Under the pieces are notes generated by a model, which was not told the DNA's origin, did not search any database, and worked only from the letters and a program-made list of their open reading frames with translations. The position numbers and the translations under genes are program-made. This document shows, piece after piece, positions 1-64,000 of a stretch of DNA of 64,000 nucleotides; within the stretch, counting starts at the first letter, position 1, and every line of letters starts with the position of its first letter. This DNA is from Flavobacterium antarcticum DSM 19726 (GTDB lineage Bacteria > Bacteroidota > Bacteroidia > Flavobacteriales > Flavobacteriaceae), in NCBI RefSeq assembly GCF_000419685.1, contig NZ_ATTM01000002.1, forward strand, positions 62,001 through 126,000, read 5' to 3'.

Positions 1-1110
1 ATGTTCGGCTCCATATTTATTGAAAATATAATTCAAAATTGTGTCGCGTTCTTGCCACGACCAATCGATGTCAAAATCAGGTGGTGATTTGCGATTTAAA
101 TTCAAAAAACGTTCAAAATACAAGTCCAATTCTACAGGACAAATGTCGGTAATTCTCAAGCAATAAGCGATGATACTATTCGCGCCACTTCCACGACCAA
201 TGTGCAAAAAACCTTGACTCATGCTGTACTGTACGATGTCCCAAGTGATTAAAAAGTAACCGCTAAATTCTAATTCACCAATTACTTTTAACTCTTTTTC
301 GACTCTTGCTTTCGCAACAGCATTATTTGTTCCGTAACGCCAAATTAAGCCTTCATAAGCCAATTTGGTTAACAATTCCATGTCGGATTTTCGGTCTTTC
401 GTGTAGAATTTTTTGTTTTTAGGCGTTTTGAAATCGTATTCAAAATTACATTCGGCGATAATGCGTTCAGTGTTGCTGATAATCTGTGGATAATCTTCAA
501 ATTTTCGCATTAAATTCTCCAACGGAATCATGACTTCGGTGGTTTTGCAATAATCGGCTTCCGCCAATTTTGAACCAATCACGTTTTTTTCAATTGCCCG
601 AAGTATTTTGTGTAAGTTGTATTCTCTCTTATTTCTAAACGTTACAGGTTGTAAAATTACCATTTTAGTAATCAAAATCTTCCATTTTGGATTGTATAAT
701 TTTGGTAATTCTTCCGGTCGAATGCCGATAAATTCATTTTCATCTAAAACATTAGGACAATTTTCTAACGGATATATTACGAATACATTTTTAAAAACAG
801 GAGCTTGAGATAGGAGAGGAGTTGTTCCAAAATTATGTTGCGTAATTGTCCGATTCATTTCTGCGATGCCATTTTGGTTTTTGGCTAAGCCAATGTAAAG
901 TAGGTCGTTTTCGGTTCGAAATTCAATACCAACTAATGGTTTTATTTGAAATTTTTCGCACAGTTTCAAAAAATCGTAAATGCCCGTTACGGTATTAATA
1001 TCGGTCAATGCCATTGCTTTAATTCCGCACAAATGTGCTTGTTCGACCAAATCCGTAAGTGGAATTGTGCCGTAACGCAAGGAATGAAAAGAGTGGCAAT
1101 TGAGGTACAT
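1..1110 (-). CDS. DNA polymerase III alpha subunit, DnaE-type (3' part beyond window)
   Basis: Replicative-type C-family DNA polymerase; the first 370 codons are present and the gene runs off the left edge. The N-terminus has a PHP domain (H-S-F-H-S near residue 6, then A-L-T-D). The start of the palm domain is visible, with Y-F-L-I-T-W-D, G-R-G-S-G-A and the catalytic P-D-F-D-I-D near residue 350, so both visible metal-binding aspartates are intact. The ATG at 1110 starts directly at the PHP domain. It lies downstream of the Y-family polymerase on the same strand and near a LexA-like repressor, which suggests a damage-inducible second DnaE (DnaE2-like) rather than the housekeeping one. That assignment is inference from context, because the C-terminal half is not visible. 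Confidence 0.85.
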   Translation of the reverse strand, partial: MYLNCHSFHSLRYGTIPLTDLVEQAHLCGIKAMALTDINTVTGIYDFLKLCEKFQIKPLVGIEFRTENDLLYIGLAKNQNGIAEMNRTITQHNFGTTPLLSQAPVFKNVFVIYPLENCPNVLDENEFIGIRPEELPKLYNPKWKILITKMVILQPVTFRNKREYNLHKILRAIEKNVIGSKLAEADYCKTTEVMIPLENLMRKFEDYPQIISNTERIIAECNFEYDFKTPKNKKFYTKDRKSDMELLTKLAYEGLIWRYGTNNAVAKARVEKELKVIGELEFSGYFLITWDIVQYSMSQGFLHIGRGSGANSIIAYCLRITDICPVELDLYFERFLNLNRKSPPDFDIDWSWQERDTILNYIFNKYGAEH

Positions 1111-1145
1111 TTTTGTTTTATTTTATTTTCCAAATATTTATTTTT

Positions 1146-1210
1146 GTCTCGCAAAGTCGCCAAGACGCAAAGCTTAAGTTGTTTTTCTTTGCGACTTTGC
1201 GACTTTTCGA
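1146..1210. repeat. Dispersed intergenic repeat, 'GCAAAG-CGC-AAG' family
   Basis: The gap between dinB and dnaE holds two facing copies of a short repeat (1146-1172 and about 1186-1206, inverted relative to each other). The first matches the reverse complement of 18240-18266 at 24 of 27 positions. Such elements are common between genes in flavobacterial genomes (general knowledge). A short reading frame across this stretch is not a gene. Confidence 0.6.
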
Positions 1211-1247
1211 GCATATTTTTAAATAATTATGACAATTAGTTTTTCAT

Positions 1248-2429
1248 TTAAAGACTATCGTTTTCCTCCATATCTTCTGTTTTAGATTTCAAATTTGTTC
1301 CTGCACAACGGCTTACTGCAGTCGCTCCAAAACGATTTCTGATTTTGTCCATTGCTTGATACAACGCCATCATTTCGACGGTATCTTCAAACATATTGAT
1401 TTGATAAGTCCCGCGTGCCAATCCACTAAAACGAACGCCAATTAACCGAATTCGCATTCGTCGGTTGTATAATTTATCAAACAATTCCAACACATATTTA
1501 ATCAAAATATGGTCGCAAGAAGTGTACGGAATTTTCAATTGTTTGGGTTCTGTATCAAAATTTGCGTACCTGATTTTCACCACCACAACAGAAGGAAGCC
1601 ATTGTTCTTGTCGCAACTGATACGCGAGTCGTTCGACCATGCTAATCAGCAAGAATTTTACTTTGACTAAATCAATTGTGTCTTGCAAAAACGTGTGTTC
1701 TTTAGAAATTGATTTTCGTTCGACATAAGGTTGGACGGGCGTGTTGTCAATTCCGTTGGCTTTTTTCCATAATTCAAGTCCAATTTTCCCAAATAAACCT
1801 TGCATGTACACTTGAGGCATTCCCGAGAGATTTTCGATATTTCTAATTCCCAATTGCGATAAGGATTTAAAATTTTGGTCACCAATTCCAGGTATTTTCC
1901 GAATGGAAAGCGGATTTAGAAACGATTGTACATTATTTTGAACAACTTCAAGATTGCCTCTCGGTTTTCCTTCGCCTGTAGCGATTTTAGAGACGGTTTT
2001 ATTGACTGATAGTGCAAAACTAATGGGAAGTCCGGTTTCTTTGGTAATCTTCTGCGAAAGCTCGTTGGTCCATTTGTAACAGCCGTGAAATTTATCCATT
2101 CCGGTTATGTCCAGATAAAACTCGTCGATGCTTGCTTTTTCTACAATAGGCGCTTTTTCTTCGATGATTTCCGTAACTGTGTTGGATAAATTGGAAAACA
2201 ATTCCATATCGCCTTTAATCACTTTTGCTTGTGGACAAAGTTGGAGCGCCATCTTAATTGGCATTGCCGAACGAACGCCAAAACGCCGCGCTTCATATGA
2301 ACACGAAGCTACAACACCTCTGTCACCACCGCCTACAATCAAAGGCATTCCTTCTAATTGTGGGTTTTTAAGTTTGACGCAAGAGACAAAAAAAGTATCT
2401 AAATCCATGTGGACAATTGCACGATTCAT
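1248..2429 (-). CDS. dinB: Y-family DNA polymerase IV (DinB-like)
   Basis: Error-prone lesion-bypass polymerase, 393 aa. The N-terminal palm has H-M-D-L-D (D9) and the S-I-D-E box (D102, E103), so the catalytic carboxylates are complete, unlike ImuB proteins, which lack them. The little-finger region follows and the tail is acidic. The ATG at 2429 begins right at the palm and leaves a 99-bp shared promoter region with the divergent S24 repressor gene. The dnaE-type gene follows on the same strand after 137 bp of repeat-containing DNA. The arrangement resembles a lexA-dinB-dnaE mutagenesis cassette. Control by the adjacent repressor is likely but inferred. Confidence 0.93.
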   Translation of the reverse strand: MNRAIVHMDLDTFFVSCVKLKNPQLEGMPLIVGGGDRGVVASCSYEARRFGVRSAMPIKMALQLCPQAKVIKGDMELFSNLSNTVTEIIEEKAPIVEKASIDEFYLDITGMDKFHGCYKWTNELSQKITKETGLPISFALSVNKTVSKIATGEGKPRGNLEVVQNNVQSFLNPLSIRKIPGIGDQNFKSLSQLGIRNIENLSGMPQVYMQGLFGKIGLELWKKANGIDNTPVQPYVERKSISKEHTFLQDTIDLVKVKFLLISMVERLAYQLRQEQWLPSVVVVKIRYANFDTEPKQLKIPYTSCDHILIKYVLELFDKLYNRRMRIRLIGVRFSGLARGTYQINMFEDTVEMMALYQAMDKIRNRFGATAVSRCAGTNLKSKTEDMEENDSL

Positions 2430-2475
2430 ACTGTTTGGGAAAAGTAGGTTTGAAAATTATTTTGCAAAATTATAC

Positions 2476-2522
2476 TTTTAAATCCCTTAATTGATTATGT
2501 TTGTAGTGACTTAAAATCCCTT
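2476..2522 (+). promoter_or_regulatory. Promoter -7 element between a direct repeat (candidate repressor sites)
   Basis: The sequence TATGTTTG at 2496-2503 matches the Bacteroidota -7 consensus TAnnTTTG and would start the repressor transcript about 20 nt before its ATG. It is flanked by two copies of AAATCCCTT, at 2480-2488 and 2514-2522, 34 bp apart or about three helical turns. The second copy lies in the presumed leader. This is where autoregulatory sites of the S24 repressor would be expected; binding is inferred. Confidence 0.45.
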
Positions 2523-2528
2523 TAACAT

Positions 2529-3290
2529 ATGCTGCCAATTGCTGATAATTTGAAATATTTGAGAGGAAAGCGAAATTTATCGCAACAACAAGCCGCTGAT
2601 GGAATGAAGATGCCTTGCGACCGTTACAAAAAATACGAGTACGGCAAAAATATTCCGCCCGCCGAATCGTTGATTGTGATTTCGCAATTTTACCACATCA
2701 GTATTGATTTACTGTTAACTGTTGACCTTCGGAAAATACCGATTGACAATTTGCTAAAATTAGAAGACAACCGAATTGTACTTCCGATAACGGTGGATAG
2801 TTTGGGGAATAATTTAATTGAAGTAATTCCTCATAAAGCGCAAGCGGGTTATTTGACCGGATATGCCGACTATGAATATATTGAAAGTTTGGAACAAATG
2901 GCGTTGCCTTTTTTGGGCAATGGAAAATTCAGAGCATTCCCAATTAGTGGAGATTCGATGCCGCCTCATACCGATAAAAGTTTTGTGATTGGTAAATATG
3001 TAGAGAATTTGGGGGAAGTTCGTACGGAACGGACGTATATTTTAATTACCGTAAATGAAGGAATTACGTATAAACGTTTGGGAAGTAAAAATCCAACTTC
3101 GTTAACGGTTGTTCCCGATAATATTATTTACAGTCCGTATGATATTAAATTGTCGGACATCATTGAGATTTGGGAATACGTAGCGCATATAGGACGGGAA
3201 GATAAAAAACCCGAAGCCATTGATGAAGAAAGCGTAAAAGGAATGTTTTTAGAATTGAAAAAAGAATTGATTAATTTGAAAGTGAATTAA
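2529..3290 (+). CDS. LexA-like XRE/S24 transcriptional repressor
   Basis: 253-aa regulator with an N-terminal XRE helix-turn-helix (about residues 5-62) and a C-terminal S24/LexA autoprotease domain (about 95-225). Key residues are visible: a scissile A106-G107 in A-Q-A-G-Y, the nucleophile S143 in S-G-D-S-M, and the general base K182 in Y-K-R. This combination implies RecA-stimulated self-cleavage, by analogy with LexA, UmuD and phage CI. It is transcribed divergently from the dinB-dnaE pair and probably represses it. Canonical LexA is missing in many Bacteroidota, and proteins of this architecture are the usual substitute (family knowledge). The last 4 nt overlap the convergent DUF6132 gene. 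Confidence 0.88.
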   Translation: MLPIADNLKYLRGKRNLSQQQAADGMKMPCDRYKKYEYGKNIPPAESLIVISQFYHISIDLLLTVDLRKIPIDNLLKLEDNRIVLPITVDSLGNNLIEVIPHKAQAGYLTGYADYEYIESLEQMALPFLGNGKFRAFPISGDSMPPHTDKSFVIGKYVENLGEVRTERTYILITVNEGITYKRLGSKNPTSLTVVPDNIIYSPYDIKLSDIIEIWEYVAHIGREDKKPEAIDEESVKGMFLELKKELINLKVN

Positions 3291-3508
3291 TTATCCTGTT
3301 CGTTTTGTTTCTCTTTTTTCTTTGGATTAGAAACAAATAAATTAAACAATAATCCGCCCATTAAACCACCATATAAAGTGCTGTTTATAGGCTTTGAAGT
3401 AATGGCGCAAGTTCCCGTAACACAACCAATTTCTTGGTAATACAAGTATCCAGCGATTAGACCAACTATAATTCCAATTCCCGTAATAATATAGGCTCTT
3501 TTTGTCAT
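3287..3508 (-). CDS. DUF6132 family small membrane protein
   Basis: 73-aa protein with two predicted membrane segments (about residues 6-24 and 44-60) separated by a short loop with two cysteines in G-C-V-T-G-T-C. The Cys-containing loop and the G-G-L-M-G-G motif fit small DUF6132 proteins of Bacteroidota. It lies 1 nt downstream of the haem lipoprotein gene, so the two are probably co-transcribed. The tail is Lys/Gln-rich. No biochemical role is known; the paired cysteines could be redox or metal related, which is speculation. Confidence 0.75.
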   Translation of the reverse strand: MTKRAYIITGIGIIVGLIAGYLYYQEIGCVTGTCAITSKPINSTLYGGLMGGLLFNLFVSNPKKKEKQNEQDN

Positions 3509-3509
3509 T

Positions 3510-4487
3510 TTATTTTTTTTGAAAAGTGATACTCCAAATTCCTCTCACATCATTTTCTGCGTAGCCGACTGCTAAATCTTTTGGATATAATTTTAAAATT
3601 TGTTTTGAAACATCAGGTTTAATTTGAGTGCCGTGGCATTGTAAACACATAGTGTTGGTTTCAATAGGATAATAAAATTGAATTTTATCTAGTTTTTCTA
3701 ACGCAACGGGCTGGATTTGTTGTTTTTCGGCGATTAAGTTTTTGAAGTAATTAATGTAGTATAATTCTTCAAAATTCGCTTTATTGTTTGGGTTTCTATT
3801 TTTGTCTGAAACGCGTTTAATGGTGGCATTATAATGAACGGACATGCTGTCAGTCAAAGGCATGGCTTGAATGTTGCAAAATTCTAATGCAGCAATCGTT
3901 CCTTTTTTCTGAATGGTTCCCATCAAATTTTTACCCAATACTTTTTTTGTTTCTAAAGCGTATTCTAAACCAATATCAGCATACGTTTTTTCTGTAGAAA
4001 CTTCTTTTAATTTCGCTCCAGATTGTTTCCAATCCTTATTTCCGTGTGATTCCCAATGGGCTTTAAACCAAGTTGGTTCTTCAATTTGATAGTCAAATAA
4101 ATATGCAGCTATTTTCGCAACACTTCCTTCTGGAAAATCTTGTTTTGGCATCAACCCGTGTTTTTTTACCGCACCACGTAATAATGCTTTTTCAGTTGTA
4201 GGATTTTTTACAAATGCAGTAAAGTTTTTTATAAACTCTTCTTTATTGTAACCTTCTTTGTCAATGTATCTTGCTTTAATTGCAACCATCGGAGGAGCAA
4301 CTCGGCCTTCACCTTCAGCTGCATTTGGACTGTGGCATAAATAACAATGGGTTTCCATTAGTTTTTTTCCTTCCAATGGATGGGTTGAAGTAGTGACATC
4401 ATTTTCAGAAATTTCACTGTAATCCGTATTTTTTTTCTGACAGCTGAATAATGTGATGAATGCGATTAAGAAGATAAAATATTTCAT
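3510..4487 (-). CDS. Di-haem c-type cytochrome lipoprotein with DUF3365 domain
   Basis: 325-aa lipoprotein; a short signal ends in a lipobox (L-F-S-C, Cys16). An N-terminal cytochrome c domain has C-Y-L-C-H at residues 48-52 and a possible distal Met in G-L-M-P-K. The C-terminal part is a DUF3365 (Tll0287-like) domain carrying a second haem motif, C-L-Q-C-H. This points to a periplasm-facing electron-transfer or haem redox-sensing protein. It is probably transcribed with the downstream DUF6132 gene. The electron partner cannot be told from the sequence. Confidence 0.85.
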   Translation of the reverse strand: MKYFIFLIAFITLFSCQKKNTDYSEISENDVTTSTHPLEGKKLMETHCYLCHSPNAAEGEGRVAPPMVAIKARYIDKEGYNKEEFIKNFTAFVKNPTTEKALLRGAVKKHGLMPKQDFPEGSVAKIAAYLFDYQIEEPTWFKAHWESHGNKDWKQSGAKLKEVSTEKTYADIGLEYALETKKVLGKNLMGTIQKKGTIAALEFCNIQAMPLTDSMSVHYNATIKRVSDKNRNPNNKANFEELYYINYFKNLIAEKQQIQPVALEKLDKIQFYYPIETNTMCLQCHGTQIKPDVSKQILKLYPKDLAVGYAENDVRGIWSITFQKK

Positions 4488-4669
4488 AGGAGTATTATAT
4501 TTTATTCAAAAATACTTACTATAATCTTGAAACAACGTAACTAATGTTACAAACAAATGGGATAACGTGTTATTCTAAAATTTAATAGTGTAGAAAATTT
4601 AAAAAAGAAGATAACAAGGTTAAATAAATTGTAAAAAACAGTTTTAGACAATACATTAATTTAAAACAG

Positions 4670-4703
4670 AAAAGCCTCATAATCATACGATTATAAGGCT
4701 TTT
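4670..4703 (-). terminator. Rho-independent terminator of the tRNA cluster
   Basis: A 15-bp stem with one mismatch and a 4-nt loop lies just past the tRNA-Arg 3' end. On the minus strand it ends in a T-rich stretch. The symmetrical A/T flanks mean it could act in both directions. Confidence 0.75.
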
Positions 4704-4705
4704 TG

Positions 4706-4779
<74 letters not shown>

Positions 4780-4808
4780 AATTTACAATAAATGTAAAAA
4801 CTTAAATG

Positions 4809-4883
4809 TCGGGGTGGCAGGATTCGAACCTGCGACCTCCTGCTCCCAAAGCAGGCGCGATAACCGGGCTACGCTACACCCCG
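4809..4883 (-). tRNA. tRNA-Pro (anticodon TGG)
   Basis: A 75-nt cloverleaf. The acceptor stem CGGGGTG pairs with CACCCCG. The anticodon loop TTTGGGA sits between CCTGC and GCAGG, giving TGG. It lies between tRNA-Ser and tRNA-Arg. Confidence 0.95.
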
Positions 4884-4895
4884 AGAGGCAAAAAG

Positions 4896-4982
4896 CGGAG
4901 AGTAAGGGATTCGAACCCTTGGTACAGTTTCCCATACGCTTGTTTAGCAAACAAGTCCTTTCGGCCACTCAGGCAACTCTCC
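4896..4982 (-). tRNA. tRNA-Ser (anticodon GCT)
   Basis: An 87-nt class II tRNA with a long variable arm. The acceptor stem GGAGAGT pairs with ACTCTCC and the discriminator is G. The anticodon loop TTGCTAA between CTTGT and ACAAG gives GCT. It is the first gene of the cluster, about 30 nt after the predicted transcription start. Confidence 0.95.
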
Positions 4983-5016
4983 AACACTCAATGAACGTAC
5001 TTGTTTTAAGCGGTTG

Positions 5017-5047
5017 CAAATGTAAGGTAACATTATCTATTTCACAA
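5017..5047 (-). promoter_or_regulatory. Bacteroidota housekeeping promoter of the Ser-Pro-Arg tRNA cluster
   Basis: On the minus strand there is TTG (5047-5045), a 20-nt spacer and TACATTTG (5024-5017). This is an exact match to the TTG-N17-23-TAnnTTTG promoter of Bacteroidota primary sigma factor. Confidence 0.8.
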
Positions 5048-5209
5048 CTAAAAACGATGATTTTTAAAAAATATTTTCGTCCTTTATGCAAATTATCTAT
5101 GTATCAACGAACTACTATTGGAGTAAATTTTGGCCAATCCATTAACATTTCTGTTTCTATGTTGAAATTAGTACAATTATCGTATATTTATTTTTTTAGA
5201 GACCATCTT

Positions 5210-5848
5210 ATGAAAGTGTTTAAGTCGTTACTATTTCTGTTTTTTGTAATTTTCTTCAGCTCAAATTTTGCGTTTGGACAAGAAACCAAAACGAATACTT
5301 CAGATTCTACTTTTGTAAACTTGAAGGATTATAGCAATGATTTTATCTATGATATGAGGTACGCTACAGAAGATAATTTTCTAAAAGCGAAAGTATATGA
5401 TTGTGCCGAATGTTATTTAAGACTGAAAACGGTAAAAGCACTAATTGCTGTAAACGAGTCTTTTCAAAAGCTTGGATATACTATTAAAATATTTGATTGT
5501 TACCGACCGCTTTCCATTCAAAAAAGAATGTGGAAAATCGTTCCAAACCCGTCGTATGTGGCTAATCCTGCCAAAGGTTCCATTCACAATAGAGGAGGAG
5601 CGGTCGATATAGCTTTGGTAGATTTAGAAGGAAATGAAATCGATTTTGGAACCGATTTCGATTTCTTTGGAAAAGAAGCTTCGCATTCCTATAAAAAATT
5701 GAATAAAAAAATTATAAATAACCGAAAATTCCTTCGCAAAATAATGGAGGAAAATGGATTTAAAGCGTTAGAATCGGAATGGTGGCACTACGATTTTTCG
5801 GACGCTTTAGCCGATAAAGTATCTAATTTTAATTGGGATTGTAATTAA
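5210..5848 (+). CDS. VanX-like D-Ala-D-Ala dipeptidase, exported
   Basis: 212-aa zinc peptidase of the M15D (VanX/DdpX) family. The ATG at 5210 is followed by a clear signal peptide (about residues 1-23, ending F-A-F-G-Q), so this start is preferred over longer frames that run through the tRNA genes. Family motifs are present: S-I-H-N-R-G-G-A-V-D (zinc His and Asp) and E-W-W-H near the C-terminus (catalytic Glu and zinc His). It probably hydrolyses D-Ala-D-Ala in the periplasm for cell-wall turnover or nutrition. No vanH, vanA or vanRS genes lie nearby, so a vancomycin-resistance role is not supported. It meets the convergent gene with a 4-nt overlap. Confidence 0.9.
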   Translation: MKVFKSLLFLFFVIFFSSNFAFGQETKTNTSDSTFVNLKDYSNDFIYDMRYATEDNFLKAKVYDCAECYLRLKTVKALIAVNESFQKLGYTIKIFDCYRPLSIQKRMWKIVPNPSYVANPAKGSIHNRGGAVDIALVDLEGNEIDFGTDFDFFGKEASHSYKKLNKKIINNRKFLRKIMEENGFKALESEWWHYDFSDALADKVSNFNWDCN

Positions 5849-6417
5849 TCGGTTACGCAATGTAAGTACTTCATGAAATAGGTTTCAGGAGCAAAAGTTT
5901 CGTTCATTAATTCTGAAACTAATTCTTTTTTTATAGCGAAATCAGCAGTTCCTGTTGCATATCGAATTCTGATTTCCCATATTGGAGAACTTTTTAAATC
6001 GTCAATTGTTCCTTTTAAAAACAGAAAATTTCCCGTAATAATTCTACTACTAATTGGGTCATTTTGCAATTGAATTAGATTTGCACAAGTCTCTTGGTCT
6101 TGATATATTAAGGTAATAATTTTTCCATTTAATAACTGTATGTATATTTTTGATTGGCGGTCAAAACAACTTGTTGGGATGAAGTCAGTACTTTTTTCAA
6201 TTTTCTGTACTTGTAAAAACGGCGTTCCATTTTCATTTGCAAGTGAAAAAAACAAGTACGTTGCATTTCCTCCAAATACTTTTTCATGCATCAAATAGGA
6301 TTTCGTTTCTCTATAAGTTCCGATGCTGTCATTGACCTCAGTCGTATATTCGCAATCTTTTTGTGCAAAAGTTTGCAATCCAATAAATAAACTTAAAACT
6401 AAAATAACGATTCTCAT
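5845..6417 (-). CDS. Exported protein of unknown function
   Basis: 190-aa protein with a signal peptide (about residues 1-18, ending Q-T-F-A-Q). The ATG at 6417 is chosen because it overlaps the stop of the upstream methyltransferase gene as ATGA, a typical translationally coupled start; a start 21 nt further up would spoil the signal peptide. The mature part has scattered cysteines and mostly beta-strand character, and no family was recognised. It is the last gene of the tsaD operon. Confidence 0.7.
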   Translation of the reverse strand: MRIVILVLSLFIGLQTFAQKDCEYTTEVNDSIGTYRETKSYLMHEKVFGGNATYLFFSLANENGTPFLQVQKIEKSTDFIPTSCFDRQSKIYIQLLNGKIITLIYQDQETCANLIQLQNDPISSRIITGNFLFLKGTIDDLKSSPIWEIRIRYATGTADFAIKKELVSELMNETFAPETYFMKYLHCVTD

Positions 6418-7598
6418 GTTTGTTGAATTTTTGTGCAAAGTAATACTATTTTCTGATTATTAATATCGGTCGTAAAAAAGGTGTATTGATTTCCTCCATC
6501 TTTGATTTTCCACTTTTTTCGAATGTTTTCAACGGTTTCAGGGAAATTACGCGTGGTTATATTGCACTTTTGATTTTGAAGATAGTGCTTTAAATTTTCT
6601 TTATTGTAAGCGAAATTAGCTTCAATTTGAAATACTCTTCCTGGAAAATCAATCAACGCATCAGAAGTATATAAATGGGAGTGAGGATGTAATTTTTCCA
6701 ACGAAAATCGGCTGCTTATCAACTCGAAACTTCCTGATTTCATGACGGCACTATTGGGCTCGTACAAATATTTTTGGGGTAAACCAAATTGTAAATTAGG
6801 CGTTTGTTCTGATAAAAAAGTATCAAATCTGGTTGTGGTTTTACCGAAATCAATCGTTTTAATTGAAATTCTTTCTGTATAATTTCTTTCAAGTTCAAAA
6901 AGCAATTCTTTCACTTCATTATCGACAGCAACAATATGTATCGTTTTTACAAACTTTAGCTCCCTCAAAGCAGAAGAAATATCTAAAATTGGTGCGGTTT
7001 TGATTAAAATGCGATTTGCTTTTTCAAAATAAAAATCTAAAAGTTCAGGAACGTTGGGCAAACAATCAGCGAGTAGAAAAACCTTTCCTTTTTCGGAACT
7101 TCTCCGCGAAGGGTCAATGTAAATCCAATCGTAGTTGTCTGCAGTATTTTTTAAAAAATCAAAACTGTCACCTGAACTGCATTCGATATTTGTAGCGCCA
7201 AGCTGTTTAAAGTTATGTTTGGTTACAGATGATAAGTCGGCATTGATTTCGCAATGAATAACTTTTTCTATTTTCTTTGAAAAATAATAATCATCAATTC
7301 CAAAGCCACCTGTTAAGTCGACTAATCGAGCACCTGATACAAGTGTTGCTTTATATTGAGCAGTTTTTTCAGAGGAAGTTTGTTCGATAGATATTTTTTC
7401 GGGATAAATGATTCCATCGGTTGTAAACCATGTAGGTAGTTTTTCCTTTGATTTCCCTTTAGATACGATTTGGTTTAACAACATTTTATAGTCCAAATTA
7501 GGAAAAGGATTTTTCTTCAATGCCAATTTTTGGATATCTGAAAAAAGATTTGAATTTATAAAATCTTGTACTTCTTTTTGTAAAATAGAGTCGAACAA
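6414..7598 (-). CDS. Class I SAM-dependent methyltransferase with THUMP-like C-terminal domain
   Basis: 394-aa protein. The central Rossmann domain shows motif I V-D-L-T-G-G-F-G-I-D (about residue 115) and motif IV Y-I-D-P-S-R-R. The latter resembles the DPPY/DPSR motifs of nucleic-acid N-methyltransferases. The N-terminal ~80 residues are helical and the C-terminus resembles a THUMP-like RNA-binding domain, so the substrate is probably an RNA, position unknown. It sits 1 nt after the AI-2E transporter gene and overlaps the next gene by 4 nt. Other RNA-modification genes (tsaD, rsmE) share the operon. Confidence 0.75.
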   Translation of the reverse strand: MFDSILQKEVQDFINSNLFSDIQKLALKKNPFPNLDYKMLLNQIVSKGKSKEKLPTWFTTDGIIYPEKISIEQTSSEKTAQYKATLVSGARLVDLTGGFGIDDYYFSKKIEKVIHCEINADLSSVTKHNFKQLGATNIECSSGDSFDFLKNTADNYDWIYIDPSRRSSEKGKVFLLADCLPNVPELLDFYFEKANRILIKTAPILDISSALRELKFVKTIHIVAVDNEVKELLFELERNYTERISIKTIDFGKTTTRFDTFLSEQTPNLQFGLPQKYLYEPNSAVMKSGSFELISSRFSLEKLHPHSHLYTSDALIDFPGRVFQIEANFAYNKENLKHYLQNQKCNITTRNFPETVENIRKKWKIKDGGNQYTFFTTDINNQKIVLLCTKIQQT

Positions 7599-7599
7599 A

Positions 7600-8691
7600 T
7601 CAGATGTTTTTAGTCAGTATTTGTACAATTTTGTTATCCGGCAGAAACTCTTTTCCTACCACTTTTAAAATAGTGTATAAAGGAACGGCAATTATCATTC
7701 CCATAATTCCAAACAAAAATCCCGCAATTAGAATGACTAAAAATATTTCTAATGGATGAGAATTTACACTGTTTGAAAAAATAAACGGTTGCGAAACGTT
7801 GTTGTCAATGACTTGGACAATCCAAAAACCAATCATCACGTAAATCGTAGTAGGTAATATCTCCGTTTGAAAATCACCTCCTAAATTATTAATCATTGTT
7901 AAAATAGCAGCTAAAACCGAGGCAATTAAGGGTCCGATGTAGGGGATAATATTCAATACCGCACATAAAAAGGCAATTACAAAAGCATTGTCAATTCCAA
8001 AAATGAGTAACACAATTAAGTAAAGTATAAATACAATAAAAAGCTGCAGCAGTAACCCAATAAAATAACGAGAAAGTAAATGATTGATTTTATCTAACGA
8101 GTGTATAATCCGGTCTGAATGTTCTTCGGGTAAAATAGATTTTGACATTCGAGTAAACAGTAGGCGGTCTTTCAAAAAGAAAAAAGTAATGAATAAAACC
8201 GAAGCTAATCCCATTCCAAAACTACTCACGGTTGCTAAAATACTGTTTAGAAAATTCGGAATAAAGTTTAAATTCAGCTGTGAAGTCAAGTTTGAAGGTT
8301 TTAAAATTTTCGAAGAATCCATTCCATGGCCGTCTAAAAAAACAGTAACTTGATCTGTTAAATTCGTAATCGTTGTTTCAATACTTTGAATATTCAAAAT
8401 AGACAAATTTTGACCTTGATTCAAAACTAAAGGAATGAACATCATCACAAATCCGGCAATGATCAAGACAAAAACGAGTAAGGTGGTTATCGTTGCGAAA
8501 ATATTATTAAATTTCAATCGCTTGCGTAAAAATGCAATGATTGGAATACCAATTAAAGTTAAAATTAGCGAAACAACAAGGTAAATAAGAACTGATTGTA
8601 TCAAGTATAAAACATACAATAACAAGACAATTCCTGCTAGAATAAGGACGCCACGAACAATTCCGTTTCCAATTATTTTTGAATTCATCAT
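7600..8691 (-). CDS. AI-2E family transporter (PerM-like)
   Basis: 363-aa polytopic membrane protein of the AI-2E/PerM family, with about 7-8 membrane segments. An N-terminal pair of hydrophobic helices is followed by a soluble stretch (about 90-140) and a C-terminal block containing N-I-I-P-Y-I-G-P and the G-x-x-G-I-x-G-M-I-I-A-V-P motif typical of the family. A start at 8691 (M-M-N-S) is preferred, because it follows the upstream stop codon by 1 nt; a longer frame to 8727 would overlap that gene. The transported substrate is unknown; some family members are Na+/H+ antiporters. Confidence 0.85.
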   Translation of the reverse strand: MMNSKIIGNGIVRGVLILAGIVLLLYVLYLIQSVLIYLVVSLILTLIGIPIIAFLRKRLKFNNIFATITTLLVFVLIIAGFVMMFIPLVLNQGQNLSILNIQSIETTITNLTDQVTVFLDGHGMDSSKILKPSNLTSQLNLNFIPNFLNSILATVSSFGMGLASVLFITFFFLKDRLLFTRMSKSILPEEHSDRIIHSLDKINHLLSRYFIGLLLQLFIVFILYLIVLLIFGIDNAFVIAFLCAVLNIIPYIGPLIASVLAAILTMINNLGGDFQTEILPTTIYVMIGFWIVQVIDNNVSQPFIFSNSVNSHPLEIFLVILIAGFLFGIMGMIIAVPLYTILKVVGKEFLPDNKIVQILTKNI

Positions 8692-8692
8692 A

Positions 8693-9331
8693 CTAATTTG
8701 TAAAAATGTAATTAATAATATTCGCACCCATTTTTAATGCTTTCTGTCGGACTTCAAATGGGTCATTGTTCACTTCTTCATCTTCCCAACCGTCTCCTAA
8801 ATCCGATTCGTAGGTGTACAGTAAAACTAAACGATTTTTGATAAATATTCCAAATGCTTGTGCTCTTTTTCCATCGTGTTCGTGGATTTTTGGTAAACCA
8901 CTTGGAAAAGAATTTGGTTTTTGAAAAATAATATGCGAAGCTGGAATTTCAGTTAAAACGTCATTTGGAAATAATTTTTTAATTTCCTTCCGAATATATT
9001 GGTCCATTCCGTAATTGTCGTCAATGTGCAGAAATCCGCCTGATTTTAAATAATCCTCTAAATTTTTCACATCACTTTCGCTAAAAACTACGTTTCCATG
9101 TCCAGTCATGTGAAGGAACGGATAGTTAAACAAATCAGGACTATCAGGCATTACAGTAGCGGGCTTTGCTTTAATTTTTGTGTTAATGGTTTGATTGCAA
9201 AATTTAATTAGATTGGGTAAAGATGTTGGATTTGCATACCAATCGCCACCACCATTGTATTTTAACAAAGCGATTTCTTGCGCAAAAAATAGCGTTGGAA
9301 ATAATAAAAAAAACACAACTATTTTCTTCAT
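8693..9331 (-). CDS. DUF4159 domain exported protein
   Basis: 212-aa protein with a signal peptide (about 1-17, ending F-F-A-Q). The remainder matches the DUF4159 domain, including L-H-M-T-G-H-G near residue 73 and G-G-F-L-H-I-D-D near 100. The DUF4159 fold is related to glutamine-amidotransferase-like domains, but no catalytic triad can be assigned here. It lies 3 nt downstream of rsmE and 1 nt upstream of the AI-2E gene in the tsaD operon. Confidence 0.85.
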   Translation of the reverse strand: MKKIVVFFLLFPTLFFAQEIALLKYNGGGDWYANPTSLPNLIKFCNQTINTKIKAKPATVMPDSPDLFNYPFLHMTGHGNVVFSESDVKNLEDYLKSGGFLHIDDNYGMDQYIRKEIKKLFPNDVLTEIPASHIIFQKPNSFPSGLPKIHEHDGKRAQAFGIFIKNRLVLLYTYESDLGDGWEDEEVNNDPFEVRQKALKMGANIINYIFTN

Positions 9332-9334
9332 AAT

Positions 9335-10045
9335 TTAATCTTGATTTACAAAAGCTACACTGTGACAACCAACAATCGCAGCCGTTTCTGTTCGCAATCT
9401 TGTGTCGCCTAACGTCACAGGAATGTAACCGTTTTCAATGGCCAACTTAATTTCATTATCAGAAAAATCACCTTCTGGTCCAATTAAAAGTGTGATTTCG
9501 TCTCCTTTTTTAAGTATACTTTTCAACGATTTTTTAGCTGTTTCTTCACAATGAGCGATAAGTAACGTTCCGTTTTTAGAATTGTTTTTTATAAATTCTT
9601 TTAATGAAATTGCGTCGTTCAAAAGAGGACAGTAACTCTGCAAAGACTGTTTTGCAGCCGACTGAATTATTTTTTCAAAACGGTCACTTTTAATGTGTTT
9701 TTTTTCGGAACGGTCACAAATAATTGGAGTGATGCTTGTCACGCCAATTTCAGTTGCCTTTTCTAAAAACCATTCGTAACGGTCGTTCATTTTTGTGGGT
9801 GCAACCGCAAGATGCAATTTGTAATCTAAAGTTTTTTGCCTTTCTGCCGAAATAATTCTCACTTGACATTTTGTATCCATACCAATGACAATTTGAACAG
9901 TAAAAATAAATCCTAAACCATTTGTAACGTGTAAAATATCACCTTCTTGTTTACGTAAAACTTTAACAATGTGTTTGCTTTCTTCACGGTCAAAAGTAAA
10001 GTTTTCTGTGGTTTCTGTAAGAGCGGGATTGTAAAATAATTGCAT
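9335..10045 (-). CDS. rsmE: 16S rRNA (uracil1498-N3)-methyltransferase RsmE
   Basis: 236-aa SPOUT-class methyltransferase that makes m3U1498 in 16S rRNA. The N-terminal PUA-like domain (about 1-70) includes R-E-E-S-K-H-I. The C-terminal knot domain contains K-A-T-E-I-G-V, L-L-I-G-P-E-G-D-F and L-G-x-x-R-L-R-T-E-T-A, the SAM-binding signatures of RsmE. The length is typical. It sits 2 nt downstream of tsaD. Confidence 0.95.
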   Translation of the reverse strand: MQLFYNPALTETTENFTFDREESKHIVKVLRKQEGDILHVTNGLGFIFTVQIVIGMDTKCQVRIISAERQKTLDYKLHLAVAPTKMNDRYEWFLEKATEIGVTSITPIICDRSEKKHIKSDRFEKIIQSAAKQSLQSYCPLLNDAISLKEFIKNNSKNGTLLIAHCEETAKKSLKSILKKGDEITLLIGPEGDFSDNEIKLAIENGYIPVTLGDTRLRTETAAIVGCHSVAFVNQD

Positions 10046-10047
10046 AA

Positions 10048-11070
10048 TTAAAATTGTATTCGGGCTTTAGAAACCACTGATGTGTCTTCGAATTTTTCGT
10101 GTAAATATTTTTGATAACCTACAATTCCAATCATTGCAGCATTATCAGTAGTGTATTCAAATTTAGGAATAAATGTCTTCCAACCATATTTTTGTTCGGC
10201 TTCTTTTAGCGTTTTTCGAATGCCTGAATTAGCGGAAACGCCACCTCCAATTGCGATTTGATTAATACCTGTTTCTTTCACAGCCAACTTCAATTTGTCC
10301 ATTAAAATTTCAACAATTGTATGTTGAATTGAAGCACAAACGTCGTCTCTGTTTTCTTCAATGAAATTAGGATTTTCAGCAACTTTTTTCTGAATGAAAT
10401 ATAAAATAGCCGTTTTCAACCCTGAAAAACTAAAGTCCAATCCAGGCACTCGTGGTTTTGTAAAAGCAAACGCTTTTTGATTTCCCAATTGGGCATATTT
10501 GTCAATTAATGGGCCTCCTGGATATGGCAATCCTAAAATTTTAGCGCTTTTATCAAATGCTTCCCCAACCGCATCGTCCGTAGTTTCTCCAATAATTTCC
10601 ATTTCAAAAAAATCACGAACGACCACAATTTGCGTATGACCTCCAGAAATTGTTAAGGCTAAAAATGGAAAAGTGGGTTTTTCAAAACCTTCTTCTGCAA
10701 TAAAATGAGCCAAAATATGAGCATGCATATGATTTACAGCAATCAACGGAATTTCTAATGCCATTGAAAGTGATTTTGCAAAGGAACTTCCTACTAAAAG
10801 TGAACCCATTAAGCCAGGTCCTTGCGTAAATGCAATCGCTGAAAGTTGATCCTTTTCGATGTTTGCCTTTTTTAAAGCAGCATCAATAACGGGAACAATA
10901 TTTTGCTGATGGGCTCGGGAAGCAAGTTCAGGAACTACACCTCCATATTCGTTGTGAATCAACTGATTAGCAACTACATTAGATAAGACTTTATCGTTTT
11001 GCAAAATGGCTGCTGCAGTATCATCACACGAACTTTCAATTGCAAGTATAAAAACAGGCGAAATCGTCAT
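10048..11070 (-). CDS. tsaD: tRNA N6-adenosine threonylcarbamoyltransferase TsaD
   Basis: 340-aa ASKHA-fold enzyme that transfers threonylcarbamoyl to A37 of ANN-decoding tRNAs. It shows the N-terminal A-I-E-S-S-C-D-D-T, the metal-binding H-M-H-A-H (about residue 117), the S-G-G-H-T nucleotide loop and a C-terminal D-N-A-A-M-I. It is the first gene of a six-gene operon (tsaD, rsmE, DUF4159, AI-2E, methyltransferase, exported protein) with gaps of 1-3 nt. Its ATPase partner TsaE is encoded separately at 24413-24829. Confidence 0.97.
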   Translation of the reverse strand: MTISPVFILAIESSCDDTAAAILQNDKVLSNVVANQLIHNEYGGVVPELASRAHQQNIVPVIDAALKKANIEKDQLSAIAFTQGPGLMGSLLVGSSFAKSLSMALEIPLIAVNHMHAHILAHFIAEEGFEKPTFPFLALTISGGHTQIVVVRDFFEMEIIGETTDDAVGEAFDKSAKILGLPYPGGPLIDKYAQLGNQKAFAFTKPRVPGLDFSFSGLKTAILYFIQKKVAENPNFIEENRDDVCASIQHTIVEILMDKLKLAVKETGINQIAIGGGVSANSGIRKTLKEAEQKYGWKTFIPKFEYTTDNAAMIGIVGYQKYLHEKFEDTSVVSKARIQF

Positions 11071-11194
11071 ATAAAAGGCATGAATTTTGAGTTAGAATCG
11101 GTTGTAACGTTAGAAAAAACTGTATTTTTACAACGTAACAAAAATAACGTTTTTTATTTTAAGGTTTTCCCTTTCCACCTGCAAAATATAATTA

Positions 11195-14100
11195 TTGGAA
11201 AAAGTACAAAAAACATCTGCCATTAAACGCCTCAAAAAATACACATTCCGAGTTTTACTTGGACTGATATTGCTTTTGTTGGTTTCGGCAATTGTACTTT
11301 CGTTGCCTTTTGTGCAAACGCGTATTGGTCATTATGTTACTGAAATGCTCAACAAAGATTTTGGAACAGATATTAGTGTGGACCAAGTTAATATTTCTGT
11401 TTTTGGCGGTGTAAAATTGAAAACCGTTCTAATCAAAGACCACCACAAAGACACGCTTATTTTTGCCAATAGAATCAAAACCAATATTCTTGACTTGGGA
11501 TTAATGTTGAATGGTGACTTGCTATTTGGCGACATTAGAGTCGACGGAGCCACTTTTAATTTGAAAATTTATAAAGGCGAAGATGAAACAAATATTGTAA
11601 AATTCGTTTCCCTTTTCGATTCCGATACACCTTCTAGTGGCAAGAAATTCTTAATGAAAGCCACAAACGCCTATTTGACGAATACCAATTTTAGAGTCAT
11701 CAACGAAAATTTAGAAACGCCTAAAAGTGTCGATTTTACTAAAATAGATGCTTCTTTAAGTATGTTCAAAATTTACGGACCTGATATTACGACGAAGATT
11801 AATAAGATGTCATTTAAAGACCATCGCGGTTTAAAAATGGACAATTTGAGTGGTCAATTTACCTATTCTCCAACGAATATTATTCTCGACGACATGCTTT
11901 TCAGTACGAAAGATTCTGATTTTGAAGGGAATGTTAAATTGACTTACGAACCCGAAGATTTTGGCGATTTCATCAATAAAGTAAAGTTCGATGTGAATTT
12001 TGAAAAAGCCACTATTTCAACCAATGACATTAGGTATTTCTACGATGAACTGGGTAAAAATAAAACGTTCAATATTAAAACACATTTGACCGGAACTTTA
12101 AACGATTTGAAGTTAGATAACTTGAAACTAGTTGACGACAAGGGAAGTCAAATCGTTGGAAACGTAAATTTCAGAAATCTCTTTGGCGAAAATGAACAAC
12201 GTTTTTACATGAAAGGTGATTTTTACCGCGTAAGTTCTGATTACGACAATTTAACTGAAATTTTGCCTAACGTTCTTGGAAAGAAACTTCCTGAAATTTT
12301 GCGAAAGCTAGGGAAGTTCATGGTGGTAGGATCTGCAGAAATTACAGCGTCTGAAATCAAGACCGACTTTTTCATGAAAACCGAAATTGGAAATATAAAA
12401 TCGAATTTGGCTATGGCCAATATTGAAAACATTGACAATGCAACGTATTCGGGAAATGTGGAATTGGATAAATTCAATATTGGTCGCTTTTTGAGTATAA
12501 AAGATATTGGAATTGTCAGTTTAGATGTTGCCATTGAAGGAAAAGGTTTTACTGAGAAATATGTAGACACTTATATTAAAGGTGGAATTTCACGATTGAG
12601 CTATAACAATTATAATTATTCCGATATTTTAATTGAAGGACAATTCAAACGTCCTATTTTTAAAGGAATCATAAATGTGAACGATCCAAATTTATTTATG
12701 GATTTTGAAGGTTTGGTGGATTTGAGTAAGAAAGTATTGCATTACGACTTCAAAACCAATATTGATTACGCCAATTTATCCAAATTGAATTTTGTAACCG
12801 ATTCCATTGCCGTTTTTAAAGGAAATGTCGCCATGAATATTTACGGAAATTCACTTGATGATTTATCCGGTGAAATTAATGTTTCTCAAACGGCTTATAA
12901 TAATGACAAGGACAATTATATCTTTGAGGATTTCACGATCACTTCTTCATTTGACGCTGATAACGAACGTACAATTACTGTAAATTCTCCTGATATTATT
13001 GAAGGCCAAATGGTTGGTAAATTTAAATTCAAAGAATTACGTGCTATTTTAGAAAACGCTGCCGGAAGTTTATACGCGAATTATCAGCCTAATAAAGTTT
13101 CGAAAGGACAATACGTCAAATTTAATTTCAGTATTTACAATAAGATTATTGAAGTGTTCGTTCCGCAAATTGAATTGGGATTGAACACCACGATTCGAGG
13201 TGCTATTAATTCGGATAAAAACGAATTTAAAATGGTTTTTAATTCGCCTAATATTAAAGCTTTTGACAATATTATAGACCGAATTAAAGTCGATATTGAC
13301 AATAAAAACCCACTTTATAATACTTATATTGAGATGGACACCATCAAGACGAAGTATTATAAGATCAGTGATTTCAGCTTTATTAATGTAACTGCAAAAG
13401 ATACTTTGTTTGTACGAACAGAATTTAAAGGTGGAAATAAAGGCGAAGATTTTTATAATCTGAATTTATACCATACCATCAATCCTGAAAAAAACAGTGT
13501 TATTGGCCTTAAAAAATCCGAAGTTCATTTTAAAGATTATATGTGGTTTTTAAATGAAGAAGAGAATGCCGATAATAAAGTAGTTTTCGACAAAAGTTTG
13601 AAAAACTTTGATATCGAGAATTTTGTGATGACGCACGAAGACCAACGAATTGAATTGTTCGGACAGCTGAAGGATTCTACATATAAAGATTTAGAGTTGA
13701 ATTTTGCGAATGTCGATTTGGCTAAAATCGTCCCAACCGTCGATAGTCTCAAAGTGGATGGAAACTTGAATGGGAAAATAAATTTCAAGCAAAACAAACA
13801 AGTGTACCAACCTACCGCTCAAATTCGAGTGGATAGTTTGAAGATGAATTCAATTGATTTGGGAAATTTAAATTTGAATATTGAAGGCGATGATTCGTTG
13901 AAAAACTTTACTGTTTTTTCAAATTTAGAAAACAAAGAAGTGCAATCGTTTCTAGCAGAAGGAACTTTTGCTATTGAAAATAAAGAAACGATACTGAATC
14001 TGGATGTCCGACTCAATAAATTTAATGCCGCATCGTTGAGTCCACTTGGTGGCACTGTGATTTCTGACATTCGAGGTTTGGTTTCGGGAACGGCAAATAT

Positions 14101-15706
14101 TGCGGGAAATGTAAAAAATCTGGATATTAATGGAAGATTGTTTTTGGATAAGGCAGGACTGAAAATCCCGTATCTTAACGTTGATTTGGCTTTCAAAGAA
14201 AACTCAATTGTCGATTTGACTTCAAGTCAATTTATCATTCAAAATGCAATAATTGAGGACACAAAATACAACACGCAAGGAAGATTAAACGGCTTTATTG
14301 GGCATAGAAATTTCGGAGATTGGAAATTAGATTTGACCATAAACACTAACCGACTATTAGTTTTGGACACCAAAGATTCAGAAGACGCTGCTTATTACGG
14401 AACCGCCTTTATCGATGGCGTTGCCACAATTAAAGGACCTACAGATGGTTTGGTTATTGAAGTACAAGCCGAATCGAAACAAGGAACGGCGATTAAAATT
14501 CCAATTAATAATTCGGAATCGGTTGGTAATAAAAGTTTTATGCATTTTCTATCTCCTGCTGAAAAGGACAATTTGAAAAACGGAATTTTCACTTCTTCAC
14601 GAGATTACAAAGGGTTAGAATTGAAGTTTGATCTGGACATTACTACGGAAGCAGAAATTGAAGTAATTCTTGATCGCGAAACAGGTCATGGAATGAAAGC
14701 CAAAGGAAATGGAACTTTGCTGCTTGAGATCAACACGCTTGGGAAATTCAACATGATTGGAGATTACCAAATCTACGAAGGAAGTTATAATTTCAAATAC
14801 GGTGGTTTGATTGACAAGCGATTTGAAGTAAAAAAATACAGCACAATTGTTTGGGAAGGTGATCCTTTACGAGCGCGTTTGGATTTAGAGGCAATTTACA
14901 AAACAAGTGCAAACCCATCTGTTTTACTAGACAATCCTTCGATTAATAGACGTGTTCCTGTGGAAGTAGGTATTGGAATCACAGGGAGTTTAAGCAGTCC
15001 TGAACCGGATTTTCAAATTAATTTTCCAACGGTAAGTTCCGTTTTGAAATCTGAAATTCAAACCAAATTAAGTGATAAAGACATTCGGCAAACGCAAGCT
15101 TTGACGTTATTAAGTACCGGTGGATTTTTAAGTCAAGATGGTGTAGATCAAAATGCATTGACGCGAAATTTATTTGAAACTGCCGGTGGAATTTTCGACG
15201 ATATTTTCCAAAACCCGGATGATAAATTGAAAGTAGGAATTGACATCGTTTCCGCAGATAGAACTCCAGGACGAGAATCAGATGGTTCTGTAGGTTTTAC
15301 AGTTTCAACACAAATTAATGAACGAATTACCGTTAATGGAAAACTTGGAGTTCCTGTAGGTGGAATTAACGAATCGGCAATTGTAGGAAATGTGGAAGTG
15401 CAATACCGTGTTAATGAGGATGGTAGTATGAATTTACGTGTGTTCAACCGTGAAAACGACATTAATTATATAGGAGAAGGAATTGGATATACGCAAGGTG
15501 TGGGTATTACTTACGAAGTGGATTTTAATACCTTTCAAGAATTAGTAAATCGCTTTTTCAAAAAACAGAAGATTGATAAATTGACCATTGACCATCTTGT
15601 TCCGGATTCAGATCCAAACCCTGATTTTATGAATTTCCCTGAGAAAAAGAATAAAAAGCCAAAAGAAAAACACAATTCTGAAGCAATTCCGTCAAAAGAG
15701 GATTAA
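11195..15706 (+). CDS. TamB-like inner-membrane/periplasmic bridge protein (DUF490)
   Basis: 1503-aa AsmA/TamB-type protein that is thought to span the periplasm between inner and outer membranes in lipid transport or outer-membrane protein assembly. One N-terminal membrane segment (about residues 17-37) is followed by some 1,050 residues of repetitive beta-strand sequence and a C-terminal DUF490 domain (about 1080-1460) with the typical G-T-x-L-L-E-I-N...G-D-Y-Q-I-Y-E-G-S-Y-N-F stretch. The tail is Lys-rich. The start is taken as TTG at 11195; no in-frame ATG precedes the membrane segment. It diverges from the tsaD operon. The partner TamA is not in the window. Confidence 0.88.
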   Translation: MEKVQKTSAIKRLKKYTFRVLLGLILLLLVSAIVLSLPFVQTRIGHYVTEMLNKDFGTDISVDQVNISVFGGVKLKTVLIKDHHKDTLIFANRIKTNILDLGLMLNGDLLFGDIRVDGATFNLKIYKGEDETNIVKFVSLFDSDTPSSGKKFLMKATNAYLTNTNFRVINENLETPKSVDFTKIDASLSMFKIYGPDITTKINKMSFKDHRGLKMDNLSGQFTYSPTNIILDDMLFSTKDSDFEGNVKLTYEPEDFGDFINKVKFDVNFEKATISTNDIRYFYDELGKNKTFNIKTHLTGTLNDLKLDNLKLVDDKGSQIVGNVNFRNLFGENEQRFYMKGDFYRVSSDYDNLTEILPNVLGKKLPEILRKLGKFMVVGSAEITASEIKTDFFMKTEIGNIKSNLAMANIENIDNATYSGNVELDKFNIGRFLSIKDIGIVSLDVAIEGKGFTEKYVDTYIKGGISRLSYNNYNYSDILIEGQFKRPIFKGIINVNDPNLFMDFEGLVDLSKKVLHYDFKTNIDYANLSKLNFVTDSIAVFKGNVAMNIYGNSLDDLSGEINVSQTAYNNDKDNYIFEDFTITSSFDADNERTITVNSPDIIEGQMVGKFKFKELRAILENAAGSLYANYQPNKVSKGQYVKFNFSIYNKIIEVFVPQIELGLNTTIRGAINSDKNEFKMVFNSPNIKAFDNIIDRIKVDIDNKNPLYNTYIEMDTIKTKYYKISDFSFINVTAKDTLFVRTEFKGGNKGEDFYNLNLYHTINPEKNSVIGLKKSEVHFKDYMWFLNEEENADNKVVFDKSLKNFDIENFVMTHEDQRIELFGQLKDSTYKDLELNFANVDLAKIVPTVDSLKVDGNLNGKINFKQNKQVYQPTAQIRVDSLKMNSIDLGNLNLNIEGDDSLKNFTVFSNLENKEVQSFLAEGTFAIENKETILNLDVRLNKFNAASLSPLGGTVISDIRGLVSGTANIAGNVKNLDINGRLFLDKAGLKIPYLNVDLAFKENSIVDLTSSQFIIQNAIIEDTKYNTQGRLNGFIGHRNFGDWKLDLTINTNRLLVLDTKDSEDAAYYGTAFIDGVATIKGPTDGLVIEVQAESKQGTAIKIPINNSESVGNKSFMHFLSPAEKDNLKNGIFTSSRDYKGLELKFDLDITTEAEIEVILDRETGHGMKAKGNGTLLLEINTLGKFNMIGDYQIYEGSYNFKYGGLIDKRFEVKKYSTIVWEGDPLRARLDLEAIYKTSANPSVLLDNPSINRRVPVEVGIGITGSLSSPEPDFQINFPTVSSVLKSEIQTKLSDKDIRQTQALTLLSTGGFLSQDGVDQNALTRNLFETAGGIFDDIFQNPDDKLKVGIDIVSADRTPGRESDGSVGFTVSTQINERITVNGKLGVPVGGINESAIVGNVEVQYRVNEDGSMNLRVFNRENDINYIGEGIGYTQGVGITYEVDFNTFQELVNRFFKKQKIDKLTIDHLVPDSDPNPDFMNFPEKKNKKPKEKHNSEAIPSKED

Positions 15707-15868
15707 TTAATTCTTCATTAAGTCATCCAACATTTCACTACAGAAATTTACGTTTTCAAAAACTTATTAACGAAAACGTTTGAAATCACAACAGTTTATT
15801 AAATAAGTATTCGACATCCATTTAAAGTGGGTAATCTTTGTTAAATTAGCAATTAAATTAGTCATTGA

Positions 15869-16855
15869 ATGTCAAATACGATTAAAAAAATAGCAGTACT
15901 GACTTCGGGTGGAGACGCTCCAGGAATGAATGCTGCCATTCGATCTGTAGTTCGAACGTGTGCTTATCACGGAATCGATTGTGTAGGAATTTACCGCGGT
16001 TATCAAGGAATGATTGAGGGTGATTTTAAAGAAATGGGACCTCGTACCGTTAATAATATTATTAATAAAGGAGGAACGATTCTAAAATCGGCTCGTTCGA
16101 AAGATTTTCAAACTTCTGAAGGTCGAAAATTGGCCTATAAACATCTCACTGAAGCCGGAATTTCTGCCTTAATTGTTATTGGCGGAGATGGAAGTTTTAC
16201 CGGTGCTCAAGTTTTTAGTAAGGAATTTAATTTTCCTGTCATGGGAATTCCAGGAACGATTGACAATGATATTTTTGGCACAAGCCACACTTTAGGCTAC
16301 GATACCGCTTTAAATACGGTGATTGAATGCATCGATAAAATCCGAGATACGGCAAGTTCGCACAACCGCTTGTTTTTCATCGAAGTTATGGGTCGTGATG
16401 CGGGTCATATTGCATTAAATGCCGGAATAGGTTCAGGTGCCGAGGAAATTCTAATTCCTGAAGAAGATTTGGGATTAGACCGATTGTTAGAATCGCTTCA
16501 AAAAAGTAAGGCTTCAGGAAAATCATCCAGCATTGTTGTCGTTGCAGAAGGCGATAAAATGGGTAAAAATGTATTCGAATTGAAAGATTATATCGAAGAA
16601 CATTTGCCGGAATACGACATTCGCGTTTCGGTTTTGGGACACATGCAAAGAGGTGGAGCACCGTCGTGTTTTGACCGCGTTTTAGCCAGTAGATTAGGAG
16701 TGAAAGCCGTCGAATCGATATTAGAAGGAAAATCAAATTTCATGGTGGGAATTAGCAAAGATGAAGTGACTTTAACGCCTTTAGAACAAGCGATTAAAGG
16801 ACATTATCCAATTGACATGGAATTGCTTCGCGTTTCAGATATCATGTCAACTTAA
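15869..16855 (+). CDS. pfkA: 6-phosphofructokinase
   Basis: 328-aa ATP-dependent phosphofructokinase that commits fructose 6-phosphate to glycolysis. Motifs are G-G-D-A-P-G-M-N near the start, G-G-D-G-S near residue 108, P-G-T-I-D-N-D near 129 (catalytic Asp), M-G-R-D-A-G and G-H-M-Q-R-G-G. Gly after G-G-D is what ATP-dependent rather than PPi-dependent enzymes carry. It is followed by gap after 64 nt, giving a two-gene glycolytic unit. Confidence 0.97.
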   Translation: MSNTIKKIAVLTSGGDAPGMNAAIRSVVRTCAYHGIDCVGIYRGYQGMIEGDFKEMGPRTVNNIINKGGTILKSARSKDFQTSEGRKLAYKHLTEAGISALIVIGGDGSFTGAQVFSKEFNFPVMGIPGTIDNDIFGTSHTLGYDTALNTVIECIDKIRDTASSHNRLFFIEVMGRDAGHIALNAGIGSGAEEILIPEEDLGLDRLLESLQKSKASGKSSSIVVVAEGDKMGKNVFELKDYIEEHLPEYDIRVSVLGHMQRGGAPSCFDRVLASRLGVKAVESILEGKSNFMVGISKDEVTLTPLEQAIKGHYPIDMELLRVSDIMST

Positions 16856-16901
16856 GTACTAAAATTAAAAATAATAACACTTTTTAAAGTTCCAACTTTA
16901 A

Positions 16902-17924
<1,023 letters not shown>

Positions 17925-17934
17925 ATTAAATTTC

Positions 17935-17967
17935 AAAATCCCGTTGATCTATTTCAATGGGATTTTT
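17935..17967 (+). terminator. Terminator after gap
   Basis: A 13-bp stem with one G-T pair, followed by T5-G-T6, lies 10 nt after the gap stop codon. Confidence 0.85.
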
Positions 17968-17974
17968 GTTTTTT

Positions 17975-18124
17975 GGAGCTATTTCCCGCATTCCATTGCA
18001 AGTCCTCATCTGAAACGCTATTTTTCCAAGCTGAAAAAGGAGCTTCCGTTGGTCGCTCTTTTTGAGCAGGAAAAAGTTAGCTTCTCCTATTCCGGGCTTT
18101 CCATTTCATTCGGGGCTAGGGATT
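17975..18124. repeat. Dispersed intergenic repeat, 'GGAGCTA...CGGGGCTA' family
   Basis: The stretch begins GGAGCTATTTCCCGC and ends TTCATTCGGGGCTAGG, much richer in G+C than its surroundings. It resembles the shorter 45431-45508 element, which has the same borders in the same orientation. A 66-codon frame over it has no coding character. Similar elements are, from general knowledge, scattered between genes in Flavobacterium. The rest of the 425-bp gap to nagK holds only 18240-18266. Confidence 0.6.
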
Positions 18125-18239
18125 TTCGGATAACAGATCATTGATTTTCTAGCATAAAATATATTTAAAAAAAAACGCATTGAAGTAATAAAAGATAGGT
18201 GAGCGATACAATTTAGAAATACCATAAAAAGCCAAACAA

Positions 18240-18266
18240 CTTTGCGCCTTCGCGTCTTTGCGAGAC
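18240..18266. repeat. Second copy of the 'GCAAAG-CGC-AAG' repeat
   Basis: These 27 bp match 1146-1172 in inverted orientation with three mismatches. Confidence 0.6.
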
Positions 18267-18349
18267 ATTATCTTAACTACTTATAAAAATTTTAAAGAAA
18301 ATTAGTTAACTAAAAAGTGCTATATTTCAGAACTAATAATGAAAAATAA

Positions 18350-19201
18350 ATGAAATTACTTGTAGATAGTGGTTCCACTAAAGCCGATTGGATTGCCATA
18401 GACGATTCAGGCAAAGTATTATTTACCACACAAACTTTGGGATTAAATCCGGAAGTACTCGGAAAAGACCAAATAATTGCTCGTTTAGACGACCGTTTTG
18501 ACATTTTACACAATAAAAACAGCGCGACTCATCTGTATTTCTATGGAGCAGGTTGCGGAACAGATCGAATGAAAAACTTCTTGACGCAAGTTTTTCAAGA
18601 ATATTTTTCTAAAGCAAATGTGGTAGTACAAGAAGACACCTATGCTGCAGTTTATGCTACAACTCCAAAAGGGGAAAAGGCTATTGTTTCTATTTTAGGA
18701 ACGGGTTCAAATTGCAGTTATTTTGACGGAAGTGTGCTGCATCAGAAAGTACAATCATTGGGTTATATCGCAATGGACGATTGCAGCGGAAATCAATTTG
18801 GACGCCAACTAATTCGCAGTTATTATTTCAATAAAATGCCTTCAGACCTCGCGGTTATTTTTGAAAAAGAATACGATTTAGATGCTGATGCAATTAAGCA
18901 CAACTTATACAAAGAAGCGAACCCAAACGCTTATTTGGCCACTTTTGCAAAATTTTTAATTCAACACAAAGACCACGTATTTTGTCAAAAAATTATAAAA
19001 TCGGCGATGCAAGATTTTGTAAATTTTTACATCACACAATATGAAAATTGCCATGAAGTTCCTGTTCATTTTATAGGTTCTATCGCTTTTTATTTGAAGG
19101 ATGAACTACAAGTTGTTTTGGAAGAAAACAATTTAAAAATTGGAAATGTGTTACGTCGTCCTATTGATGGATTAATCCAATACCACATTTTAAATCGATA
19201 A
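18350..19201 (+). CDS. BadF/BadG-type ATPase, probable N-acetylglucosamine kinase
   Basis: 283-aa ASKHA-fold kinase. Phosphate-1 motif D-S-G-S-T-K-A-D-W (residues 6-14), sugar/Mg region E-D-T-Y-A-A, and phosphate-2 motif L-G-T-G-S-N-C-S are visible. Bacteroidota proteins of this type are annotated as N-acetylglucosamine kinases; the exact sugar is not proven by the sequence. It ends 2 nt before mgsA, so the two are co-transcribed. A near-match -7 element (TATATTTC, 18321-18328) precedes the ATG. Confidence 0.8.
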   Translation: MKLLVDSGSTKADWIAIDDSGKVLFTTQTLGLNPEVLGKDQIIARLDDRFDILHNKNSATHLYFYGAGCGTDRMKNFLTQVFQEYFSKANVVVQEDTYAAVYATTPKGEKAIVSILGTGSNCSYFDGSVLHQKVQSLGYIAMDDCSGNQFGRQLIRSYYFNKMPSDLAVIFEKEYDLDADAIKHNLYKEANPNAYLATFAKFLIQHKDHVFCQKIIKSAMQDFVNFYITQYENCHEVPVHFIGSIAFYLKDELQVVLEENNLKIGNVLRRPIDGLIQYHILNR

Positions 19202-19203
19202 CT

Positions 19204-19569
19204 ATGGAAATTGCAATAATCGCACACGATCGAATGAAAGCGGACATGGTTCAGTTTTTAAACAAAAACAAATCGTTACTATCTCGTTCGGACATACAAA
19301 TTGTCGCAACAGGAACGACAGGAAGTAAAGCAGAAAATGCAGGATTTAAAGTCTTGAAAATGCTTTCTGGACCGATGGGAGGCGATGCACAAATTGCGGC
19401 TCGCGTGGCAGAAGGAAAAACGCAAATGGTTTTATTTTTTAAAGATCCGAGTTCAAGTCACGCTCACGAAGTTGACATTAATATGTTGATACGGGTTTGT
19501 GATGTTCATAATATTCCACTTGCAACCAATGAGGCAACTGCTCAGTTACTTTTAAAAGCAATTGAATAA
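19204..19569 (+). CDS. mgsA: Methylglyoxal synthase
   Basis: 121-aa enzyme that converts dihydroxyacetone phosphate to methylglyoxal and phosphate, a bypass that relieves sugar-phosphate stress. It has A-H-D near residue 8, the phosphate loop A-T-G-T-T-G, the catalytic Asp61 in G-P-M-G-G-D-A-Q-I, H-E-V-D and the conserved C-D-V-H-N-I-P-L-A-T-N. It is shorter than the 152-aa E. coli enzyme only at the termini. Linkage to the sugar kinase gene, just after pfkA and gap, fits a role in upper glycolysis overflow. Confidence 0.93.
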   Translation: MEIAIIAHDRMKADMVQFLNKNKSLLSRSDIQIVATGTTGSKAENAGFKVLKMLSGPMGGDAQIAARVAEGKTQMVLFFKDPSSSHAHEVDINMLIRVCDVHNIPLATNEATAQLLLKAIE

Positions 19570-19574
19570 AAAAA

Positions 19575-19612
19575 AGAAACTCCCATAGCTTTTGAAAGTT
19601 ATGGGAGTTTCT
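19575..19612. terminator. Strong hairpin terminator between mgsA and a convergent gene
   Basis: 18-bp arms with a single G-T pair and a 2-nt gap at the centre, A-rich on the left and T-rich on the right. It can stop transcription from both sides. Confidence 0.85.
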
Positions 19613-19633
19613 AAAAATATTGATGTGAAGCAA

Positions 19634-20173
19634 TTATTTTTGCATTCTAACAAATGTTCTTGTCGTTACCGTATCTGAATCGTCGTCATACGTTTCTAAA
19701 ACCATGTTTCCATCGACATCAAAATATCCAATTGAAATTGATTTTTCACCTCTAAAAATATAGCTGTTTGTTGTTGTTGCTCTTAAGATTCCAATTTTAT
19801 TATTGTCAACATCAGTCACAATATAACCGGAAGGATCTAAAGATAACATATAATTATTTCCATTGAATTGGTAAGCAGAAGAACGGTCGATAGCAACTGT
19901 TCTCGTTGTTCCGTCAGGATTAGTTACAGTTGTAGTTGAAATCATTTCTACTGGAGAATCTTTAAGATTTTTATTCAATGTCTTAGAATCTGCATTCTCT
20001 AACTCTATTTTTTGTTTAGCTTGAATGTTTTGTTCTTTCACAGTTTTTTTAACTCCATCAGAATCTTTTACAGTTGTAACCGTCTTTTTTGTTACGTTAG
20101 TAACGTTTGTATTTTGCGCTTGTAAACCAACTCCTAGAAGTAAAGCTAAAGTTAAAGTCATTATGTTTTTCAT
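19634..20173 (-). CDS. Exported protein of unknown function
   Basis: 179-aa protein with a signal peptide (residues 1-19, ending L-Q-A-Q). The mature N-terminus is rich in Thr, Val and Lys (about 20-60) and contains a near-repeat of T-V-T-N-P-D-G-T-T-R-T-V. The C-terminal part looks like a small beta domain. A -7 element TAAATTTG is present on the minus strand at 20209-20202, about 30 nt before the ATG. No family was recognised. It may be a periplasmic or surface protein. Confidence 0.75.
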   Translation of the reverse strand: MKNIMTLTLALLLGVGLQAQNTNVTNVTKKTVTTVKDSDGVKKTVKEQNIQAKQKIELENADSKTLNKNLKDSPVEMISTTTVTNPDGTTRTVAIDRSSAYQFNGNNYMLSLDPSGYIVTDVDNNKIGILRATTTNSYIFRGEKSISIGYFDVDGNMVLETYDDDSDTVTTRTFVRMQK

Positions 20174-20352
20174 GATTACTAATTTTTAGTTTTTATTAAA
20201 ACAAATTTACAACGTGATTCCTCAAAATAAGTTACTCAATTACAGTAAAATGTTATAATAAATAGTATGGAATATCCAAAAATCGATTGATTTTGATACT
20301 TCATTTATGCAACTTAAAATGTATATTTGCACACTTTTAAAAATAGAACGTA

Positions 20353-21447
20353 ATGAAAGCAGGAATTGTAGGATTGCCTAATGTAGGAAAATCAACTTTA
20401 TTTAATTGTTTGTCAAATGCAAAAGCGCAAAGTGCCAACTTTCCATTTTGCACCATTGAACCTAATATTGGAGTAGTTAACGTACCAGATCCGCGAATTG
20501 CGAAATTAGAAGAGCTCGTAAAACCAGAGCGTGTTCAGATGGCAACTGTAGATATCGTGGATATTGCAGGTTTAGTCAAAGGAGCAAGTAAAGGAGAAGG
20601 TTTAGGAAATCAATTTTTGGGCAATATTAGAGAATGTAACGCGATTATTCACGTTTTGCGTTGTTTTGACAATGACAATATTATTCACGTTGATGGAAAT
20701 GTAAATCCAATTCGCGATAAAGAAACGATTGATATCGAATTGCAGTTGAAAGATTTAGAAACCGTTGAAAAACGTTTGGAAAAAGTAAATCGTGCTGCGA
20801 AAACGGGTAATAAAGAAGCAATTACTGAAAAAGCTTTATTAGACCGAATTAGAGAAACACTTTTGCAAGCAAAATCAGCTCGAACCATTACGCTTCAAAA
20901 CAATGATGAAGAAGTGTTGATGGAAGATTTTCAATTAATTACAGCAAAACCAGTTTTATACGTTTGTAATGTAGATGAAGAATCTGCTGTGAAAGGAAAT
21001 AAATATGTGGACCAAGTTCGAGAATTGGTTAAGGACGAAGATGCTGAAGTAATTATCCTTTCCGTTGGTGCTGAAGCAGATATTACAGAATTAGAAAGTT
21101 ACGAAGAACGTCAAGTGTTCTTGGAAGATATGGGATTGTCTGAACCAGGTTCAGCGGTTTTAGTTCGTGCGGCTTACAGATTGTTGAAGTTGCAGACTTA
21201 TTTTACCGCTGGTGTAAAAGAAGTTCGTGCTTGGACAATCAATATTGGCGATACGGCTCCAAAAGCTGCAGGAGTTATCCATACTGATTTTGAAAAAGGG
21301 TTCATTCGTGCGGAAGTTATTGCCTTTGCCGATTTTGAATCTTTCGGTTCAGAAGCAAAAGTAAAAGAAGCAGGAAAGTTAAGAGTAGAAGGAAAAGAGT
21401 ATATTGTAAAAGATGGTGATGTAATGCACTTCAGATTTAACGTGTAG
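20353..21447 (+). CDS. ychF: Ribosome-associated ATPase YchF
   Basis: 364-aa Obg-family P-loop ATPase (OLA1/YchF). It has G-L-P-N-V-G-K-S-T (residues 6-14), the switch region D-I-A-G-L-V-K-G-A and an altered G4 motif N-V-D-E in place of N-K-x-D, the hallmark of ATP rather than GTP specificity. A C-terminal TGS domain follows. A -7 element TATATTTG lies at 20322-20329. The gene stands alone with its own terminator. Confidence 0.96.
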   Translation: MKAGIVGLPNVGKSTLFNCLSNAKAQSANFPFCTIEPNIGVVNVPDPRIAKLEELVKPERVQMATVDIVDIAGLVKGASKGEGLGNQFLGNIRECNAIIHVLRCFDNDNIIHVDGNVNPIRDKETIDIELQLKDLETVEKRLEKVNRAAKTGNKEAITEKALLDRIRETLLQAKSARTITLQNNDEEVLMEDFQLITAKPVLYVCNVDEESAVKGNKYVDQVRELVKDEDAEVIILSVGAEADITELESYEERQVFLEDMGLSEPGSAVLVRAAYRLLKLQTYFTAGVKEVRAWTINIGDTAPKAAGVIHTDFEKGFIRAEVIAFADFESFGSEAKVKEAGKLRVEGKEYIVKDGDVMHFRFNV

Positions 21448-21470
21448 TTTTTACAAACAAATATAAATTT

Positions 21471-21494
21471 AAAGGAGTCCAATCGGGCTCCTTT
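21471..21494 (+). terminator. Terminator after ychF
   Basis: A 10-bp stem with one mismatch and a 4-nt loop, followed by a run of T. Confidence 0.8.
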
Positions 21495-21586
21495 TTTATT
21501 GCAGTAAAATAGAGGTGCCTAGATTTTTCAAAATATATAATTAATTACTTTCGAAGTTTATAAAATGCTTTAAATCAATAGTATAA

Positions 21587-21635
21587 AATACCTACAAGTA
21601 GGTATTGTAAAATACATGGTAACACTTTAGTTTTG
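21587..21635 (+). promoter_or_regulatory. Promoter overlapped by a perfect 9-2-9 palindrome
   Basis: AATACCTAC-AA-GTAGGTATT spans 21587-21606. Its last two bases are part of the -33 TTG (21605-21607). A 20-nt spacer leads to the -7 element TAGTTTTG (21628-21635). The core TACCTAC-N2-GTAGGTA has the 7-2-7 geometry of NarL/FixJ-type operators. Position upstream of and touching -33 suits an activator; the regulator is unknown. Confidence 0.6.
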
Positions 21636-21724
21636 TTAAATAGATGTTAAAGCGCTTAGATGATTTTAGCTTAAGTGCTTAACATATTAATAAATTTTTT
21701 GTTTAATTAATAAATAGGATTAAA

Positions 21725-22423
21725 ATGAAAAAAATTTTAACAAAAACAGTAAAATTATTTTTTATTGTAGCGCTTACATTTATGGCAAGTTGTGAGTCTG
21801 AAGAAGCGTCAACTGACCTTGGAGATAATGATCCAGGTGTCAATCCGTATGGAAATTGGGTGCGTGGAGACGGGCAAGACTCTTACTTAAAGTTTGGCAC
21901 GGGAACAGTAAGTAACTGTAGTAATGGAAATCTTACGGTTGGAACTTTTAATGCTTCTGAGCCTTCAATGACTTACGTTGTACAGGGCGAAGTAATAAAA
22001 TTTCCCTTGAAATTCAACTCTAACAATTTGTTATTAGTTGGCGTTCCGGACCAAGCTGTTGATACTAATACAGCGATGATTTATTACCGCTCCGAGGATT
22101 TTCCATGTGATGGAGGCGGTGGTGGAGGAAGTGGTGGCGGAACGGGTGGAGGAACTGGAGGTGGTTCAACAACAGGAAAAGTATTGTTCTGGACCTCATC
22201 TGATCTCGGTTGCGGTGTCATTAACGTTTCTATAAACGGTTCAAGTGGAAGTATAGCAGGTTATTATTCCAGCGGATCACCAGAATGTGGAGCTTCTTAT
22301 GGTGCAAATTTTACTTTAACCGCGGGGACATATAATTTTACAGCTTCTTGTTCAAGTTACAATTGGAGTGGAACCGTTACTGTAACTGCAAATGGTTGTT
22401 TAAGAATGCAGCTGTACAATTAG
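21725..22423 (+). CDS. Lipoprotein with Gly-rich linker, function unknown
   Basis: 232-aa lipoprotein; signal with lipobox F-M-A-S-C (Cys about 23), followed by an acidic spacer. Domain 1 (about 35-130) is a small beta-rich region. A linker (about 136-156) of almost only Gly, Ser and Thr joins it to domain 2 (about 158-232), which has four Cys and many Ser/Gly/Tyr (C-G-V...E-C-G-A...A-S-C-S...N-G-C) and may be disulphide-bonded. It probably sits on the outer membrane. It has its own regulated-looking promoter, a ~90-nt leader, and no operon partners. Confidence 0.7.
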   Translation: MKKILTKTVKLFFIVALTFMASCESEEASTDLGDNDPGVNPYGNWVRGDGQDSYLKFGTGTVSNCSNGNLTVGTFNASEPSMTYVVQGEVIKFPLKFNSNNLLLVGVPDQAVDTNTAMIYYRSEDFPCDGGGGGGSGGGTGGGTGGGSTTGKVLFWTSSDLGCGVINVSINGSSGSIAGYYSSGSPECGASYGANFTLTAGTYNFTASCSSYNWSGTVTVTANGCLRMQLYN

Positions 22424-22505
22424 AGTAGGAATTTATATTTCTGCGTAAATAATATAACTATTTCATTAGTGAGCGAATAGTAAATGATAATTTAGTAACA
22501 AAAAA

Positions 22506-22560
22506 AAGGTTTTAATCTTTATCTGCCAACTTTCGTTGTCTAAATATTGATTAAAACCTT
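22506..22560 (-). terminator. Terminator of tRNA-Val
   Basis: 12-bp perfect arms (22506-22517, 22549-22560) enclose a 31-nt loop with its own 4-bp hairpin. On the minus strand a T7 run follows, so it ends the tRNA-Val transcript. Confidence 0.65.
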
Positions 22561-22590
22561 AATAATATACTGCTTTTATGCAGTTTTTTG

Positions 22591-22665
22591 TGGGCGATGA
22601 GGGGTTCGAACCCCCGACCCCCTCGGTGTAAACGAGGTGCTCTGAACCAGCTGAGCTAATCGCCC
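22591..22665 (-). tRNA. tRNA-Val (anticodon TAC)
   Basis: A 75-nt cloverleaf. The acceptor stem GGGCGAT pairs with ATCGCCC. Anticodon loop TTTACAC between CCTCG and CGAGG gives TAC. T arm with GGTTCGAACC. Confidence 0.95.
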
Positions 22666-22677
22666 TGAATGCGAGTG

Positions 22678-22707
22678 CAAATATACAATACCATTTGAAA
22701 TCTGCAA
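22678..22707 (-). promoter_or_regulatory. Promoter of tRNA-Val
   Basis: On the minus strand TTG (22707-22705), 19 nt, then TATATTTG (22685-22678), matching the Bacteroidota consensus. Confidence 0.75.
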
Positions 22708-22725
22708 CATCTTTGTTAATAAAAT

Positions 22726-23100
22726 TTAATCTTTTATTATGTCTTTTAAAACTGCTCTGTCGCTGTAATTAATTACTTCAAGCGTAATAGGTTCATTTTT
22801 AGAATTTTTACCTTCAATAACGTATAATTTTCCGCTTCCCGTTGGAATATTACTTTTGCCGAAAATAACGTCGCCATAGGTTAAAGTTCTCCGAATGTCA
22901 CTCGTATCAACCCACTTTTGATTTAGTTTTTCTTTAGATTCATCAGAGTAATGAAATGGTTTCGTTCTCAAGTCTTTTAAAACTCGTGAATTCGGGAAGT
23001 AACTACAACTCATGTCTTTTCCGCTCAAAAACATAAATAGAAAAACCATTCCAATGATCATCCCAAAAGAATAATAGGCAAAACGCTGATAAAATTTCAT
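22726..23100 (-). CDS. DUF4258-type small membrane-anchored protein
   Basis: 124 aa from the ATG at 23100 (an ATG at 23118 is possible but adds only M-Q-K-N-K-F). One N-terminal membrane segment (about residues 8-28) precedes a soluble domain with P-N-S-R-V-L and a C-terminal Y-V-I-E-G-K...L-E-V-I-N-Y. It resembles proteins annotated DUF4258 in Flavobacteriaceae. It follows alanine dehydrogenase by about 36 nt on the same strand and is likely co-transcribed. Function unknown. Confidence 0.65.
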   Translation of the reverse strand: MKFYQRFAYYSFGMIIGMVFLFMFLSGKDMSCSYFPNSRVLKDLRTKPFHYSDESKEKLNQKWVDTSDIRRTLTYGDVIFGKSNIPTGSGKLYVIEGKNSKNEPITLEVINYSDRAVLKDIIKD

Positions 23101-23136
23101 GAATTTATTTTTTTGCAAAGTTACATTAAAGAAACT

Positions 23137-24330
23137 TTAAAAAACAATTAAATTGATATCACTATTGGAGAGTCCAAACCATTCCCCAATTGCTTTGTTA
23201 GTCAAAATTCCGTGGTAGAAGTAAACGCCGTTTTTAAGTCCATTGTCACATCGGATTGCAGTTTCAATACCACCATCTTCCGCAATTTGCAACAAGTAGG
23301 GAGTAAGGATATTGCTAATAGATAAAGAAGCTGTTTTTGAGTAGCGGGAAGGAATATTTGGCACACAATAATGAATTACATTGTGCTTAACAAAAGTGGG
23401 ATTCTGATGGGAAGTCACTTCAGAAGTTTCAAAACAACCACCAGTGTCAATACTGACGTCAACAATTACTGCACCTTTTTTCATGTGTTCCACCATTGTT
23501 TCATTCACAATAATTGGACAACGTTCTTTGCCTCGCATTGCACCAATAGCAACATCACATCTTCTCAAGGCTTTTAAAAGCATTTTGGGCTGAATAGTAG
23601 ATGTAAAAATACGTTGATTAAGTTGGTTCTGTAAACGACGCAATTTCACAATAGAATTATCAAAAACTTTTACGCTTGCTCCAAGACCAATTGCCGTTCG
23701 TGCTGCGAATTCACCTACAGTTCCGGCACCAATAATCACTACTTCAGTTGGCGCAACGCCGGCAATATTCCCAAATAATAGTCCTTTACCACATTGACTA
23801 TTAATCATTAATTCAGAAGCAATTAAGACCGAAGCAGTTCCAGCAATTTCACTAAGCGATTTCACTGCTGGGTAAGTTCCGTCAGCATCTTTAATAAATT
23901 CAAAAGCTAATGCAGTAATTTTTTTCTTATGTAGAGCTTCAAAATAATCTGCTTTACGCGTTTTAAGTTGAATAGCAGAAATTAAAATGGTCTGCGGATT
24001 CATCAATTCAATTTCAGAAAGGGTAGGAGGTTCCACTTTTAAAAGAATAGGACAGCCATACACTTTCTTTGTGTCTTTCGTGATTTCTGCTCCTGCTTCA
24101 CTGTATTCTTTATCAGTGTAGCTCGAACTTTCGCCAGCTCCAGACTCAATCATTACACGATGTCCATGATAAACCAACGAATTTACAGCATCAGGAGTTA
24201 AGCAGATACGACGTTCTTGGAAAGAAGTTTCTTTTGGAATTCCGATGAAAAGTTCACTCTTGTGACGTTGCACTTCAAGTTTTTCTTCTTGTGGAATAAG
24301 TTGCTGTTTCGTAAACGGAGATAATGACAT
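23137..24330 (-). CDS. ald: Alanine dehydrogenase
   Basis: 397 aa from M-S-L-S-P-F (ATG at 24330; a second ATG lies 9 nt upstream). It catalyses NAD-linked interconversion of L-alanine and pyruvate plus ammonia. The N-terminal substrate domain has G-I-P-K-E-T-S-F-Q-E-R-R and a catalytic-type Lys in L-L-K-V. The Rossmann domain has G-A-G-T-V-G-E-F-A-A-R-T (about 205). The C-terminus is somewhat longer than in the 371-aa Bacillus enzyme. Paralogous transhydrogenase alpha subunits share the fold, but no beta subunit is nearby. Confidence 0.85.
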   Translation of the reverse strand: MSLSPFTKQQLIPQEEKLEVQRHKSELFIGIPKETSFQERRICLTPDAVNSLVYHGHRVMIESGAGESSSYTDKEYSEAGAEITKDTKKVYGCPILLKVEPPTLSEIELMNPQTILISAIQLKTRKADYFEALHKKKITALAFEFIKDADGTYPAVKSLSEIAGTASVLIASELMINSQCGKGLLFGNIAGVAPTEVVIIGAGTVGEFAARTAIGLGASVKVFDNSIVKLRRLQNQLNQRIFTSTIQPKMLLKALRRCDVAIGAMRGKERCPIIVNETMVEHMKKGAVIVDVSIDTGGCFETSEVTSHQNPTFVKHNVIHYCVPNIPSRYSKTASLSISNILTPYLLQIAEDGGIETAIRCDNGLKNGVYFYHGILTNKAIGEWFGLSNSDINLIVF

Positions 24331-24412
24331 ACAATTCAAATTAAGAAACCTCTAATTTACAAAAAAAAAGCGGTTGTTATTTTATTAAAAAATTAGATTA
24401 TGTTTAGTAGTA

Positions 24413-24829
24413 TTATTCGTAGTTTGTTAACACCAATTTTCTTGATCCATCTGTTAATTTTGTGAGTTCAATCACCGAATATTGTTCGGGAATTAACGAT
24501 GGAATTTTTTCGGCCCACTCAATAAAATTCCACGCACCTGAATATAAATATTCATCCATTCCCATATCGTAAGCTTCTTCTTCACTTTTTAAACGGTAAA
24601 CATCGAAATGATAGATCAAATCTCCCGTAGTAGTATAGTACTCATTTACTAACGAAAATGTTGGGCTACTCGTCGCTTCCTCTACATCTAATGCGGTACA
24701 AAGTGATTTAATAAACGTAGTTTTTCCAACACCCATTTCGCCATTAAATAAAATTACCTTTTTTGGATTAGCAGATAACACCTTTTGGACAGCTTGATCT
24801 ATTTGTTCAATTGAGAATAGTATTTCCAT
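24413..24829 (-). CDS. tsaE: tRNA threonylcarbamoyladenosine complex ATPase TsaE
   Basis: 138-aa P-loop ATPase of the t6A pathway that drives the TsaD-TsaB cycle. Walker A is G-E-M-G-V-G-K-T-T (residues 30-38) and F-D-V-Y-R-L is present. It lies 24 nt downstream of porX on the same strand and upstream of ald; porX-tsaE-ald order is, as far as I recall, common in Flavobacteriaceae. TsaD is encoded at 10048-11070. Confidence 0.93.
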   Translation of the reverse strand: MEILFSIEQIDQAVQKVLSANPKKVILFNGEMGVGKTTFIKSLCTALDVEEATSSPTFSLVNEYYTTTGDLIYHFDVYRLKSEEEAYDMGMDEYLYSGAWNFIEWAEKIPSLIPEQYSVIELTKLTDGSRKLVLTNYE

Positions 24830-24853
24830 TAAAAATCAGTACTATATATTAAT

Positions 24854-26407
24854 TTATCTTGGTTGAAAAACTAAAAAAGGGACAATCATTTCTTCTAACG
24901 AAATTCCACCGTGTTGGTACGTGTTTCTATAGTAACTTGCGTAATGGTTGTAATTATTTACGTAAGCTAAAAACAAATCATTTTTTGTAAATATGTAAGA
25001 ACTACTCATATTAATAGTTGGCAATCCAATTGTTTTTGGCTCTTTTACTACATATACATCTTTATCTTCATAGGTCAAACTTCTGCCTGTTTTATAGCGC
25101 AAATTCAAACTTGTGTTTTTATCGCCTATTACTTTTGAAGGATGTTTTACGTTAATTGTTCCGTGATCCGTCGTTATTATTAATTTAAAATTCATTTTTT
25201 GTGCTTGCTGAATTATTTCTAATAAAGGCGAGTTTTTAAACCAACTTAAAGTCAGCGAACGGTATGCTTTATCGTCTGATGCTAATTCTTTTACAACATC
25301 CATTTCCGTTTTAGCATGTGACAACATGTCAACAAAGTTGTACACAACGCTTACTAAATCGTTATTTTTTAGAGCTTTGAAATTTTCTGCTAATTTTTTT
25401 CCCGCTGCTAAATTTGTAATTTTAAAGTAATCTTGCTTGATGTTTAAACCCAAACGTTTCAAATGTTCGGTTAAAAATTCAGCTTCGTATAAATTTTTAC
25501 CTCCTTCATCGACATCATTTTTCCAATATTGAGGAAACTTTTTCTCCATATCAATTGGTAGTAAGCCAGAAAATAAGGCGTTTCTTGCGTATTGAGTTGC
25601 TGTTGGTAAAATTGCGTAGTAGGGAACTTCCTTTTCTAATTTGTAGTGATTATTGACCACACTTTCAAATACTTTCCACTGATCGTAACGCAAATTATCA
25701 ATCACAACAAACAAAACAGGCTTGTCTTTCTTTACCAATTCGGGAACTACAAGTTCACGGAATAAAGTATGGGACTGTATTGGTTTTGAAGCTTTTGGGT
25801 CAAACCAATCTTCGTAATTTCGCTCGATGAATTTTCCAAATTGAGAATTGGCTTCCACTTTCTGCGATTCTAAAATATCAATCATATTTTGATCGTCGAT
25901 ATTTTCCAATTCAATTTCCCAGTAAATTAATTTTTTATACAATTCAGCCCAATCTTCATAAGAATTTACCATTGATAAATCCATAGCTATTTTTCTGAAT
26001 TCCTTCTGATAATCTAAAGACGTTTTTTCAGAAATCAATCGTGAATGGTCTAAGTTTTTCTTTAAACTCAGAAGAATTTGGTTTGGATTTACCGGTTTTA
26101 TCAAATAGTCGGCAATTTTTGAACCAATTGCTTCTTCCATTATATATTCTTCCTCGCTTTTCGTAATCATAATTACAGGTGTGGAGGATTTTTTTTCTTT
26201 CATCTCTTGCAGGGTTTCTAAACCGCTCATTCCAGGCATGTTTTCATCTAAAAACACAATGTCAAAATCGCCTTCGTCAAAAATATCAACGGCATCTCGA
26301 CCGTTATTGCAAGTCGTTACGTTATAATTTTTTTTCTCTAAAAATAATATATGTGGCTTGAGTAAATCAATTTCATCGTCTACCCAAAGTATTTTTATCT
26401 GATTCAT
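24854..26407 (-). CDS. porX: PorX, response regulator of type IX secretion with PglZ domain
   Basis: 517 aa. An N-terminal receiver domain (1-120) has acidic pocket D10/D11, phospho-acceptor D54 in F-L-D-E-N-M-P-G and K104. There is no DNA-binding output domain; instead, a helical linker leads to a PglZ/alkaline-phosphatase-superfamily domain (about 210-517). That domain has V-I-D-N-L-R (D237), the nucleophile region P-T-A-T-Q (T269/T271) and T-T-D-H-G. PorX works with the kinase PorY and sigma factor SigP to control type IX secretion genes (known from Porphyromonas). Its presence implies a type IX secretion system in this organism. Confidence 0.93.
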   Translation of the reverse strand: MNQIKILWVDDEIDLLKPHILFLEKKNYNVTTCNNGRDAVDIFDEGDFDIVFLDENMPGMSGLETLQEMKEKKSSTPVIMITKSEEEYIMEEAIGSKIADYLIKPVNPNQILLSLKKNLDHSRLISEKTSLDYQKEFRKIAMDLSMVNSYEDWAELYKKLIYWEIELENIDDQNMIDILESQKVEANSQFGKFIERNYEDWFDPKASKPIQSHTLFRELVVPELVKKDKPVLFVVIDNLRYDQWKVFESVVNNHYKLEKEVPYYAILPTATQYARNALFSGLLPIDMEKKFPQYWKNDVDEGGKNLYEAEFLTEHLKRLGLNIKQDYFKITNLAAGKKLAENFKALKNNDLVSVVYNFVDMLSHAKTEMDVVKELASDDKAYRSLTLSWFKNSPLLEIIQQAQKMNFKLIITTDHGTINVKHPSKVIGDKNTSLNLRYKTGRSLTYEDKDVYVVKEPKTIGLPTINMSSSYIFTKNDLFLAYVNNYNHYASYYRNTYQHGGISLEEMIVPFLVFQPR

Positions 26408-26517
26408 TTTTCTTTTTATTTATGTACTAAAGTACTGCAATTTAACATTTATTGACTGCGGAAATTCTTAATATTTTTGTAAACTTTACTTTTGAGATTA
26501 ATTGGTTCTATAAACAG

Positions 26518-26542
26518 AAAACTCCCGATTAACGGGAGTTTT
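26518..26542. terminator. Hairpin terminator after yebC
   Basis: Perfect 10-bp arms and a 5-nt loop, A-rich left and T-rich right, in the gap between porX and yebC. Confidence 0.75.
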
Positions 26543-26566
26543 TATACATTTAAAGATGGTTGAAAC

Positions 26567-27280
26567 CTATTCTTTCATGGTGTGATACACGTTTTGAACA
26601 TCGTCATCTTCCTCAATCTTTTCTAATAATTTTTCAACATCAGCGACTTCAGCTTCAGTCAATTCTTTCGTTATTTGTGGAATTCTTTCAAAACCAGAAG
26701 ATAAAATTTCAATTTTTCTGTTTTCTAATTCTTTTTGAATGGCACCAAAGCTTTCAAAAGGAGCATAAATTAAAACGCCGTCTTCTTCATCTGCAAAAAT
26801 TTCTTCCGCACCAAAGTCGATAAATTCTAATTCCATTTCCTCAACATCAATTCCTTCTGCTGGAATTCTGAAATTACAAGTATGGTCAAACATAAATTCA
26901 ACTGAACCTTGCGTTCCCATTGTTCCGTTGCATTTGTTGAAATAGCTTCTAATATTTGCTACAGTTCTGTTGTTATTGTCCGTTGCAGTTTCAATCAAAA
27001 GTGCAATTCCGTGAGGTGCATAACCTTCAAATAAAACTTCTTTATAGTTGGCCGTATCTTTGTCCGTTGCTTTTTTAATGGCACGCTCGACATTTTCTTT
27101 AGGCATATTTGCTGCTTTCGCATTTTGAATTACAGCACGAAGACGTGAATTTGCGTCCGGATTTGGGCCTCCTTCTTTTACCGCCATCACAATATCTTTT
27201 CCAATTCTGGTAAATGCTTTAGCCATTGCTGACCAACGTTTCATTTTTCTACCTTTTCTAAATTCAAAAGCTCTTCCCAT
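26567..27280 (-). CDS. YebC/PmpR family protein
   Basis: 237-aa YebC/TACO1 family member, described as a transcription regulator and, more recently, as an aid to translation of proline-rich stretches. N-terminus M-G-R-A-F-E-F-R-K-G-R-K and the K-E-G-G-P-N-P-D-A-N-S-R-L motif (about 37-50) are diagnostic. The C-terminal domains end in an acidic tail. Length is normal. It is a single gene with its own terminator. Confidence 0.93.
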   Translation of the reverse strand: MGRAFEFRKGRKMKRWSAMAKAFTRIGKDIVMAVKEGGPNPDANSRLRAVIQNAKAANMPKENVERAIKKATDKDTANYKEVLFEGYAPHGIALLIETATDNNNRTVANIRSYFNKCNGTMGTQGSVEFMFDHTCNFRIPAEGIDVEEMELEFIDFGAEEIFADEEDGVLIYAPFESFGAIQKELENRKIEILSSGFERIPQITKELTEAEVADVEKLLEKIEEDDDVQNVYHTMKE

Positions 27281-27419
27281 TTCTTAAACTAATTTTAATG
27301 TTGCAAAAATAAAACATCTGAAATTCTAATTCTGTTTTTTGAACAAAAAGAATTGATTTTTTCTGCGAAAATCTAATCTGTGTCCTACAAATGTAGATTT
27401 TCTTCTAACTTCTAAAAAC

Positions 27420-27449
27420 AAAACCGACAAATTTTCATCTGTCGGTTTT
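27420..27449 (-). terminator. Terminator after gcvT
   Basis: 10-bp perfect arms with a 10-nt loop just past the gcvT stop codon, T-rich on both outgoing sides. Confidence 0.75.
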
Positions 27450-27468
27450 ACTTTAAATTATAAATGAA

Positions 27469-28554
27469 CTACTCTTTCTTATAAAAAGGTAATTTCACCA
27501 CTTTTGCTAAAACATCATTTTTTCTGATTCTGATGTAAATTTCGCTGTCAGGAGTGGTAAAAGGCATTGTTACATAACCCAAACCAATTCCTTTATTTAA
27601 TGAAGGAGCCATTGTTCCAGAAGTTACAATTCCGATTGTATTTCCGTCTTTGTCAACGATTTCATAATCTTGACGAGGAACACCACGATCCACTAATTCA
27701 AAACCAACTAATTTACGAGTAACGCCTAATTCTTTTTGTTGTTTTAATTTTTCAGAATTTACGAACTCTTTTGTGAACTTCGTAATCCATCCTAAACCAG
27801 CTTCAAAAGGAGAAGTAGTGTCGTTAATATCATTTCCGTACAAACAAAATCCCATTTCTAAACGCAAGGTATCGCGAGCTGCAAGTCCAATAGGTTTAAT
27901 TCCGTAAAATGCTCCTGCATCAAAAACTTTCATCCAGATGCGTTCTACTTCGTCGTTTTTGCAATAGATTTCGAATCCACCTGAACCGGTATAACCAGTA
28001 GCTGAAATGATTACATTTTCAATTCCTGCAAAAGTGCCCACTTCAAAATGGTAGTTTTTAATTTCAGCTAATTCAATAGTAGTAAGCGTTTGCATTGCTT
28101 CAATAGCTTTTGGACCTTGGATAGCTAATAAACTATAGTCGTCTGAAAGATTTTTCATTTCGGCATTTACATCATTGTGTGCTGAAATCCATTCCCAATC
28201 TTTATCGATATTTGAAGCATTTACAACTAGTAAATATTCTTCGTCTTTCATTTTGTAAACGATTAAATCATCTACAATTCCACCTTCATTATTAGGTAAA
28301 CAAGTATATTGAGCACGCCCGATAGTCAATGTTGACGCGTCATTTGTACAAACTTTTTGGATCAGAGCCAAAGCATTTGGACCGGAAATCATAAATTCAC
28401 CCATGTGTGAAACGTCAAAAACGCCTACCGCATTTCGTACCGTTTCATGTTCTGCATTTACGCCTTCGTATAAAATAGGCATATTATAACCGGCAAATGG
28501 AAGAATTTTGGCGCCTAATTTTTCATGTATGTGTATTAAAGGAATATCTTTCAT
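27469..28554 (-). CDS. gcvT: Aminomethyltransferase (glycine cleavage T protein)
   Basis: 361-aa T protein of the glycine cleavage system, which transfers the methylene group to tetrahydrofolate and releases ammonia. Seen are [12 protein letters not shown] at the start, F-D-V-S-H-M-G-E (about 45-53), the folate-site Asp in [14 protein letters not shown] and [10 protein letters not shown]. The H and P protein genes are not in the window. No riboswitch was recognised in the 98-bp leader region. Confidence 0.95.
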
Positions 28555-28652
28555 GTTGTTTTTAATAGTTTAATTTTGGGTGCTAATTTATCGTTTTTTT
28601 TAGGGTTTTAAAAACTTTTCGTAACCTAATTTTTACAAAATGAAACGCGTAT

Positions 28653-29051
28653 TTAATACGGATTATAAAGTAATTGTACTTGTGACTTGATTCGTTCAAC
28701 GAGTAAATTGGTAATTCGCTTACTCAATGCAGCTGTGTTTTGAATGTATCTCGCGTTTTCTTCTAAAGTAAAAAGACCGATAACAATTCCTTTGAGTAGA
28801 TTTTGAAATTTAATATCTTTCTTAATCGCATTTTCGATGAAATTCATTCTTTTTTCTGTGGAAATTTGCGTAAAATCAACTTTGCTAGATGTTATATAAT
28901 TTTGGAAAACAGCCAATAAAAGCTCATTTTGTAATTTCATAATAGGCCGAAGCGTTTCGTTTTGAAAAAATTCTTCCGCGGATGTTTCAGCAGTTACTGT
29001 ACCAAACGCATCTCCTCGAAATTTTTTTATAAAATCTTCTCTTGTTGTCAT
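28653..29051 (-). CDS. Conserved small protein of unknown function
   Basis: 132-aa, mostly helical, soluble protein (M-T-T-R-E-D-F start). It contains F-F-Q-N-E-T-L-R-P-I-M-K-L-Q-N-E-L-L near residue 28 and R-I-T-N-L-L-V-E-R near the C-terminus. Homologues in Flavobacteriaceae are sometimes labelled glyoxalase, but none of the metal-binding residues of that fold can be seen, so the label should not be trusted. It lies between gcvT and the M1 peptidase on the same strand. Confidence 0.7.
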   Translation of the reverse strand: MTTREDFIKKFRGDAFGTVTAETSAEEFFQNETLRPIMKLQNELLLAVFQNYITSSKVDFTQISTEKRMNFIENAIKKDIKFQNLLKGIVIGLFTLEENARYIQNTAALSKRITNLLVERIKSQVQLLYNPY

Positions 29052-29120
29052 TTTTTTTTATTTAAAAATACAAAACTCAACCTATGCTGTTGCTATAACT
29101 ACTGTTATCTTTTCACTAAT

Positions 29121-30749
29121 TTATTTTTTTTGTACTATTTTGAAGTCAATGTAAAAAAGGTTTTCGGGAAATTTCACTGTCGAGTTTTCTTTGATTTTCA
29201 TGGATTGCCAACTGTTAGTAGGTAGAAGAGGTGTTTTTACTTCGTCAATTAAAAGATGAATTGGAAGTTGGAAATGAGAAACCGTATTCGTAAAACGATA
29301 TTTAATTTTTTTACCGCATATTTTTAGCTCTAAAACAGGAACAGTTGTTTCCTGTAAATATTGTTGGAAAAATGGGGCTAAATTATATCCAAATTCATTT
29401 GAAAAAAATTGAATAACATCATTGCTTTCAACAATTTTGTGCCGATACGTTACCGCAAAGTTCTTCATAATGGACCACCATTTTTCATCGTCGTCAATCG
29501 CATTTCTTAACGTGTTTAATAATTGGGTACCTTTATAATACATATCTGCTGAACCTTCGTTATTGACACCGTATTTTCCTAAAACAGGCGATTTGTTTTC
29601 AACGAGTTTCTTTTGTCCATTGATGTATTCAATTGCTTTTTCTTTCCCAAATTGACATTCTACAAAAACCGATTCTGCATAAGTAGTGAATGCTTCGTGA
29701 ATCCACATATCAGCAATATCGCGCGAAGTAATGCTGTTTCCAAACCATTCATGAGCCGATTCGTGAATGATGATAAAATCGAATTTCATTCCAATTCCAG
29801 TCCCTGAACGATCCTTTCCTAAGTATCCTTTTAAGTACTTATTTCCATAAGCTACAGCACTTTGATGTTCCATACCTAAATAGTTGCTTTCTATTAATTT
29901 ATAGCCATCTTCAGAAAAAGGGTAAGCTCCAAACTTGCTTTCAAAGCAATCCATCATTGGTTTTACTTCTGCAAAATGGATTTTAGCCTTTTCCTCATTT
30001 CCACGTAAAACATAATAATCTAAATCCAGTTTATTATGTTTTTCATGAAGATGAACATAATCGCCAATATTCAGTGTAATACTGTAGGAATTGATTGGAT
30101 TTTTTACTTCCCAATCCCAACGTGTGTATCCGTTATTTAAGTTTAAACTTCCTTTAAATCTTCCGTTTGAAACGTTCATCAAGCCATTAGGAACAGCGAC
30201 TTTTATTGAAGCGCCTAAATCCGGCTCGTCGCTTTGTGAATCTTTTACAGGATACCATAAACTTGCTCCAGTACCTTGAACGGCAACACAAATCCACGGA
30301 TTGCCATTGCTGTCTTTTGAAAAGACAAAGCCACCGTCCCAAGGTGCATTTTTTGCAATAATGGGATTTCCTGAATAAAAGAATTCAAGTTTTAAAATAG
30401 AATCTGTAATTTTAAGCTGTTTCGGAAAATCTATAAATACGGCGCCAAATTCTCTACGGAATTTTAAATTTTTATTTTCAAAAACGATACGATCCACTTG
30501 CATGTTTTCAAATAAATCCAATTGGATTGTACTTGATTCTTGAAGCATTTTGAATGAAATAGTATTTGACCCTGTGATGAATTTCTGTTCAGGATTCACC
30601 GTAATATTCAAATCATATTTTTGAACATCAAAGCACATTCTTTCAAATGAAAAACCACCTTGAAGTGAATCTTTTCTAGTGAAATTTTGCGCATTAACAG
30701 CATTACTTATTATAAAAAAAAGAATAATCGTGAACCATTTATTTTGCAT
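29121..30749 (-). CDS. M1 family metallopeptidase, exported
   Basis: 542-aa aminopeptidase-like zinc protease with a signal peptide (about 1-20, ending V-N-A-Q). The N-terminal beta-saddle domain leads into the catalytic domain with G-x-E-H-Q-S (M-E-H-Q in place of the usual G-M-E-N), the zinc motif H-E-S-A-H-E-W-F-G and, 18 residues later, the third ligand in H-E-A-F. The C-terminus is short compared with full-size M1 enzymes. It overlaps the 3' end of the S41 peptidase gene by 11 nt, so the two exported peptidases are co-expressed. Confidence 0.9.
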   Translation of the reverse strand: MQNKWFTIILFFIISNAVNAQNFTRKDSLQGGFSFERMCFDVQKYDLNITVNPEQKFITGSNTISFKMLQESSTIQLDLFENMQVDRIVFENKNLKFRREFGAVFIDFPKQLKITDSILKLEFFYSGNPIIAKNAPWDGGFVFSKDSNGNPWICVAVQGTGASLWYPVKDSQSDEPDLGASIKVAVPNGLMNVSNGRFKGSLNLNNGYTRWDWEVKNPINSYSITLNIGDYVHLHEKHNKLDLDYYVLRGNEEKAKIHFAEVKPMMDCFESKFGAYPFSEDGYKLIESNYLGMEHQSAVAYGNKYLKGYLGKDRSGTGIGMKFDFIIIHESAHEWFGNSITSRDIADMWIHEAFTTYAESVFVECQFGKEKAIEYINGQKKLVENKSPVLGKYGVNNEGSADMYYKGTQLLNTLRNAIDDDEKWWSIMKNFAVTYRHKIVESNDVIQFFSNEFGYNLAPFFQQYLQETTVPVLELKICGKKIKYRFTNTVSHFQLPIHLLIDEVKTPLLPTNSWQSMKIKENSTVKFPENLFYIDFKIVQKK

Positions 30750-32328
30750 CCGAATCTTGGTTTTTGATATTGTCTAAAATCCATTTCATTTCAGGATCAT
30801 TTCCATTTATTTTGTCTTCTAAAGTCGGAATAATTTCGACATCTGGTCGGATTCCATGACCTACTTCTTCAGTTTTATAATGAGCGGCAATTTTCATTAA
30901 GCCGACACGCATTTTAACTTTGGAGTTGGGAAGTTCAATAATAGGCATTTGTCCCGCAACTGTTCCGTTAAAAGCGCCACCGGTTTCTTCACCGACAAAG
31001 GTGGCTCGTTTTGATCCTTTTAAATTAGATGATATTATAGATGAAGCTGAAAAACTGCCACCGTCAATTAAAACATACATTTCACCTTTGAACCGATTTT
31101 CCCGAATTGGTTTCACCTTATTTTCACTTGTATAATAATAGTACTTATCGCCTTCTTTTTTAACTTTCAAATACATAAAGCTAACATAAAATGGATAAAC
31201 TATTGATTTGAGTACTTTCGTAGTGATTCCGCCGTTAAAATATTCTCTTTTGAGAAAACTCGTTTTCGTCGCGACCTCACTTTTGTCAGCGAAAGCGATT
31301 GCAGAATCAGCAACAAATGAATAGAGGTTGTTAATTTCACTCAATCGTCCTCCGGGATTTCCACGTAAATCTAATAGCAGGTATTTTGATTTATTCTCTT
31401 TAATTCTTTTAAAAGCGTCTTTATAAAATGGTTCGTAATTACCAATTGAAAATGATTTTATTTTTAAGACAGCCACGGAACTGTCTTTTTCCATAAAACT
31501 TAAAGTACGTTGAAATTCCTTTGTCGCGGCATCATAGCCATTCGTGCTGTTGTAAATTATTCTGTTTTTATTTGCGAGTGCAATTTTCTTTTTTTCAGCT
31601 TTAGTTTGCTTTTTTACAATGGAATCTTTAGTAATTACTTTTGATTCAGCCATTTTTTTTCTTGTTATCCAAATGTTTTTGATCGAATCATTAAATTTGA
31701 ATTGATAAAGTAAGCTATCTTTTATACCATTTTCAAAGACGTATAAATTAGAAAATTTTTTAGGTAATTGATGTTTGTAAAAAGTAGTATTGTATCCATC
31801 TGAAGTCATCAATTTTCGGTATTTTTTCAAAAGGCGTTCTGTTGAAATGGAGTCAATACTTACAATCTCACTTCCTACAGCAATTGTAGAATCAATCGAA
31901 TTGTTTTTTTCTACATATAATTTGTCACCAAACATCATGAATTCAAATTGTGAAAATGGACCGATGCCCTTTTTTATTAATTCATTTGCTTCCTTCTTCG
32001 ACCAAATTTTAGAATTTGGATAAACGCCTAAATGACCTTGTCTGATTTCGTTCAGGACAGGAGTAATTTTAGTGTAAAACTCGTAACTAGTTAGTGGTTT
32101 ATTTATTGTAGTTTTTAAACTGTCAAATTTAAAATCGAGTTGCTCCTTGGATATGTACCAATATAGAGAAGGATGTAGTTTCTGCAGTTTTAAGTATGCA
32201 AAATCAACATCACTTTTTAATTTATCAACCGCAATAGGTTTATTTACTAGACTATTGTGTTTTTTTACTGATGTACAACTCGTGATAAAAAGTAATAAAA
32301 GTAGTACTTGAAAAATTAATTTTTTCAT
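30739..32328 (-). CDS. S41 family (tail-specific) peptidase lipoprotein
   Basis: 529 aa from ATG at 32328, chosen because it is followed at once by a lipoprotein signal (lipobox I-T-S-C). A longer frame to 32403 would place hydrophobic residues before it. The C-terminal S41 domain has L-L-L-D-L-R-G-N-P-G-G and the nucleophile region G-G-S-F-S-A-S-S, with the Lys of the dyad about four turns on, then E-E-T-G-G. It also has a Lys-rich insertion (about 250-290). It probably degrades peptides at the cell envelope, as does the overlapping M1 peptidase. Confidence 0.85.
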   Translation of the reverse strand: MKKLIFQVLLLLLFITSCTSVKKHNSLVNKPIAVDKLKSDVDFAYLKLQKLHPSLYWYISKEQLDFKFDSLKTTINKPLTSYEFYTKITPVLNEIRQGHLGVYPNSKIWSKKEANELIKKGIGPFSQFEFMMFGDKLYVEKNNSIDSTIAVGSEIVSIDSISTERLLKKYRKLMTSDGYNTTFYKHQLPKKFSNLYVFENGIKDSLLYQFKFNDSIKNIWITRKKMAESKVITKDSIVKKQTKAEKKKIALANKNRIIYNSTNGYDAATKEFQRTLSFMEKDSSVAVLKIKSFSIGNYEPFYKDAFKRIKENKSKYLLLDLRGNPGGRLSEINNLYSFVADSAIAFADKSEVATKTSFLKREYFNGGITTKVLKSIVYPFYVSFMYLKVKKEGDKYYYYTSENKVKPIRENRFKGEMYVLIDGGSFSASSIISSNLKGSKRATFVGEETGGAFNGTVAGQMPIIELPNSKVKMRVGLMKIAAHYKTEEVGHGIRPDVEIIPTLEDKINGNDPEMKWILDNIKNQDSDAK

Positions 32329-32510
32329 TGAATTTCTGATGTATATTAAGAATTTCGAAAGTAATAAATAAATTAGTAATAATTGACTCGTTTTTATAAG
32401 CATGTTAAAAGTAAAAAAAACGAATCGTAAAAGGTTAAAAATAGGGAAAGATGTGAAAAACCGAAATAAAAATTGTAAATTTACGATCAGTTAAATGTAA
32501 AAATACAATT

Positions 32511-33011
32511 ATGAAAACTGAACACCACAATAAAGAAAAATTGTATAAAACGAAAGTAGTTGAATATCCTTCAGATAGAGAAGAAGAGTTAAACTTTGTA
32601 TCAGAATTTTCACCTGCTTGGGTAATTTCAAACACTACCAATGCACCACATTTTAAATTAGACTTAATCGATAAAATAAGAGAAGGCGTAAAAAAAACAG
32701 ATTGGAAACAACTGTTGCAATTTACAAGTTCTACAGAAAAAGAGTTTGAGAATATTTTGCCAGCATCTATATCGAGCATGCAAAAAAATGCGGTGTATAA
32801 TAAAGAAACTTCTGAACGAATTTATGAATTGGCTCGCTTATTTGGTTTAGGTTACGATGTTTTTGATTCTAAAGCTGACTTTAAAAATTGGTTAATGACA
32901 CCTTCAAAATCTTTGGGAAATAAAGTTCCTTTTGAATTATTAGACAGTAGTATTGGTTTTGAAATTGTAGAAAATGAAATAGTAAGAATTCAGTATAATG
33001 TTTATAGTTAA
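32511..33011 (+). CDS. Xre/MbcA/ParS-type antitoxin (DUF2384)
   Basis: 166-aa antitoxin for the following RES toxin. Residues about 55-110 form an Xre-like helix-turn-helix region, and the C-terminus (about 125-166) is the toxin-binding domain with G-N-K-V-P-F-E-L-L-D-S and the closing R-I-Q-Y-N-V-Y-S. The stop overlaps the toxin start as TAATG, so translation is coupled and antitoxin comes first. The upstream region has inverted TCGTAAA/TTTACGA half-sites (about 32425-32486) that could be its operator. Confidence 0.88.
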   Translation: MKTEHHNKEKLYKTKVVEYPSDREEELNFVSEFSPAWVISNTTNAPHFKLDLIDKIREGVKKTDWKQLLQFTSSTEKEFENILPASISSMQKNAVYNKETSERIYELARLFGLGYDVFDSKADFKNWLMTPSKSLGNKVPFELLDSSIGFEIVENEIVRIQYNVYS

Positions 33012-33478
33012 TGATCGTTTACCGAATTGCAAATATAAAATACAAGGACGCTACGCTATCTGGAATTGGTGCTGAAAAAGTAGGAGGAAGGTGGAATGAA
33101 GTTGGTACTCGAGCTGTTTATTGTTCTGAAAATATATCATTAGCGTTGCTGGAATATTACGTACATTCCGCAAATATAGCTTATTTACCAAAAGAAATAT
33201 TGTTAGCTAAAATATATTTCCCAGACGATTTTCCAATAGAAGAACTCATTGATTTACCAGTAAATTGGAGTCAATATCCGTATAATTCTAAAACAACAGA
33301 ACTATTTACAAATCTTGCAAAGGACCGCAATTTCTTTGCGTTACGCGTTCCTTCTTCTGTAGTTGGTTTAGAATCAAATATCATTCTCAATCCCTTGTAC
33401 AAAGATTTCGGAAAAGTAGAAATTCTTGACTTTATTAAAATGCCAATTGACGAAAGGTTAACACAAAATCTGCATTAA
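33011..33478 (+). CDS. RES-domain toxin (NAD+-targeting)
   Basis: 155-aa RES-family toxin. Members deplete NAD+ by phosphorolysis or ADP-ribosylate target proteins. The conserved residues are in place: R27 in G-G-R-W-N, R34 and Y37 in G-T-R-A-V-Y, E48 in L-A-L-L-E and Ser115/116 in V-P-S-S-V-V. Nothing suggests inactivation. The pair stands alone between chromosomal genes and ends at a strong terminator. Which chemistry it uses is not visible. Confidence 0.9.
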   Translation: MIVYRIANIKYKDATLSGIGAEKVGGRWNEVGTRAVYCSENISLALLEYYVHSANIAYLPKEILLAKIYFPDDFPIEELIDLPVNWSQYPYNSKTTELFTNLAKDRNFFALRVPSSVVGLESNIILNPLYKDFGKVEILDFIKMPIDERLTQNLH

Positions 33479-33491
33479 ATCAAATTCTAAA

Positions 33492-33525
33492 AAAAATGGT
33501 TCTCAAATATTTGAGAACCATTTTT
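33492..33525. terminator. Perfect 34-bp palindrome, bidirectional terminator
   Basis: A fully self-complementary sequence with A5 and T5 ends between the convergent RES toxin and acyl-CoA carboxylase genes. Confidence 0.85.
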
Positions 33526-33545
33526 ATATAAATAGAAGAGAATCT

Positions 33546-35174
33546 TTACACCTGAATAACACCTAAATTAAATTTCTTTTCAATAGGTGAGTGATTGGCA
33601 GCTTCGATTCCCATAGAAATCCAAGTACGCGTTTCTAAAGGATCAATAATCGCATCCGTCCATAATCTTGAAGCAGCATAATAAGGAGAAACTTGTTCGT
33701 CGTATCGTGCTTTAATTTTATCAAAAAGTTCTTTTTCTTTGGCTTCATCTACAATCTCTCCTTTTGATTTTAGTGAAGAAGCTTCAATTTGTGCCAACAC
33801 TTTTGCTGCTTGTGTTCCGCCCATAACGGCTAATTCGGCACTTGGCCAAGCAAAAATTAATCTTGGATCGTATGCTTTTCCGCACATGGCGTAATTTCCA
33901 GCACCGTAGGAATTTCCTACAATAACTGTAAATTTTGGAACTACAGAATTAGAAACCGCATTTACCATTTTGGCGCCGTCTTTAATAATTCCGCCTTGTT
34001 CTGATTTAGAACCTACCATAAATCCAGTAACATCTTGAACAAAAACCAAAGGTATTTTCTTTTGATTGCAATTCGCAATAAATCGAGTCGCTTTGTCTGC
34101 AGAATCGGAATAGATTACACCGCCAAATTGCATTTCGCCTTTTTTAGACTTTACTACTTTTCGTTGATTGGCAACAATTCCAACAGCCCAACCGTCGATT
34201 CTTGCATAACCGGTAATTAAACTTTGCCCGTAACCGTCTTTATAGGCTTCAAATTCAGAATTATCGACCAAACGATTGATGATTTCCATCATGTCATATT
34301 GTTCATTTCGTGCTTTCGGCAAAATTCCGTAGATTTCTTTTTCATCCATTGCCGGTTTAACCGATTTTACACGACTATAACCTGCTTTGTCGAAATCCCC
34401 AATTTTGTCAACGATTTTTTTAATTTTATCTAAAGCATCTTTGTCGTCTTTCGCTTTATAATCAGTAACGCCTGAAATTTCGCAGTGAGTTGTTGCTCCA
34501 CCAAGTGTTTCGTTATCAATATTTTCACCAATAGCCGCTTTCACTAAATAACTTCCAGCAAGGAAAATACTTCCTGTTTTGTCCACTATTAATGCTTCGT
34601 CCGACATGATAGGCAAATAAGCACCTCCGGCAACACAACTTCCCATAACTGCTGAAATTTGGGTAATTCCCATACTACTCATGATGGCATTATTTCTAAA
34701 AATACGGCCAAAATGTTCTTTATCCGGGAAAATTTCATCTTGTAAAGGCAAATAAACGCCGGCACTATCTACTAAATATATAATAGGTAACCGGTTTTCC
34801 ATTGCAATTTCTTGAGCACGTAAGTTTTTCTTTCCTGTAATTGGAAACCAAGCGCCCGCTTTTACGGTAGCATCATTAGCAACAACAATACATTGCTTTC
34901 CACTCACATATCCCATTTTTATTACAACTCCACCAGAAGGACAGCCGCCATGTTCGGCATACATGCCTTCTCCTACAAAAGCACCAATCTCAATACTGTC
35001 TGTTTTGTCGTCCAATAAATAATCGATTCGCTCGCGAGCCGTCATTTTTCCTTCCGCATGCAATTTTGCAATTCGTTTTTCGCCACCACCTAATTTAACT
35101 TTCGAAAATCGGTGCTTCAAGTCGGAAACTAATAATTTATTGTGGTCTTCATTTTTATTGAAATTCAAATCCAT
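33546..35174 (-). CDS. Acyl-CoA carboxylase beta subunit (carboxyltransferase)
   Basis: 542-aa biotin-dependent carboxyltransferase, probably for propionyl-CoA or a branched acyl-CoA. It has the N-terminal crotonase-like half with the oxyanion-hole G-S-C-V-A-G-G-A-Y and the C-terminal half with G-N-S-Y-G-A-G-N-Y-A-M-C-G-K. The substrate class is inferred from length and similarity to propionyl/methylcrotonyl-CoA carboxylase beta chains. The biotin carboxylase subunit is not in the window. It is a single-gene unit. Confidence 0.88.
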   Translation of the reverse strand: MDLNFNKNEDHNKLLVSDLKHRFSKVKLGGGEKRIAKLHAEGKMTARERIDYLLDDKTDSIEIGAFVGEGMYAEHGGCPSGGVVIKMGYVSGKQCIVVANDATVKAGAWFPITGKKNLRAQEIAMENRLPIIYLVDSAGVYLPLQDEIFPDKEHFGRIFRNNAIMSSMGITQISAVMGSCVAGGAYLPIMSDEALIVDKTGSIFLAGSYLVKAAIGENIDNETLGGATTHCEISGVTDYKAKDDKDALDKIKKIVDKIGDFDKAGYSRVKSVKPAMDEKEIYGILPKARNEQYDMMEIINRLVDNSEFEAYKDGYGQSLITGYARIDGWAVGIVANQRKVVKSKKGEMQFGGVIYSDSADKATRFIANCNQKKIPLVFVQDVTGFMVGSKSEQGGIIKDGAKMVNAVSNSVVPKFTVIVGNSYGAGNYAMCGKAYDPRLIFAWPSAELAVMGGTQAAKVLAQIEASSLKSKGEIVDEAKEKELFDKIKARYDEQVSPYYAASRLWTDAIIDPLETRTWISMGIEAANHSPIEKKFNLGVIQV

Positions 35175-35319
35175 AATCGCGTTGTGTGTCTTTTATATTT
35201 GTAAACTGAAATATCTAATTTTCCGTTGGCTAAAGTACGAAAACCTTTGAAAATGTGAAAAATATTATCCGAATAGCTTCATTAAATATCAATTAGCGAC
35301 TTCTTTTTTACGTTTAGTT

Positions 35320-35351
35320 AATGTTAACTTAACATTGGAGGTTTACTTTTG
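35320..35351 (+). promoter_or_regulatory. Phosphate-transport promoter with 8-1-8 palindrome
   Basis: AATGTTAA-C-TTAACATT (35320-35336) is perfect and sits 7 bp upstream of the -7 element TACTTTTG (35344-35351), in the place of the -33 region. There is no well-spaced TTG, so an activator may be needed. The TTAACA half-sites recall PhoP-type boxes, which is only a resemblance. Confidence 0.5.
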
Positions 35352-35370
35352 TCGCTGTAAAACGATCACT

Positions 35371-36015
35371 ATGAACATAAATAGCATTTTCCAGTTTTTT
35401 GTACCGAAAGATAAAAAATTCTTTCCCTTTTTTGAACAAGCAACGAGTAATTTGATTTTGATGGCTACAACACTACATGAAGTGGTAAATTTACCAGTTG
35501 CGGAACGGAATGATTTGTTTCAAAAAATTGAAGAACTAGAACAAATAGGAGAGGACATTGCTCGACAAATTAATTTGGAATTGAGTAGTAACTTTATCAC
35601 TCCGTTTGACCGCGAAGATATTTACTCATTAAGCACTGCTATTGATAATATTGCTGGAAATATTCACGGCGCTTCGAACAGAATGAAGTTATATCAAGTG
35701 GATAAAATCACGAAATCCATTCGAAAATTAACGGAAATTAATTTAGAGGCGTGTCACCAAATTGACATTGCGGTTCGCGAATTGCGTAATTTGAAAAAAA
35801 TTAAAAATATTACGGACGCTTGCGCGAAAATTAATAAGTTAGAAAATAAATCGGATACCGTTTATGATAAAGCGGTTGCCGATCTTTTTGAGAATGAAAC
35901 GGATGCTAAAAACATCATTAAATATAAGGAAGTATTGTCTACACTAGAAACGGCAGCTGACAAATGTAAAAGTGCAGCCAATGTTTTAGAATCAATTGCT
36001 GTAAAACATTCTTAA
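35371..36015 (+). CDS. DUF47 (PhoU-like) phosphate transport accessory protein
   Basis: 214-aa all-helical protein. The ATG at 35371 (M-N-I-N-S-I-F-Q) is preferred because a 5'-extended frame would cover the promoter. Content of D-R-E-D-I and E-N-x-x-D motifs repeated in two three-helix bundles fits DUF47/PhoU-like metal-binding proteins that regulate PiT permeases. The PiT gene follows after 33 nt. Confidence 0.92.
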   Translation: MNINSIFQFFVPKDKKFFPFFEQATSNLILMATTLHEVVNLPVAERNDLFQKIEELEQIGEDIARQINLELSSNFITPFDREDIYSLSTAIDNIAGNIHGASNRMKLYQVDKITKSIRKLTEINLEACHQIDIAVRELRNLKKIKNITDACAKINKLENKSDTVYDKAVADLFENETDAKNIIKYKEVLSTLETAADKCKSAANVLESIAVKHS

Positions 36016-36048
36016 TCATTTTCGGAGTTTCAATCTCAAAAGACGTAT

Positions 36049-37104
36049 ATGACTTTACTTATAATTATTATTATTCTTGCTTTAATTTTTGACTACATCA
36101 ATGGTTTTCACGATGCAGCAAACTCCATTGCAACGATTGTAGCTACGAAAGTACTAACTCCGTTTCAAGCTGTAGTTTGGGCCGCTTTTTTTAACTTTGT
36201 GGCTTACTTTATTTCGAAATATTGGATCGGTGAATTCAAAATTGGAAACACCATTGCTAAATCAGTCAACGAAAACTTTATCACTTTAGAAGTAATTCTT
36301 GCAGGACTTATAGCAGCCATCATTTGGAATTTAGCAACATGGAAATTAGGAATTCCTTCTTCTTCTTCGCACACCTTACTAGGTGGATTTATGGGAGCTG
36401 CATTGGCTCATGCCGGAGCTTTGGCTGTTAATGGAGTGGATGTGGTAAATTATGTGAAGGTAATTCCAATTATCGCCTTTATCTTTTTGGCACCCTTAAT
36501 AGGTATGATTATGGCCTATTTTATTACAATCTTGATTATGAATATTTGCCGAAAGGCCAATCCCAGTAAAGCAGATAAGTGGTTTAAAAGATTACAACTT
36601 GTTTCATCAGCCCTTTTTAGTTTAGGTCATGGTGCAAATGATGCTCAGAAAGTAATGGGAATTATTGGTGCAGCCGTAATTTATTACCATTTAAAAATTG
36701 ACTTTGATCCCAATTATGTAAATGCTGAGGATACTTTTAAATATTTTGTAGATGATTATGCGTGGGTTCCTTTTGTCAGTTTTACGGTTATTGCTGCTGG
36801 AACAATGAGTGGTGGATGGAAAATTGTAAAAACCATGGGTTCAAAAATTACAAAAGTAACTTCATTAGAAGGAGTGAGTGCGGAAACTGCGGGAGCTGTT
36901 ACTTTATTTTTATCCGAACATTTCGGAATTCCTGTTTCTACAACACATACTATTACGGGTAGTATTATTGGGGTTGGAATTACAAAAAGAGTTTCAGCAG
37001 TACGCTGGGGCGTTACGATTAACTTGCTTTGGGCTTGGGTTTTAACTATTCCGGTTTCGGCATTAATCGCGGCATTTATTTACTATATTGTCACATTGTT
37101 TTAA
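36049..37104 (+). CDS. pit: PiT family inorganic phosphate permease
   Basis: 351-aa low-affinity phosphate/cation symporter with about 10 membrane segments. The two family signatures are visible: G-F-H-D-A-A-N-S-I-A-T near residue 19 and G-H-G-A-N-D-A-Q-K near 192, plus P-S-S-S-S-H-T and P-V-S-T-T-H-T. It is co-transcribed with the DUF47 gene and closes with a terminator. Confidence 0.95.
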   Translation: MTLLIIIIILALIFDYINGFHDAANSIATIVATKVLTPFQAVVWAAFFNFVAYFISKYWIGEFKIGNTIAKSVNENFITLEVILAGLIAAIIWNLATWKLGIPSSSSHTLLGGFMGAALAHAGALAVNGVDVVNYVKVIPIIAFIFLAPLIGMIMAYFITILIMNICRKANPSKADKWFKRLQLVSSALFSLGHGANDAQKVMGIIGAAVIYYHLKIDFDPNYVNAEDTFKYFVDDYAWVPFVSFTVIAAGTMSGGWKIVKTMGSKITKVTSLEGVSAETAGAVTLFLSEHFGIPVSTTHTITGSIIGVGITKRVSAVRWGVTINLLWAWVLTIPVSALIAAFIYYIVTLF

Positions 37105-37125
37105 AATAAAAAATTATTTATACGT

Positions 37126-37155
37126 AAAGTCCAATTGAAAAATTGGACTTTTTTT
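37126..37155 (+). terminator. Terminator after pit
   Basis: 11-bp perfect stem with a GAAA loop and a T7 tail. Confidence 0.88.
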
Positions 37156-37203
37156 ATGCATTTAAGTTTCTTATATTTGAATTACACCTGTAAAATTATA
37201 GTT

Positions 37204-37623
37204 ATGACCAAAGTTTACAAATCGAAAATTGGGATTGAGATTATTTTAATTCTGGGGGTGACTTTTGGATCTGTTGGTGTTGCAATGGTAATGTATGGGG
37301 ATCATTCACCGCTACTAATTAACTTATTAATTGTTGCTTTCATTGGTTATATATTTTGGAAAACGGAGTATACAATTACGGGATCGAATTTAAATGTAAA
37401 ATGCAGTTTTTTAATTAATCAGGATATCGAAATTTCTTCTATTCGCCGCATAAAAGAAACTTATAATCCGATGAGTGCTCCAGCAGAATCAATTGATCGA
37501 TTAGAACTTATCTATAATGATTCTGACAGCGTAGTTATTTCACCAAAGAAAAAGAAAGAATTTATTACACATTTACTAAAAATAAATCCCAAAATTCATG
37601 TGGTGATGAGAAGCGATTTATAA
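37204..37623 (+). CDS. PH-domain membrane protein
   Basis: 139 aa from ATG at 37204; any longer frame starts inside the preceding terminator. Two N-terminal membrane segments (about residues 8-29 and 36-54) are followed by a bacterial PH-like domain (about 57-135) with E-Y-T-I-T-G-S-N-L and I-S-S-I-R-R-I. A -7 element TATATTTG is at 37172-37179. Function unknown; similar proteins are common in Bacteroidota. Confidence 0.75.
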   Translation: MTKVYKSKIGIEIILILGVTFGSVGVAMVMYGDHSPLLINLLIVAFIGYIFWKTEYTITGSNLNVKCSFLINQDIEISSIRRIKETYNPMSAPAESIDRLELIYNDSDSVVISPKKKKEFITHLLKINPKIHVVMRSDL

Positions 37624-37624
37624 C

Positions 37625-37655
37625 AAAAAAGCATTTCGAATTGAAATGCTTTTTT
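37625..37655. terminator. Bidirectional terminator between convergent genes
   Basis: 13-bp perfect arms with a 5-nt loop, A6 and T6 flanks. Confidence 0.85.
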
Positions 37656-37665
37656 GCTTTATCTT

Positions 37666-40600
37666 TTAGTTTTTAATTATTTTTATTGCTTTTTCTTCTT
37701 GAGACGTATTTTTTACTTTTAAAATATAAATTCCGTTTGGCAAACCTCGGACATCAATTTCGGTTAACGTTGTATTAGGTTGTATTTTTCGAACCATTTG
37801 ACCGTATAAATTATATAATTCAGCACTTAATAATTCTGTATTTGATGCAATGTGAAGGGTTGTTTGTACCGGATTTGGATAAGCTGTAAATTTGATATTC
37901 GTTTCAGGATTAGCAATTTTTAAAGTTTCCTGTGCTTCGATTGCAAAATTATTAAAGTTTACTTTATTACCTTCTGACAAAAACATATTATCACCATCAA
38001 ATCTGATTCTGAATTGAAATTGTGCTTGATTATTTACCTCTAAAATTGAACTCAAATCTATTGCTATCGCTTGATATTCTTGGGTAATTTGCGCTATTGG
38101 GTTTGCAATTCCAGTAGTAATCCAATCACTTCCACTCCAATAATCAAATAGAAGCGAACTTGCTGCTCCACTATTTTCAACTGCAAAAGAAATTTTTATC
38201 TGTTCTAAATCAGTTGTAGGAAAAACGAGACGAATTGCATTTTCTAATGTTCCAAATTTAAAGGGTTGTTTAATTTGTATACCCTTCATAGCATCGCTAT
38301 CGTAAGGAAGGTTATCGTTTGCGGTAGGAAAATAATTAACTGCTGTTGGCGAATTTTTCCGTTCCATAGAAGCTTTCCGCCAATTTGGATGCGTACTGGT
38401 AAATGGATAACCGGATAAACATGAATCAAACAGTAAAGATGCTGTCAAGCTATTTGCGGAGTAAGTAGAATTTAGATTTGACAATGGTACGTTATTCGGA
38501 ATAGAGCCATCCATAAACCAGAAATATGTAACGGCTACATTACTAACATCTGGGACAAAATTAGCTTGAATTTGTTTATTAGTTTCAGGTGAAAAAACAA
38601 TCTCTGAATCTGTTCCGGAATAATCTCCAGACCAGTGCGAAAAGATAAATCCTGGTGCCGCTTTTGCTGCTAATTTTACTGGAATACCTTTAAAATAAGT
38701 TCCGGTCCATGGATATGGATTTTGAGTAATACCTGGAGTTGTAGCAGTAATGTCAATCGTGTTCATTTTTATTATTCCAGCATCGCTGCTTGACAAGCTA
38801 AGCACAATATCTACAGTGTTAGCAATGTTAAAAAAAGTATTAATTGCATTTCGCTGAACTGTCGGTTGATTTGTTCCCCAATTTATTAGCTTTGTTTTGT
38901 TACTTGCTGTATAAAAATTTGTAGCAGGAGTCCGATTAAAATTTTCGGCAAGATAAGGAGTGACTTCTTCGTAGGTTTTATTCACGACTGATAGAAAATT
39001 TGATGTAGTGAATGCGGAATTTAGCATGTCTGCAAATCGATTTATAAACTGCTTTTTAAAATTTTCATTAGCTAATAAATTGGCAAACAAAGCCTCATTA
39101 GGTGAACCTGAAATTGTTCCCCAATGTTGCAGCCAATCCGTTCCTGAAGTTAATGCAGGTTCAAAATCCTGAATAGTTGTTCGCCATTTTCCGTCTCCAT
39201 AATCGTTATTTTCTGGCACTTTAGCTTTCCAAAATTTGTGTTCATATCCATTTGTGCCTGAATAAATCTGTAAAACCATGTGATCAATAAAGGAAGTAAT
39301 GTCTAACTGATTTGCAGCAATTGCATAGAATGTTTCATTAGCCATATCATTCGCAATAATATAATTTCTTAAATTGTTATAATCGCTGTAATCTTCGCTA
39401 AGTCCTTCATCAAGTTCACAATTGTTTCCGCCACAACTTACTTGAACAATATTATCTTTATTTAAATTAAAATTATAAGCATAGTGGTATTTGTCAAATC
39501 GATCTCTAATCGTAGAGAGGCCCCAAAATTCACCATTTAAAAATTGTATAACAGGTTGAATTCTTGTAACACCATTATAGAAAGGTTGCATTATTCGATT
39601 GAAAACTACATCATAAGTAACTGCTCCACCCGAACCATTTGGCCGTAATAATATTCTTTTATACTTATTATTTGTTGCATTTGGCGCGTCAAAAATGGGA
39701 ATAGTAAATAAATTGTGCTGAAAATAATCATTTTCGTCGTAGTCTGTATCGGCATACAGACGCATACTTTTTACTAAATAGGTTCTAGAATTATTTCCGT
39801 GAATCCTATATCCTGCATTTTGGCTCAGTACTGAATTTGAGTTATTAAAAATCTGTACATTCATTGGATATTCCCATGTACTCGATTTACGAGCATAATT
39901 GCACCATTCAGGTCTGTAATATTGATTATTAGTAGGGTTTTCAAGACGCCATGTATCAAAATCAACACCAGCGGTATACGTTCCCAAGTTATAATCAAAT
40001 AAATTATTTTCTTGTGTTTGTAAAGAAACTACGGGTAAATTGTATGGATTTCCGTTAGACCAAACAAAATACGTTTTTGAAATAGTTTTAGAAGGAATAC
40101 CATTTACGTATGATTTTGCTTTTAAAATCATCGCTTTTCGAAGAGGAACTAATGGAACATAAATAGTATGTTGTCTTGTATTTTTAGTACCTAATTTATC
40201 GGGTTGTGCAGATTTATCAACAATATTTATAGGAGAACTATATTGAAAAGATTTATAAATTTCAGATAGGAAAGGTCCAGGTAAATCGCCTATTTCAGTC
40301 TGATACACATTTTTATATTGAAAAGTGGTTCCAGATAAATTATTGATATCAGGATCCGAACCATCTAAAGTATAAATAATTGTAGCATTTGGGTTCGGAT
40401 GGGAAAGGGTTAAATCAAATGCTTCTGTAAAAAAACCAGAATCTTGTGAAAACAGAGGTGGAACTAACAAATCAGTTAAGCCTAAACCACCATTAGTCGC
40501 GTTAGGTGTAGATTCATAAAAATAATACCATAGTCCAGTCCCATCAGGTTGACGGCCATAAGAAACATCAGAAGGCAATGCAACTGAAGGCGACTGACTT

Positions 40601-40989
40601 ACTAAAACTTCATTTAGATTTGTTAATCGAATTTCTTCACCTCCCGAACCAATTTTAAAATTAGTATGCAATGGTTGGCCAATAATTTTTCGGTTTTTAT
40701 CAGAGGCCCAAACTAGAAGATAAGTATTAGGATTTAAAACGACGTTTGGAAATGTCCATTTAAAAGGAAAGGCTGCATCATCCGTTAAACCAAAACCCTC
40801 TAAATTAATGGATTCAGTTCCATAATTATACAATTCAATCCAATCGGAAGGACTATCATCTTCATCTAAAATTGTAGTATTATTAGAAGACATCACTTCG
40901 TTTATCGCAATATTTTGCGAGAAAATCGACAAATTAAAAAACAGAAGGATTGCTAAAAAATTTAATTTCGAAGAGTAAATTTTTCTCAT
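37666..40989 (-). CDS. Secreted CotH-kinase protein with lamin-tail domain and type IX sorting signal
   Basis: 1107-aa multidomain exported protein. Order: signal peptide (1-24); lamin-tail domain (about 25-150, N-E-V-M-S-S-N and D-W-I-E-L-Y-N); a chitobiase-like domain (about 190-330, I-I-Y-T-L-D-G-S-D-P-D); CotH kinase-like region (about 360-690) with Y-R-I-H-G-N-N-S-R and T-T-I-Q-D-F-E; a bacterial repeat domain near 780 (F-S-H-W-S-G-D); a beta-sandwich (about 830-1020); and a C-terminal type A sorting domain (Y-P-N-P-V start, L-Y-N-L-Y-G-Q-M-V, N-G-I-Y-I-L-K-V-K end). Type IX machinery would place it on the surface. CotH proteins can phosphorylate proteins; activity here is unproven. Confidence 0.9.
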   Translation of the reverse strand: MRKIYSSKLNFLAILLFFNLSIFSQNIAINEVMSSNNTTILDEDDSPSDWIELYNYGTESINLEGFGLTDDAAFPFKWTFPNVVLNPNTYLLVWASDKNRKIIGQPLHTNFKIGSGGEEIRLTNLNEVLVSQSPSVALPSDVSYGRQPDGTGLWYYFYESTPNATNGGLGLTDLLVPPLFSQDSGFFTEAFDLTLSHPNPNATIIYTLDGSDPDINNLSGTTFQYKNVYQTEIGDLPGPFLSEIYKSFQYSSPINIVDKSAQPDKLGTKNTRQHTIYVPLVPLRKAMILKAKSYVNGIPSKTISKTYFVWSNGNPYNLPVVSLQTQENNLFDYNLGTYTAGVDFDTWRLENPTNNQYYRPEWCNYARKSSTWEYPMNVQIFNNSNSVLSQNAGYRIHGNNSRTYLVKSMRLYADTDYDENDYFQHNLFTIPIFDAPNATNNKYKRILLRPNGSGGAVTYDVVFNRIMQPFYNGVTRIQPVIQFLNGEFWGLSTIRDRFDKYHYAYNFNLNKDNIVQVSCGGNNCELDEGLSEDYSDYNNLRNYIIANDMANETFYAIAANQLDITSFIDHMVLQIYSGTNGYEHKFWKAKVPENNDYGDGKWRTTIQDFEPALTSGTDWLQHWGTISGSPNEALFANLLANENFKKQFINRFADMLNSAFTTSNFLSVVNKTYEEVTPYLAENFNRTPATNFYTASNKTKLINWGTNQPTVQRNAINTFFNIANTVDIVLSLSSSDAGIIKMNTIDITATTPGITQNPYPWTGTYFKGIPVKLAAKAAPGFIFSHWSGDYSGTDSEIVFSPETNKQIQANFVPDVSNVAVTYFWFMDGSIPNNVPLSNLNSTYSANSLTASLLFDSCLSGYPFTSTHPNWRKASMERKNSPTAVNYFPTANDNLPYDSDAMKGIQIKQPFKFGTLENAIRLVFPTTDLEQIKISFAVENSGAASSLLFDYWSGSDWITTGIANPIAQITQEYQAIAIDLSSILEVNNQAQFQFRIRFDGDNMFLSEGNKVNFNNFAIEAQETLKIANPETNIKFTAYPNPVQTTLHIASNTELLSAELYNLYGQMVRKIQPNTTLTEIDVRGLPNGIYILKVKNTSQEEKAIKIIKN

Positions 40990-41207
40990 GGTATATAATA
41001 TTTTAATTAAATAATATTATAAAGAAAAATTAAATTGTTATAACATTACAACTTATCCGACGAAAGGTATCATTTAATCGTTTAAATGCATTTATATTAA
41101 ATTTTTAGAAGTAACTTTTAAAAAAGCACTTCAACATTTTTTATAACAAGTCTTAAATTACTAGTATAAAAATAATTAATTTGCGAATAGAAATAGTATT
41201 CATGCGA

Positions 41208-42221
41208 CTATTCCTTTTTCTGACTTGATTCGCGTACTAATCGTTTCAAAATGGCCCATTGCTTCAATGCATCTCGAGCATCAATTGCGGGATAACCCAA
41301 AACGACTTTTCCAGCAGGAATATCTCCAGTTACGCCTGAACCAGCGCCAACTGTTGCTCCATCGCCAATAGTAGTATGGTCTTTTATAGAAGCGCTTCCG
41401 CCAATGATTACGCCGTTTCCTAATGTTACTGAGCCGGCTAAACCACTGTTTCCTGCCATAATGCAATATTTTCCTAAAATCGAATTGTGGCCAATTTGAA
41501 CTAAATTGTCAATTTTACATCCGTCGCCGATAATTGTCGAACTAAATTTACCTCGATCCACACAACTATTCGCACCAATTTCAACCCAATTTCCAATAAC
41601 TACGTTCCCAATTTGCGGGATTTTCGCCAATCCTCTTTCCGGACAAGGTCGGAACCCAAAACCATCTGCACCAATTGTTGCATTGGGATGAATTATACAA
41701 TCCGTCCCGATATGACAACGTTCTCGAACTACAGTTCCGGACCAAATTACGGTTCGTTCACCAACAGTCGATTCATCCAAAATAGTAACATTCGGATAAA
41801 TTCGTGCGTTTGCACCAATGGTTGCTTTTGGACCAACATAAACATTGGCGCCAATCTCTGCATTTTCACCAATAATTGCCGAAGCATCAATAACCGCGGT
41901 TGGATGTATATTTTGACGAAATAGAGGAGGAGCTTCCGCGAAAAGTTCTAAAACTTGGCACAGCGCTAAATCTGCATTTTTCACTTTAATAAAAGCACGA
42001 TTTTCACCCGGTTCAATTGCAATATCTTCATTGACAATTGCCACAGATGCATTTGAGGAATTCCACAGACGCTCATACTTTTTATTTCCTATAAACGAAA
42101 TTTCGCTTAATTTCGCGTTTTCCAATTGTTGTGGAGCCGTTATTAAATGATCAGTGGAACCAACAAGTGTTCCCTTTATTATATCATTAATTTCTGCTAG
42201 TGAAAACGATTTTGATTGCAT
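41208..42221 (-). CDS. lpxD: UDP-3-O-acylglucosamine N-acyltransferase LpxD
   Basis: 337-aa left-handed beta-helix acyltransferase of lipid A synthesis. The N-terminal uridine-binding domain (about 1-105) precedes some ten hexapeptide-repeat coils (I-G-x-x-x-x). The catalytic His lies in Q-I-G-H-N-S (about 245), and the C-terminal helix is present. Flavobacteria often carry more than one LpxD-like gene, and this copy is not next to other lipid A genes, so it may be the secondary one. The 218-bp gap downstream to the CotH gene holds no recognised element. Confidence 0.9.
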   Translation of the reverse strand: MQSKSFSLAEINDIIKGTLVGSTDHLITAPQQLENAKLSEISFIGNKKYERLWNSSNASVAIVNEDIAIEPGENRAFIKVKNADLALCQVLELFAEAPPLFRQNIHPTAVIDASAIIGENAEIGANVYVGPKATIGANARIYPNVTILDESTVGERTVIWSGTVVRERCHIGTDCIIHPNATIGADGFGFRPCPERGLAKIPQIGNVVIGNWVEIGANSCVDRGKFSSTIIGDGCKIDNLVQIGHNSILGKYCIMAGNSGLAGSVTLGNGVIIGGSASIKDHTTIGDGATVGAGSGVTGDIPAGKVVLGYPAIDARDALKQWAILKRLVRESSQKKE

Positions 42222-42400
42222 TGATACATTAGTTTATAAAGTAGAAAACAAATAAAGTATTTTAATCTTGTTTTACAAAGCGTAACCTTCAAATATTATA
42301 ATCTTATCGAATTTTTTAACAAATTAATTTAAGTTAAATGGTATATTTTCGCGGATTATATGCTTGCATAGTAAATTTACCAAAATCAAATAAAAAATCT

Positions 42401-43294
42401 ATGAGAATTTTGTTAATGTTTCTGTTTCTACCTTTATTTTGTTACCCTCAAAAACAGTCGTTATTTTTAAAGGAAAATCGTAAAAGAACGATGAGTGAAC
42501 GTTGGGAATTGGATTCCATTGATAAGAGAGGGACATTTCTCCTTTCTCCTTATAAACCTGTGTATGTATTGCCGACTCGATGGTCTTCGAAACCAAATGA
42601 ACAACCATACTCCGGAAATGGCTATCCGGATTACATCGCTGAACCAGGTGTAGACTACAATAATATTGAAACTAAATTTCAGTTGAGTTTCAAAGTGAAA
42701 GTGTTGGAGAAAGTGTTGTGGGGTAAAGCAGATGTTTGGGTTGCTTATACGCAGAAATCGCATTGGCAACTTTATAATAACGAGTTGTCAAGACCTTTTC
42801 GAGAAATTAATTATGAACCGGAAGTCATCTTAAATTTCCCCGTTAACTTTAGTATTTTAGGCGTTGATGCTAAAATGTTTGGTGTGGCGTTCAATCACGA
42901 GTCCAATGGAAAAAGTTTGCCTTTTTCAAGAAGTTGGAACCGTATTATTTTCCACGCCGGATTTGAAAGTGGCGACTGGAGTTTCTATATTCGACCGTGG
43001 CTGAAGCTTCGTGCAGAAAAAGATGAAAATCCTGACATCAATAAATACATTGGGAAAGCGGATGTCAACGTGATTTATACCACTAATGGAAATGTTTTTT
43101 CGTTCATCGGAAGCCACAATTTACAATTTGACAGAACGCTTCGCGGAGCGGGAACTTTTTCTTGGTCGTATCCCATTCAAGGAAATTTAAAAGCACAATT
43201 GCAAATTTCGCACGGGTTTGGCGAAACCTTGATTGATTATAACAATTTGCAAACAACTATAGGAGTTGGTATTTCGTTAGTAGAGTGGTTGTAA
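42401..43294 (+). CDS. pldA: Outer-membrane phospholipase A
   Basis: 297 aa from the ATG at 42401, which begins a signal peptide (about 1-16, ending C-Y-P-Q). The rest is a beta-barrel of the OMPLA family. The catalytic motif is intact: N-H-E-S-N-G-K-S...S-R-S-W-N-R, with the active His and Ser. OMPLA removes phospholipids that reach the outer leaflet of the outer membrane. It is divergent from lpxD, a plausible shared theme of outer-membrane lipid upkeep. Confidence 0.92.
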   Translation: MRILLMFLFLPLFCYPQKQSLFLKENRKRTMSERWELDSIDKRGTFLLSPYKPVYVLPTRWSSKPNEQPYSGNGYPDYIAEPGVDYNNIETKFQLSFKVKVLEKVLWGKADVWVAYTQKSHWQLYNNELSRPFREINYEPEVILNFPVNFSILGVDAKMFGVAFNHESNGKSLPFSRSWNRIIFHAGFESGDWSFYIRPWLKLRAEKDENPDINKYIGKADVNVIYTTNGNVFSFIGSHNLQFDRTLRGAGTFSWSYPIQGNLKAQLQISHGFGETLIDYNNLQTTIGVGISLVEWL

Positions 43295-43521
43295 AAATGA
43301 TTTACAACTAATATCAAAAATTGTATTAAAATATTTTGACAAAGAAAGGGCTTATATCTTGCTTGCCAAAGTACTGCATTCATACACTTAACTTTATAAT
43401 GCTAGTTAATTGTATGATTTTCTTAAAGTAATTTTTCACACGTATTATTTACTGTAAATCCCTACTAATTGTAATTTTCAAAAGACATTAGCCGATCAAA
43501 AATTAACTCCTTTTGTAAATT

Positions 43522-44250
43522 TTACCGATTACCTGGGAATTTAAAAGGAATGGAATACGAAACATCGATAAATTCACCGTCGTAACTAGCAGGATTCCAT
43601 TTTGCAGATTTTTTTATAATATTTATTATATGATTGCTTAAATATGTGTCGTCAATATCTTTGTAAATAAAAACATCTGTAATAATCCCTGATTTATCAA
43701 TCATGATATTTAAGTACATTTCACCCGATTTATGAATGTTGACCTTTTTAATGTTTTGATAGATGTAATTATAAAAATTTTTCATTCCGCCAGGATAATC
43801 TGCCCTGACTGATAGAGGATAATATTCAACTAAATTATTTTTTTCATCGTAGCACGTTCCGCTTATCCACTTGTCATTTTTATAAACATCAACTCTTTTT
43901 AAATTTCCACTTTCCCAATATCTGACCGATTGTCCATTCTTTTTATTTTGAACGTAATTGACTTGTGTTAAAACATTTCCACTTGGATAAAGCTCTTCCG
44001 TAATACCGTCTAAAATTTCTTTTGATAAACTAGAATACCGCTCATACTTTCGAACTTTTCCATTAAGATCATAATAAATTAAATTATTCTTGTCAATAGT
44101 CTTATCATATTCAGTAAAACTATAGAATGCAGCTACATCTAAATATTTAGTTTTATAAAATGTTTTGTCATAATACCTGTACGGAATAGTATCTTGACCA
44201 AAAAAATGGACTGTAAAAAAAAATAAAAAGGCTATCAACGTGTTTTTCAT
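43522..44250 (-). CDS. Exported MORN-like/TonB C-terminal domain protein
   Basis: 242-aa protein with signal peptide (1-18). The middle (about 60-135) has MORN/YwqK-like strands (Y-P-S-G-N-V...Y-W-E-S-G-N-L-K-R). The C-terminal ~90 residues resemble the TonB C-terminal fold, with Y-L-N-I-M-I-D-K-S-G-I-I-T-D-V and A-K-W-N-P-A. Such proteins are common in Bacteroidota and are usually not true energy transducers. It follows prfB on the same strand, beyond a hairpin. Confidence 0.75.
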   Translation of the reverse strand: MKNTLIAFLFFFTVHFFGQDTIPYRYYDKTFYKTKYLDVAAFYSFTEYDKTIDKNNLIYYDLNGKVRKYERYSSLSKEILDGITEELYPSGNVLTQVNYVQNKKNGQSVRYWESGNLKRVDVYKNDKWISGTCYDEKNNLVEYYPLSVRADYPGGMKNFYNYIYQNIKKVNIHKSGEMYLNIMIDKSGIITDVFIYKDIDDTYLSNHIINIIKKSAKWNPASYDGEFIDVSYSIPFKFPGNR

Positions 44251-44266
44251 ATCAATTTTAAATAAT

Positions 44267-44299
44267 GAAATCCTGCAAAATTAATTTCTCGCAGGATTC
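44267..44299 (-). terminator. Hairpin after prfB, weak terminator
   Basis: An 8-bp perfect GC-containing stem (AATCCTGC/GCAGGATT) with a 14-nt loop just past the prfB stop; the T tract is poor. Confidence 0.45.
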
Positions 44300-44303
44300 T
44301 ATT

Positions 44304-45402
44304 TTATTCTTCTTCTTTTTGTCCCATCATCATCAAATAAGCTTTCAAAAACTCATCAAGTTCGCCGTTTAAAACATCGTCCACATTACTTGTTTCATGT
44401 TGACTTCTAACATCCTTAATCAATTTATAAGGATGCAAAACGTAATTCCGAATTTGCGAACCCCATTCAATTTTCATCTTATCAGCTTCGATATCGGCAC
44501 GTTGTGCCATTTGTTTTTTCAACTCAATTTCAAACAATTGCGAACGCAACATCTGCATCGCTCGTTGTCGGTTATCTTGTTGCGAACGCGTTTCTGAACA
44601 CTGAATCTGAATGCCCGAAGGTTTGTGAAACAGTTGGACTTTTGTCTCTACTTTATTCACATTTTGACCTCCAGCACCACTCGAACGAGACGTTATAATC
44701 TCAATATCGGCGGGATTTATGTCAATCTCGATCGTGTCGTCCACTAACGGATAAACATAAACGGATGCGAAAGACGTGTGTCTTTTTCCGTTACTGTCGA
44801 AAGGAGAAATTCGGACTAATCGGTGTACGCCATTTTCACCTTTCAAATAACCAAAGGCAAAATCACCTTCAATTTCTAAGGTCACAGTTTTAATTCCCGC
44901 AACATCGCCTTCTTGAAAGTTCAATTCCTTGATTTTATAGCCGCTTTTTTCAGCCCACATCATGTACATTCGCATCAACATTGAGGCCCAATCGCAACTT
45001 TCCGTTCCACCAGCACCCGCTGTAATTTGCAAAACCGCACTCATATTATCACCTTCTTCCGAAAGCATATTTCTGAATTCTAAATTCTCCAAATGTGAGT
45101 TGGTCAATTCGTATTGCTCGTCAACTTCCTCTTCGGTCAATTCGCCTTCCTTGTAGAACTCGTAAGCCAATTGCAACTCATCACCAAGCAACACCGCTTT
45201 GTCGTAGTCTTCAATCCACTTCTTTTTAGAACGCAAAACTTTGATGTATGCCTCCGCTTCTCTCGCATTGTTCCAAAAATCGGGAGCCAATGTTTTTTCT
45301 TCCTCGTTGGTAATTTCGATTATCTTCTTATCGACGTCAAAGATACCTCCTCAACGCACCAAGACGCTCTACAATACCTTTAATTTGTTCGGTATTTGTC
45401 AT
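44304..45402 (-). CDS. prfB: Peptide chain release factor 2 (programmed +1 frameshift)
   Basis: RF2, about 365 aa, made from two frames. The first 21 codons (M-T-N-T-E-Q-I-K...R-R-Y-L) run from ATG at 45402 to an in-frame TGA at 45339-45337. A +1 shift on CTT then continues with D-V-D-K through 44304. The main part has [11 protein letters not shown] (stop-codon recognition, SPF type of RF2) and G-A-G-G-Q-N-V-N-K (peptidyl-tRNA hydrolysis). RF2 decodes UGA, so low RF2 raises shifting: an autoregulatory loop. Starting at the M at 45290 would miss the N-terminal domain. Confidence 0.95.
45337..45351 (-). promoter_or_regulatory. RF2 programmed frameshift site
   Basis: On the minus strand: AGGAGG (45351-45346), TAT, CTT (45342-45340), TGA, then C. 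The Shine-Dalgarno-like box is three nucleotides from the slippery CTT, just as in E. coli. Confidence 0.95.
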
Positions 45403-45430
45403 AAATTAGTTTTATTTTTGTGAAGAATTT

Positions 45431-45508
45431 GGAGCTCATCCCGCTATCCGTTTCAATCTTTTTGTTCTTAAAGAAAGAACAAAAAGGATTTCTCTTCTAT
45501 CGGGGCTA
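45431..45508. repeat. Short copy of the 'GGAGCTA...CGGGGCTA' intergenic repeat
   Basis: Borders GGAGCTCATCCCGC and TTCTATCGGGGCTA match those of 17975-18124, while the centre is instead a hairpin with arms of about 14 bp. Confidence 0.6.
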
Positions 45509-45566
45509 AAAAAGTATCCGTAATTCATCAAATTTAAATACAAAAATAAGACATCCTTTTCAATAT

Positions 45567-46589
45567 ATGGAAATAAATTTAGTAAGCGACACGGTAACAA
45601 AACCAACACCCGAAATGCTTCGGTATATGTTTCAAGCTCAAGTAGGTGACGACGTATACAAACAAGACCCAACCGTTATTGCACTTGAAAGTATGGTCGC
45701 TCAAATCTTCGGAATGGAAGCGGCACTCTTTTTTCCGTCGGGAACCATGGCAAATCAGACCGCAATAAAATTACATACACAACCCGGCGAACAATTGATC
45801 GCCGACAAATACGCACACGTTTACAATTACGAAGGCGGTGGTGCATCGTTCAATTCGGGCGTTTCGTGCTGTTTGCTTGACGGCGATCGTGGAATGATTA
45901 CTGCTGAACAAGTTGCAGGAGCAATCAACAATCCCGAGTTTTATCACAGTCCTTTGACGAGTTTAGTTTGCGTGGAAAACACGACCAACAAAGGAGGAGG
46001 AGCTTGCTATGATTTTGAAGAGTTCAAGCGCATCCGTAAGGTTTGTGACGAAAATAACTTGAAATTCCACATGGATGGAGCCCGAATTTGGAACGCGTTA
46101 GTCCACAACAAAGAAAACCCAACTGAATATGGAAAAGTATTCGACACCATATCTGTTTGTTTGTCAAAAGGTTTGGGAGCGCCAATAGGTTCACTTTTAG
46201 TAAGCGATAAAGCAACAATTAAACGTGCTTTACGAATTCGTAAAATTCTAGGTGGCGGCATGCGACAAGTGGGTTATTTAGCTGCAGCCGGAATTTACGC
46301 CTTGCAAAATAACGTAAATAGGTTAGTCGACGATCATCGACGTGCGAAGGAATTAGGCGACCTTCTGGAAAAACTACCGTGGGTTGAAAAAGTAGAGCCT
46401 GTTGAAACTAATATTCTTATTTTCTCTCTTAAAAAAGGCTTTGACGAAAACTTATTAATTGAAAAGTTAAAACAAAAAAGTATTTTCATCAGTTCAATGG
46501 GACCAGGGAAGCTGCGAATTGTAACCCATTTGGATTATAAAGAAGTCATGCATAATTATGTATTAGATACGTTACAGAAGTTGCAGTAA
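45567..46589 (+). CDS. ltaE: Low-specificity L-threonine aldolase
   Basis: 340-aa PLP enzyme (fold type I) that cleaves threonine/allo-threonine to glycine and acetaldehyde. It starts M-E-I-N-L-V-S-D-T-V-T-K-P-T, the family signature, followed by G-D-D-V-Y. F-P-S-G-T-M-A-N near residue 57, H-M-D-G-A-R-I-W-N near 168 and the PLP Lys in C-L-S-K-G-L-G-A-P are present. It is a single gene divergent from prfB. Confidence 0.92.
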   Translation: MEINLVSDTVTKPTPEMLRYMFQAQVGDDVYKQDPTVIALESMVAQIFGMEAALFFPSGTMANQTAIKLHTQPGEQLIADKYAHVYNYEGGGASFNSGVSCCLLDGDRGMITAEQVAGAINNPEFYHSPLTSLVCVENTTNKGGGACYDFEEFKRIRKVCDENNLKFHMDGARIWNALVHNKENPTEYGKVFDTISVCLSKGLGAPIGSLLVSDKATIKRALRIRKILGGGMRQVGYLAAAGIYALQNNVNRLVDDHRRAKELGDLLEKLPWVEKVEPVETNILIFSLKKGFDENLLIEKLKQKSIFISSMGPGKLRIVTHLDYKEVMHNYVLDTLQKLQ

Positions 46590-46760
46590 AAAATATTATA
46601 TTTTTCTAAAAAATAGTTTTTGCATAAACAAACTTCTATTGTCACGGAATTTATTTCAAATCTAAAGTTAGTACAGCAATATTCTGAAGCAAGTTTAGAA
46701 TAATAACGTACAATTCCTTGTGATGCTAAGTTTATTTCAGCAACTCGATTATCGTAGTTA

Positions 46761-46823
46761 GATTATGAAACAAGTTCAGAATGACAAAACGCCAATCATT
46801 GTCATGCTGAATTTTTCAGCATC
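46761..46823. repeat. Inverted-repeat element, 'GTTCAGAATGACA' family
   Basis: Imperfect ~25-bp arms (46761-46786 and 46800-46823), of the type carrying TTCAG-ATGACA, stand between ltaE and dus. A related degraded stretch precedes it (about 46630-46760). It may serve as a terminator for the convergent genes. Confidence 0.55.
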
Positions 46824-47804
46824 TTACCTTTCAAGTCTTCGGGCTTCTTTTTCTAATTTTATTTCTTTACTTAAAATTTCCGCAACCGCTTGTTTGTATT
46901 TGAAAGCGTTTGTTGCTTTTTTTATTGCTTTGTACGTTTTCTGCGGATTCGAAGTAGATTGCGAGAAGAATTCCCAAAAGCCAAGCATCTTCATTTGGAT
47001 AGGAGTTGGCCCGCTCAAATATTCGTCGTATTGTTGGTAAATCGTATCGTGAAATTCAGAAAAAATAGACCATCGCTTTTCCGGATATTCAGTAGTATTA
47101 TTTTTAATCATGCTCGGTAAAAACGGATCAGCAATTAAGCCTCGGCCAATCATAAAATGATCAATTGATGGAAAGCGCTCTTGAATTTTCTTAAAAGCTG
47201 GAACGCTAGTTATGTCTCCATTGTAGTACAATTTGTGTTTCGTACCGGTTAGACATTTTTCAAAAGCATCTAAATCTACTGGTCCTTTGTAGAGTTGCTT
47301 TCCAATTCGGGCGTGAATGGCGATATTTTTAAGCGGATATTGGTCTAAAATTTCAAATGCATCTAGAATTTCTGTTGGATTGTCATAACCCATCCGCATT
47401 TTCATAGAAACTAAAATATCAGTTTCGTTATGAGCACGATGCAAGATTTCATTGATTTTAGAAGTATTGCAAATCAGTCCCGAACCCATTCCGGATTTAG
47501 CCACCATCGGATAGGGACACCCTAAATTCCAATTTAATTCTTTGTAGCCTAAACTCTGAACGTATTTCGCCACAAATAGAAACTCCTCCGCGTCATTCGT
47601 AATGATTTGAGGAATGACTTCAATAGTTGTGTTGTTCTCCGGCAAAATATCATTTTCGTAAGACTGCTTTATTTTCAATTTACCATTTAATCGAATGTAG
47701 GGAGAATAAAACGTGTCAATCCCACCAAAGTAATGATTGAACGCGTTACGAAATCGGAAATCAGTAAAACCTTGTAAAGGCGAAGAAAGTAGGGTAAAGG
47801 ACAT
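46824..47804 (-). CDS. tRNA-dihydrouridine synthase
   Basis: 326-aa FMN-dependent reductase of tRNA uridines. N-terminal L-S-S-P-L-Q-G-F-T-D (FMN-binding), the catalytic Cys in L-N-W-N-L-G-C-P-Y-P (about residue 98), K-M-R-M-G and I-H-A-R are visible, then Y-Y-N-G-D-I and G-R-G. It resembles DusC/DusA-like short enzymes, but the position modified cannot be told. It is a single gene. Confidence 0.9.
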   Translation of the reverse strand: MSFTLLSSPLQGFTDFRFRNAFNHYFGGIDTFYSPYIRLNGKLKIKQSYENDILPENNTTIEVIPQIITNDAEEFLFVAKYVQSLGYKELNWNLGCPYPMVAKSGMGSGLICNTSKINEILHRAHNETDILVSMKMRMGYDNPTEILDAFEILDQYPLKNIAIHARIGKQLYKGPVDLDAFEKCLTGTKHKLYYNGDITSVPAFKKIQERFPSIDHFMIGRGLIADPFLPSMIKNNTTEYPEKRWSIFSEFHDTIYQQYDEYLSGPTPIQMKMLGFWEFFSQSTSNPQKTYKAIKKATNAFKYKQAVAEILSKEIKLEKEARRLER

Positions 47805-48082
47805 AGTATTATTTAGTGGGGCAAAGATAGGGGAAATGAGTTGTTATCATTGCACTATTTTCTGTACTGTGTTTAGAGCTATTTTTTTGATACAATACAC
47901 ATGCTTTTAAATACAGTTTGAAATATATTTAATGTTGCTACAATAGAGTTCTATAGATAGTTTAAGAATGGATTATTAGCCTCCAAAAATAGTGAAAGTC
48001 GATATGCTTGCTTTTAAGTAGCTTGTCAACATACTGAAAGTCAGGTCTTTTTAATAAATATTAAAATTTTAATAACTTAGTA

Positions 48083-48114
48083 GTTCGATAGTTTACGAAC
48101 TAATCGTAAATTAG
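48083..48114 (+). promoter_or_regulatory. GbsR-type operator and promoter, copy 1 (degenerate)
   Basis: GTTCGAT-AGTT-TACGAAC (48083-48100) differs from the other two copies at two positions of the left arm. A -7-like TAAATTAG (48107-48114) follows at the same 6-nt distance. It is 25 bp before the regulator gene, consistent with autoregulation. The rest of the 335-bp gap from dus shows nothing recognisable. Confidence 0.65.
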
Positions 48115-48139
48115 CAATTGTAAAATAATCCAAGCAATC

Positions 48140-48631
48140 ATGTCGCAGAAAAAAAAACAAGAACAACTTATTGAACAAATCGGCTTAGGAATTGAAGGCA
48201 ATCTACATTTATCGCCTTTAGCAGCAAGAATTTACGCCTTAATCATCTTGTCTTCCGAGGAGGGTCTAACTTTTGAAGAAATAAGAGCGATTATTTTGTC
48301 AAGTAAAAGTTCAACTTCGGTAAATATTAATGTACTGCTACAATTAGATTATATTTTATTTTATACAAAACCTGGCGACAGAAAACGGTATTTTAAACTT
48401 GCAAAATACTCGTCTTTGGTACTGTTAGAAGCTTATCTTGACGGAACTGATATGGAAATGGAGATGGTTGAAAAGATTAATGATTACAACAGAAATTATT
48501 TTCCAGAAAAATTTACAAACGAAGAATCTGTAGGCCAAATTTTTGAAAGTTACTTAGAAGAGAAAAAGCAGCTTGTGGAGCGGACAATAAGCAAGATGAA
48601 AGAATTTAGAGAAAGCGAGAAAAAGCATTAA
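48140..48631 (+). CDS. GbsR/MarR-family transcriptional regulator A
   Basis: 163-aa winged-helix regulator. N-terminal helix, then L-S-P-L-A-A-R-I-Y-A and the HTH (about residues 38-80: L-T-F-E-E-I-R...S-S-K-S-S-T-S-V-N-I-N-V-L) with the wing K-P-G-D-R-K-R-Y-F. A long helical C-terminus probably dimerises and binds ligand. It is clearly paralogous to the protein at 56678-57157 (shared L-S-P-L-x-A-R-I-Y and L-I-L-S-S-x-E-G-L-T-F-E). With a copy of the palindrome on its own promoter, it is the best candidate for the factor that reads all three. Confidence 0.88.
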   Translation: MSQKKKQEQLIEQIGLGIEGNLHLSPLAARIYALIILSSEEGLTFEEIRAIILSSKSSTSVNINVLLQLDYILFYTKPGDRKRYFKLAKYSSLVLLEAYLDGTDMEMEMVEKINDYNRNYFPEKFTNEESVGQIFESYLEEKKQLVERTISKMKEFRESEKKH

Positions 48632-48672
48632 CTAAATATGAATTTTAAACTTTAACAAACCTTTAAACTAAT

Positions 48673-48707
48673 TTGGTTCGTATTGTTACGAACTAACAAT
48701 ATCTTTG
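48673..48707 (+). promoter_or_regulatory. GbsR-type operator and promoter, copy 2
   Basis: TTG (48673-48675) is followed directly by GTTCGTA-TTGT-TACGAAC (48676-48693) and the -7 element TATCTTTG (48700-48707). The operator fills the spacer between -33 and -7, so a bound protein should block RNA polymerase. Confidence 0.75.
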
Positions 48708-48900
48708 TGCTTTGAATTGTGAACTTTTAAACTACGGTTTTAGAATAGTAATTTGATTTTATTCACTTTATTAAAATATTCGCTAGTAAGTTGGCGTCGG
48801 CAAATAAAGCCTTGCCATAATTTATAAAAAAGCTTCTCCTAATAAAACAAGTTTTACAACAATCAAAAACAATTTAACTTAAAAGCAAAATTACTACATC

Positions 48901-49539
48901 ATGGAAAAATCATTTTTAGATTCTATCAAAACAGCTATTAAACATTGGTACGTACCTCTTTTAATAGGTATATTTTTTATTGTAGTAAGTATTGTTGCCT
49001 TTACTTCTCCGATAAGTTCATTACTTACGCTATCGATGCTTTTTGCAATTTCATTCTTGTTTGGAGGTATTTCAGAAGTTCTATTTTCAATTGTAAATAG
49101 AAATCAGTTGGACAATTGGGGTTGGTCACTTACTTTCGGAATTATCACACTTTTGGTCGGATTTTCATTATTAATACATCCAGCGATTTCAATAGGTGTA
49201 ATGGCATTTTACATCGGTTTTGTAATCTTATTTCGTTCCGCTTCTGCGATTAGTTTTTCGTTAGATATTAAAAGTCGTGGAGGTAAAAATTGGGCTATGC
49301 TGTTAGCTTTGGGAATTCTAGGAATCATATTCTCTTTTATACTTATATGGAATCCGATCTTTGCTGGGTTAAGCGTTATTTGGTTAATTTCAATAACCTT
49401 CATGATTGCAGGATTATTTAGCATTGCATTATCGTTCCAACTAAAAAATTTACACAAAAATAGAAAGCAGATTTCTGCAAACTTAAGAATGCGTTTTGAG
49501 GATTTACAACAAGAACTGCGTGAAGAGTGGAGGAATTAA
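48901..49539 (+). CDS. HdeD-like (DUF308) membrane protein
   Basis: 212-aa protein with six predicted membrane segments in three hairpins (about 17-35, 42-62, 73-92, 97-117, 130-150, 155-177) and a charged C-terminal helix. It fits the HdeD/DUF308 family linked with acid and envelope stress in E. coli. The leader from its predicted start to the ATG is about 185 nt, unusually long here. Controlled, by inference, by the palindrome at 48676. Confidence 0.82.
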   Translation: MEKSFLDSIKTAIKHWYVPLLIGIFFIVVSIVAFTSPISSLLTLSMLFAISFLFGGISEVLFSIVNRNQLDNWGWSLTFGIITLLVGFSLLIHPAISIGVMAFYIGFVILFRSASAISFSLDIKSRGGKNWAMLLALGILGIIFSFILIWNPIFAGLSVIWLISITFMIAGLFSIALSFQLKNLHKNRKQISANLRMRFEDLQQELREEWRN

Positions 49540-49649
49540 AAAAAACTATTAAATTTTCAGTCCGTTAAAAATTCCAATTAAAAAGTTTAATTTAGTGTAG
49601 CTCGTTACCGAAGTAAAAATAGAGGTCGTTAAAACTCGCAGGTATTTAA

Positions 49650-49696
49650 TATTTTGAAAAATGGAAGTATGTATTTTAGCATACTTTTTCAAAATA
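49650..49696. other. Long imperfect hairpin in a 345-bp gene-free gap
   Basis: Arms 49650-49661 plus 49667-49671 pair with 49680-49696, 17 bp with a 5-nt bulge and 8-nt loop. No T tract follows on either strand within 10 nt, so it is not a standard terminator. The rest of 49540-49884 shows no gene or promoter that I can support. Confidence 0.5.
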
Positions 49697-49884
49697 ACGA
49701 TACAAATAAATGAGTTGTTGCATTTTTTGAGTTTTTGCCAAATTGATCTAAGGTTGAAGCGAAGGTTTCATCGATTGTGTCAAATGTAAATTTTCAAAAG
49801 TATGTGGCAAAATCAATTTCAATTTCAATTTAATATTATCCTAACAAAAGCTTTTACAAGTGGTAGAGGACAAAAAATAATAAT

Positions 49885-50346
49885 ATGGAAAGTACTAATC
49901 AAAAACTAATCAAAGGTGCCATAAAAACAGCAATTATCAATGGCTTTATCAACGGTGGAATTCAATATTTTTTATTAAAAGACCGCACTTTAATTTCAAT
50001 AACCGTAGATTCAATTACCAATACTGACGAAACCGTTTTAGGCACAGCTGTTGTTTTGTCCATAACATTGGCAATGATTCTAACTGTTATTGGTTATTTT
50101 ACTGTAAAACAAGAAAAAGTTGCGTTTTTTCCAAATGCATTTTGGCTAATTATCAAACATGGTTTTTTCACATTTGGAGTATTAACATCGTTAGCCGTTT
50201 TATGGCAAAAATATATGGGCACTGTACAAGTCCCATTACTAACCGCTCTGATTATTATAGGTGTTATATCTGGAGTTGTTTCTGGAGTGGTAAATTATTT
50301 GACGTTAAAAGGATGTGTAAAAACCAATCCGTTAGTTAGCGCATAA
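49885..50346 (+). CDS. Small four-helix membrane protein, unknown function
   Basis: 153-aa protein with four predicted membrane segments (about 12-28, 50-70, 85-107, 115-138) and short loops. No conserved motif was recognised. It lies between the HdeD-like and HdhA-like genes on the same strand but with gaps of 345 and 227 nt, so co-transcription is uncertain. The ATG is 3 nt after a purine-rich A/T stretch typical of starts here. Confidence 0.65.
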   Translation: MESTNQKLIKGAIKTAIINGFINGGIQYFLLKDRTLISITVDSITNTDETVLGTAVVLSITLAMILTVIGYFTVKQEKVAFFPNAFWLIIKHGFFTFGVLTSLAVLWQKYMGTVQVPLLTALIIIGVISGVVSGVVNYLTLKGCVKTNPLVSA

Positions 50347-50414
50347 TTTGAAAATAAACTAGTTAAATTAAAATAGAACTTTAAAGATTACAAGAGTAAT
50401 ACAATTTGAAATAA

Positions 50415-50519
50415 AGAGAAAACATTGTTATAGGATTTAAAAATAGTTCTTCCGCATTTATTATTTCTGACAAAAAGACCGGAATTCAAATGGTAAAAGT
50501 TGCGGAAGTAGAATCTTAG
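50415..50519 (+). pseudogene. Possible 3' remnant of a gene
   Basis: A 34-codon open stretch without a start codon ends in TAG. Its composition is protein-like (K-N-S-S-S-A-F-I-I-S-D then K-T-G-I-Q-M-V-K-V-A-E-V-E-S), and it lies in a 227-bp gap. It may be the end of a deleted gene; chance cannot be excluded. Confidence 0.25.
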
Positions 50520-50573
50520 AAAAAAATATCATGAGAAACGTGATGAAACATTTATAATTAAAAATTAAAAAAT

Positions 50574-51353
50574 ATGGATACTAAAAAGTTGTTTGATTTA
50601 ACAGGAAAAACTGCAATAGTCACTGGTGGTGCAGCAGGAATAGGTAAAGCAAGTTGCGAAATGCTTTCTGCATTTGGAGCAAATGTTGTAGTTTCAGATT
50701 ACAATCTTGAAGCGGCAGAAAAAACCGCTAAAGAAATTAATGACAACGGCGGGAAAGCAATTGCTATTGATTGTGATGTGACTAAAGATGAAGCATTAGT
50801 AAACTTAGTAGAGAAAACTGTTGCGGCATTTGGAAGCATCGAAATCCTTGTCAATAATGTTGGTGGCGGAGGTGCAGGAAAAGAAAGTCCTTACGATATC
50901 GAAGTGGAACAGTTTAAGAAAGTTTTTGAAATGAATGTATTTAGTATGTGGCGTTTGTGCCAATTAGTGGCACCACATATGAAAAAAGCAGGTTATGGAA
51001 GTATAATTAATATGTCTTCAATGGCCTCGATTAATAAAAGTCCTGCGATTAGTGCCTATGCTTCTTCAAAAGCAGCAATTAACCACATGACCAGAAACTT
51101 AGCATTTGACTACGGACCAGACAATATCCGAATCAATGCAATTGGACCTGGAGCAACAAGAACACATGCTTTAAGTACAGTTTTAACTCCTGAGTTGGAA
51201 AAAGCAATGCTGAAACATACGCCAATTCATCGTTTAGGAGAAGCAGAAGATATTGCAGGAGCAGTACTTTACTTTGCAGCTCCAATTTCAAGCTGGACAA
51301 GCGGACAAGTTATATTTATCAATGGTGGAGGAGAACAAACCTTAGACATGTAA
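50574..51353 (+). CDS. HdhA-like short-chain dehydrogenase (7-alpha-hydroxysteroid dehydrogenase type)
   Basis: 259-aa classical SDR. NAD(P)-binding T-G-G-A-A-G-I-G (about 18-25), D-V of the Asp loop, N-N-V-G (in place of N-N-A-G), catalytic Ser in N-M-S-S-M-A, and Y-A-S-S-K for Tyr and Lys. Sequence similarity to E. coli HdhA is high across the whole length, including Q-L-V-A-P and H-T-P-I-x-R-L-G. It could act on bile acids or other hydroxy compounds; substrate not provable. It ends at a terminator and carries no copy of the palindrome. Confidence 0.85.
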   Translation: MDTKKLFDLTGKTAIVTGGAAGIGKASCEMLSAFGANVVVSDYNLEAAEKTAKEINDNGGKAIAIDCDVTKDEALVNLVEKTVAAFGSIEILVNNVGGGGAGKESPYDIEVEQFKKVFEMNVFSMWRLCQLVAPHMKKAGYGSIINMSSMASINKSPAISAYASSKAAINHMTRNLAFDYGPDNIRINAIGPGATRTHALSTVLTPELEKAMLKHTPIHRLGEAEDIAGAVLYFAAPISSWTSGQVIFINGGGEQTLDM

Positions 51354-51383
51354 ATTTAGAGTTCAAAATATTTTACTCATAAC

Positions 51384-51415
51384 AAACCTCACAACTTTCA
51401 AAAGCTGTGGGGTTT
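51384..51415 (+). terminator. Terminator after the HdhA-like gene
   Basis: 15-bp stem with two G-T pairs and a T6 tail. Confidence 0.85.
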
Positions 51416-51610
51416 TTTATTTGCACTAAAATGTAAAACAAGAGAGATTAAAGTCAGCATTACTTAAAATGGTTAGTAGGGAAATTATAATAAATTTCCA
51501 TGTTAGTTGATTGATTTGGATGGATTAACAAATTTCGTAGCAAGTGAAATTCCAGTATTCGCTATCGGCGATGCTACCTAGGTTTTAATTTAACATAAGT
51601 TTATTTCTAT

Positions 51611-51645
51611 TTGGTTCGTATCGTTACGAACTAATCGTATATTTG
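51611..51645 (+). promoter_or_regulatory. GbsR-type operator and promoter, copy 3
   Basis: TTG (51611-51613), GTTCGTA-TCGT-TACGAAC (51614-51631) and TATATTTG (51638-51645) have exactly the same geometry as copy 2. It heads the stress-protein/efflux operon, with only about 28 nt to the ATG. The upstream part of this 320-bp gap shows only the terminator. Confidence 0.78.
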
Positions 51646-51673
51646 TGCTCAGATAATAATTAAATCATCTATT

Positions 51674-52519
51674 ATGAAAACGATATTAGTTCCCACAGAT
51701 TTCTCACGACACAGCGAAAATGCTTTAAAAGCAGCAGCATTAATTGCAAAACATCAAGATGCAAAACTGTTAGTAGTTCACATCGCAGGAATTAGCGGAA
51801 CTTCATTAATAAAAGCTAAAAGTCAGAATTTAGAAGAAACAATATTTCAAATCAGGCTAGCAGAGAAAAACTTTTCAGAATTTTTAGATAAATCGTATTT
51901 AAAAGGATTACAAGTGTTTCAAGTTATAAAAAAAGAAACTAACTTTAGTGAAATTAATTCTATACTTGAAGAACATAACGTTTCGCTAATCGTGATGAGT
52001 TCTCATGGAACCAGTGGTTTGCAAGATTTTATCATTGGTTCAAATACTGAAAAAGTGATTCGGTTTTCAGATGTACCGGTTTTAGTTATTAAAGGTGAAG
52101 CCTCTAATTATAAAATGGGCGTTGGCGTTTACACAACTGATTTCTCAGAAGAAAGTATCGAAGCTTATAAAAAAGCAAAGAACTTTTTCAAGGATTGGCA
52201 AACAGAAATGAAAATGTTATACGTAAATCCTACAGGGCGAAAATTTAAAAATACGCGTGAGATTGACACTATGTTAATTGAATTTTTTCAAAAAGCAGAA
52301 GTAGAAGCGGAAGAAATTTTAGCATGCAAAAATAGCGTTAAAATATATTCAGAACATTCTATAGAAGAAGGGATTTTTAATTATAGTAAAGACATAAATG
52401 CTGATTTTATTGTCATTCCTACACATGCTAGAAAAGGAATTGCACACATTTTAAAAGGAAGTCTTTCAGCTGATGTTGCTAATCATTCAATGATTCCTGT
52501 CTTAACTATTAAAATATAA
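51674..52519 (+). CDS. Tandem universal stress protein (UspA, two domains)
   Basis: 281-aa cytoplasmic protein of two Usp domains (1-142 and 147-281). Domain 1 starts I-L-V-P-T-D-F-S and has the ATP-type loop S-S-H-G-T-S-G-L-Q-D-F-I-I-G-S. Domain 2 has a weaker start and T-H-A-R-K-G-I-A-H-I-L-K-G-S. First gene of a probable five-gene operon (usp, tolC-like, hlyD-like, MFS, gbsR-like) with gaps of 4-60 nt. Confidence 0.9.
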   Translation: MKTILVPTDFSRHSENALKAAALIAKHQDAKLLVVHIAGISGTSLIKAKSQNLEETIFQIRLAEKNFSEFLDKSYLKGLQVFQVIKKETNFSEINSILEEHNVSLIVMSSHGTSGLQDFIIGSNTEKVIRFSDVPVLVIKGEASNYKMGVGVYTTDFSEESIEAYKKAKNFFKDWQTEMKMLYVNPTGRKFKNTREIDTMLIEFFQKAEVEAEEILACKNSVKIYSEHSIEEGIFNYSKDINADFIVIPTHARKGIAHILKGSLSADVANHSMIPVLTIKI

Positions 52520-52558
52520 ACGTAGAAAAATTTTGTCATTAATTTGAAACTTTACAAA

Positions 52559-53881
52559 ATGAAAAAGGTACTATTTTTAAATCTTTTAGGTATAATGCTT
52601 TTTGGTATTGGTAACCAATTTGCCACTGCACAACAAATGCAAGAGCGCCAGATGACGGTTCAAGAATTAGCTAAGAGTTTGAGGGAAAACAACATTCAAT
52701 TAAAAATTGCAAATACTTCGATCAAAGTTGCAGACGCACGAATTGGCGAGGTAAAAACCAACAGGTTGCCTGATATTTCAACAGATGTAAGTGCTTTTTA
52801 TTTAAGTGATGTGACTATTTATAATACTGGTTTTAAAAAATTGCAAACTGTTGACCTTCCCAATTTTGGTAATCAATTTAATTTAAATGCGAGTCAACTT
52901 ATTTTTGCCGGAGGTAAAATTAACAAATCCATTGCTCTAGCTGAACTTAGTAAAACCTTAAGTGAAGACCAACTTAACAATACTGAACAAGGTGTCAAGT
53001 TAAATGCAACTGAATTATATTTGAGTCTTTACAATCTTCAGAATCAAAAAGTAATTCTTGAAAACAATAAAAGCTTGGCCACAAAACGTACACAAAACAC
53101 CAAGCTTTTTTACGATCAGGATATGATTACTAAAAATGAGATGCTTCGTGCAGAAGTTTTGGAACGTCAATTGGAGCAAAGCATTCTTCAAGTGCAAAAT
53201 GCTATTTTGATTACTAATAAAAATTTGACGTTGCTAGCAGGATTAGACGAAAACATTCTAATTGTTCCAACTATTGATAATATTCAACATAATGTTCGAG
53301 AACAAAACGAGCAGTATTATCGTCAAATTGCTTTCGCCAAAAATCCACAGCTGAATGCGAGTGATACACAAATCGTCATTGCAGAGAAAAATTTGGAACT
53401 AACAAGAACGGATAGATTACCAGTGCTTGCAGCATTTGCAGGTTACAATTCAAGTAGACCGCAGACTTCCGGAACTCCTGTTGATTTATATTCTAATACG
53501 TATCAAGTTGGTTTAAGTCTGTCCTACGACATCGAGTCGATTTTTAAAAACCGTAAAAGAGAAGCTGTTGACAAAGTACTAATTGACCAAGCAGAATTAC
53601 AGAAGGAATCCGTAAGGCAACAGATTGAAGCGGATGTAAATGCTGCTTATAAAAATTATTTGCAAGCGGTTGAGCAGCGAGAAGTAAGTATTATAAACCG
53701 AGACGCGGCGGATGAAAATTACCGGATTACAGATTTAAAATATAAAAATCAACTGATTACTTACCTTGAAATTATTGACGCTTCAAACACAAAATTGCAA
53801 GCTGATTTAAAGGTGCTTGATGATCAAACAGACATCATATTAAACTATGTGAGACTTCTTCGAGTAACAGGACAACTATAA
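52559..53881 (+). CDS. TolC-family outer-membrane efflux protein
   Basis: 440 aa from ATG at 52559 (signal peptide to about 23, ending A-T-A-Q); a TTG 15 nt upstream is less likely. Two outer-membrane efflux domains (about 40-225 and 240-435) have long amphipathic helices rich in Gln, Asn and Leu, as in TolC. It should form the outer-membrane tunnel for the HlyD-MFS pair next to it. Confidence 0.9.
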   Translation: MKKVLFLNLLGIMLFGIGNQFATAQQMQERQMTVQELAKSLRENNIQLKIANTSIKVADARIGEVKTNRLPDISTDVSAFYLSDVTIYNTGFKKLQTVDLPNFGNQFNLNASQLIFAGGKINKSIALAELSKTLSEDQLNNTEQGVKLNATELYLSLYNLQNQKVILENNKSLATKRTQNTKLFYDQDMITKNEMLRAEVLERQLEQSILQVQNAILITNKNLTLLAGLDENILIVPTIDNIQHNVREQNEQYYRQIAFAKNPQLNASDTQIVIAEKNLELTRTDRLPVLAAFAGYNSSRPQTSGTPVDLYSNTYQVGLSLSYDIESIFKNRKREAVDKVLIDQAELQKESVRQQIEADVNAAYKNYLQAVEQREVSIINRDAADENYRITDLKYKNQLITYLEIIDASNTKLQADLKVLDDQTDIILNYVRLLRVTGQL

Positions 53882-53908
53882 AAATCATCATTTAAAGAAT
53901 TAAAAGTT

Positions 53909-55000
53909 ATGGCAACAACAGAATCAACACCAGCGACGGAAACAAATCCAGAACCAAGCTCCAAGAAAAATAACAAACTGTATTTAACACTTTTAAATGC
54001 TTTTGTATTTATTATTACTCTTGTAGTTATCTGGTTCGTACTAAAAAACTATCTGCATATAAATGATGATACTTATGTGAGTGATGCACAAGTCAAAGCT
54101 TACATCAGTCCGGTAAATTCAAGAGTTCCTGGTTACATCAACGATATTTATTTTGAAGAACATCAGGCAGTAAAAAAAGGGGACACCTTGCTTATTTTGG
54201 ATAAAACCGAATTTGAAAATGCCATTTTACAAGCAGAAGCAGGATTGATTCAAGCAAAAGCAGGAAAAGCTTCAGTAGCTTCTTCTGTGGTTCGAGTGGG
54301 AAGTGGCGAAAGTACAGTTCAAGCAAATATGTTAGGCGTTAAAGCACAACTAAATAACGCACAAGCTGATTTAAGACGCTACAAAAATCTTTTAGAAAAT
54401 GATGCCGTTACACTCCAGCAGTATCAACAAATTGAAACGCAAGTAAAAACATTACAGTCGCAATATAATGCACTTAGCAAACAGAAAAATACAGCTGCTT
54501 TAGCTACCAGTGAAACTGAAAGTCAATTAGCAGTAAGTGATGCTCAAATAAAATCAGCAGAAGCGACTTTAGAAAGAGCAAAACTAAATTTACGTTATAC
54601 TGTAATTACGGCACCAGAAGACGGTATTATGGGACGTAGATCAATTACTGCAGGACAATACATTCAACCGGGACAACAAATTGCAGCTTTAGTTCAGCAA
54701 GATACGAAGTGGGTAGAAGCTAATTTATTGGAAACTCAATTAGCATTAGTAAAAATTGGTGACGTAATAGAATTCACTGTGGATGCTATCGGAAAAGAAA
54801 AATTTGAAGGAAAAATTACCTCAATTTCTGCGGCAACTGGTTCAGAATATTCCGCGGTTCCGACTGATAATTCTGCTGGAAATTTTGTAAAAGTGCAACA
54901 ACGTATTCCAGTAAAAATTGAATTTACAAAAAACAATGATGCTAAATTAATGAATAACGTACGTGTTGGTATGAACGTGGTTATGACTTTAAAAGACTAA
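53909..55000 (+). CDS. HlyD/EmrA-family membrane fusion protein
   Basis: 363-aa periplasmic adaptor. Cytoplasmic N-terminus, one membrane segment (about 27-47), barrel-sandwich hybrid halves (about 60-95 and 235-265, with D-G-I-M-G), an alpha-helical coiled coil (about 100-230) and a C-terminal beta-barrel. It resembles EmrA, which links a 14-helix MFS pump to TolC. The MFS gene follows after 4 nt. Confidence 0.92.
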   Translation: MATTESTPATETNPEPSSKKNNKLYLTLLNAFVFIITLVVIWFVLKNYLHINDDTYVSDAQVKAYISPVNSRVPGYINDIYFEEHQAVKKGDTLLILDKTEFENAILQAEAGLIQAKAGKASVASSVVRVGSGESTVQANMLGVKAQLNNAQADLRRYKNLLENDAVTLQQYQQIETQVKTLQSQYNALSKQKNTAALATSETESQLAVSDAQIKSAEATLERAKLNLRYTVITAPEDGIMGRRSITAGQYIQPGQQIAALVQQDTKWVEANLLETQLALVKIGDVIEFTVDAIGKEKFEGKITSISAATGSEYSAVPTDNSAGNFVKVQQRIPVKIEFTKNNDAKLMNNVRVGMNVVMTLKD

Positions 55001-55004
55001 TATA

Positions 55005-56618
55005 ATGTATAACAAAGGCTTATTTGCAGATTGGGTTTCCAAGCCGTTAATGATGGTTTTACTTCTTGTATTTCTACTGCCAATATTGGTAGTGAGCGGA
55101 ATTTATACAGGAAACCTGAGCTACATGGTAAGTAGTTTAGGTTCTCATAACGAATGGTTGGTTTTTGCTAATTATGCAGGTGTTGTGGGAATGGGTGTCA
55201 GCTTGCCAATTATATTTAGATATAAATTGCGATTTCATACTAAATATTTAATGGTGCGAACATTACTTTTTTTGGCTTTAGCCAATTTTATGATCGGTAC
55301 CACAGATAGCAACATCGTTATTGTATCAAGTGCTTTTTTCATTGGATTTTTGAAGATGTTTGCGCTAATTGAATTTATCATGCCTGCAATGTTAATCATC
55401 AGTCCAGATGGAAATCGTCCGCTATTTTACGCCATCTTTTATCCGTCTGCGATTGTTTTTCCGCAATTAGCAGGTTATTTAATGACACGGATCGGTTTTA
55501 GTACGTATTGGGAAAACGCAAATTTTCTAATTGCAGTGATAATGCTTTTTCTTGCGGCATTAGCGATTGTGTTTATGCATAATAAACGCTATGACAAAAA
55601 ACTTTCTAGAAAAGGAATAGACTGGACTGGAATGTTTTTATTCACATCGGTATTTTTAGCATTAGCTTATGTTATTTCATTTGCAAAGCAGCAAAATTAT
55701 TTTAGGTCAGATAACATAATACTTGCTTTAGCCATTATATTCTTTGGAAGCATTTTATATTTAATAAATCAGAAGCTAAAAGATGAACCTTTTATTGATT
55801 TTAGTTTTTTTAAAAATTACAGTGTCATTCATGGAAGTATGATGCTTTTGATGCTGGGTTTTTTCTTGGCGGGAAGTTCTTTACAAAGTAAGATAACCAT
55901 TGGAATTTTGGATTTTGATTCTGTGATGGATAACTCATTTAACCTTTGGATGATTCCCGGATTATTACTTGCTATTGGATTTAGTATGGTGTGGCTAGTT
56001 AGGGGAAAATCCTTAAAAATCTATATTCTTGCAGGATTCTCAGCATTTATATTTTATTACATTTTTATGTATTTCTTGGTTTCACCAGGTTTAAGTTACG
56101 ACCAACTTATAATCCCAAATATAATTCGTGGTTTTGGGATGGCCGTTTTATTCATCGGAATTTGGCTTTATGCGCTAGGTAATTTACCGCCACAATCGAT
56201 GCTTGGTGCAGCTGCAGTATTGATTATTGTGCGAACGATGATTGGGCCAGGAATGTGGAGTTTAGCATTTAATTATATTGATGGAATTTGGCAATTAGAA
56301 GCATTAACTAATATGGCTGGAAAGATTGATGCTTCGGCTTATTCGCGTCAACAAGCCATGAGTTTGTTTCGAACCATTAACCTTGATGCGTTGATGATTT
56401 CAACAAAAAGAATTTACGGTATGCTTGTCTTAGTAGGTTTTGCAGTCTTAGTATATGTCTCTTTCCTAAATCTAGATGGTTTAAGTAAAAGACGATTAGT
56501 GATTCTAAAAAAACGATTACGAGGACAATCGGTTGAGGGTTATTTGAGAGAAGTTGAAATTGATAATGAAGAAGTAATTGCAGAGGAAATAAAATCGGCA
56601 AGTGCCGTGGCGGTTTAA
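55005..56618 (+). CDS. MFS drug-efflux permease, EmrB/DHA2-like
   Basis: 537-aa protein with about 14 membrane segments, the number seen in the DHA2 (EmrB) group, and a charged ~45-residue C-terminal tail. Canonical DHA2 motifs are only weakly kept, so the substrate range could differ. With the adjacent HlyD and TolC genes it should make a proton-driven three-part pump across both membranes. Substrates unknown. Confidence 0.88.
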   Translation: MYNKGLFADWVSKPLMMVLLLVFLLPILVVSGIYTGNLSYMVSSLGSHNEWLVFANYAGVVGMGVSLPIIFRYKLRFHTKYLMVRTLLFLALANFMIGTTDSNIVIVSSAFFIGFLKMFALIEFIMPAMLIISPDGNRPLFYAIFYPSAIVFPQLAGYLMTRIGFSTYWENANFLIAVIMLFLAALAIVFMHNKRYDKKLSRKGIDWTGMFLFTSVFLALAYVISFAKQQNYFRSDNIILALAIIFFGSILYLINQKLKDEPFIDFSFFKNYSVIHGSMMLLMLGFFLAGSSLQSKITIGILDFDSVMDNSFNLWMIPGLLLAIGFSMVWLVRGKSLKIYILAGFSAFIFYYIFMYFLVSPGLSYDQLIIPNIIRGFGMAVLFIGIWLYALGNLPPQSMLGAAAVLIIVRTMIGPGMWSLAFNYIDGIWQLEALTNMAGKIDASAYSRQQAMSLFRTINLDALMISTKRIYGMLVLVGFAVLVYVSFLNLDGLSKRRLVILKKRLRGQSVEGYLREVEIDNEEVIAEEIKSASAVAV

Positions 56619-56654
56619 CAATGAAAAGCGAATAACGCTATTTTAAAAAAAAAG

Positions 56655-56670
56655 ACTTGTGTAGACAAGT
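56655..56670 (+). promoter_or_regulatory. Small inverted repeat before regulator B
   Basis: ACTTGT-GTAG-ACAAGT lies 7 nt upstream of the regulator B start codon, in the MFS-regulator gap. It could be a protein site or an RNA hairpin that limits translation. Confidence 0.4.
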
Positions 56671-56677
56671 AAAAAAT

Positions 56678-57157
56678 ATGGAAAAATTATCTAACGAAAA
56701 CATTTTATTAATTGAAGATATAGGTTTGGCGCTGGAAGAGCGTGCTGATTTATCACCACTTTCTGCCCGAATATATTCTACATTGATATTGTCATCTGAT
56801 GAGGGTTTAACTTTTGAAGACATTGTTACGATGCATCATGCAAGTAAAAGTTCCGTTTCTAATAATTTGAATGTGCTTATAAAATTAAAATACATTGAAT
56901 ATTATACGAAAACAGGTCAACGGAAAAGATTTTACAGAGCTTCAAGATTTTACGTGAAATCTGCTATGGAAAAATACAATCAAATGTTTGAAAAAGAAAT
57001 TGAAGTACTCGAAAAGATAAATAGTTTCAATAAGATAAATAATCCTGAACGATTTGAAAGTGAAAGGTATATGGGTACAATTTATCAAAAACACTTGATT
57101 GATACTACAGAAGAATTTAGAAGAAAAATTAGAGAAATAAGCGTGTTAGATAATTAA
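56678..57157 (+). CDS. GbsR/MarR-family transcriptional regulator B
   Basis: 159 aa from ATG at 56678 (a TTG at 56657 falls inside the inverted repeat and is rejected). It has the same fold and motifs as regulator A: L-S-P-L-S-A-R-I-Y, L-I-L-S-S-D-E-G-L-T-F-E, S-K-S-S-V-S-N-N-L-N-V-L and wing K-T-G-Q-R-K-R-F. As the last gene of the efflux operon it would be made with the pump and could feed back on it. The two regulators may compete for, or form heterodimers at, the same palindromes (inference). Confidence 0.88.
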   Translation: MEKLSNENILLIEDIGLALEERADLSPLSARIYSTLILSSDEGLTFEDIVTMHHASKSSVSNNLNVLIKLKYIEYYTKTGQRKRFYRASRFYVKSAMEKYNQMFEKEIEVLEKINSFNKINNPERFESERYMGTIYQKHLIDTTEEFRRKIREISVLDN

Positions 57158-57233
57158 ACTAATAGCGGAGAAATCTATTTTAAGTATTTTAATTGAAAAT
57201 GAAAAAATTGAACTTTTAATAATCATATATCTT

Positions 57234-58307
57234 TTAATAAGTAAAGTAATAACCTGTTTTAGTTGTAGAATTTACAAAGACATAGTTCTTATTTCTATCT
57301 GAAGGTTTAAACTCAATTATTTTAGGTTCATCAATTGAGTTTGGACTAAATCTTGGCGGATAAATTTCTGTAATAGGAAGTGATTCTGTTTTTGAAGAGG
57401 GGAAAGGAGTAGTGGTTAATTTATAATTTGCAGTGCATAAATAACCTTCCACATTTTGTGCTTCAAAAAGCCCACTGGCGAAACTTGGTTCAAAAATTAT
57501 AAAACGTATTATCGAATCGCTCTCTATTTTAAAATCCTTGGTGTTTTTGGGATAATAAAAATCAGTGATGTTGTAGGCAAAATTTCCACCCCAAAGGACA
57601 CTTCCAATTTTTTCCTCTGATTTATAAGTAAGTTTCGTTTTTGGAAGCGGAATATATTTATCTTCTTTTAAAATATAAATTCCCGACTTATTACTGTTTT
57701 TTACTAACGTAATATTTTGTTTATCTTTTTCGTAATAAGGCAGCTGGATTGCAACTTTTCTAAATCCTTCTTTCTCAATTGAAATTTGATTGTCAAATAT
57801 TTTAAAATTAAAATTACCTTCGTCGTTCATGCTATACGATTCAATAGTAGAATCTTTTAAAGTCACACTAACATCTTTTAAAGGTTGCCCAAAAGAATTT
57901 AGTACGGTTCCATATAACTTTAAATCGATGAATTTTGGATCTGTATTTAATGAAACATCATTGTAGTTAGCAGAAGAATTGCTTGTTTTATTTAAAGTAA
58001 TCCTTTTAAAATCATAAAAGGCATCTTCTGAAAAATTATCGATTTTAGCAGATAAAGTTTGATATCCTTCTTTCTCAAATTTAATAAACAAAGTTCTAGG
58101 TTGATTGATTACAAAAGCACCTACAGCATCTGTTTTTACAGTTATCAAAGAGTTGCGATAGGAAATTGAAACATCATTAAGCGGAATTCCTGATTCGTCC
58201 ACTACGGAACCTGTAACTCCGCTTTCTTCTTTATCGTTTGATGTGCATGATGACAGAGATATAATGCTAAGCAAAATAAATATTGTTATAATTATTTTCT
58301 TTGTCAT
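57234..58307 (-). CDS. Lipoprotein with carboxypeptidase-regulatory-like domains
   Basis: 357-aa lipoprotein, lipobox S-L-S-S-C (Cys21). Two beta-sandwich domains of the carboxypeptidase D regulatory type (about 30-112, V-T-G-S-V-V-D-E-S-G-I-P-L; and 128-205, L-Y-G-T-V-L-N-S-F-G-Q-P-L) are followed by ~150 residues with no recognised family. It is convergent with regulator B and next to the IS element. It probably sits on the outer membrane; function unknown. Confidence 0.75.
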   Translation of the reverse strand: MTKKIIITIFILLSIISLSSCTSNDKEESGVTGSVVDESGIPLNDVSISYRNSLITVKTDAVGAFVINQPRTLFIKFEKEGYQTLSAKIDNFSEDAFYDFKRITLNKTSNSSANYNDVSLNTDPKFIDLKLYGTVLNSFGQPLKDVSVTLKDSTIESYSMNDEGNFNFKIFDNQISIEKEGFRKVAIQLPYYEKDKQNITLVKNSNKSGIYILKEDKYIPLPKTKLTYKSEEKIGSVLWGGNFAYNITDFYYPKNTKDFKIESDSIIRFIIFEPSFASGLFEAQNVEGYLCTANYKLTTTPFPSSKTESLPITEIYPPRFSPNSIDEPKIIEFKPSDRNKNYVFVNSTTKTGYYFTY

Positions 58308-58330
58308 TTAGTGTTAGATTTTTAAGGTGT

Positions 58331-58401
58331 GATTACGTCAGTTGCGAAGTTCGGAACGAATTATTTTCTATTAAAGATAAAAATTCTTGCGAAACGTAAT
58401 C
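58331..58401. repeat. Inverted repeat near the IS91-like element
   Basis: GATTACGT (58331-58338) and ACGTAATC (58394-58401) are perfect 8-bp arms. The inner sides carry a direct repeat TTGCGAA. The 11-mer TTACGTCAGTT at 58333 occurs again near 61494, beyond the other side of the accessory region. Confidence 0.4.
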
Positions 58402-58620
58402 TTGAATTAACCACAAAATTCGCAATTGCGAGAAACAGCTGTTGAACTAAACCTTCGGTAGCGTGTAACCTGAAAATGTTAGTCCTTTGTAAAACTAATT
58501 AAAAATTAATTACAATGACAAAAAAAAGCAGATGAGTTAGTTGGATCCAACACAATTCTGAGTCGAGCCGTTGCTCAAGTTCCTGAATTTGAAGAATTAC
58601 TCCACCGATTTAAACGAGCG

Positions 58621-59472
58621 ATGTCCATTTTAGGCAGGAGCGAAAGTACCTACAGGAATTATGCCCAACATGTAGCGGCAATAGCATTACACTTTGGAAA
58701 AATTCCAACCGAATTGGATGTAGAGCAAGTCCAAGAATACTTGTATATGCTCCAAAAGCGTTCCAAAACGCCTTCACAAACGTATTTTAAACATACCGTT
58801 TACGGACTTCGATTTATGCTCAAGTCCGAAGGATTGCCGTATGAATTTCTGCATTTACCTTCCATTAAACACGAGAAAAAACTACCAACGGTTCTCAGTA
58901 AAGAAGAAGTTTGGCGACTTCTTAAAAGCTGTCAATTGCTTAAACACAAAGTCCTTATCGGACTTTTGTATGGTTGTGGTTTGCGTTGTGGAGAAGTTCG
59001 TGCAATTCGTTTGCAGGACTTGGATTTTGATCGTTTACAACTCAAAGTAGTGCAAGGAAAAGGCAAGAAAGACCGTTATGTGCCACTTTCAAAACACTTA
59101 ATTCGGGGTCTAAAAATCTACATTGACGCCGAAAAACCCAAAACGTATTTGTTCAATGGCCAACCTGTTGGCCGAGCTGGAGGCGACTTTGACTCTCGAT
59201 ATTCTGCAAGAGGCGTTCAATGGGCGGTAAAGCAAGCCTGCAAAGCCGCTGGAATCGCTAAAGATGTTTGTGTACACACGATTCGCCATACGTTTGCCAC
59301 GCATTTACTCGAAGATGGACTCGATATTATCAGTTTAAAAAATCTCTTGGGACACGAGGATATTGAAACTACGATGCTGTATTTGCAAATTGCTCAACTC
59401 GACACCCAGAAAGCATTTAGTCCGCTAGATACTTTGTTTGATCAATGCGGTTCCAATGGAAACGAGCATTGA
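58621..59472 (+). CDS. Tyrosine recombinase of the IS91-like element, 5' end frameshifted
   Basis: 283 aa from the first in-frame ATG. All catalytic residues are present: Arg in G-L-R-C-G-E-V-R, Lys in G-K-G-K-K-D-R, H-T-I-R-H-T-F, His in L-G-H-E-D-I and Tyr in M-L-Y-L. The frame stays open upstream to 58519 with protein-like sequence (A-D-E-L-V-G-S...F-E-E-L-L-H-R-F). An ATG at 58515 would supply the true start (M-T-K-K) if one A were lost from the A8 run at 58520-58527. So either the gene is a frameshift mutant, or slippage at A8 makes the full product. The present ATG would cut into the N-terminal SAM-like DNA-binding domain. Confidence 0.82.
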   Translation: MSILGRSESTYRNYAQHVAAIALHFGKIPTELDVEQVQEYLYMLQKRSKTPSQTYFKHTVYGLRFMLKSEGLPYEFLHLPSIKHEKKLPTVLSKEEVWRLLKSCQLLKHKVLIGLLYGCGLRCGEVRAIRLQDLDFDRLQLKVVQGKGKKDRYVPLSKHLIRGLKIYIDAEKPKTYLFNGQPVGRAGGDFDSRYSARGVQWAVKQACKAAGIAKDVCVHTIRHTFATHLLEDGLDIISLKNLLGHEDIETTMLYLQIAQLDTQKAFSPLDTLFDQCGSNGNEH

Positions 59473-60586
59473 GCGAAGTCGAAATGAGGTAGCCCATGTA
59501 CTTGAGAAACTTGGTAAGAATGTAGAAAATCTAGGACTCAACACGTGGCAATTGCGGACTTTATCCGCCATAAAAAGATGCAGAACCGTGGCTTTAGGCG
59601 GTCACATTGACGCTTGTAACGATTGCGGAAATATCTCCATCAGTTATAACTCGTGCCGCAACCGTCATTGCCCCAAATGCCAAGGCAAAAACCGAGACGA
59701 TTGGATACAAGCTCGAACCACTGAACTATTGCCAGTACCGTACTTCCACGTTGTTTTTACACTTCCCGATAGCATTAATTCTTTAGCGATTCACAATCCA
59801 AAATTGGTGTACGACTTGCTATTTGAATCGGCCTGGGAAACCCTGAAAACCTTTGGTAAAAACAAAGGCGTTCAAAGCGGAATGATTGCCGTTTTGCACA
59901 CGTGGGGTCAGAATTTAAGTCTGCATCCGCACTTGCATTGCATTGTTCCAGGCGGTGGCGTGGACAAAAATGGCAAGTGGCAAAACATCCGAAGCGATGG
60001 CAATTTTTTGTTTCCCGTAAGGGCTTTGTCCAAAGTTTTTAGGGCGAAATATTGTGAGAAACTGAAAGAGAAGAGTCCGCTGGACTATGTAAAACTACAA
60101 CAGCAACTTTGGCAAAAACAATGGGTGGTTTTTGCCAAAAAGCCTTTTGGAAATGCGCATTCTGTGGTGGAATACTTGGGAAGATATACTCATAAAATAG
60201 CTATAAGCAACAACCGAATCCAAAACATTGACAATGAAAACGTAACATTTAAGTACAAAGATTACAAGCAAAACGAGACTAAAAAGCACATGACGCTCTC
60301 ACATGGAGAATTTATCCGTCGTTTTGCGTTGCATATTTTGCCCAAACGCTTTGTAAAAATAAGGCATTACGGTTTTTTGAGCAGTACTTGGAAACGCCAA
60401 AAGTTGAAAGATTTACAACGCAAACTCAAAATTCAATTAGTAGCCAAACCCAATAAAGAACCTACAATCAGAAAGTGTCAATGTTGCAAAACAGGCAATC
60501 TGCATACGATATTGGCTTTTGACACGAGAGGTCCACCGACTTGGTATCTTGGCGTTAGCCAAAAGGCAAAGTCCCATCAAAGTTAA
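59456..60586 (+). CDS. IS91-family HUH transposase
   Basis: 376 aa from M-E-T-S-I (ATG 59456; overlaps the recombinase gene by 17 nt). An N-terminal zinc-finger region (C-N-D-C-G, then C-R-N-R-H-C-P-K-C-Q, about 45-75) precedes the Rep-like nuclease with H-P-H-L-H-C-I (HUH, about 160) and the catalytic Tyr region Y-L-G-R-Y-T-H (about 240). The C-terminus has K-C-Q-C-C. The gene is complete and looks functional. Confidence 0.93.
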   Translation: METSIERSRNEVAHVLEKLGKNVENLGLNTWQLRTLSAIKRCRTVALGGHIDACNDCGNISISYNSCRNRHCPKCQGKNRDDWIQARTTELLPVPYFHVVFTLPDSINSLAIHNPKLVYDLLFESAWETLKTFGKNKGVQSGMIAVLHTWGQNLSLHPHLHCIVPGGGVDKNGKWQNIRSDGNFLFPVRALSKVFRAKYCEKLKEKSPLDYVKLQQQLWQKQWVVFAKKPFGNAHSVVEYLGRYTHKIAISNNRIQNIDNENVTFKYKDYKQNETKKHMTLSHGEFIRRFALHILPKRFVKIRHYGFLSSTWKRQKLKDLQRKLKIQLVAKPNKEPTIRKCQCCKTGNLHTILAFDTRGPPTWYLGVSQKAKSHQS

Positions 60587-60677
60587 CTTGGAATGGGTAA
60601 GGGCATTTGTGTGCAATCCCGAGACTTCGGGAAAGGTAAACACTAAAAAATGAACCAGATTTTACTGCATAAAAAAA

Positions 60678-60694
60678 GAGGATAATTAATCCTC
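60678..60694 (-). terminator. Minus-strand terminator
   Basis: GAGGAT/ATCCTC arms with a 5-nt loop and, on the minus strand, a T7 tail. It ends minus-strand transcription that comes from 60.8-61.4 kb. Confidence 0.7.
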
Positions 60695-60775
60695 GTAATA
60701 TTCTTCAAAACGCTTTACGATAACTCCATAAGTGTTGACGGTATGTAATCGGTTCCGTTCAACACAGGCTTCATT
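60686..60775 (-). pseudogene. Possible truncated coding tail upstream of the terminator
   Basis: On the minus strand, 29 codons with protein-like composition (N-E-A-C-V-E-R-N...V-K-R-F-E-E-Y-Y-E-D) end in TAA within the terminator stem. There is no start codon and no recognised family. It could be the 3' end of a lost gene. Confidence 0.3.
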
Positions 60776-60802
60776 GTTCGTTCTCCGAACGCAACGAAGC
60801 CT
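60766..60802. repeat. Bulged hairpin (attC-like shape)
   Basis: AGGCTTC pairs with GAAGCCT, then TTG/CAA and GTTC/GAAC with extrahelical bases between. Bulged imperfect stems of this type occur in integron attC sites and in IS91 termini; neither is proven here. Confidence 0.4.
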
Positions 60803-60808
60803 TTGCTG

Positions 60809-61457
60809 TTACCTGACGTTTCTTTTCTAATTTCTGTACATTACTTTTTTCTCCACGTTCCACTTTTTAGTATTTTCTGCGTAAGAATATGTAATTCCTT
60901 CTTCGGTTAAACTATCTATTCTAACATATACATGCAAAGTTTTCTTTTCGCTGTCTATGTAATCTGGAAAGTAAGTCATTTCGGTTGACAAGTATGTATC
61001 AAGAATAAATTGTTGATTTTCAGATTGAATGTAAAAATTATAAAGTGGACCACCATTTCCACCTTCTTCACGTTTTATTGCAATATCTTCCTTTCCATCA
61101 AAATTAAAATCAGCAACAATCAAATCTCCAAAGTCATTTTCATTGGATTTTAAGAACATATTTGATAAATATAAATTATTGTTTTCACATGCTTTGAAAC
61201 TTTTTGATTTCAAAATAAATTCACTTTTAATATGTATTGTTTGGATTTTTATCTTTTTCCATTTATCAAATATTTTTATGATAATTTCAGCTTTACCCAA
61301 GTTATTTTGGTCTTTAGATTTAAGCAAAATATCAAAATCAAAAGTTTTTGATAGATGAAAGTCAATACAATTTTGAGCATTACCGAAATTAAAAATGCCA
61401 AATGCAATTAATGTAAATAAATGTTGTCTCATATCGTTTTTCGGAAATGTCAGGTAA
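60809..61457. repeat. Inverted repeat flanking a single exported-protein gene
   Basis: TTACCTGACGTTTC (60809-60822) and GAAATGTCAGGTAA (61444-61457) are 14-bp inverted repeats with one mismatch. They lie just beyond the stop and just before the start of the gene at 60827-61432, so the gene is enclosed like a cassette. Confidence 0.6.
60827..61432 (-). CDS. Exported protein with XAC2610/FG-GAP-like region
   Basis: 201 aa from ATG at 61432, which starts a signal peptide (about 1-20, ending F-G-N-A-Q). A longer frame to 61540 runs through repeat DNA and is rejected. The middle has V-A-D-F-N-F-D-G-K-E-D-I-A-I, a calcium-loop-like FG-GAP/XAC2610 motif, then G-G-N-G-G-P-L-Y-N-F-Y. It is lower in G+C than its neighbours and flanked by inverted repeats, which suggests it came in as a unit. 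Function unknown. Confidence 0.7.
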   Translation of the reverse strand: MRQHLFTLIAFGIFNFGNAQNCIDFHLSKTFDFDILLKSKDQNNLGKAEIIIKIFDKWKKIKIQTIHIKSEFILKSKSFKACENNNLYLSNMFLKSNENDFGDLIVADFNFDGKEDIAIKREEGGNGGPLYNFYIQSENQQFILDTYLSTEMTYFPDYIDSEKKTLHVYVRIDSLTEEGITYSYAENTKKWNVEKKVMYRN

Positions 61458-61468
61458 ATTACATATGT

Positions 61469-61528
61469 GCGAAACAAACTTGCGCAAACATGTCTTACGT
61501 CAGTTCTATATGCAGAGGTTTGTTTCGC
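61469..61528. repeat. Inverted repeat upstream of the cassette gene
   Basis: GCGAAACAAAC (61469-61479) and GTTTGTTTCGC (61518-61528) are perfect 11-bp arms around a 38-nt loop that contains TTACGTCAGTT. Confidence 0.55.
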
Positions 61529-61674
61529 TTTATATTTCAAAAATACGTTAATTTTTTTCTAACAGTAGTCAAGATTTTAAACATTTCGAAATAAATCAAT
61601 AAAAGTAATTATTTGAAATACTTATACTACAAAACTAAATTCCACAAGAATATTATTTCTAAAAAACAATCTCC

Positions 61675-61820
61675 AGCCTTAGAACTCATCTTGCGTGAAG
61701 GATGGAAGAGGAGCTCTTTATTGTCTCGTATTTTGGGACGAGACAATAAAAGCGGGAACGAACAGCCTGACCTGTTATGGTATCGTTCCTAAAAACGAGA
61801 CCAAAACAGGGCACGCCCCA
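61675..61820. repeat. Dispersed intergenic repeat, 'AGCCT...GCGTGAAGGAT' family
   Basis: A G+C-rich stretch with a 12-bp perfect hairpin at its centre (61718-61749) and ACAGCCTGACCTGTT after it. From memory this type recurs between genes in Flavobacterium. It occupies most of the gap before ybaB; the rest (61541-61674, 61821-61909) shows nothing else. Confidence 0.55.
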
Positions 61821-61909
61821 GAAAATAAATTATGAGTTATGAATTTATAACTACTCTAAATCTGTGTTTTAAGAAATTAAGACGATTACTAAATCCGAAG
61901 TTGGAAATA

Positions 61910-61950
61910 TAAAAAAAACCTTTATCAAAGTTTTAAGCTTTGACAAAGGT
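61910..61950 (-). terminator. Terminator after ybaB
   Basis: 13-bp stem with one mismatch; on the minus strand it is followed by T8. Confidence 0.8.
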
Positions 61951-61990
61951 CTATGATGATAAAATCATAACTCTTAAATCATAATTCTCA

Positions 61991-62314
61991 CTACTTAAAC
62001 ATATCCATACCAGGGATTTCCGGCATGCCATCTTTTGCTGCTGCACCTAATTCTGCTTCGTTAATTGCGGTTGCTTTTTCGATTGCTTTGTTCATAACTA
62101 ATACAAAGTAGTCTTCTAATTGCTCTTTGTCTTCCAATAAACTATCATCAATACTTACTGATTTAATAGCGCGATTTGCAGTGATGGTAACTTTAAAAAG
62201 CCCGTCGCTACTTTGCTCGTCAATCAATACAGTATCTAATCTTTGCTTTGTTTCTTCTACTTTTTTCTGAGCTTCTTGCAGTTTGCCCATCATTCCCATT
62301 AAGTCTCCAAACAT
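61991..62314 (-). CDS. YbaB/EbfC family nucleoid-associated protein
   Basis: 107-aa small DNA-binding protein. An N-terminal helix ([13 protein letters not shown]) is followed by the beta-sheet with T-I-T-A-N and a second helix ending A-I-E-K-A. Length is usual. In many bacteria ybaB is linked with dnaX and recR; here it stands alone, divergent from the S9 peptidase. Confidence 0.92.
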
Positions 62315-62384
62315 TGTTTATAATTTTAAAGTTTATATGAGTACAAATTTATTAAATTGCATCGTTATAACATATTTTAATTTT

Positions 62385-64000
62385 ATGAAAAACGTACCTG
62401 TTTTACTTGGTCTTTGTTTTATTTTTGCAACTTCGTGCAACAAAAAAAACGACTCAAAAATGTCTGAAAATATACAGCCTCCTGTGGCAAAGATAATTCC
62501 GAAAACACTTGAAAAATTCGGCGATGTTAGAATTGATAATTACTATTGGCTTAACGACCGCGAAAATCCAGAAGTGATTGATTACTTGAACAAAGAAAAT
62601 GAGTATTACCAGAAAATGACGGCTCATACGCAAACACTTCAGAAAGAATTGTTTGACGAAATGAAGTCCCGAATTAAAGAAGATGATTCTTCTGTTCCGT
62701 ACTTTTTAAACGGATATTACTATTTAACCCGTTACGAAACAGGAAAAGATTACCCCATTTATTCGCGAAAAAAAGGTTCGCTTGACGCCAAAGATGAAAT
62801 TCTTTTCGACTGCAACGAATTAGCAAAAGGACAAAGTTATTTCGCTTTAGGTGGAATGAGCATCAGTCCAGATAATAAATTGGCGTTGTTTTCAACAGAT
62901 GTTGTGGGACGTAGAATTTACACGATGCAAGTAAAAGACTTGGAAACTGGAAATTTATTAGCGGACAAAATTGAAAATGTAGATGGCGGTGGCGTTTGGG
63001 CTAATGATAACAAAACTTTTTTCTACGTTACCCAAGATAAAAAAACATTGCGTTCGGATAAAGTATTCCGTCACCAAATAGGAACGGCTGATAAAAAGGA
63101 TCCGTTAATTTTTGAAGAGAAAGACGATACTTTTAATCTTTCTATTGGTAAAGAAAAATCTAAAAAATATATCGTAATCGAGTCGGGGAGTACTTTGACG
63201 ACGGAGTATCAGACTTTATTGACTGATGATCCAACGGGAACTTTTAAAGTATTTCAACCAAGACTTCGTGGTTTAGAATATGCAATTTCTCATTATGGAG
63301 ACAGTTTTTATATCTTAACGAATAAAGACAAAGCAACGAATTTCAAAGTAATGAAAACGCCCGAAAATGCGACTTCAAAGGACAATTGGAAAGATTTGAT
63401 TCCGCACCGTAAAGATGTATTGGTAGAAGATATTGAAATTTTTAAAGATTATCTAGTTGTTTCTGAACGTAGCAATGGTTTGAGTAAAATTCGCATCATG
63501 CCTTGGAGCGGAAAAGACGAATATTATTTGCCTTTTGAAATTGAAACGTACACGGCTTCGCCAACTACAAACGTTGATTTTGACACGGATATTCTGCGTT
63601 ACAGTTACCAGTCGATGGGAACTCCTTCTTCAATTATAGATTTCAATATGAAAACTAAAACGAAAGAAGTTAAAAAAGAGCAGTCTGTTTTAGGTGGGAA
63701 ATTTGACAAAAATAATTATACGGAAGAACGTCTTTGGGCAACTGCTACTGACGGAACAAAAATTCCAATTTCTGTAATTTACAAAAAGGGAATTAAGAAA
63801 GATGGAAAGAATCCGTTGTTGCTTTATGCTTACGGTTCTTACGGAGCAAGCATGGATCCTTATTTTAGTTCAACGCGTTTGACACTTTTAGACCGAGGAT
63901 TTGTTTATGCGATTGCACATATTCGCGGAGGCGAGGAATTGGGAAGAGAGTGGTACGAGAATGGAAAGTTGTTGAAAAAGAAAAATACGTTTACTGATTT
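62385..64000 (+). CDS. S9 family peptidase, oligopeptidase B-like lipoprotein (3' end beyond window)
   Basis: At least 538 codons from ATG at 62385; the frame is open to the window edge. The signal ends in a lipobox (A-T-S-C, Cys about 18), so it is anchored in the envelope. The N-terminal D-V-R-I-D-N-Y-Y-W-L-N-D-R motif and the seven-bladed propeller are typical of oligopeptidase B (PtrB). The hydrolase domain begins with L-L-L-Y-A-Y-G-S-Y-G and I-A-H-I-R-G-G-E-E-L-G-R-E-W. The catalytic Ser, Asp and His lie past the edge. It should cleave short peptides after basic residues. Confidence 0.9.
   Translation, partial: MKNVPVLLGLCFIFATSCNKKNDSKMSENIQPPVAKIIPKTLEKFGDVRIDNYYWLNDRENPEVIDYLNKENEYYQKMTAHTQTLQKELFDEMKSRIKEDDSSVPYFLNGYYYLTRYETGKDYPIYSRKKGSLDAKDEILFDCNELAKGQSYFALGGMSISPDNKLALFSTDVVGRRIYTMQVKDLETGNLLADKIENVDGGGVWANDNKTFFYVTQDKKTLRSDKVFRHQIGTADKKDPLIFEEKDDTFNLSIGKEKSKKYIVIESGSTLTTEYQTLLTDDPTGTFKVFQPRLRGLEYAISHYGDSFYILTNKDKATNFKVMKTPENATSKDNWKDLIPHRKDVLVEDIEIFKDYLVVSERSNGLSKIRIMPWSGKDEYYLPFEIETYTASPTTNVDFDTDILRYSYQSMGTPSSIIDFNMKTKTKEVKKEQSVLGGKFDKNNYTEERLWATATDGTKIPISVIYKKGIKKDGKNPLLLYAYGSYGASMDPYFSSTRLTLLDRGFVYAIAHIRGGEELGREWYENGKLLKKKNTFTD

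Follow-up and report, generated by a model that had tools for sequence, protein, structure and literature searches.

The palindrome GTTCGTA-N4-TACGAAC, of which three copies stand in a stress and efflux gene cluster of Flavobacterium antarcticum DSM 19726, is very probably the operator of a GbsR/MarR-type dimer that would occlude the promoters of three transcription units and, on its release, open all three jointly. The cluster lies in the 64,000-nucleotide stretch that we analysed (contig NZ_ATTM01000002.1, positions 62,001 to 126,000; hereafter the window), and all features given below by window coordinates are on its + strand. The first unit is gbsR1 (48140..48631), which encodes a 163-aa GbsR/MarR-type regulator. 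The second begins with the gene of an HdeD-like membrane protein (DUF308; 48901..49539) and may include, as a distal gene, that of a membrane protein with no Pfam or NCBIfam match (49885..50346), which we take to be DUF4199-like. An SDR oxidoreductase gene follows (50574..51353; the relative in the Bizionia cluster is 91% identical), and a hairpin with a T-run, terminator-like when read by eye (51384..51418), lies between it and the third unit. The third unit would comprise genes for a tandem universal stress protein (Usp; 51674..52519), a TolC-like outer-membrane channel (52559..53881), an EmrA/HlyD-like periplasmic adaptor (53909..55000), a DHA2/EmrB-like MFS exporter with a weak family score (55005..56618) and, last, gbsR2 (56690..57157), which encodes a second GbsR/MarR-type regulator; the extents of these operons are predicted. 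The adaptor scores 210 bits with the EmrA/EmrK model (E 4.6e-62; cut-off 391), the exporter 49 bits with the EmrB model (E 4.1e-13; cut-off 230) and the channel 62 bits with the TolC model (cut-off 225). An envelope-stress role for the cluster is a possibility that only the names of its genes suggest.

All three copies of the 18-mer are on the + strand and share one promoter geometry. Operator 1, with two mismatches, lies 5' of gbsR1 (48083..48100), while the perfect operators 2 (48676..48693) and 3 (51614..51631) precede the HdeD-like gene and the Usp-pump-gbsR2 operon; relative to the predicted transcription starts at 48119, 48712 and 51650, each core spans -36 to -19. As the original prediction had stated, each copy stands 6 nt before a -7 box, the intervening bases being TAATCG before TAAATTAG (48107..48114), TAACAA before TATCTTTG (48700..48707) and TAATCG before TATATTTG (51638..51645). 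With respect to the flavobacterial -7 consensus TAHHTTTG, as given in the available text of PMC6847099 and PMC9723704, the sigma-A octamers at -12 to -5 of these predicted starts are exact at sites 2 and 3, and the -7-like box of gbsR1 matches 5 of 6 consensus bases. Outside coding sequence, the stretch from 47.8 to 57.3 kb has only two TAHHTTTG boxes, both of them beside the perfect operators. Counted with its TTR/TAA flanks, the operator extends over 24 bp. The further claim that the site exactly fills the spacer between the -33 and -7 elements was mistaken: the TTTG 5' of copies 2 and 3 abuts the palindrome, which leaves 18 + 6 = 24 nt between it and the -7 box. The expected -33 position falls inside the left half-site, and the core covers the -33 region.

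The support for an operator comes from geometry and gene linkage and not from the bare motif, because across the genus (398 genomes) the exact 18-mer shows no enrichment over its reversed control, with 5 sites spread over 4 genomes as against 6 over 5, and its number in the window at up to three mismatches is not above chance (4 copies versus a shuffle mean of 2.26, with 16 of 100 shuffles reaching 4). Within the organism's own genome of 3.08 Mb, the perfect 18-mer is found twice only, both times in the window. At up to two mismatches it occurs in 10 places; the three window sites are intergenic and have a -7 box, and the other seven lie inside long open frames. When the site was sought together with a 6-nt gap and a -7 box at up to three mismatches, the genome scan that had been proposed as a check returned the three window sites alone, with one hit for the reversed control. 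The ordinary window count could be taken to mean that the copies arose by chance or by recent duplication of a local promoter, but the sequences around the three sites diverge outside the core, flank and -7 box, and other genera repeat both site and register, so that the comparative data already contradict this reading and leave it a negligible probability.

These comparative data come mainly from a protein-drawn sample of 149 genomes of the family, which yielded 62 close and 6 distant homologues (68 in total), with up to two mismatches allowed in the core GTTCG-N8-CGAAC and up to one in the -7 box. The core lies upstream of 61 of the 62 close homologues, in a sample whose profile drew in part on motif-selected proteins and in which 14 of the 62 belong to motif-selected genomes; in genomes that were never motif-selected it was found in 48 of 48, with the -7 box at 6 nt in 33 and at 6-7 nt in 45. 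Over all close homologues the box is 6 nt from the core in 46, and the 6-7 nt register is kept in 58. The reversed core was seen once without a -7 box and never with one at the same 62 genes, and shuffling produced no upstream core in any of 20 shuffles. The next gene encodes an RND-type pump adaptor for 58 of the 62. The six distant homologues have GTTCT-type sites or none, and the relatives L024 and L025 have no site at the chosen starts. A motif scan of 397 genomes gave 40 sites against 5 for the reversed control; 24 of the 37 outside the own genome are directly 5' of a gbsR gene. In a phylum sample of 27 loci, a few of whose genomes were also in the family sample, the core was present with at most one mismatch at 12, with two at 11 (often GTTCA or GTTCT, part of them perhaps by chance) and absent at 4. 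Sequence and comparison together thus point to GTTCG-N8-CGAAC as the likely, predicted operator of Bacteroidota GbsR/MarR regulators linked to pumps. The description of the window as a local regulon holds for its three units and is too narrow in that the operator also stands at the family homologues and at another locus of the same genome (L103, below).

It is very improbable that the palindrome belongs to an unrelated regulator, such as an ArsR-family or other winged-helix protein. Three other genomes (L037-L039) do have a perfect 18-mer in front of ArsR-family genes, but none of these palindromes has a TAnnTTTG box 6 nt away in its listed flanks, and we rejected ArsR-family proteins as owners of the window sites; the core with its -7 box instead tracks gbsR homologues across the family.

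The placement of the sites is most naturally read as promoter occlusion. Dimers of GbsR1 and, very likely, of GbsR2 would bind the 18-mer with one winged helix per half-site; a dimer that lies over -36 to -19, right next to the -7 region, would exclude the sigma-A holoenzyme. A small molecule that also calls for export may free the dimers, whereupon gbsR1, the HdeD-like unit and the Usp-TolC-EmrA-EmrB-gbsR2 unit would open together. Autoregulation is predicted on both sides, since the palindrome lies over gbsR1's own promoter, where a weak operator would leave gbsR1 partly on, and gbsR2, as the last gene behind site 3, would close a second feedback loop. Direct binding by each regulator, repression and the existence of a ligand are steps that we infer. 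As the palindrome is the likely site of pump-linked regulators, the cluster would constitute a small circuit for stress and efflux that controls itself. Local pump repressors are usually encoded beside a pump gene, and the adaptor genes that follow the family homologues show this arrangement, which argues against regulators that act as activators, or in both ways, by binding over -33 and helping polymerase at promoters without a -33 element. The TTTG at 24 nt from the window's -7 boxes and the weak -33 element of F. johnsoniae promoters (available text of PMC6847099) would suit such activation; however, the operator core is just 6 nt from the -7 box, and GbsR, OpcR and OpuAR are repressors in the available text of PMC6207618, so that we regard activation as improbable.

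The two window regulators are 41-45% identical over their aligned part and share a KSS-x-S helix. They score 22.4 and 22.5 bits with MarR_2 (cut-off 27), no GbsR-wide model appeared, and their best NCBIfam match is CudC (E 1.3e-3 and 4.1e-8), far under its 218-bit cut-off. The AF2 model of GbsR1 (pLDDT 93) has an N-terminal winged helix followed by long C-terminal helices and superposes over its full length on Mj223 (1ku9; Z 14.2, 150 residues, rmsd 6.0); the predicted fold also resembles 5jbr (Z 14.8, 142 residues, rmsd 2.6) and 4nb5 (Z 14.8, 149 residues, rmsd 4.5), and phmmer found 4nb5 at 1.5e-4 and 1ku9 at 2.9e-3. This fold, which resembles Mj223 along its whole length, is shared with the GbsR/OpuAR/CudC branch of Bacilli, as is the predicted local control of adjoining transport genes. 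The characterised family members named in PMC6207618 are repressors, and an aromatic cage that binds choline or betaine is described there. That branch has choline or betaine genes as its targets, whereas the window targets would be efflux pumps, Usp and HdeD, and the sequences are only distantly related to ours. PMC6207618 also counts 73 homologues with uninformative neighbourhoods, mainly in Euryarchaeota and Bacteroidetes.

A self-controlled regulator and pump circuit is of a familiar kind. MepR, MarR and EmrR are MarR-type local pump repressors, with which the window cluster shares the adjacency of regulator and pump, a palindrome over the promoter and the expected autoregulation. It differs from them in its Bacteroidota-type promoter and in having two paralogues over one operator, and GbsR1 matches MepR and MarR at Foldseek values of about 2e-4 to 1e-3 with an rmsd above 10. 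To our knowledge, few operators and regulons have been described for transcription factors of Bacteroidota. The open-licence literature that we searched neither describes this operator nor pairs GbsR with Flavobacterium, which is weak evidence of absence. Because the site can be read from sequence and keeps a near-fixed register to the -7 box, it can be used to list candidate targets of the GbsR clade in flavobacterial genomes, in our sample mostly RND pumps.

The original prediction named a single repressor. A GbsR/MarR-type operator and the occlusion reading stand, but two regulators are encoded and the GbsR2 orthologue of G707 is preceded by a perfect site; the two could use a shared operator, and both probably read it. 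Somewhat doubtful, though a real possibility, is that a single regulator serves all three sites, GbsR1 being the simplest choice, and that GbsR2 has another target or serves as a dimer partner. The genomes G717 and G690 have gbsR1 orthologues with T-type sites and no GbsR2-type regulator among the matches. The gbsR1-META-baeRF-HdeD-SDR locus of Bizionia argentinensis (L040), the single relative recovered when genome contigs were searched with GbsR1, has orthologues of the regulator (58%), HdeD and SDR, and sites with the same 6-nt register in front of the regulator gene and of the next gene, which encodes a META-domain lipoprotein where the window has HdeD; no pump or gbsR2 relative was found in the fetched 20 kb. 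Against a single reader are the gbsR2-like genes of G707, G783 and G492, which have their own sites in the same register, and the helix common to both proteins. A tblastn search of plasmid records with GbsR1 gave no match.

As for the predicted targets, the regulator gene and the pump operon whose last gene encodes a second GbsR were supported, while HdeD and the pump appear as targets in some lineages only. HdeD was rejected as a universal target: among 10 other genomes that encode an HdeD of at least 58% identity, 5 carry a site 1-5 kb before the gene within the stretch fetched, HdeD being the first gene after it in none of the five, and the stretches fetched around homologues of 39-49% identity had a site in 0 of 11 (G077, G475, G628 and a second G631 copy lie outside this set). 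The pump was likewise rejected, a close orthologue being found in 1 of 298 other genomes searched (G707, 81%). There, a site with three mismatches including those in the -7 box is followed by a small PepSY-like gene and then by the pump (70-81% identical), on a different contig from gbsR1 and gbsR2. The G680 pump (40%) has no site within its 15 kb.

On contig C3 of this genome, a third paralogue (L103) is the first gene of a GbsR-MFP-RND-NodT operon of the same plan, with the operator in front and the pump behind; its variant site, GTTCGGTTTTTACCGAAC, is 7 nt from the -7 box and has G rather than T at base 6 of both half-sites, and its pump is of the RND type, where that of the window is of the EmrAB type. 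We tentatively propose, as an idea more doubtful than otherwise, that Bacteroidota GbsR regulators share an old operator grammar, a core of GTTC-N10-GAAC set 6-7 nt before the -7 box. On this view, base 6 (G versus T) and the recognition-helix residues (T-H or T-S versus V-N) would insulate the RND-pump regulator from a newer GbsR1-type regulator; in that same cell the latter, together with GbsR2, would run a regulon for stress and an EmrAB-type pump, and a weaker operator would keep gbsR1 expressed while its targets are shut. Paralogues of this kind, in one genome and with different half-sites, make it easy to test how repressors come to control separate regulons after duplication. Among 8 genomes, of which two share a genus, 7 have a gbsR1 site that departs from the window 18-mer at more positions than does the site of its best target, and G690 is the exception. 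In counts that include motif-selected loci and related sequences, base 6 is G in 75 of 82 half-sites for KST-type helices, in 37 of 64 for KSS-type helices and in 0 of 12 for the GbsR1-type KSS..VN helix; given that composition, the Fisher value calculated from these counts does not represent a probability. In G000, G653, G690, G707 and G717, both half-sites of the STHL/C3-type operator have G, which is not the case for the GbsR1-type operator. The sixth genome with both types, G783, does not fit: its gbsR1 has no site within two mismatches, and the bases for its STHL/C3-type regulator (38% identity with the reference) are C and T. The operators of GbsR2-like genes are mixed at base 6 (G492 T/G, G620 G/A, G631 G/G, G783 T/G and G707 T/T), and four of these five genes precede an RND-type adaptor, so that base 6 is not sorted by pump type.

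Three copies of the 18-mer GTTCGTA-N4-TACGAAC, our candidate operator, lie on the forward strand: one with two changes at 48083-48100, before the regulator gene gbsR1 (48140-48631), and two perfect ones at 48676-48693 and 51614-51631, before the gene for an HdeD-like membrane protein (48901-49539) and the Usp-TolC-EmrA-EmrB operon that ends in gbsR2 (56690-57157), respectively. A motif scan of the window confirmed these copies as originally noted, and the claim of an equal distance to the -7 element also held, each copy being followed by TAA-N3 and then a -7-like octamer (TAAATTAG, TATCTTTG or TATATTTG). Since the -7 box lies at -12 to -5 in F. johnsoniae and F. psychrophilum, according to excerpts of PMC6847099 and PMC9723704, transcription is predicted to start near 48119, 48712 and 51650, which would give leaders of 21, 189 and 24 nt, respectively, and place each operator core at -36 to -19. 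At two copies the site had also been said to fill the -33/-7 spacer exactly. This is wrong, because the TTTG 5' of copies 2 and 3 stands 24 nt from the -7 box, and the core covers the expected place of the -33 element. Between 47.8 and 57.3 kb, non-coding DNA contains only two TAHHTTTG sequences, both adjoining the perfect copies.

Taken alone within the window, the motif at three mismatches is not remarkable (four matches versus a shuffle mean of 2.26), and in the genus (398 genomes) the exact 18-mer and its reversed control are equally rare (five sites in four genomes, two of these sites being the window's own, versus six sites in five genomes). Three other genomes of the genus have a perfect GTTCGTA-N4-TACGAAC just upstream of ArsR-family regulator genes (L037, L038 and L039, position 1501). 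In the strain's own genome (3.08 Mb in 15 contigs) the window's two copies are the only perfect ones, and the seven other places with up to two mismatches all fall within long open frames. When the 18-mer was sought together with a -7 box at 6 nt, the whole-genome scan returned the window's three sites only (reversed control, one).

Scanning 397 genomes of the family for the 18-mer followed by TAA and the -7 box, with up to three mismatches, turned up 40 sites, spread over 30 genomes, versus five for the reversed pattern. Of the 37 sites outside the own genome, 24 directly precede a gbsR homologue, two (L089, L090) precede an MFS-type gene followed by gbsR1, and one (L079) precedes a PepSY-like gene, behind which lies a pump with 70-81% identity to that of the window. 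Another five stand before a META-domain lipoprotein gene (L075, L080, L085, L096, L099), in stretches containing gbsR1, HdeD or SDR relatives. The last five (L088, L092, L093, L095, L101) adjoin no gene of these kinds, about the number predicted by the reversed control; in L095 an SDR relative (90%) lies some 4 kb from the site.

The converse search started with the protein. Of 149 genomes of the family, 64 contained matches to a profile built from 21 regulators, 71 in all; the 68 outside the own genome were fetched, 62 being close homologues and six distant. GTTCG-N8-CGAAC with at most two mismatches was present upstream of 61 of the 62 close homologues, without mismatch in 50; the exception, L142, has a decayed site in unchanged register. 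A -7 box, with one mismatch at most, stands 6 nt from the core in 46 and 7 nt in 12, with single cases of 8 nt, 9 nt and none. Among the 48 close homologues from genomes without a match in the motif scan, all have the core (40 mismatch-free), with the -7 box at 6 nt in 33 and at 6-7 nt in 45. The reversed core was found upstream of one of the 62 close homologues without the -7 box and of none with it, and 20 shuffles of the upstream stretches gave no cores. The six distant homologues are preceded by sites of the GTTCT type or by none. In 58 of the 62 close homologues the following open frame encodes a membrane-fusion protein resembling the one in the RND operon of the own genome. The idea of a local regulon under one repressor was right in kind, but the site belongs to a family-wide regulator class, and two regulators, not one, are candidates. 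In a phylum sample (matches in 29 of 247 genomes), 12 of 27 loci examined have a GTTCG-N8-CGAAC-type core within one mismatch, 11 at two and four none, and the sequences suggest that GTTC-N10-GAAC cores extend to other classes with different inner bases. An extra half-site-like TTCG, often AACTTCGNTTAGTTCGG, occurs no more than 16 nt upstream of the core at STHL-type gbsR genes (e.g. L146, L151, L154), and at 31 of the 61 close homologues having the core; it is possible that it serves a second dimer or is a promoter element.

The gbsR1 orthologue of Bizionia argentinensis (58%) has the site GTTCGTAATGTTATGAAC 6 nt from the -7 box TATATTTG, the next gene, for a META-domain lipoprotein, has GTTCGTAATGTTACGAAC 6 nt from TATATTTA, and the cluster continues with HdeD (64%) and SDR (91%) relatives, the window's SDR gene being at 50574-51353. 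The arrangement in G717 is similar. Both genomes have the META-domain gene, after the second site, where the window has its 189-nt predicted leader (48708-48900), which may be what is left of a lost gene. Genome G707 has the pump and a META-SDR unit on one contig (C11) and the regulator pair on another (C22), yet each of them has a site, and this speaks for action in trans. Only one other genome yielded a close orthologue of the window's pump. Close HdeD relatives in 10 other genomes have a site 1-5 kb upstream in five and directly in front in none; a GbsR1- or GbsR2-type regulator (best match) is present in four of the five with a site versus one of the five without. HdeD is near the operator in some lineages only. 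A baeRF family 3 release-factor-like protein is encoded within the Bizionia gbsR1 cluster (L040:11563-12636) and near HdeD in L223 and L224. Just 3' of the window's cluster, at 58621-60583, are a tyrosine recombinase gene and then a gene for an IS91-type Y2 transposase with a zinc-binding domain.

The profile also matched a third own-genome regulator (C3:301863-302339), which heads an MFP-RND-NodT operon and is preceded by the site GTTCGGTTTTTACCGAAC, which stands 7 nt from the -7 box TATCTTTG. In five genomes (G000, G653, G690, G707, G717) the sixth base of both half-sites is G for the STHL- or C3-type regulator and not for the GbsR1 type, G783 being a misfit; GbsR2-like regulators, some preceding RND-type adaptors, are mixed. 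The gbsR1 operator is weaker than that of the best target in seven of eight genomes. Both comparisons draw on a small number of related rows, some of them selected through the motif, making the contrast and the weaker operator leads rather than results.

GbsR1 and GbsR2 score slightly under the Pfam MarR_2 cut-off. The GbsR1 structure was predicted with very high confidence (pLDDT 93), and its best matches are 5jbr, 4nb5 and 1ku9, across 142-150 residues. The last of these is Mj223, which served as template for the GbsR family according to an excerpt of PMC6207618. By predicted fold and weak sequence scores, we file both with the GbsR/Mj223 group. Most likely, the regulators would repress by occluding the promoter, with graded autoregulation and induction by some export substrate; direct binding, repression and the ligand are what we infer. 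No description of this operator was found in the literature searched. A distant GbsR/MarR-like family, whose proteins begin EFKEAKNKF..WGALGSQWGINKTMAQ or nearly so (L028, L033, L034; own-genome member at C5:49157-49363), has another palindrome, AACTTTCA-N8-TGAAAGTT or near, upstream of its starts at these three loci.
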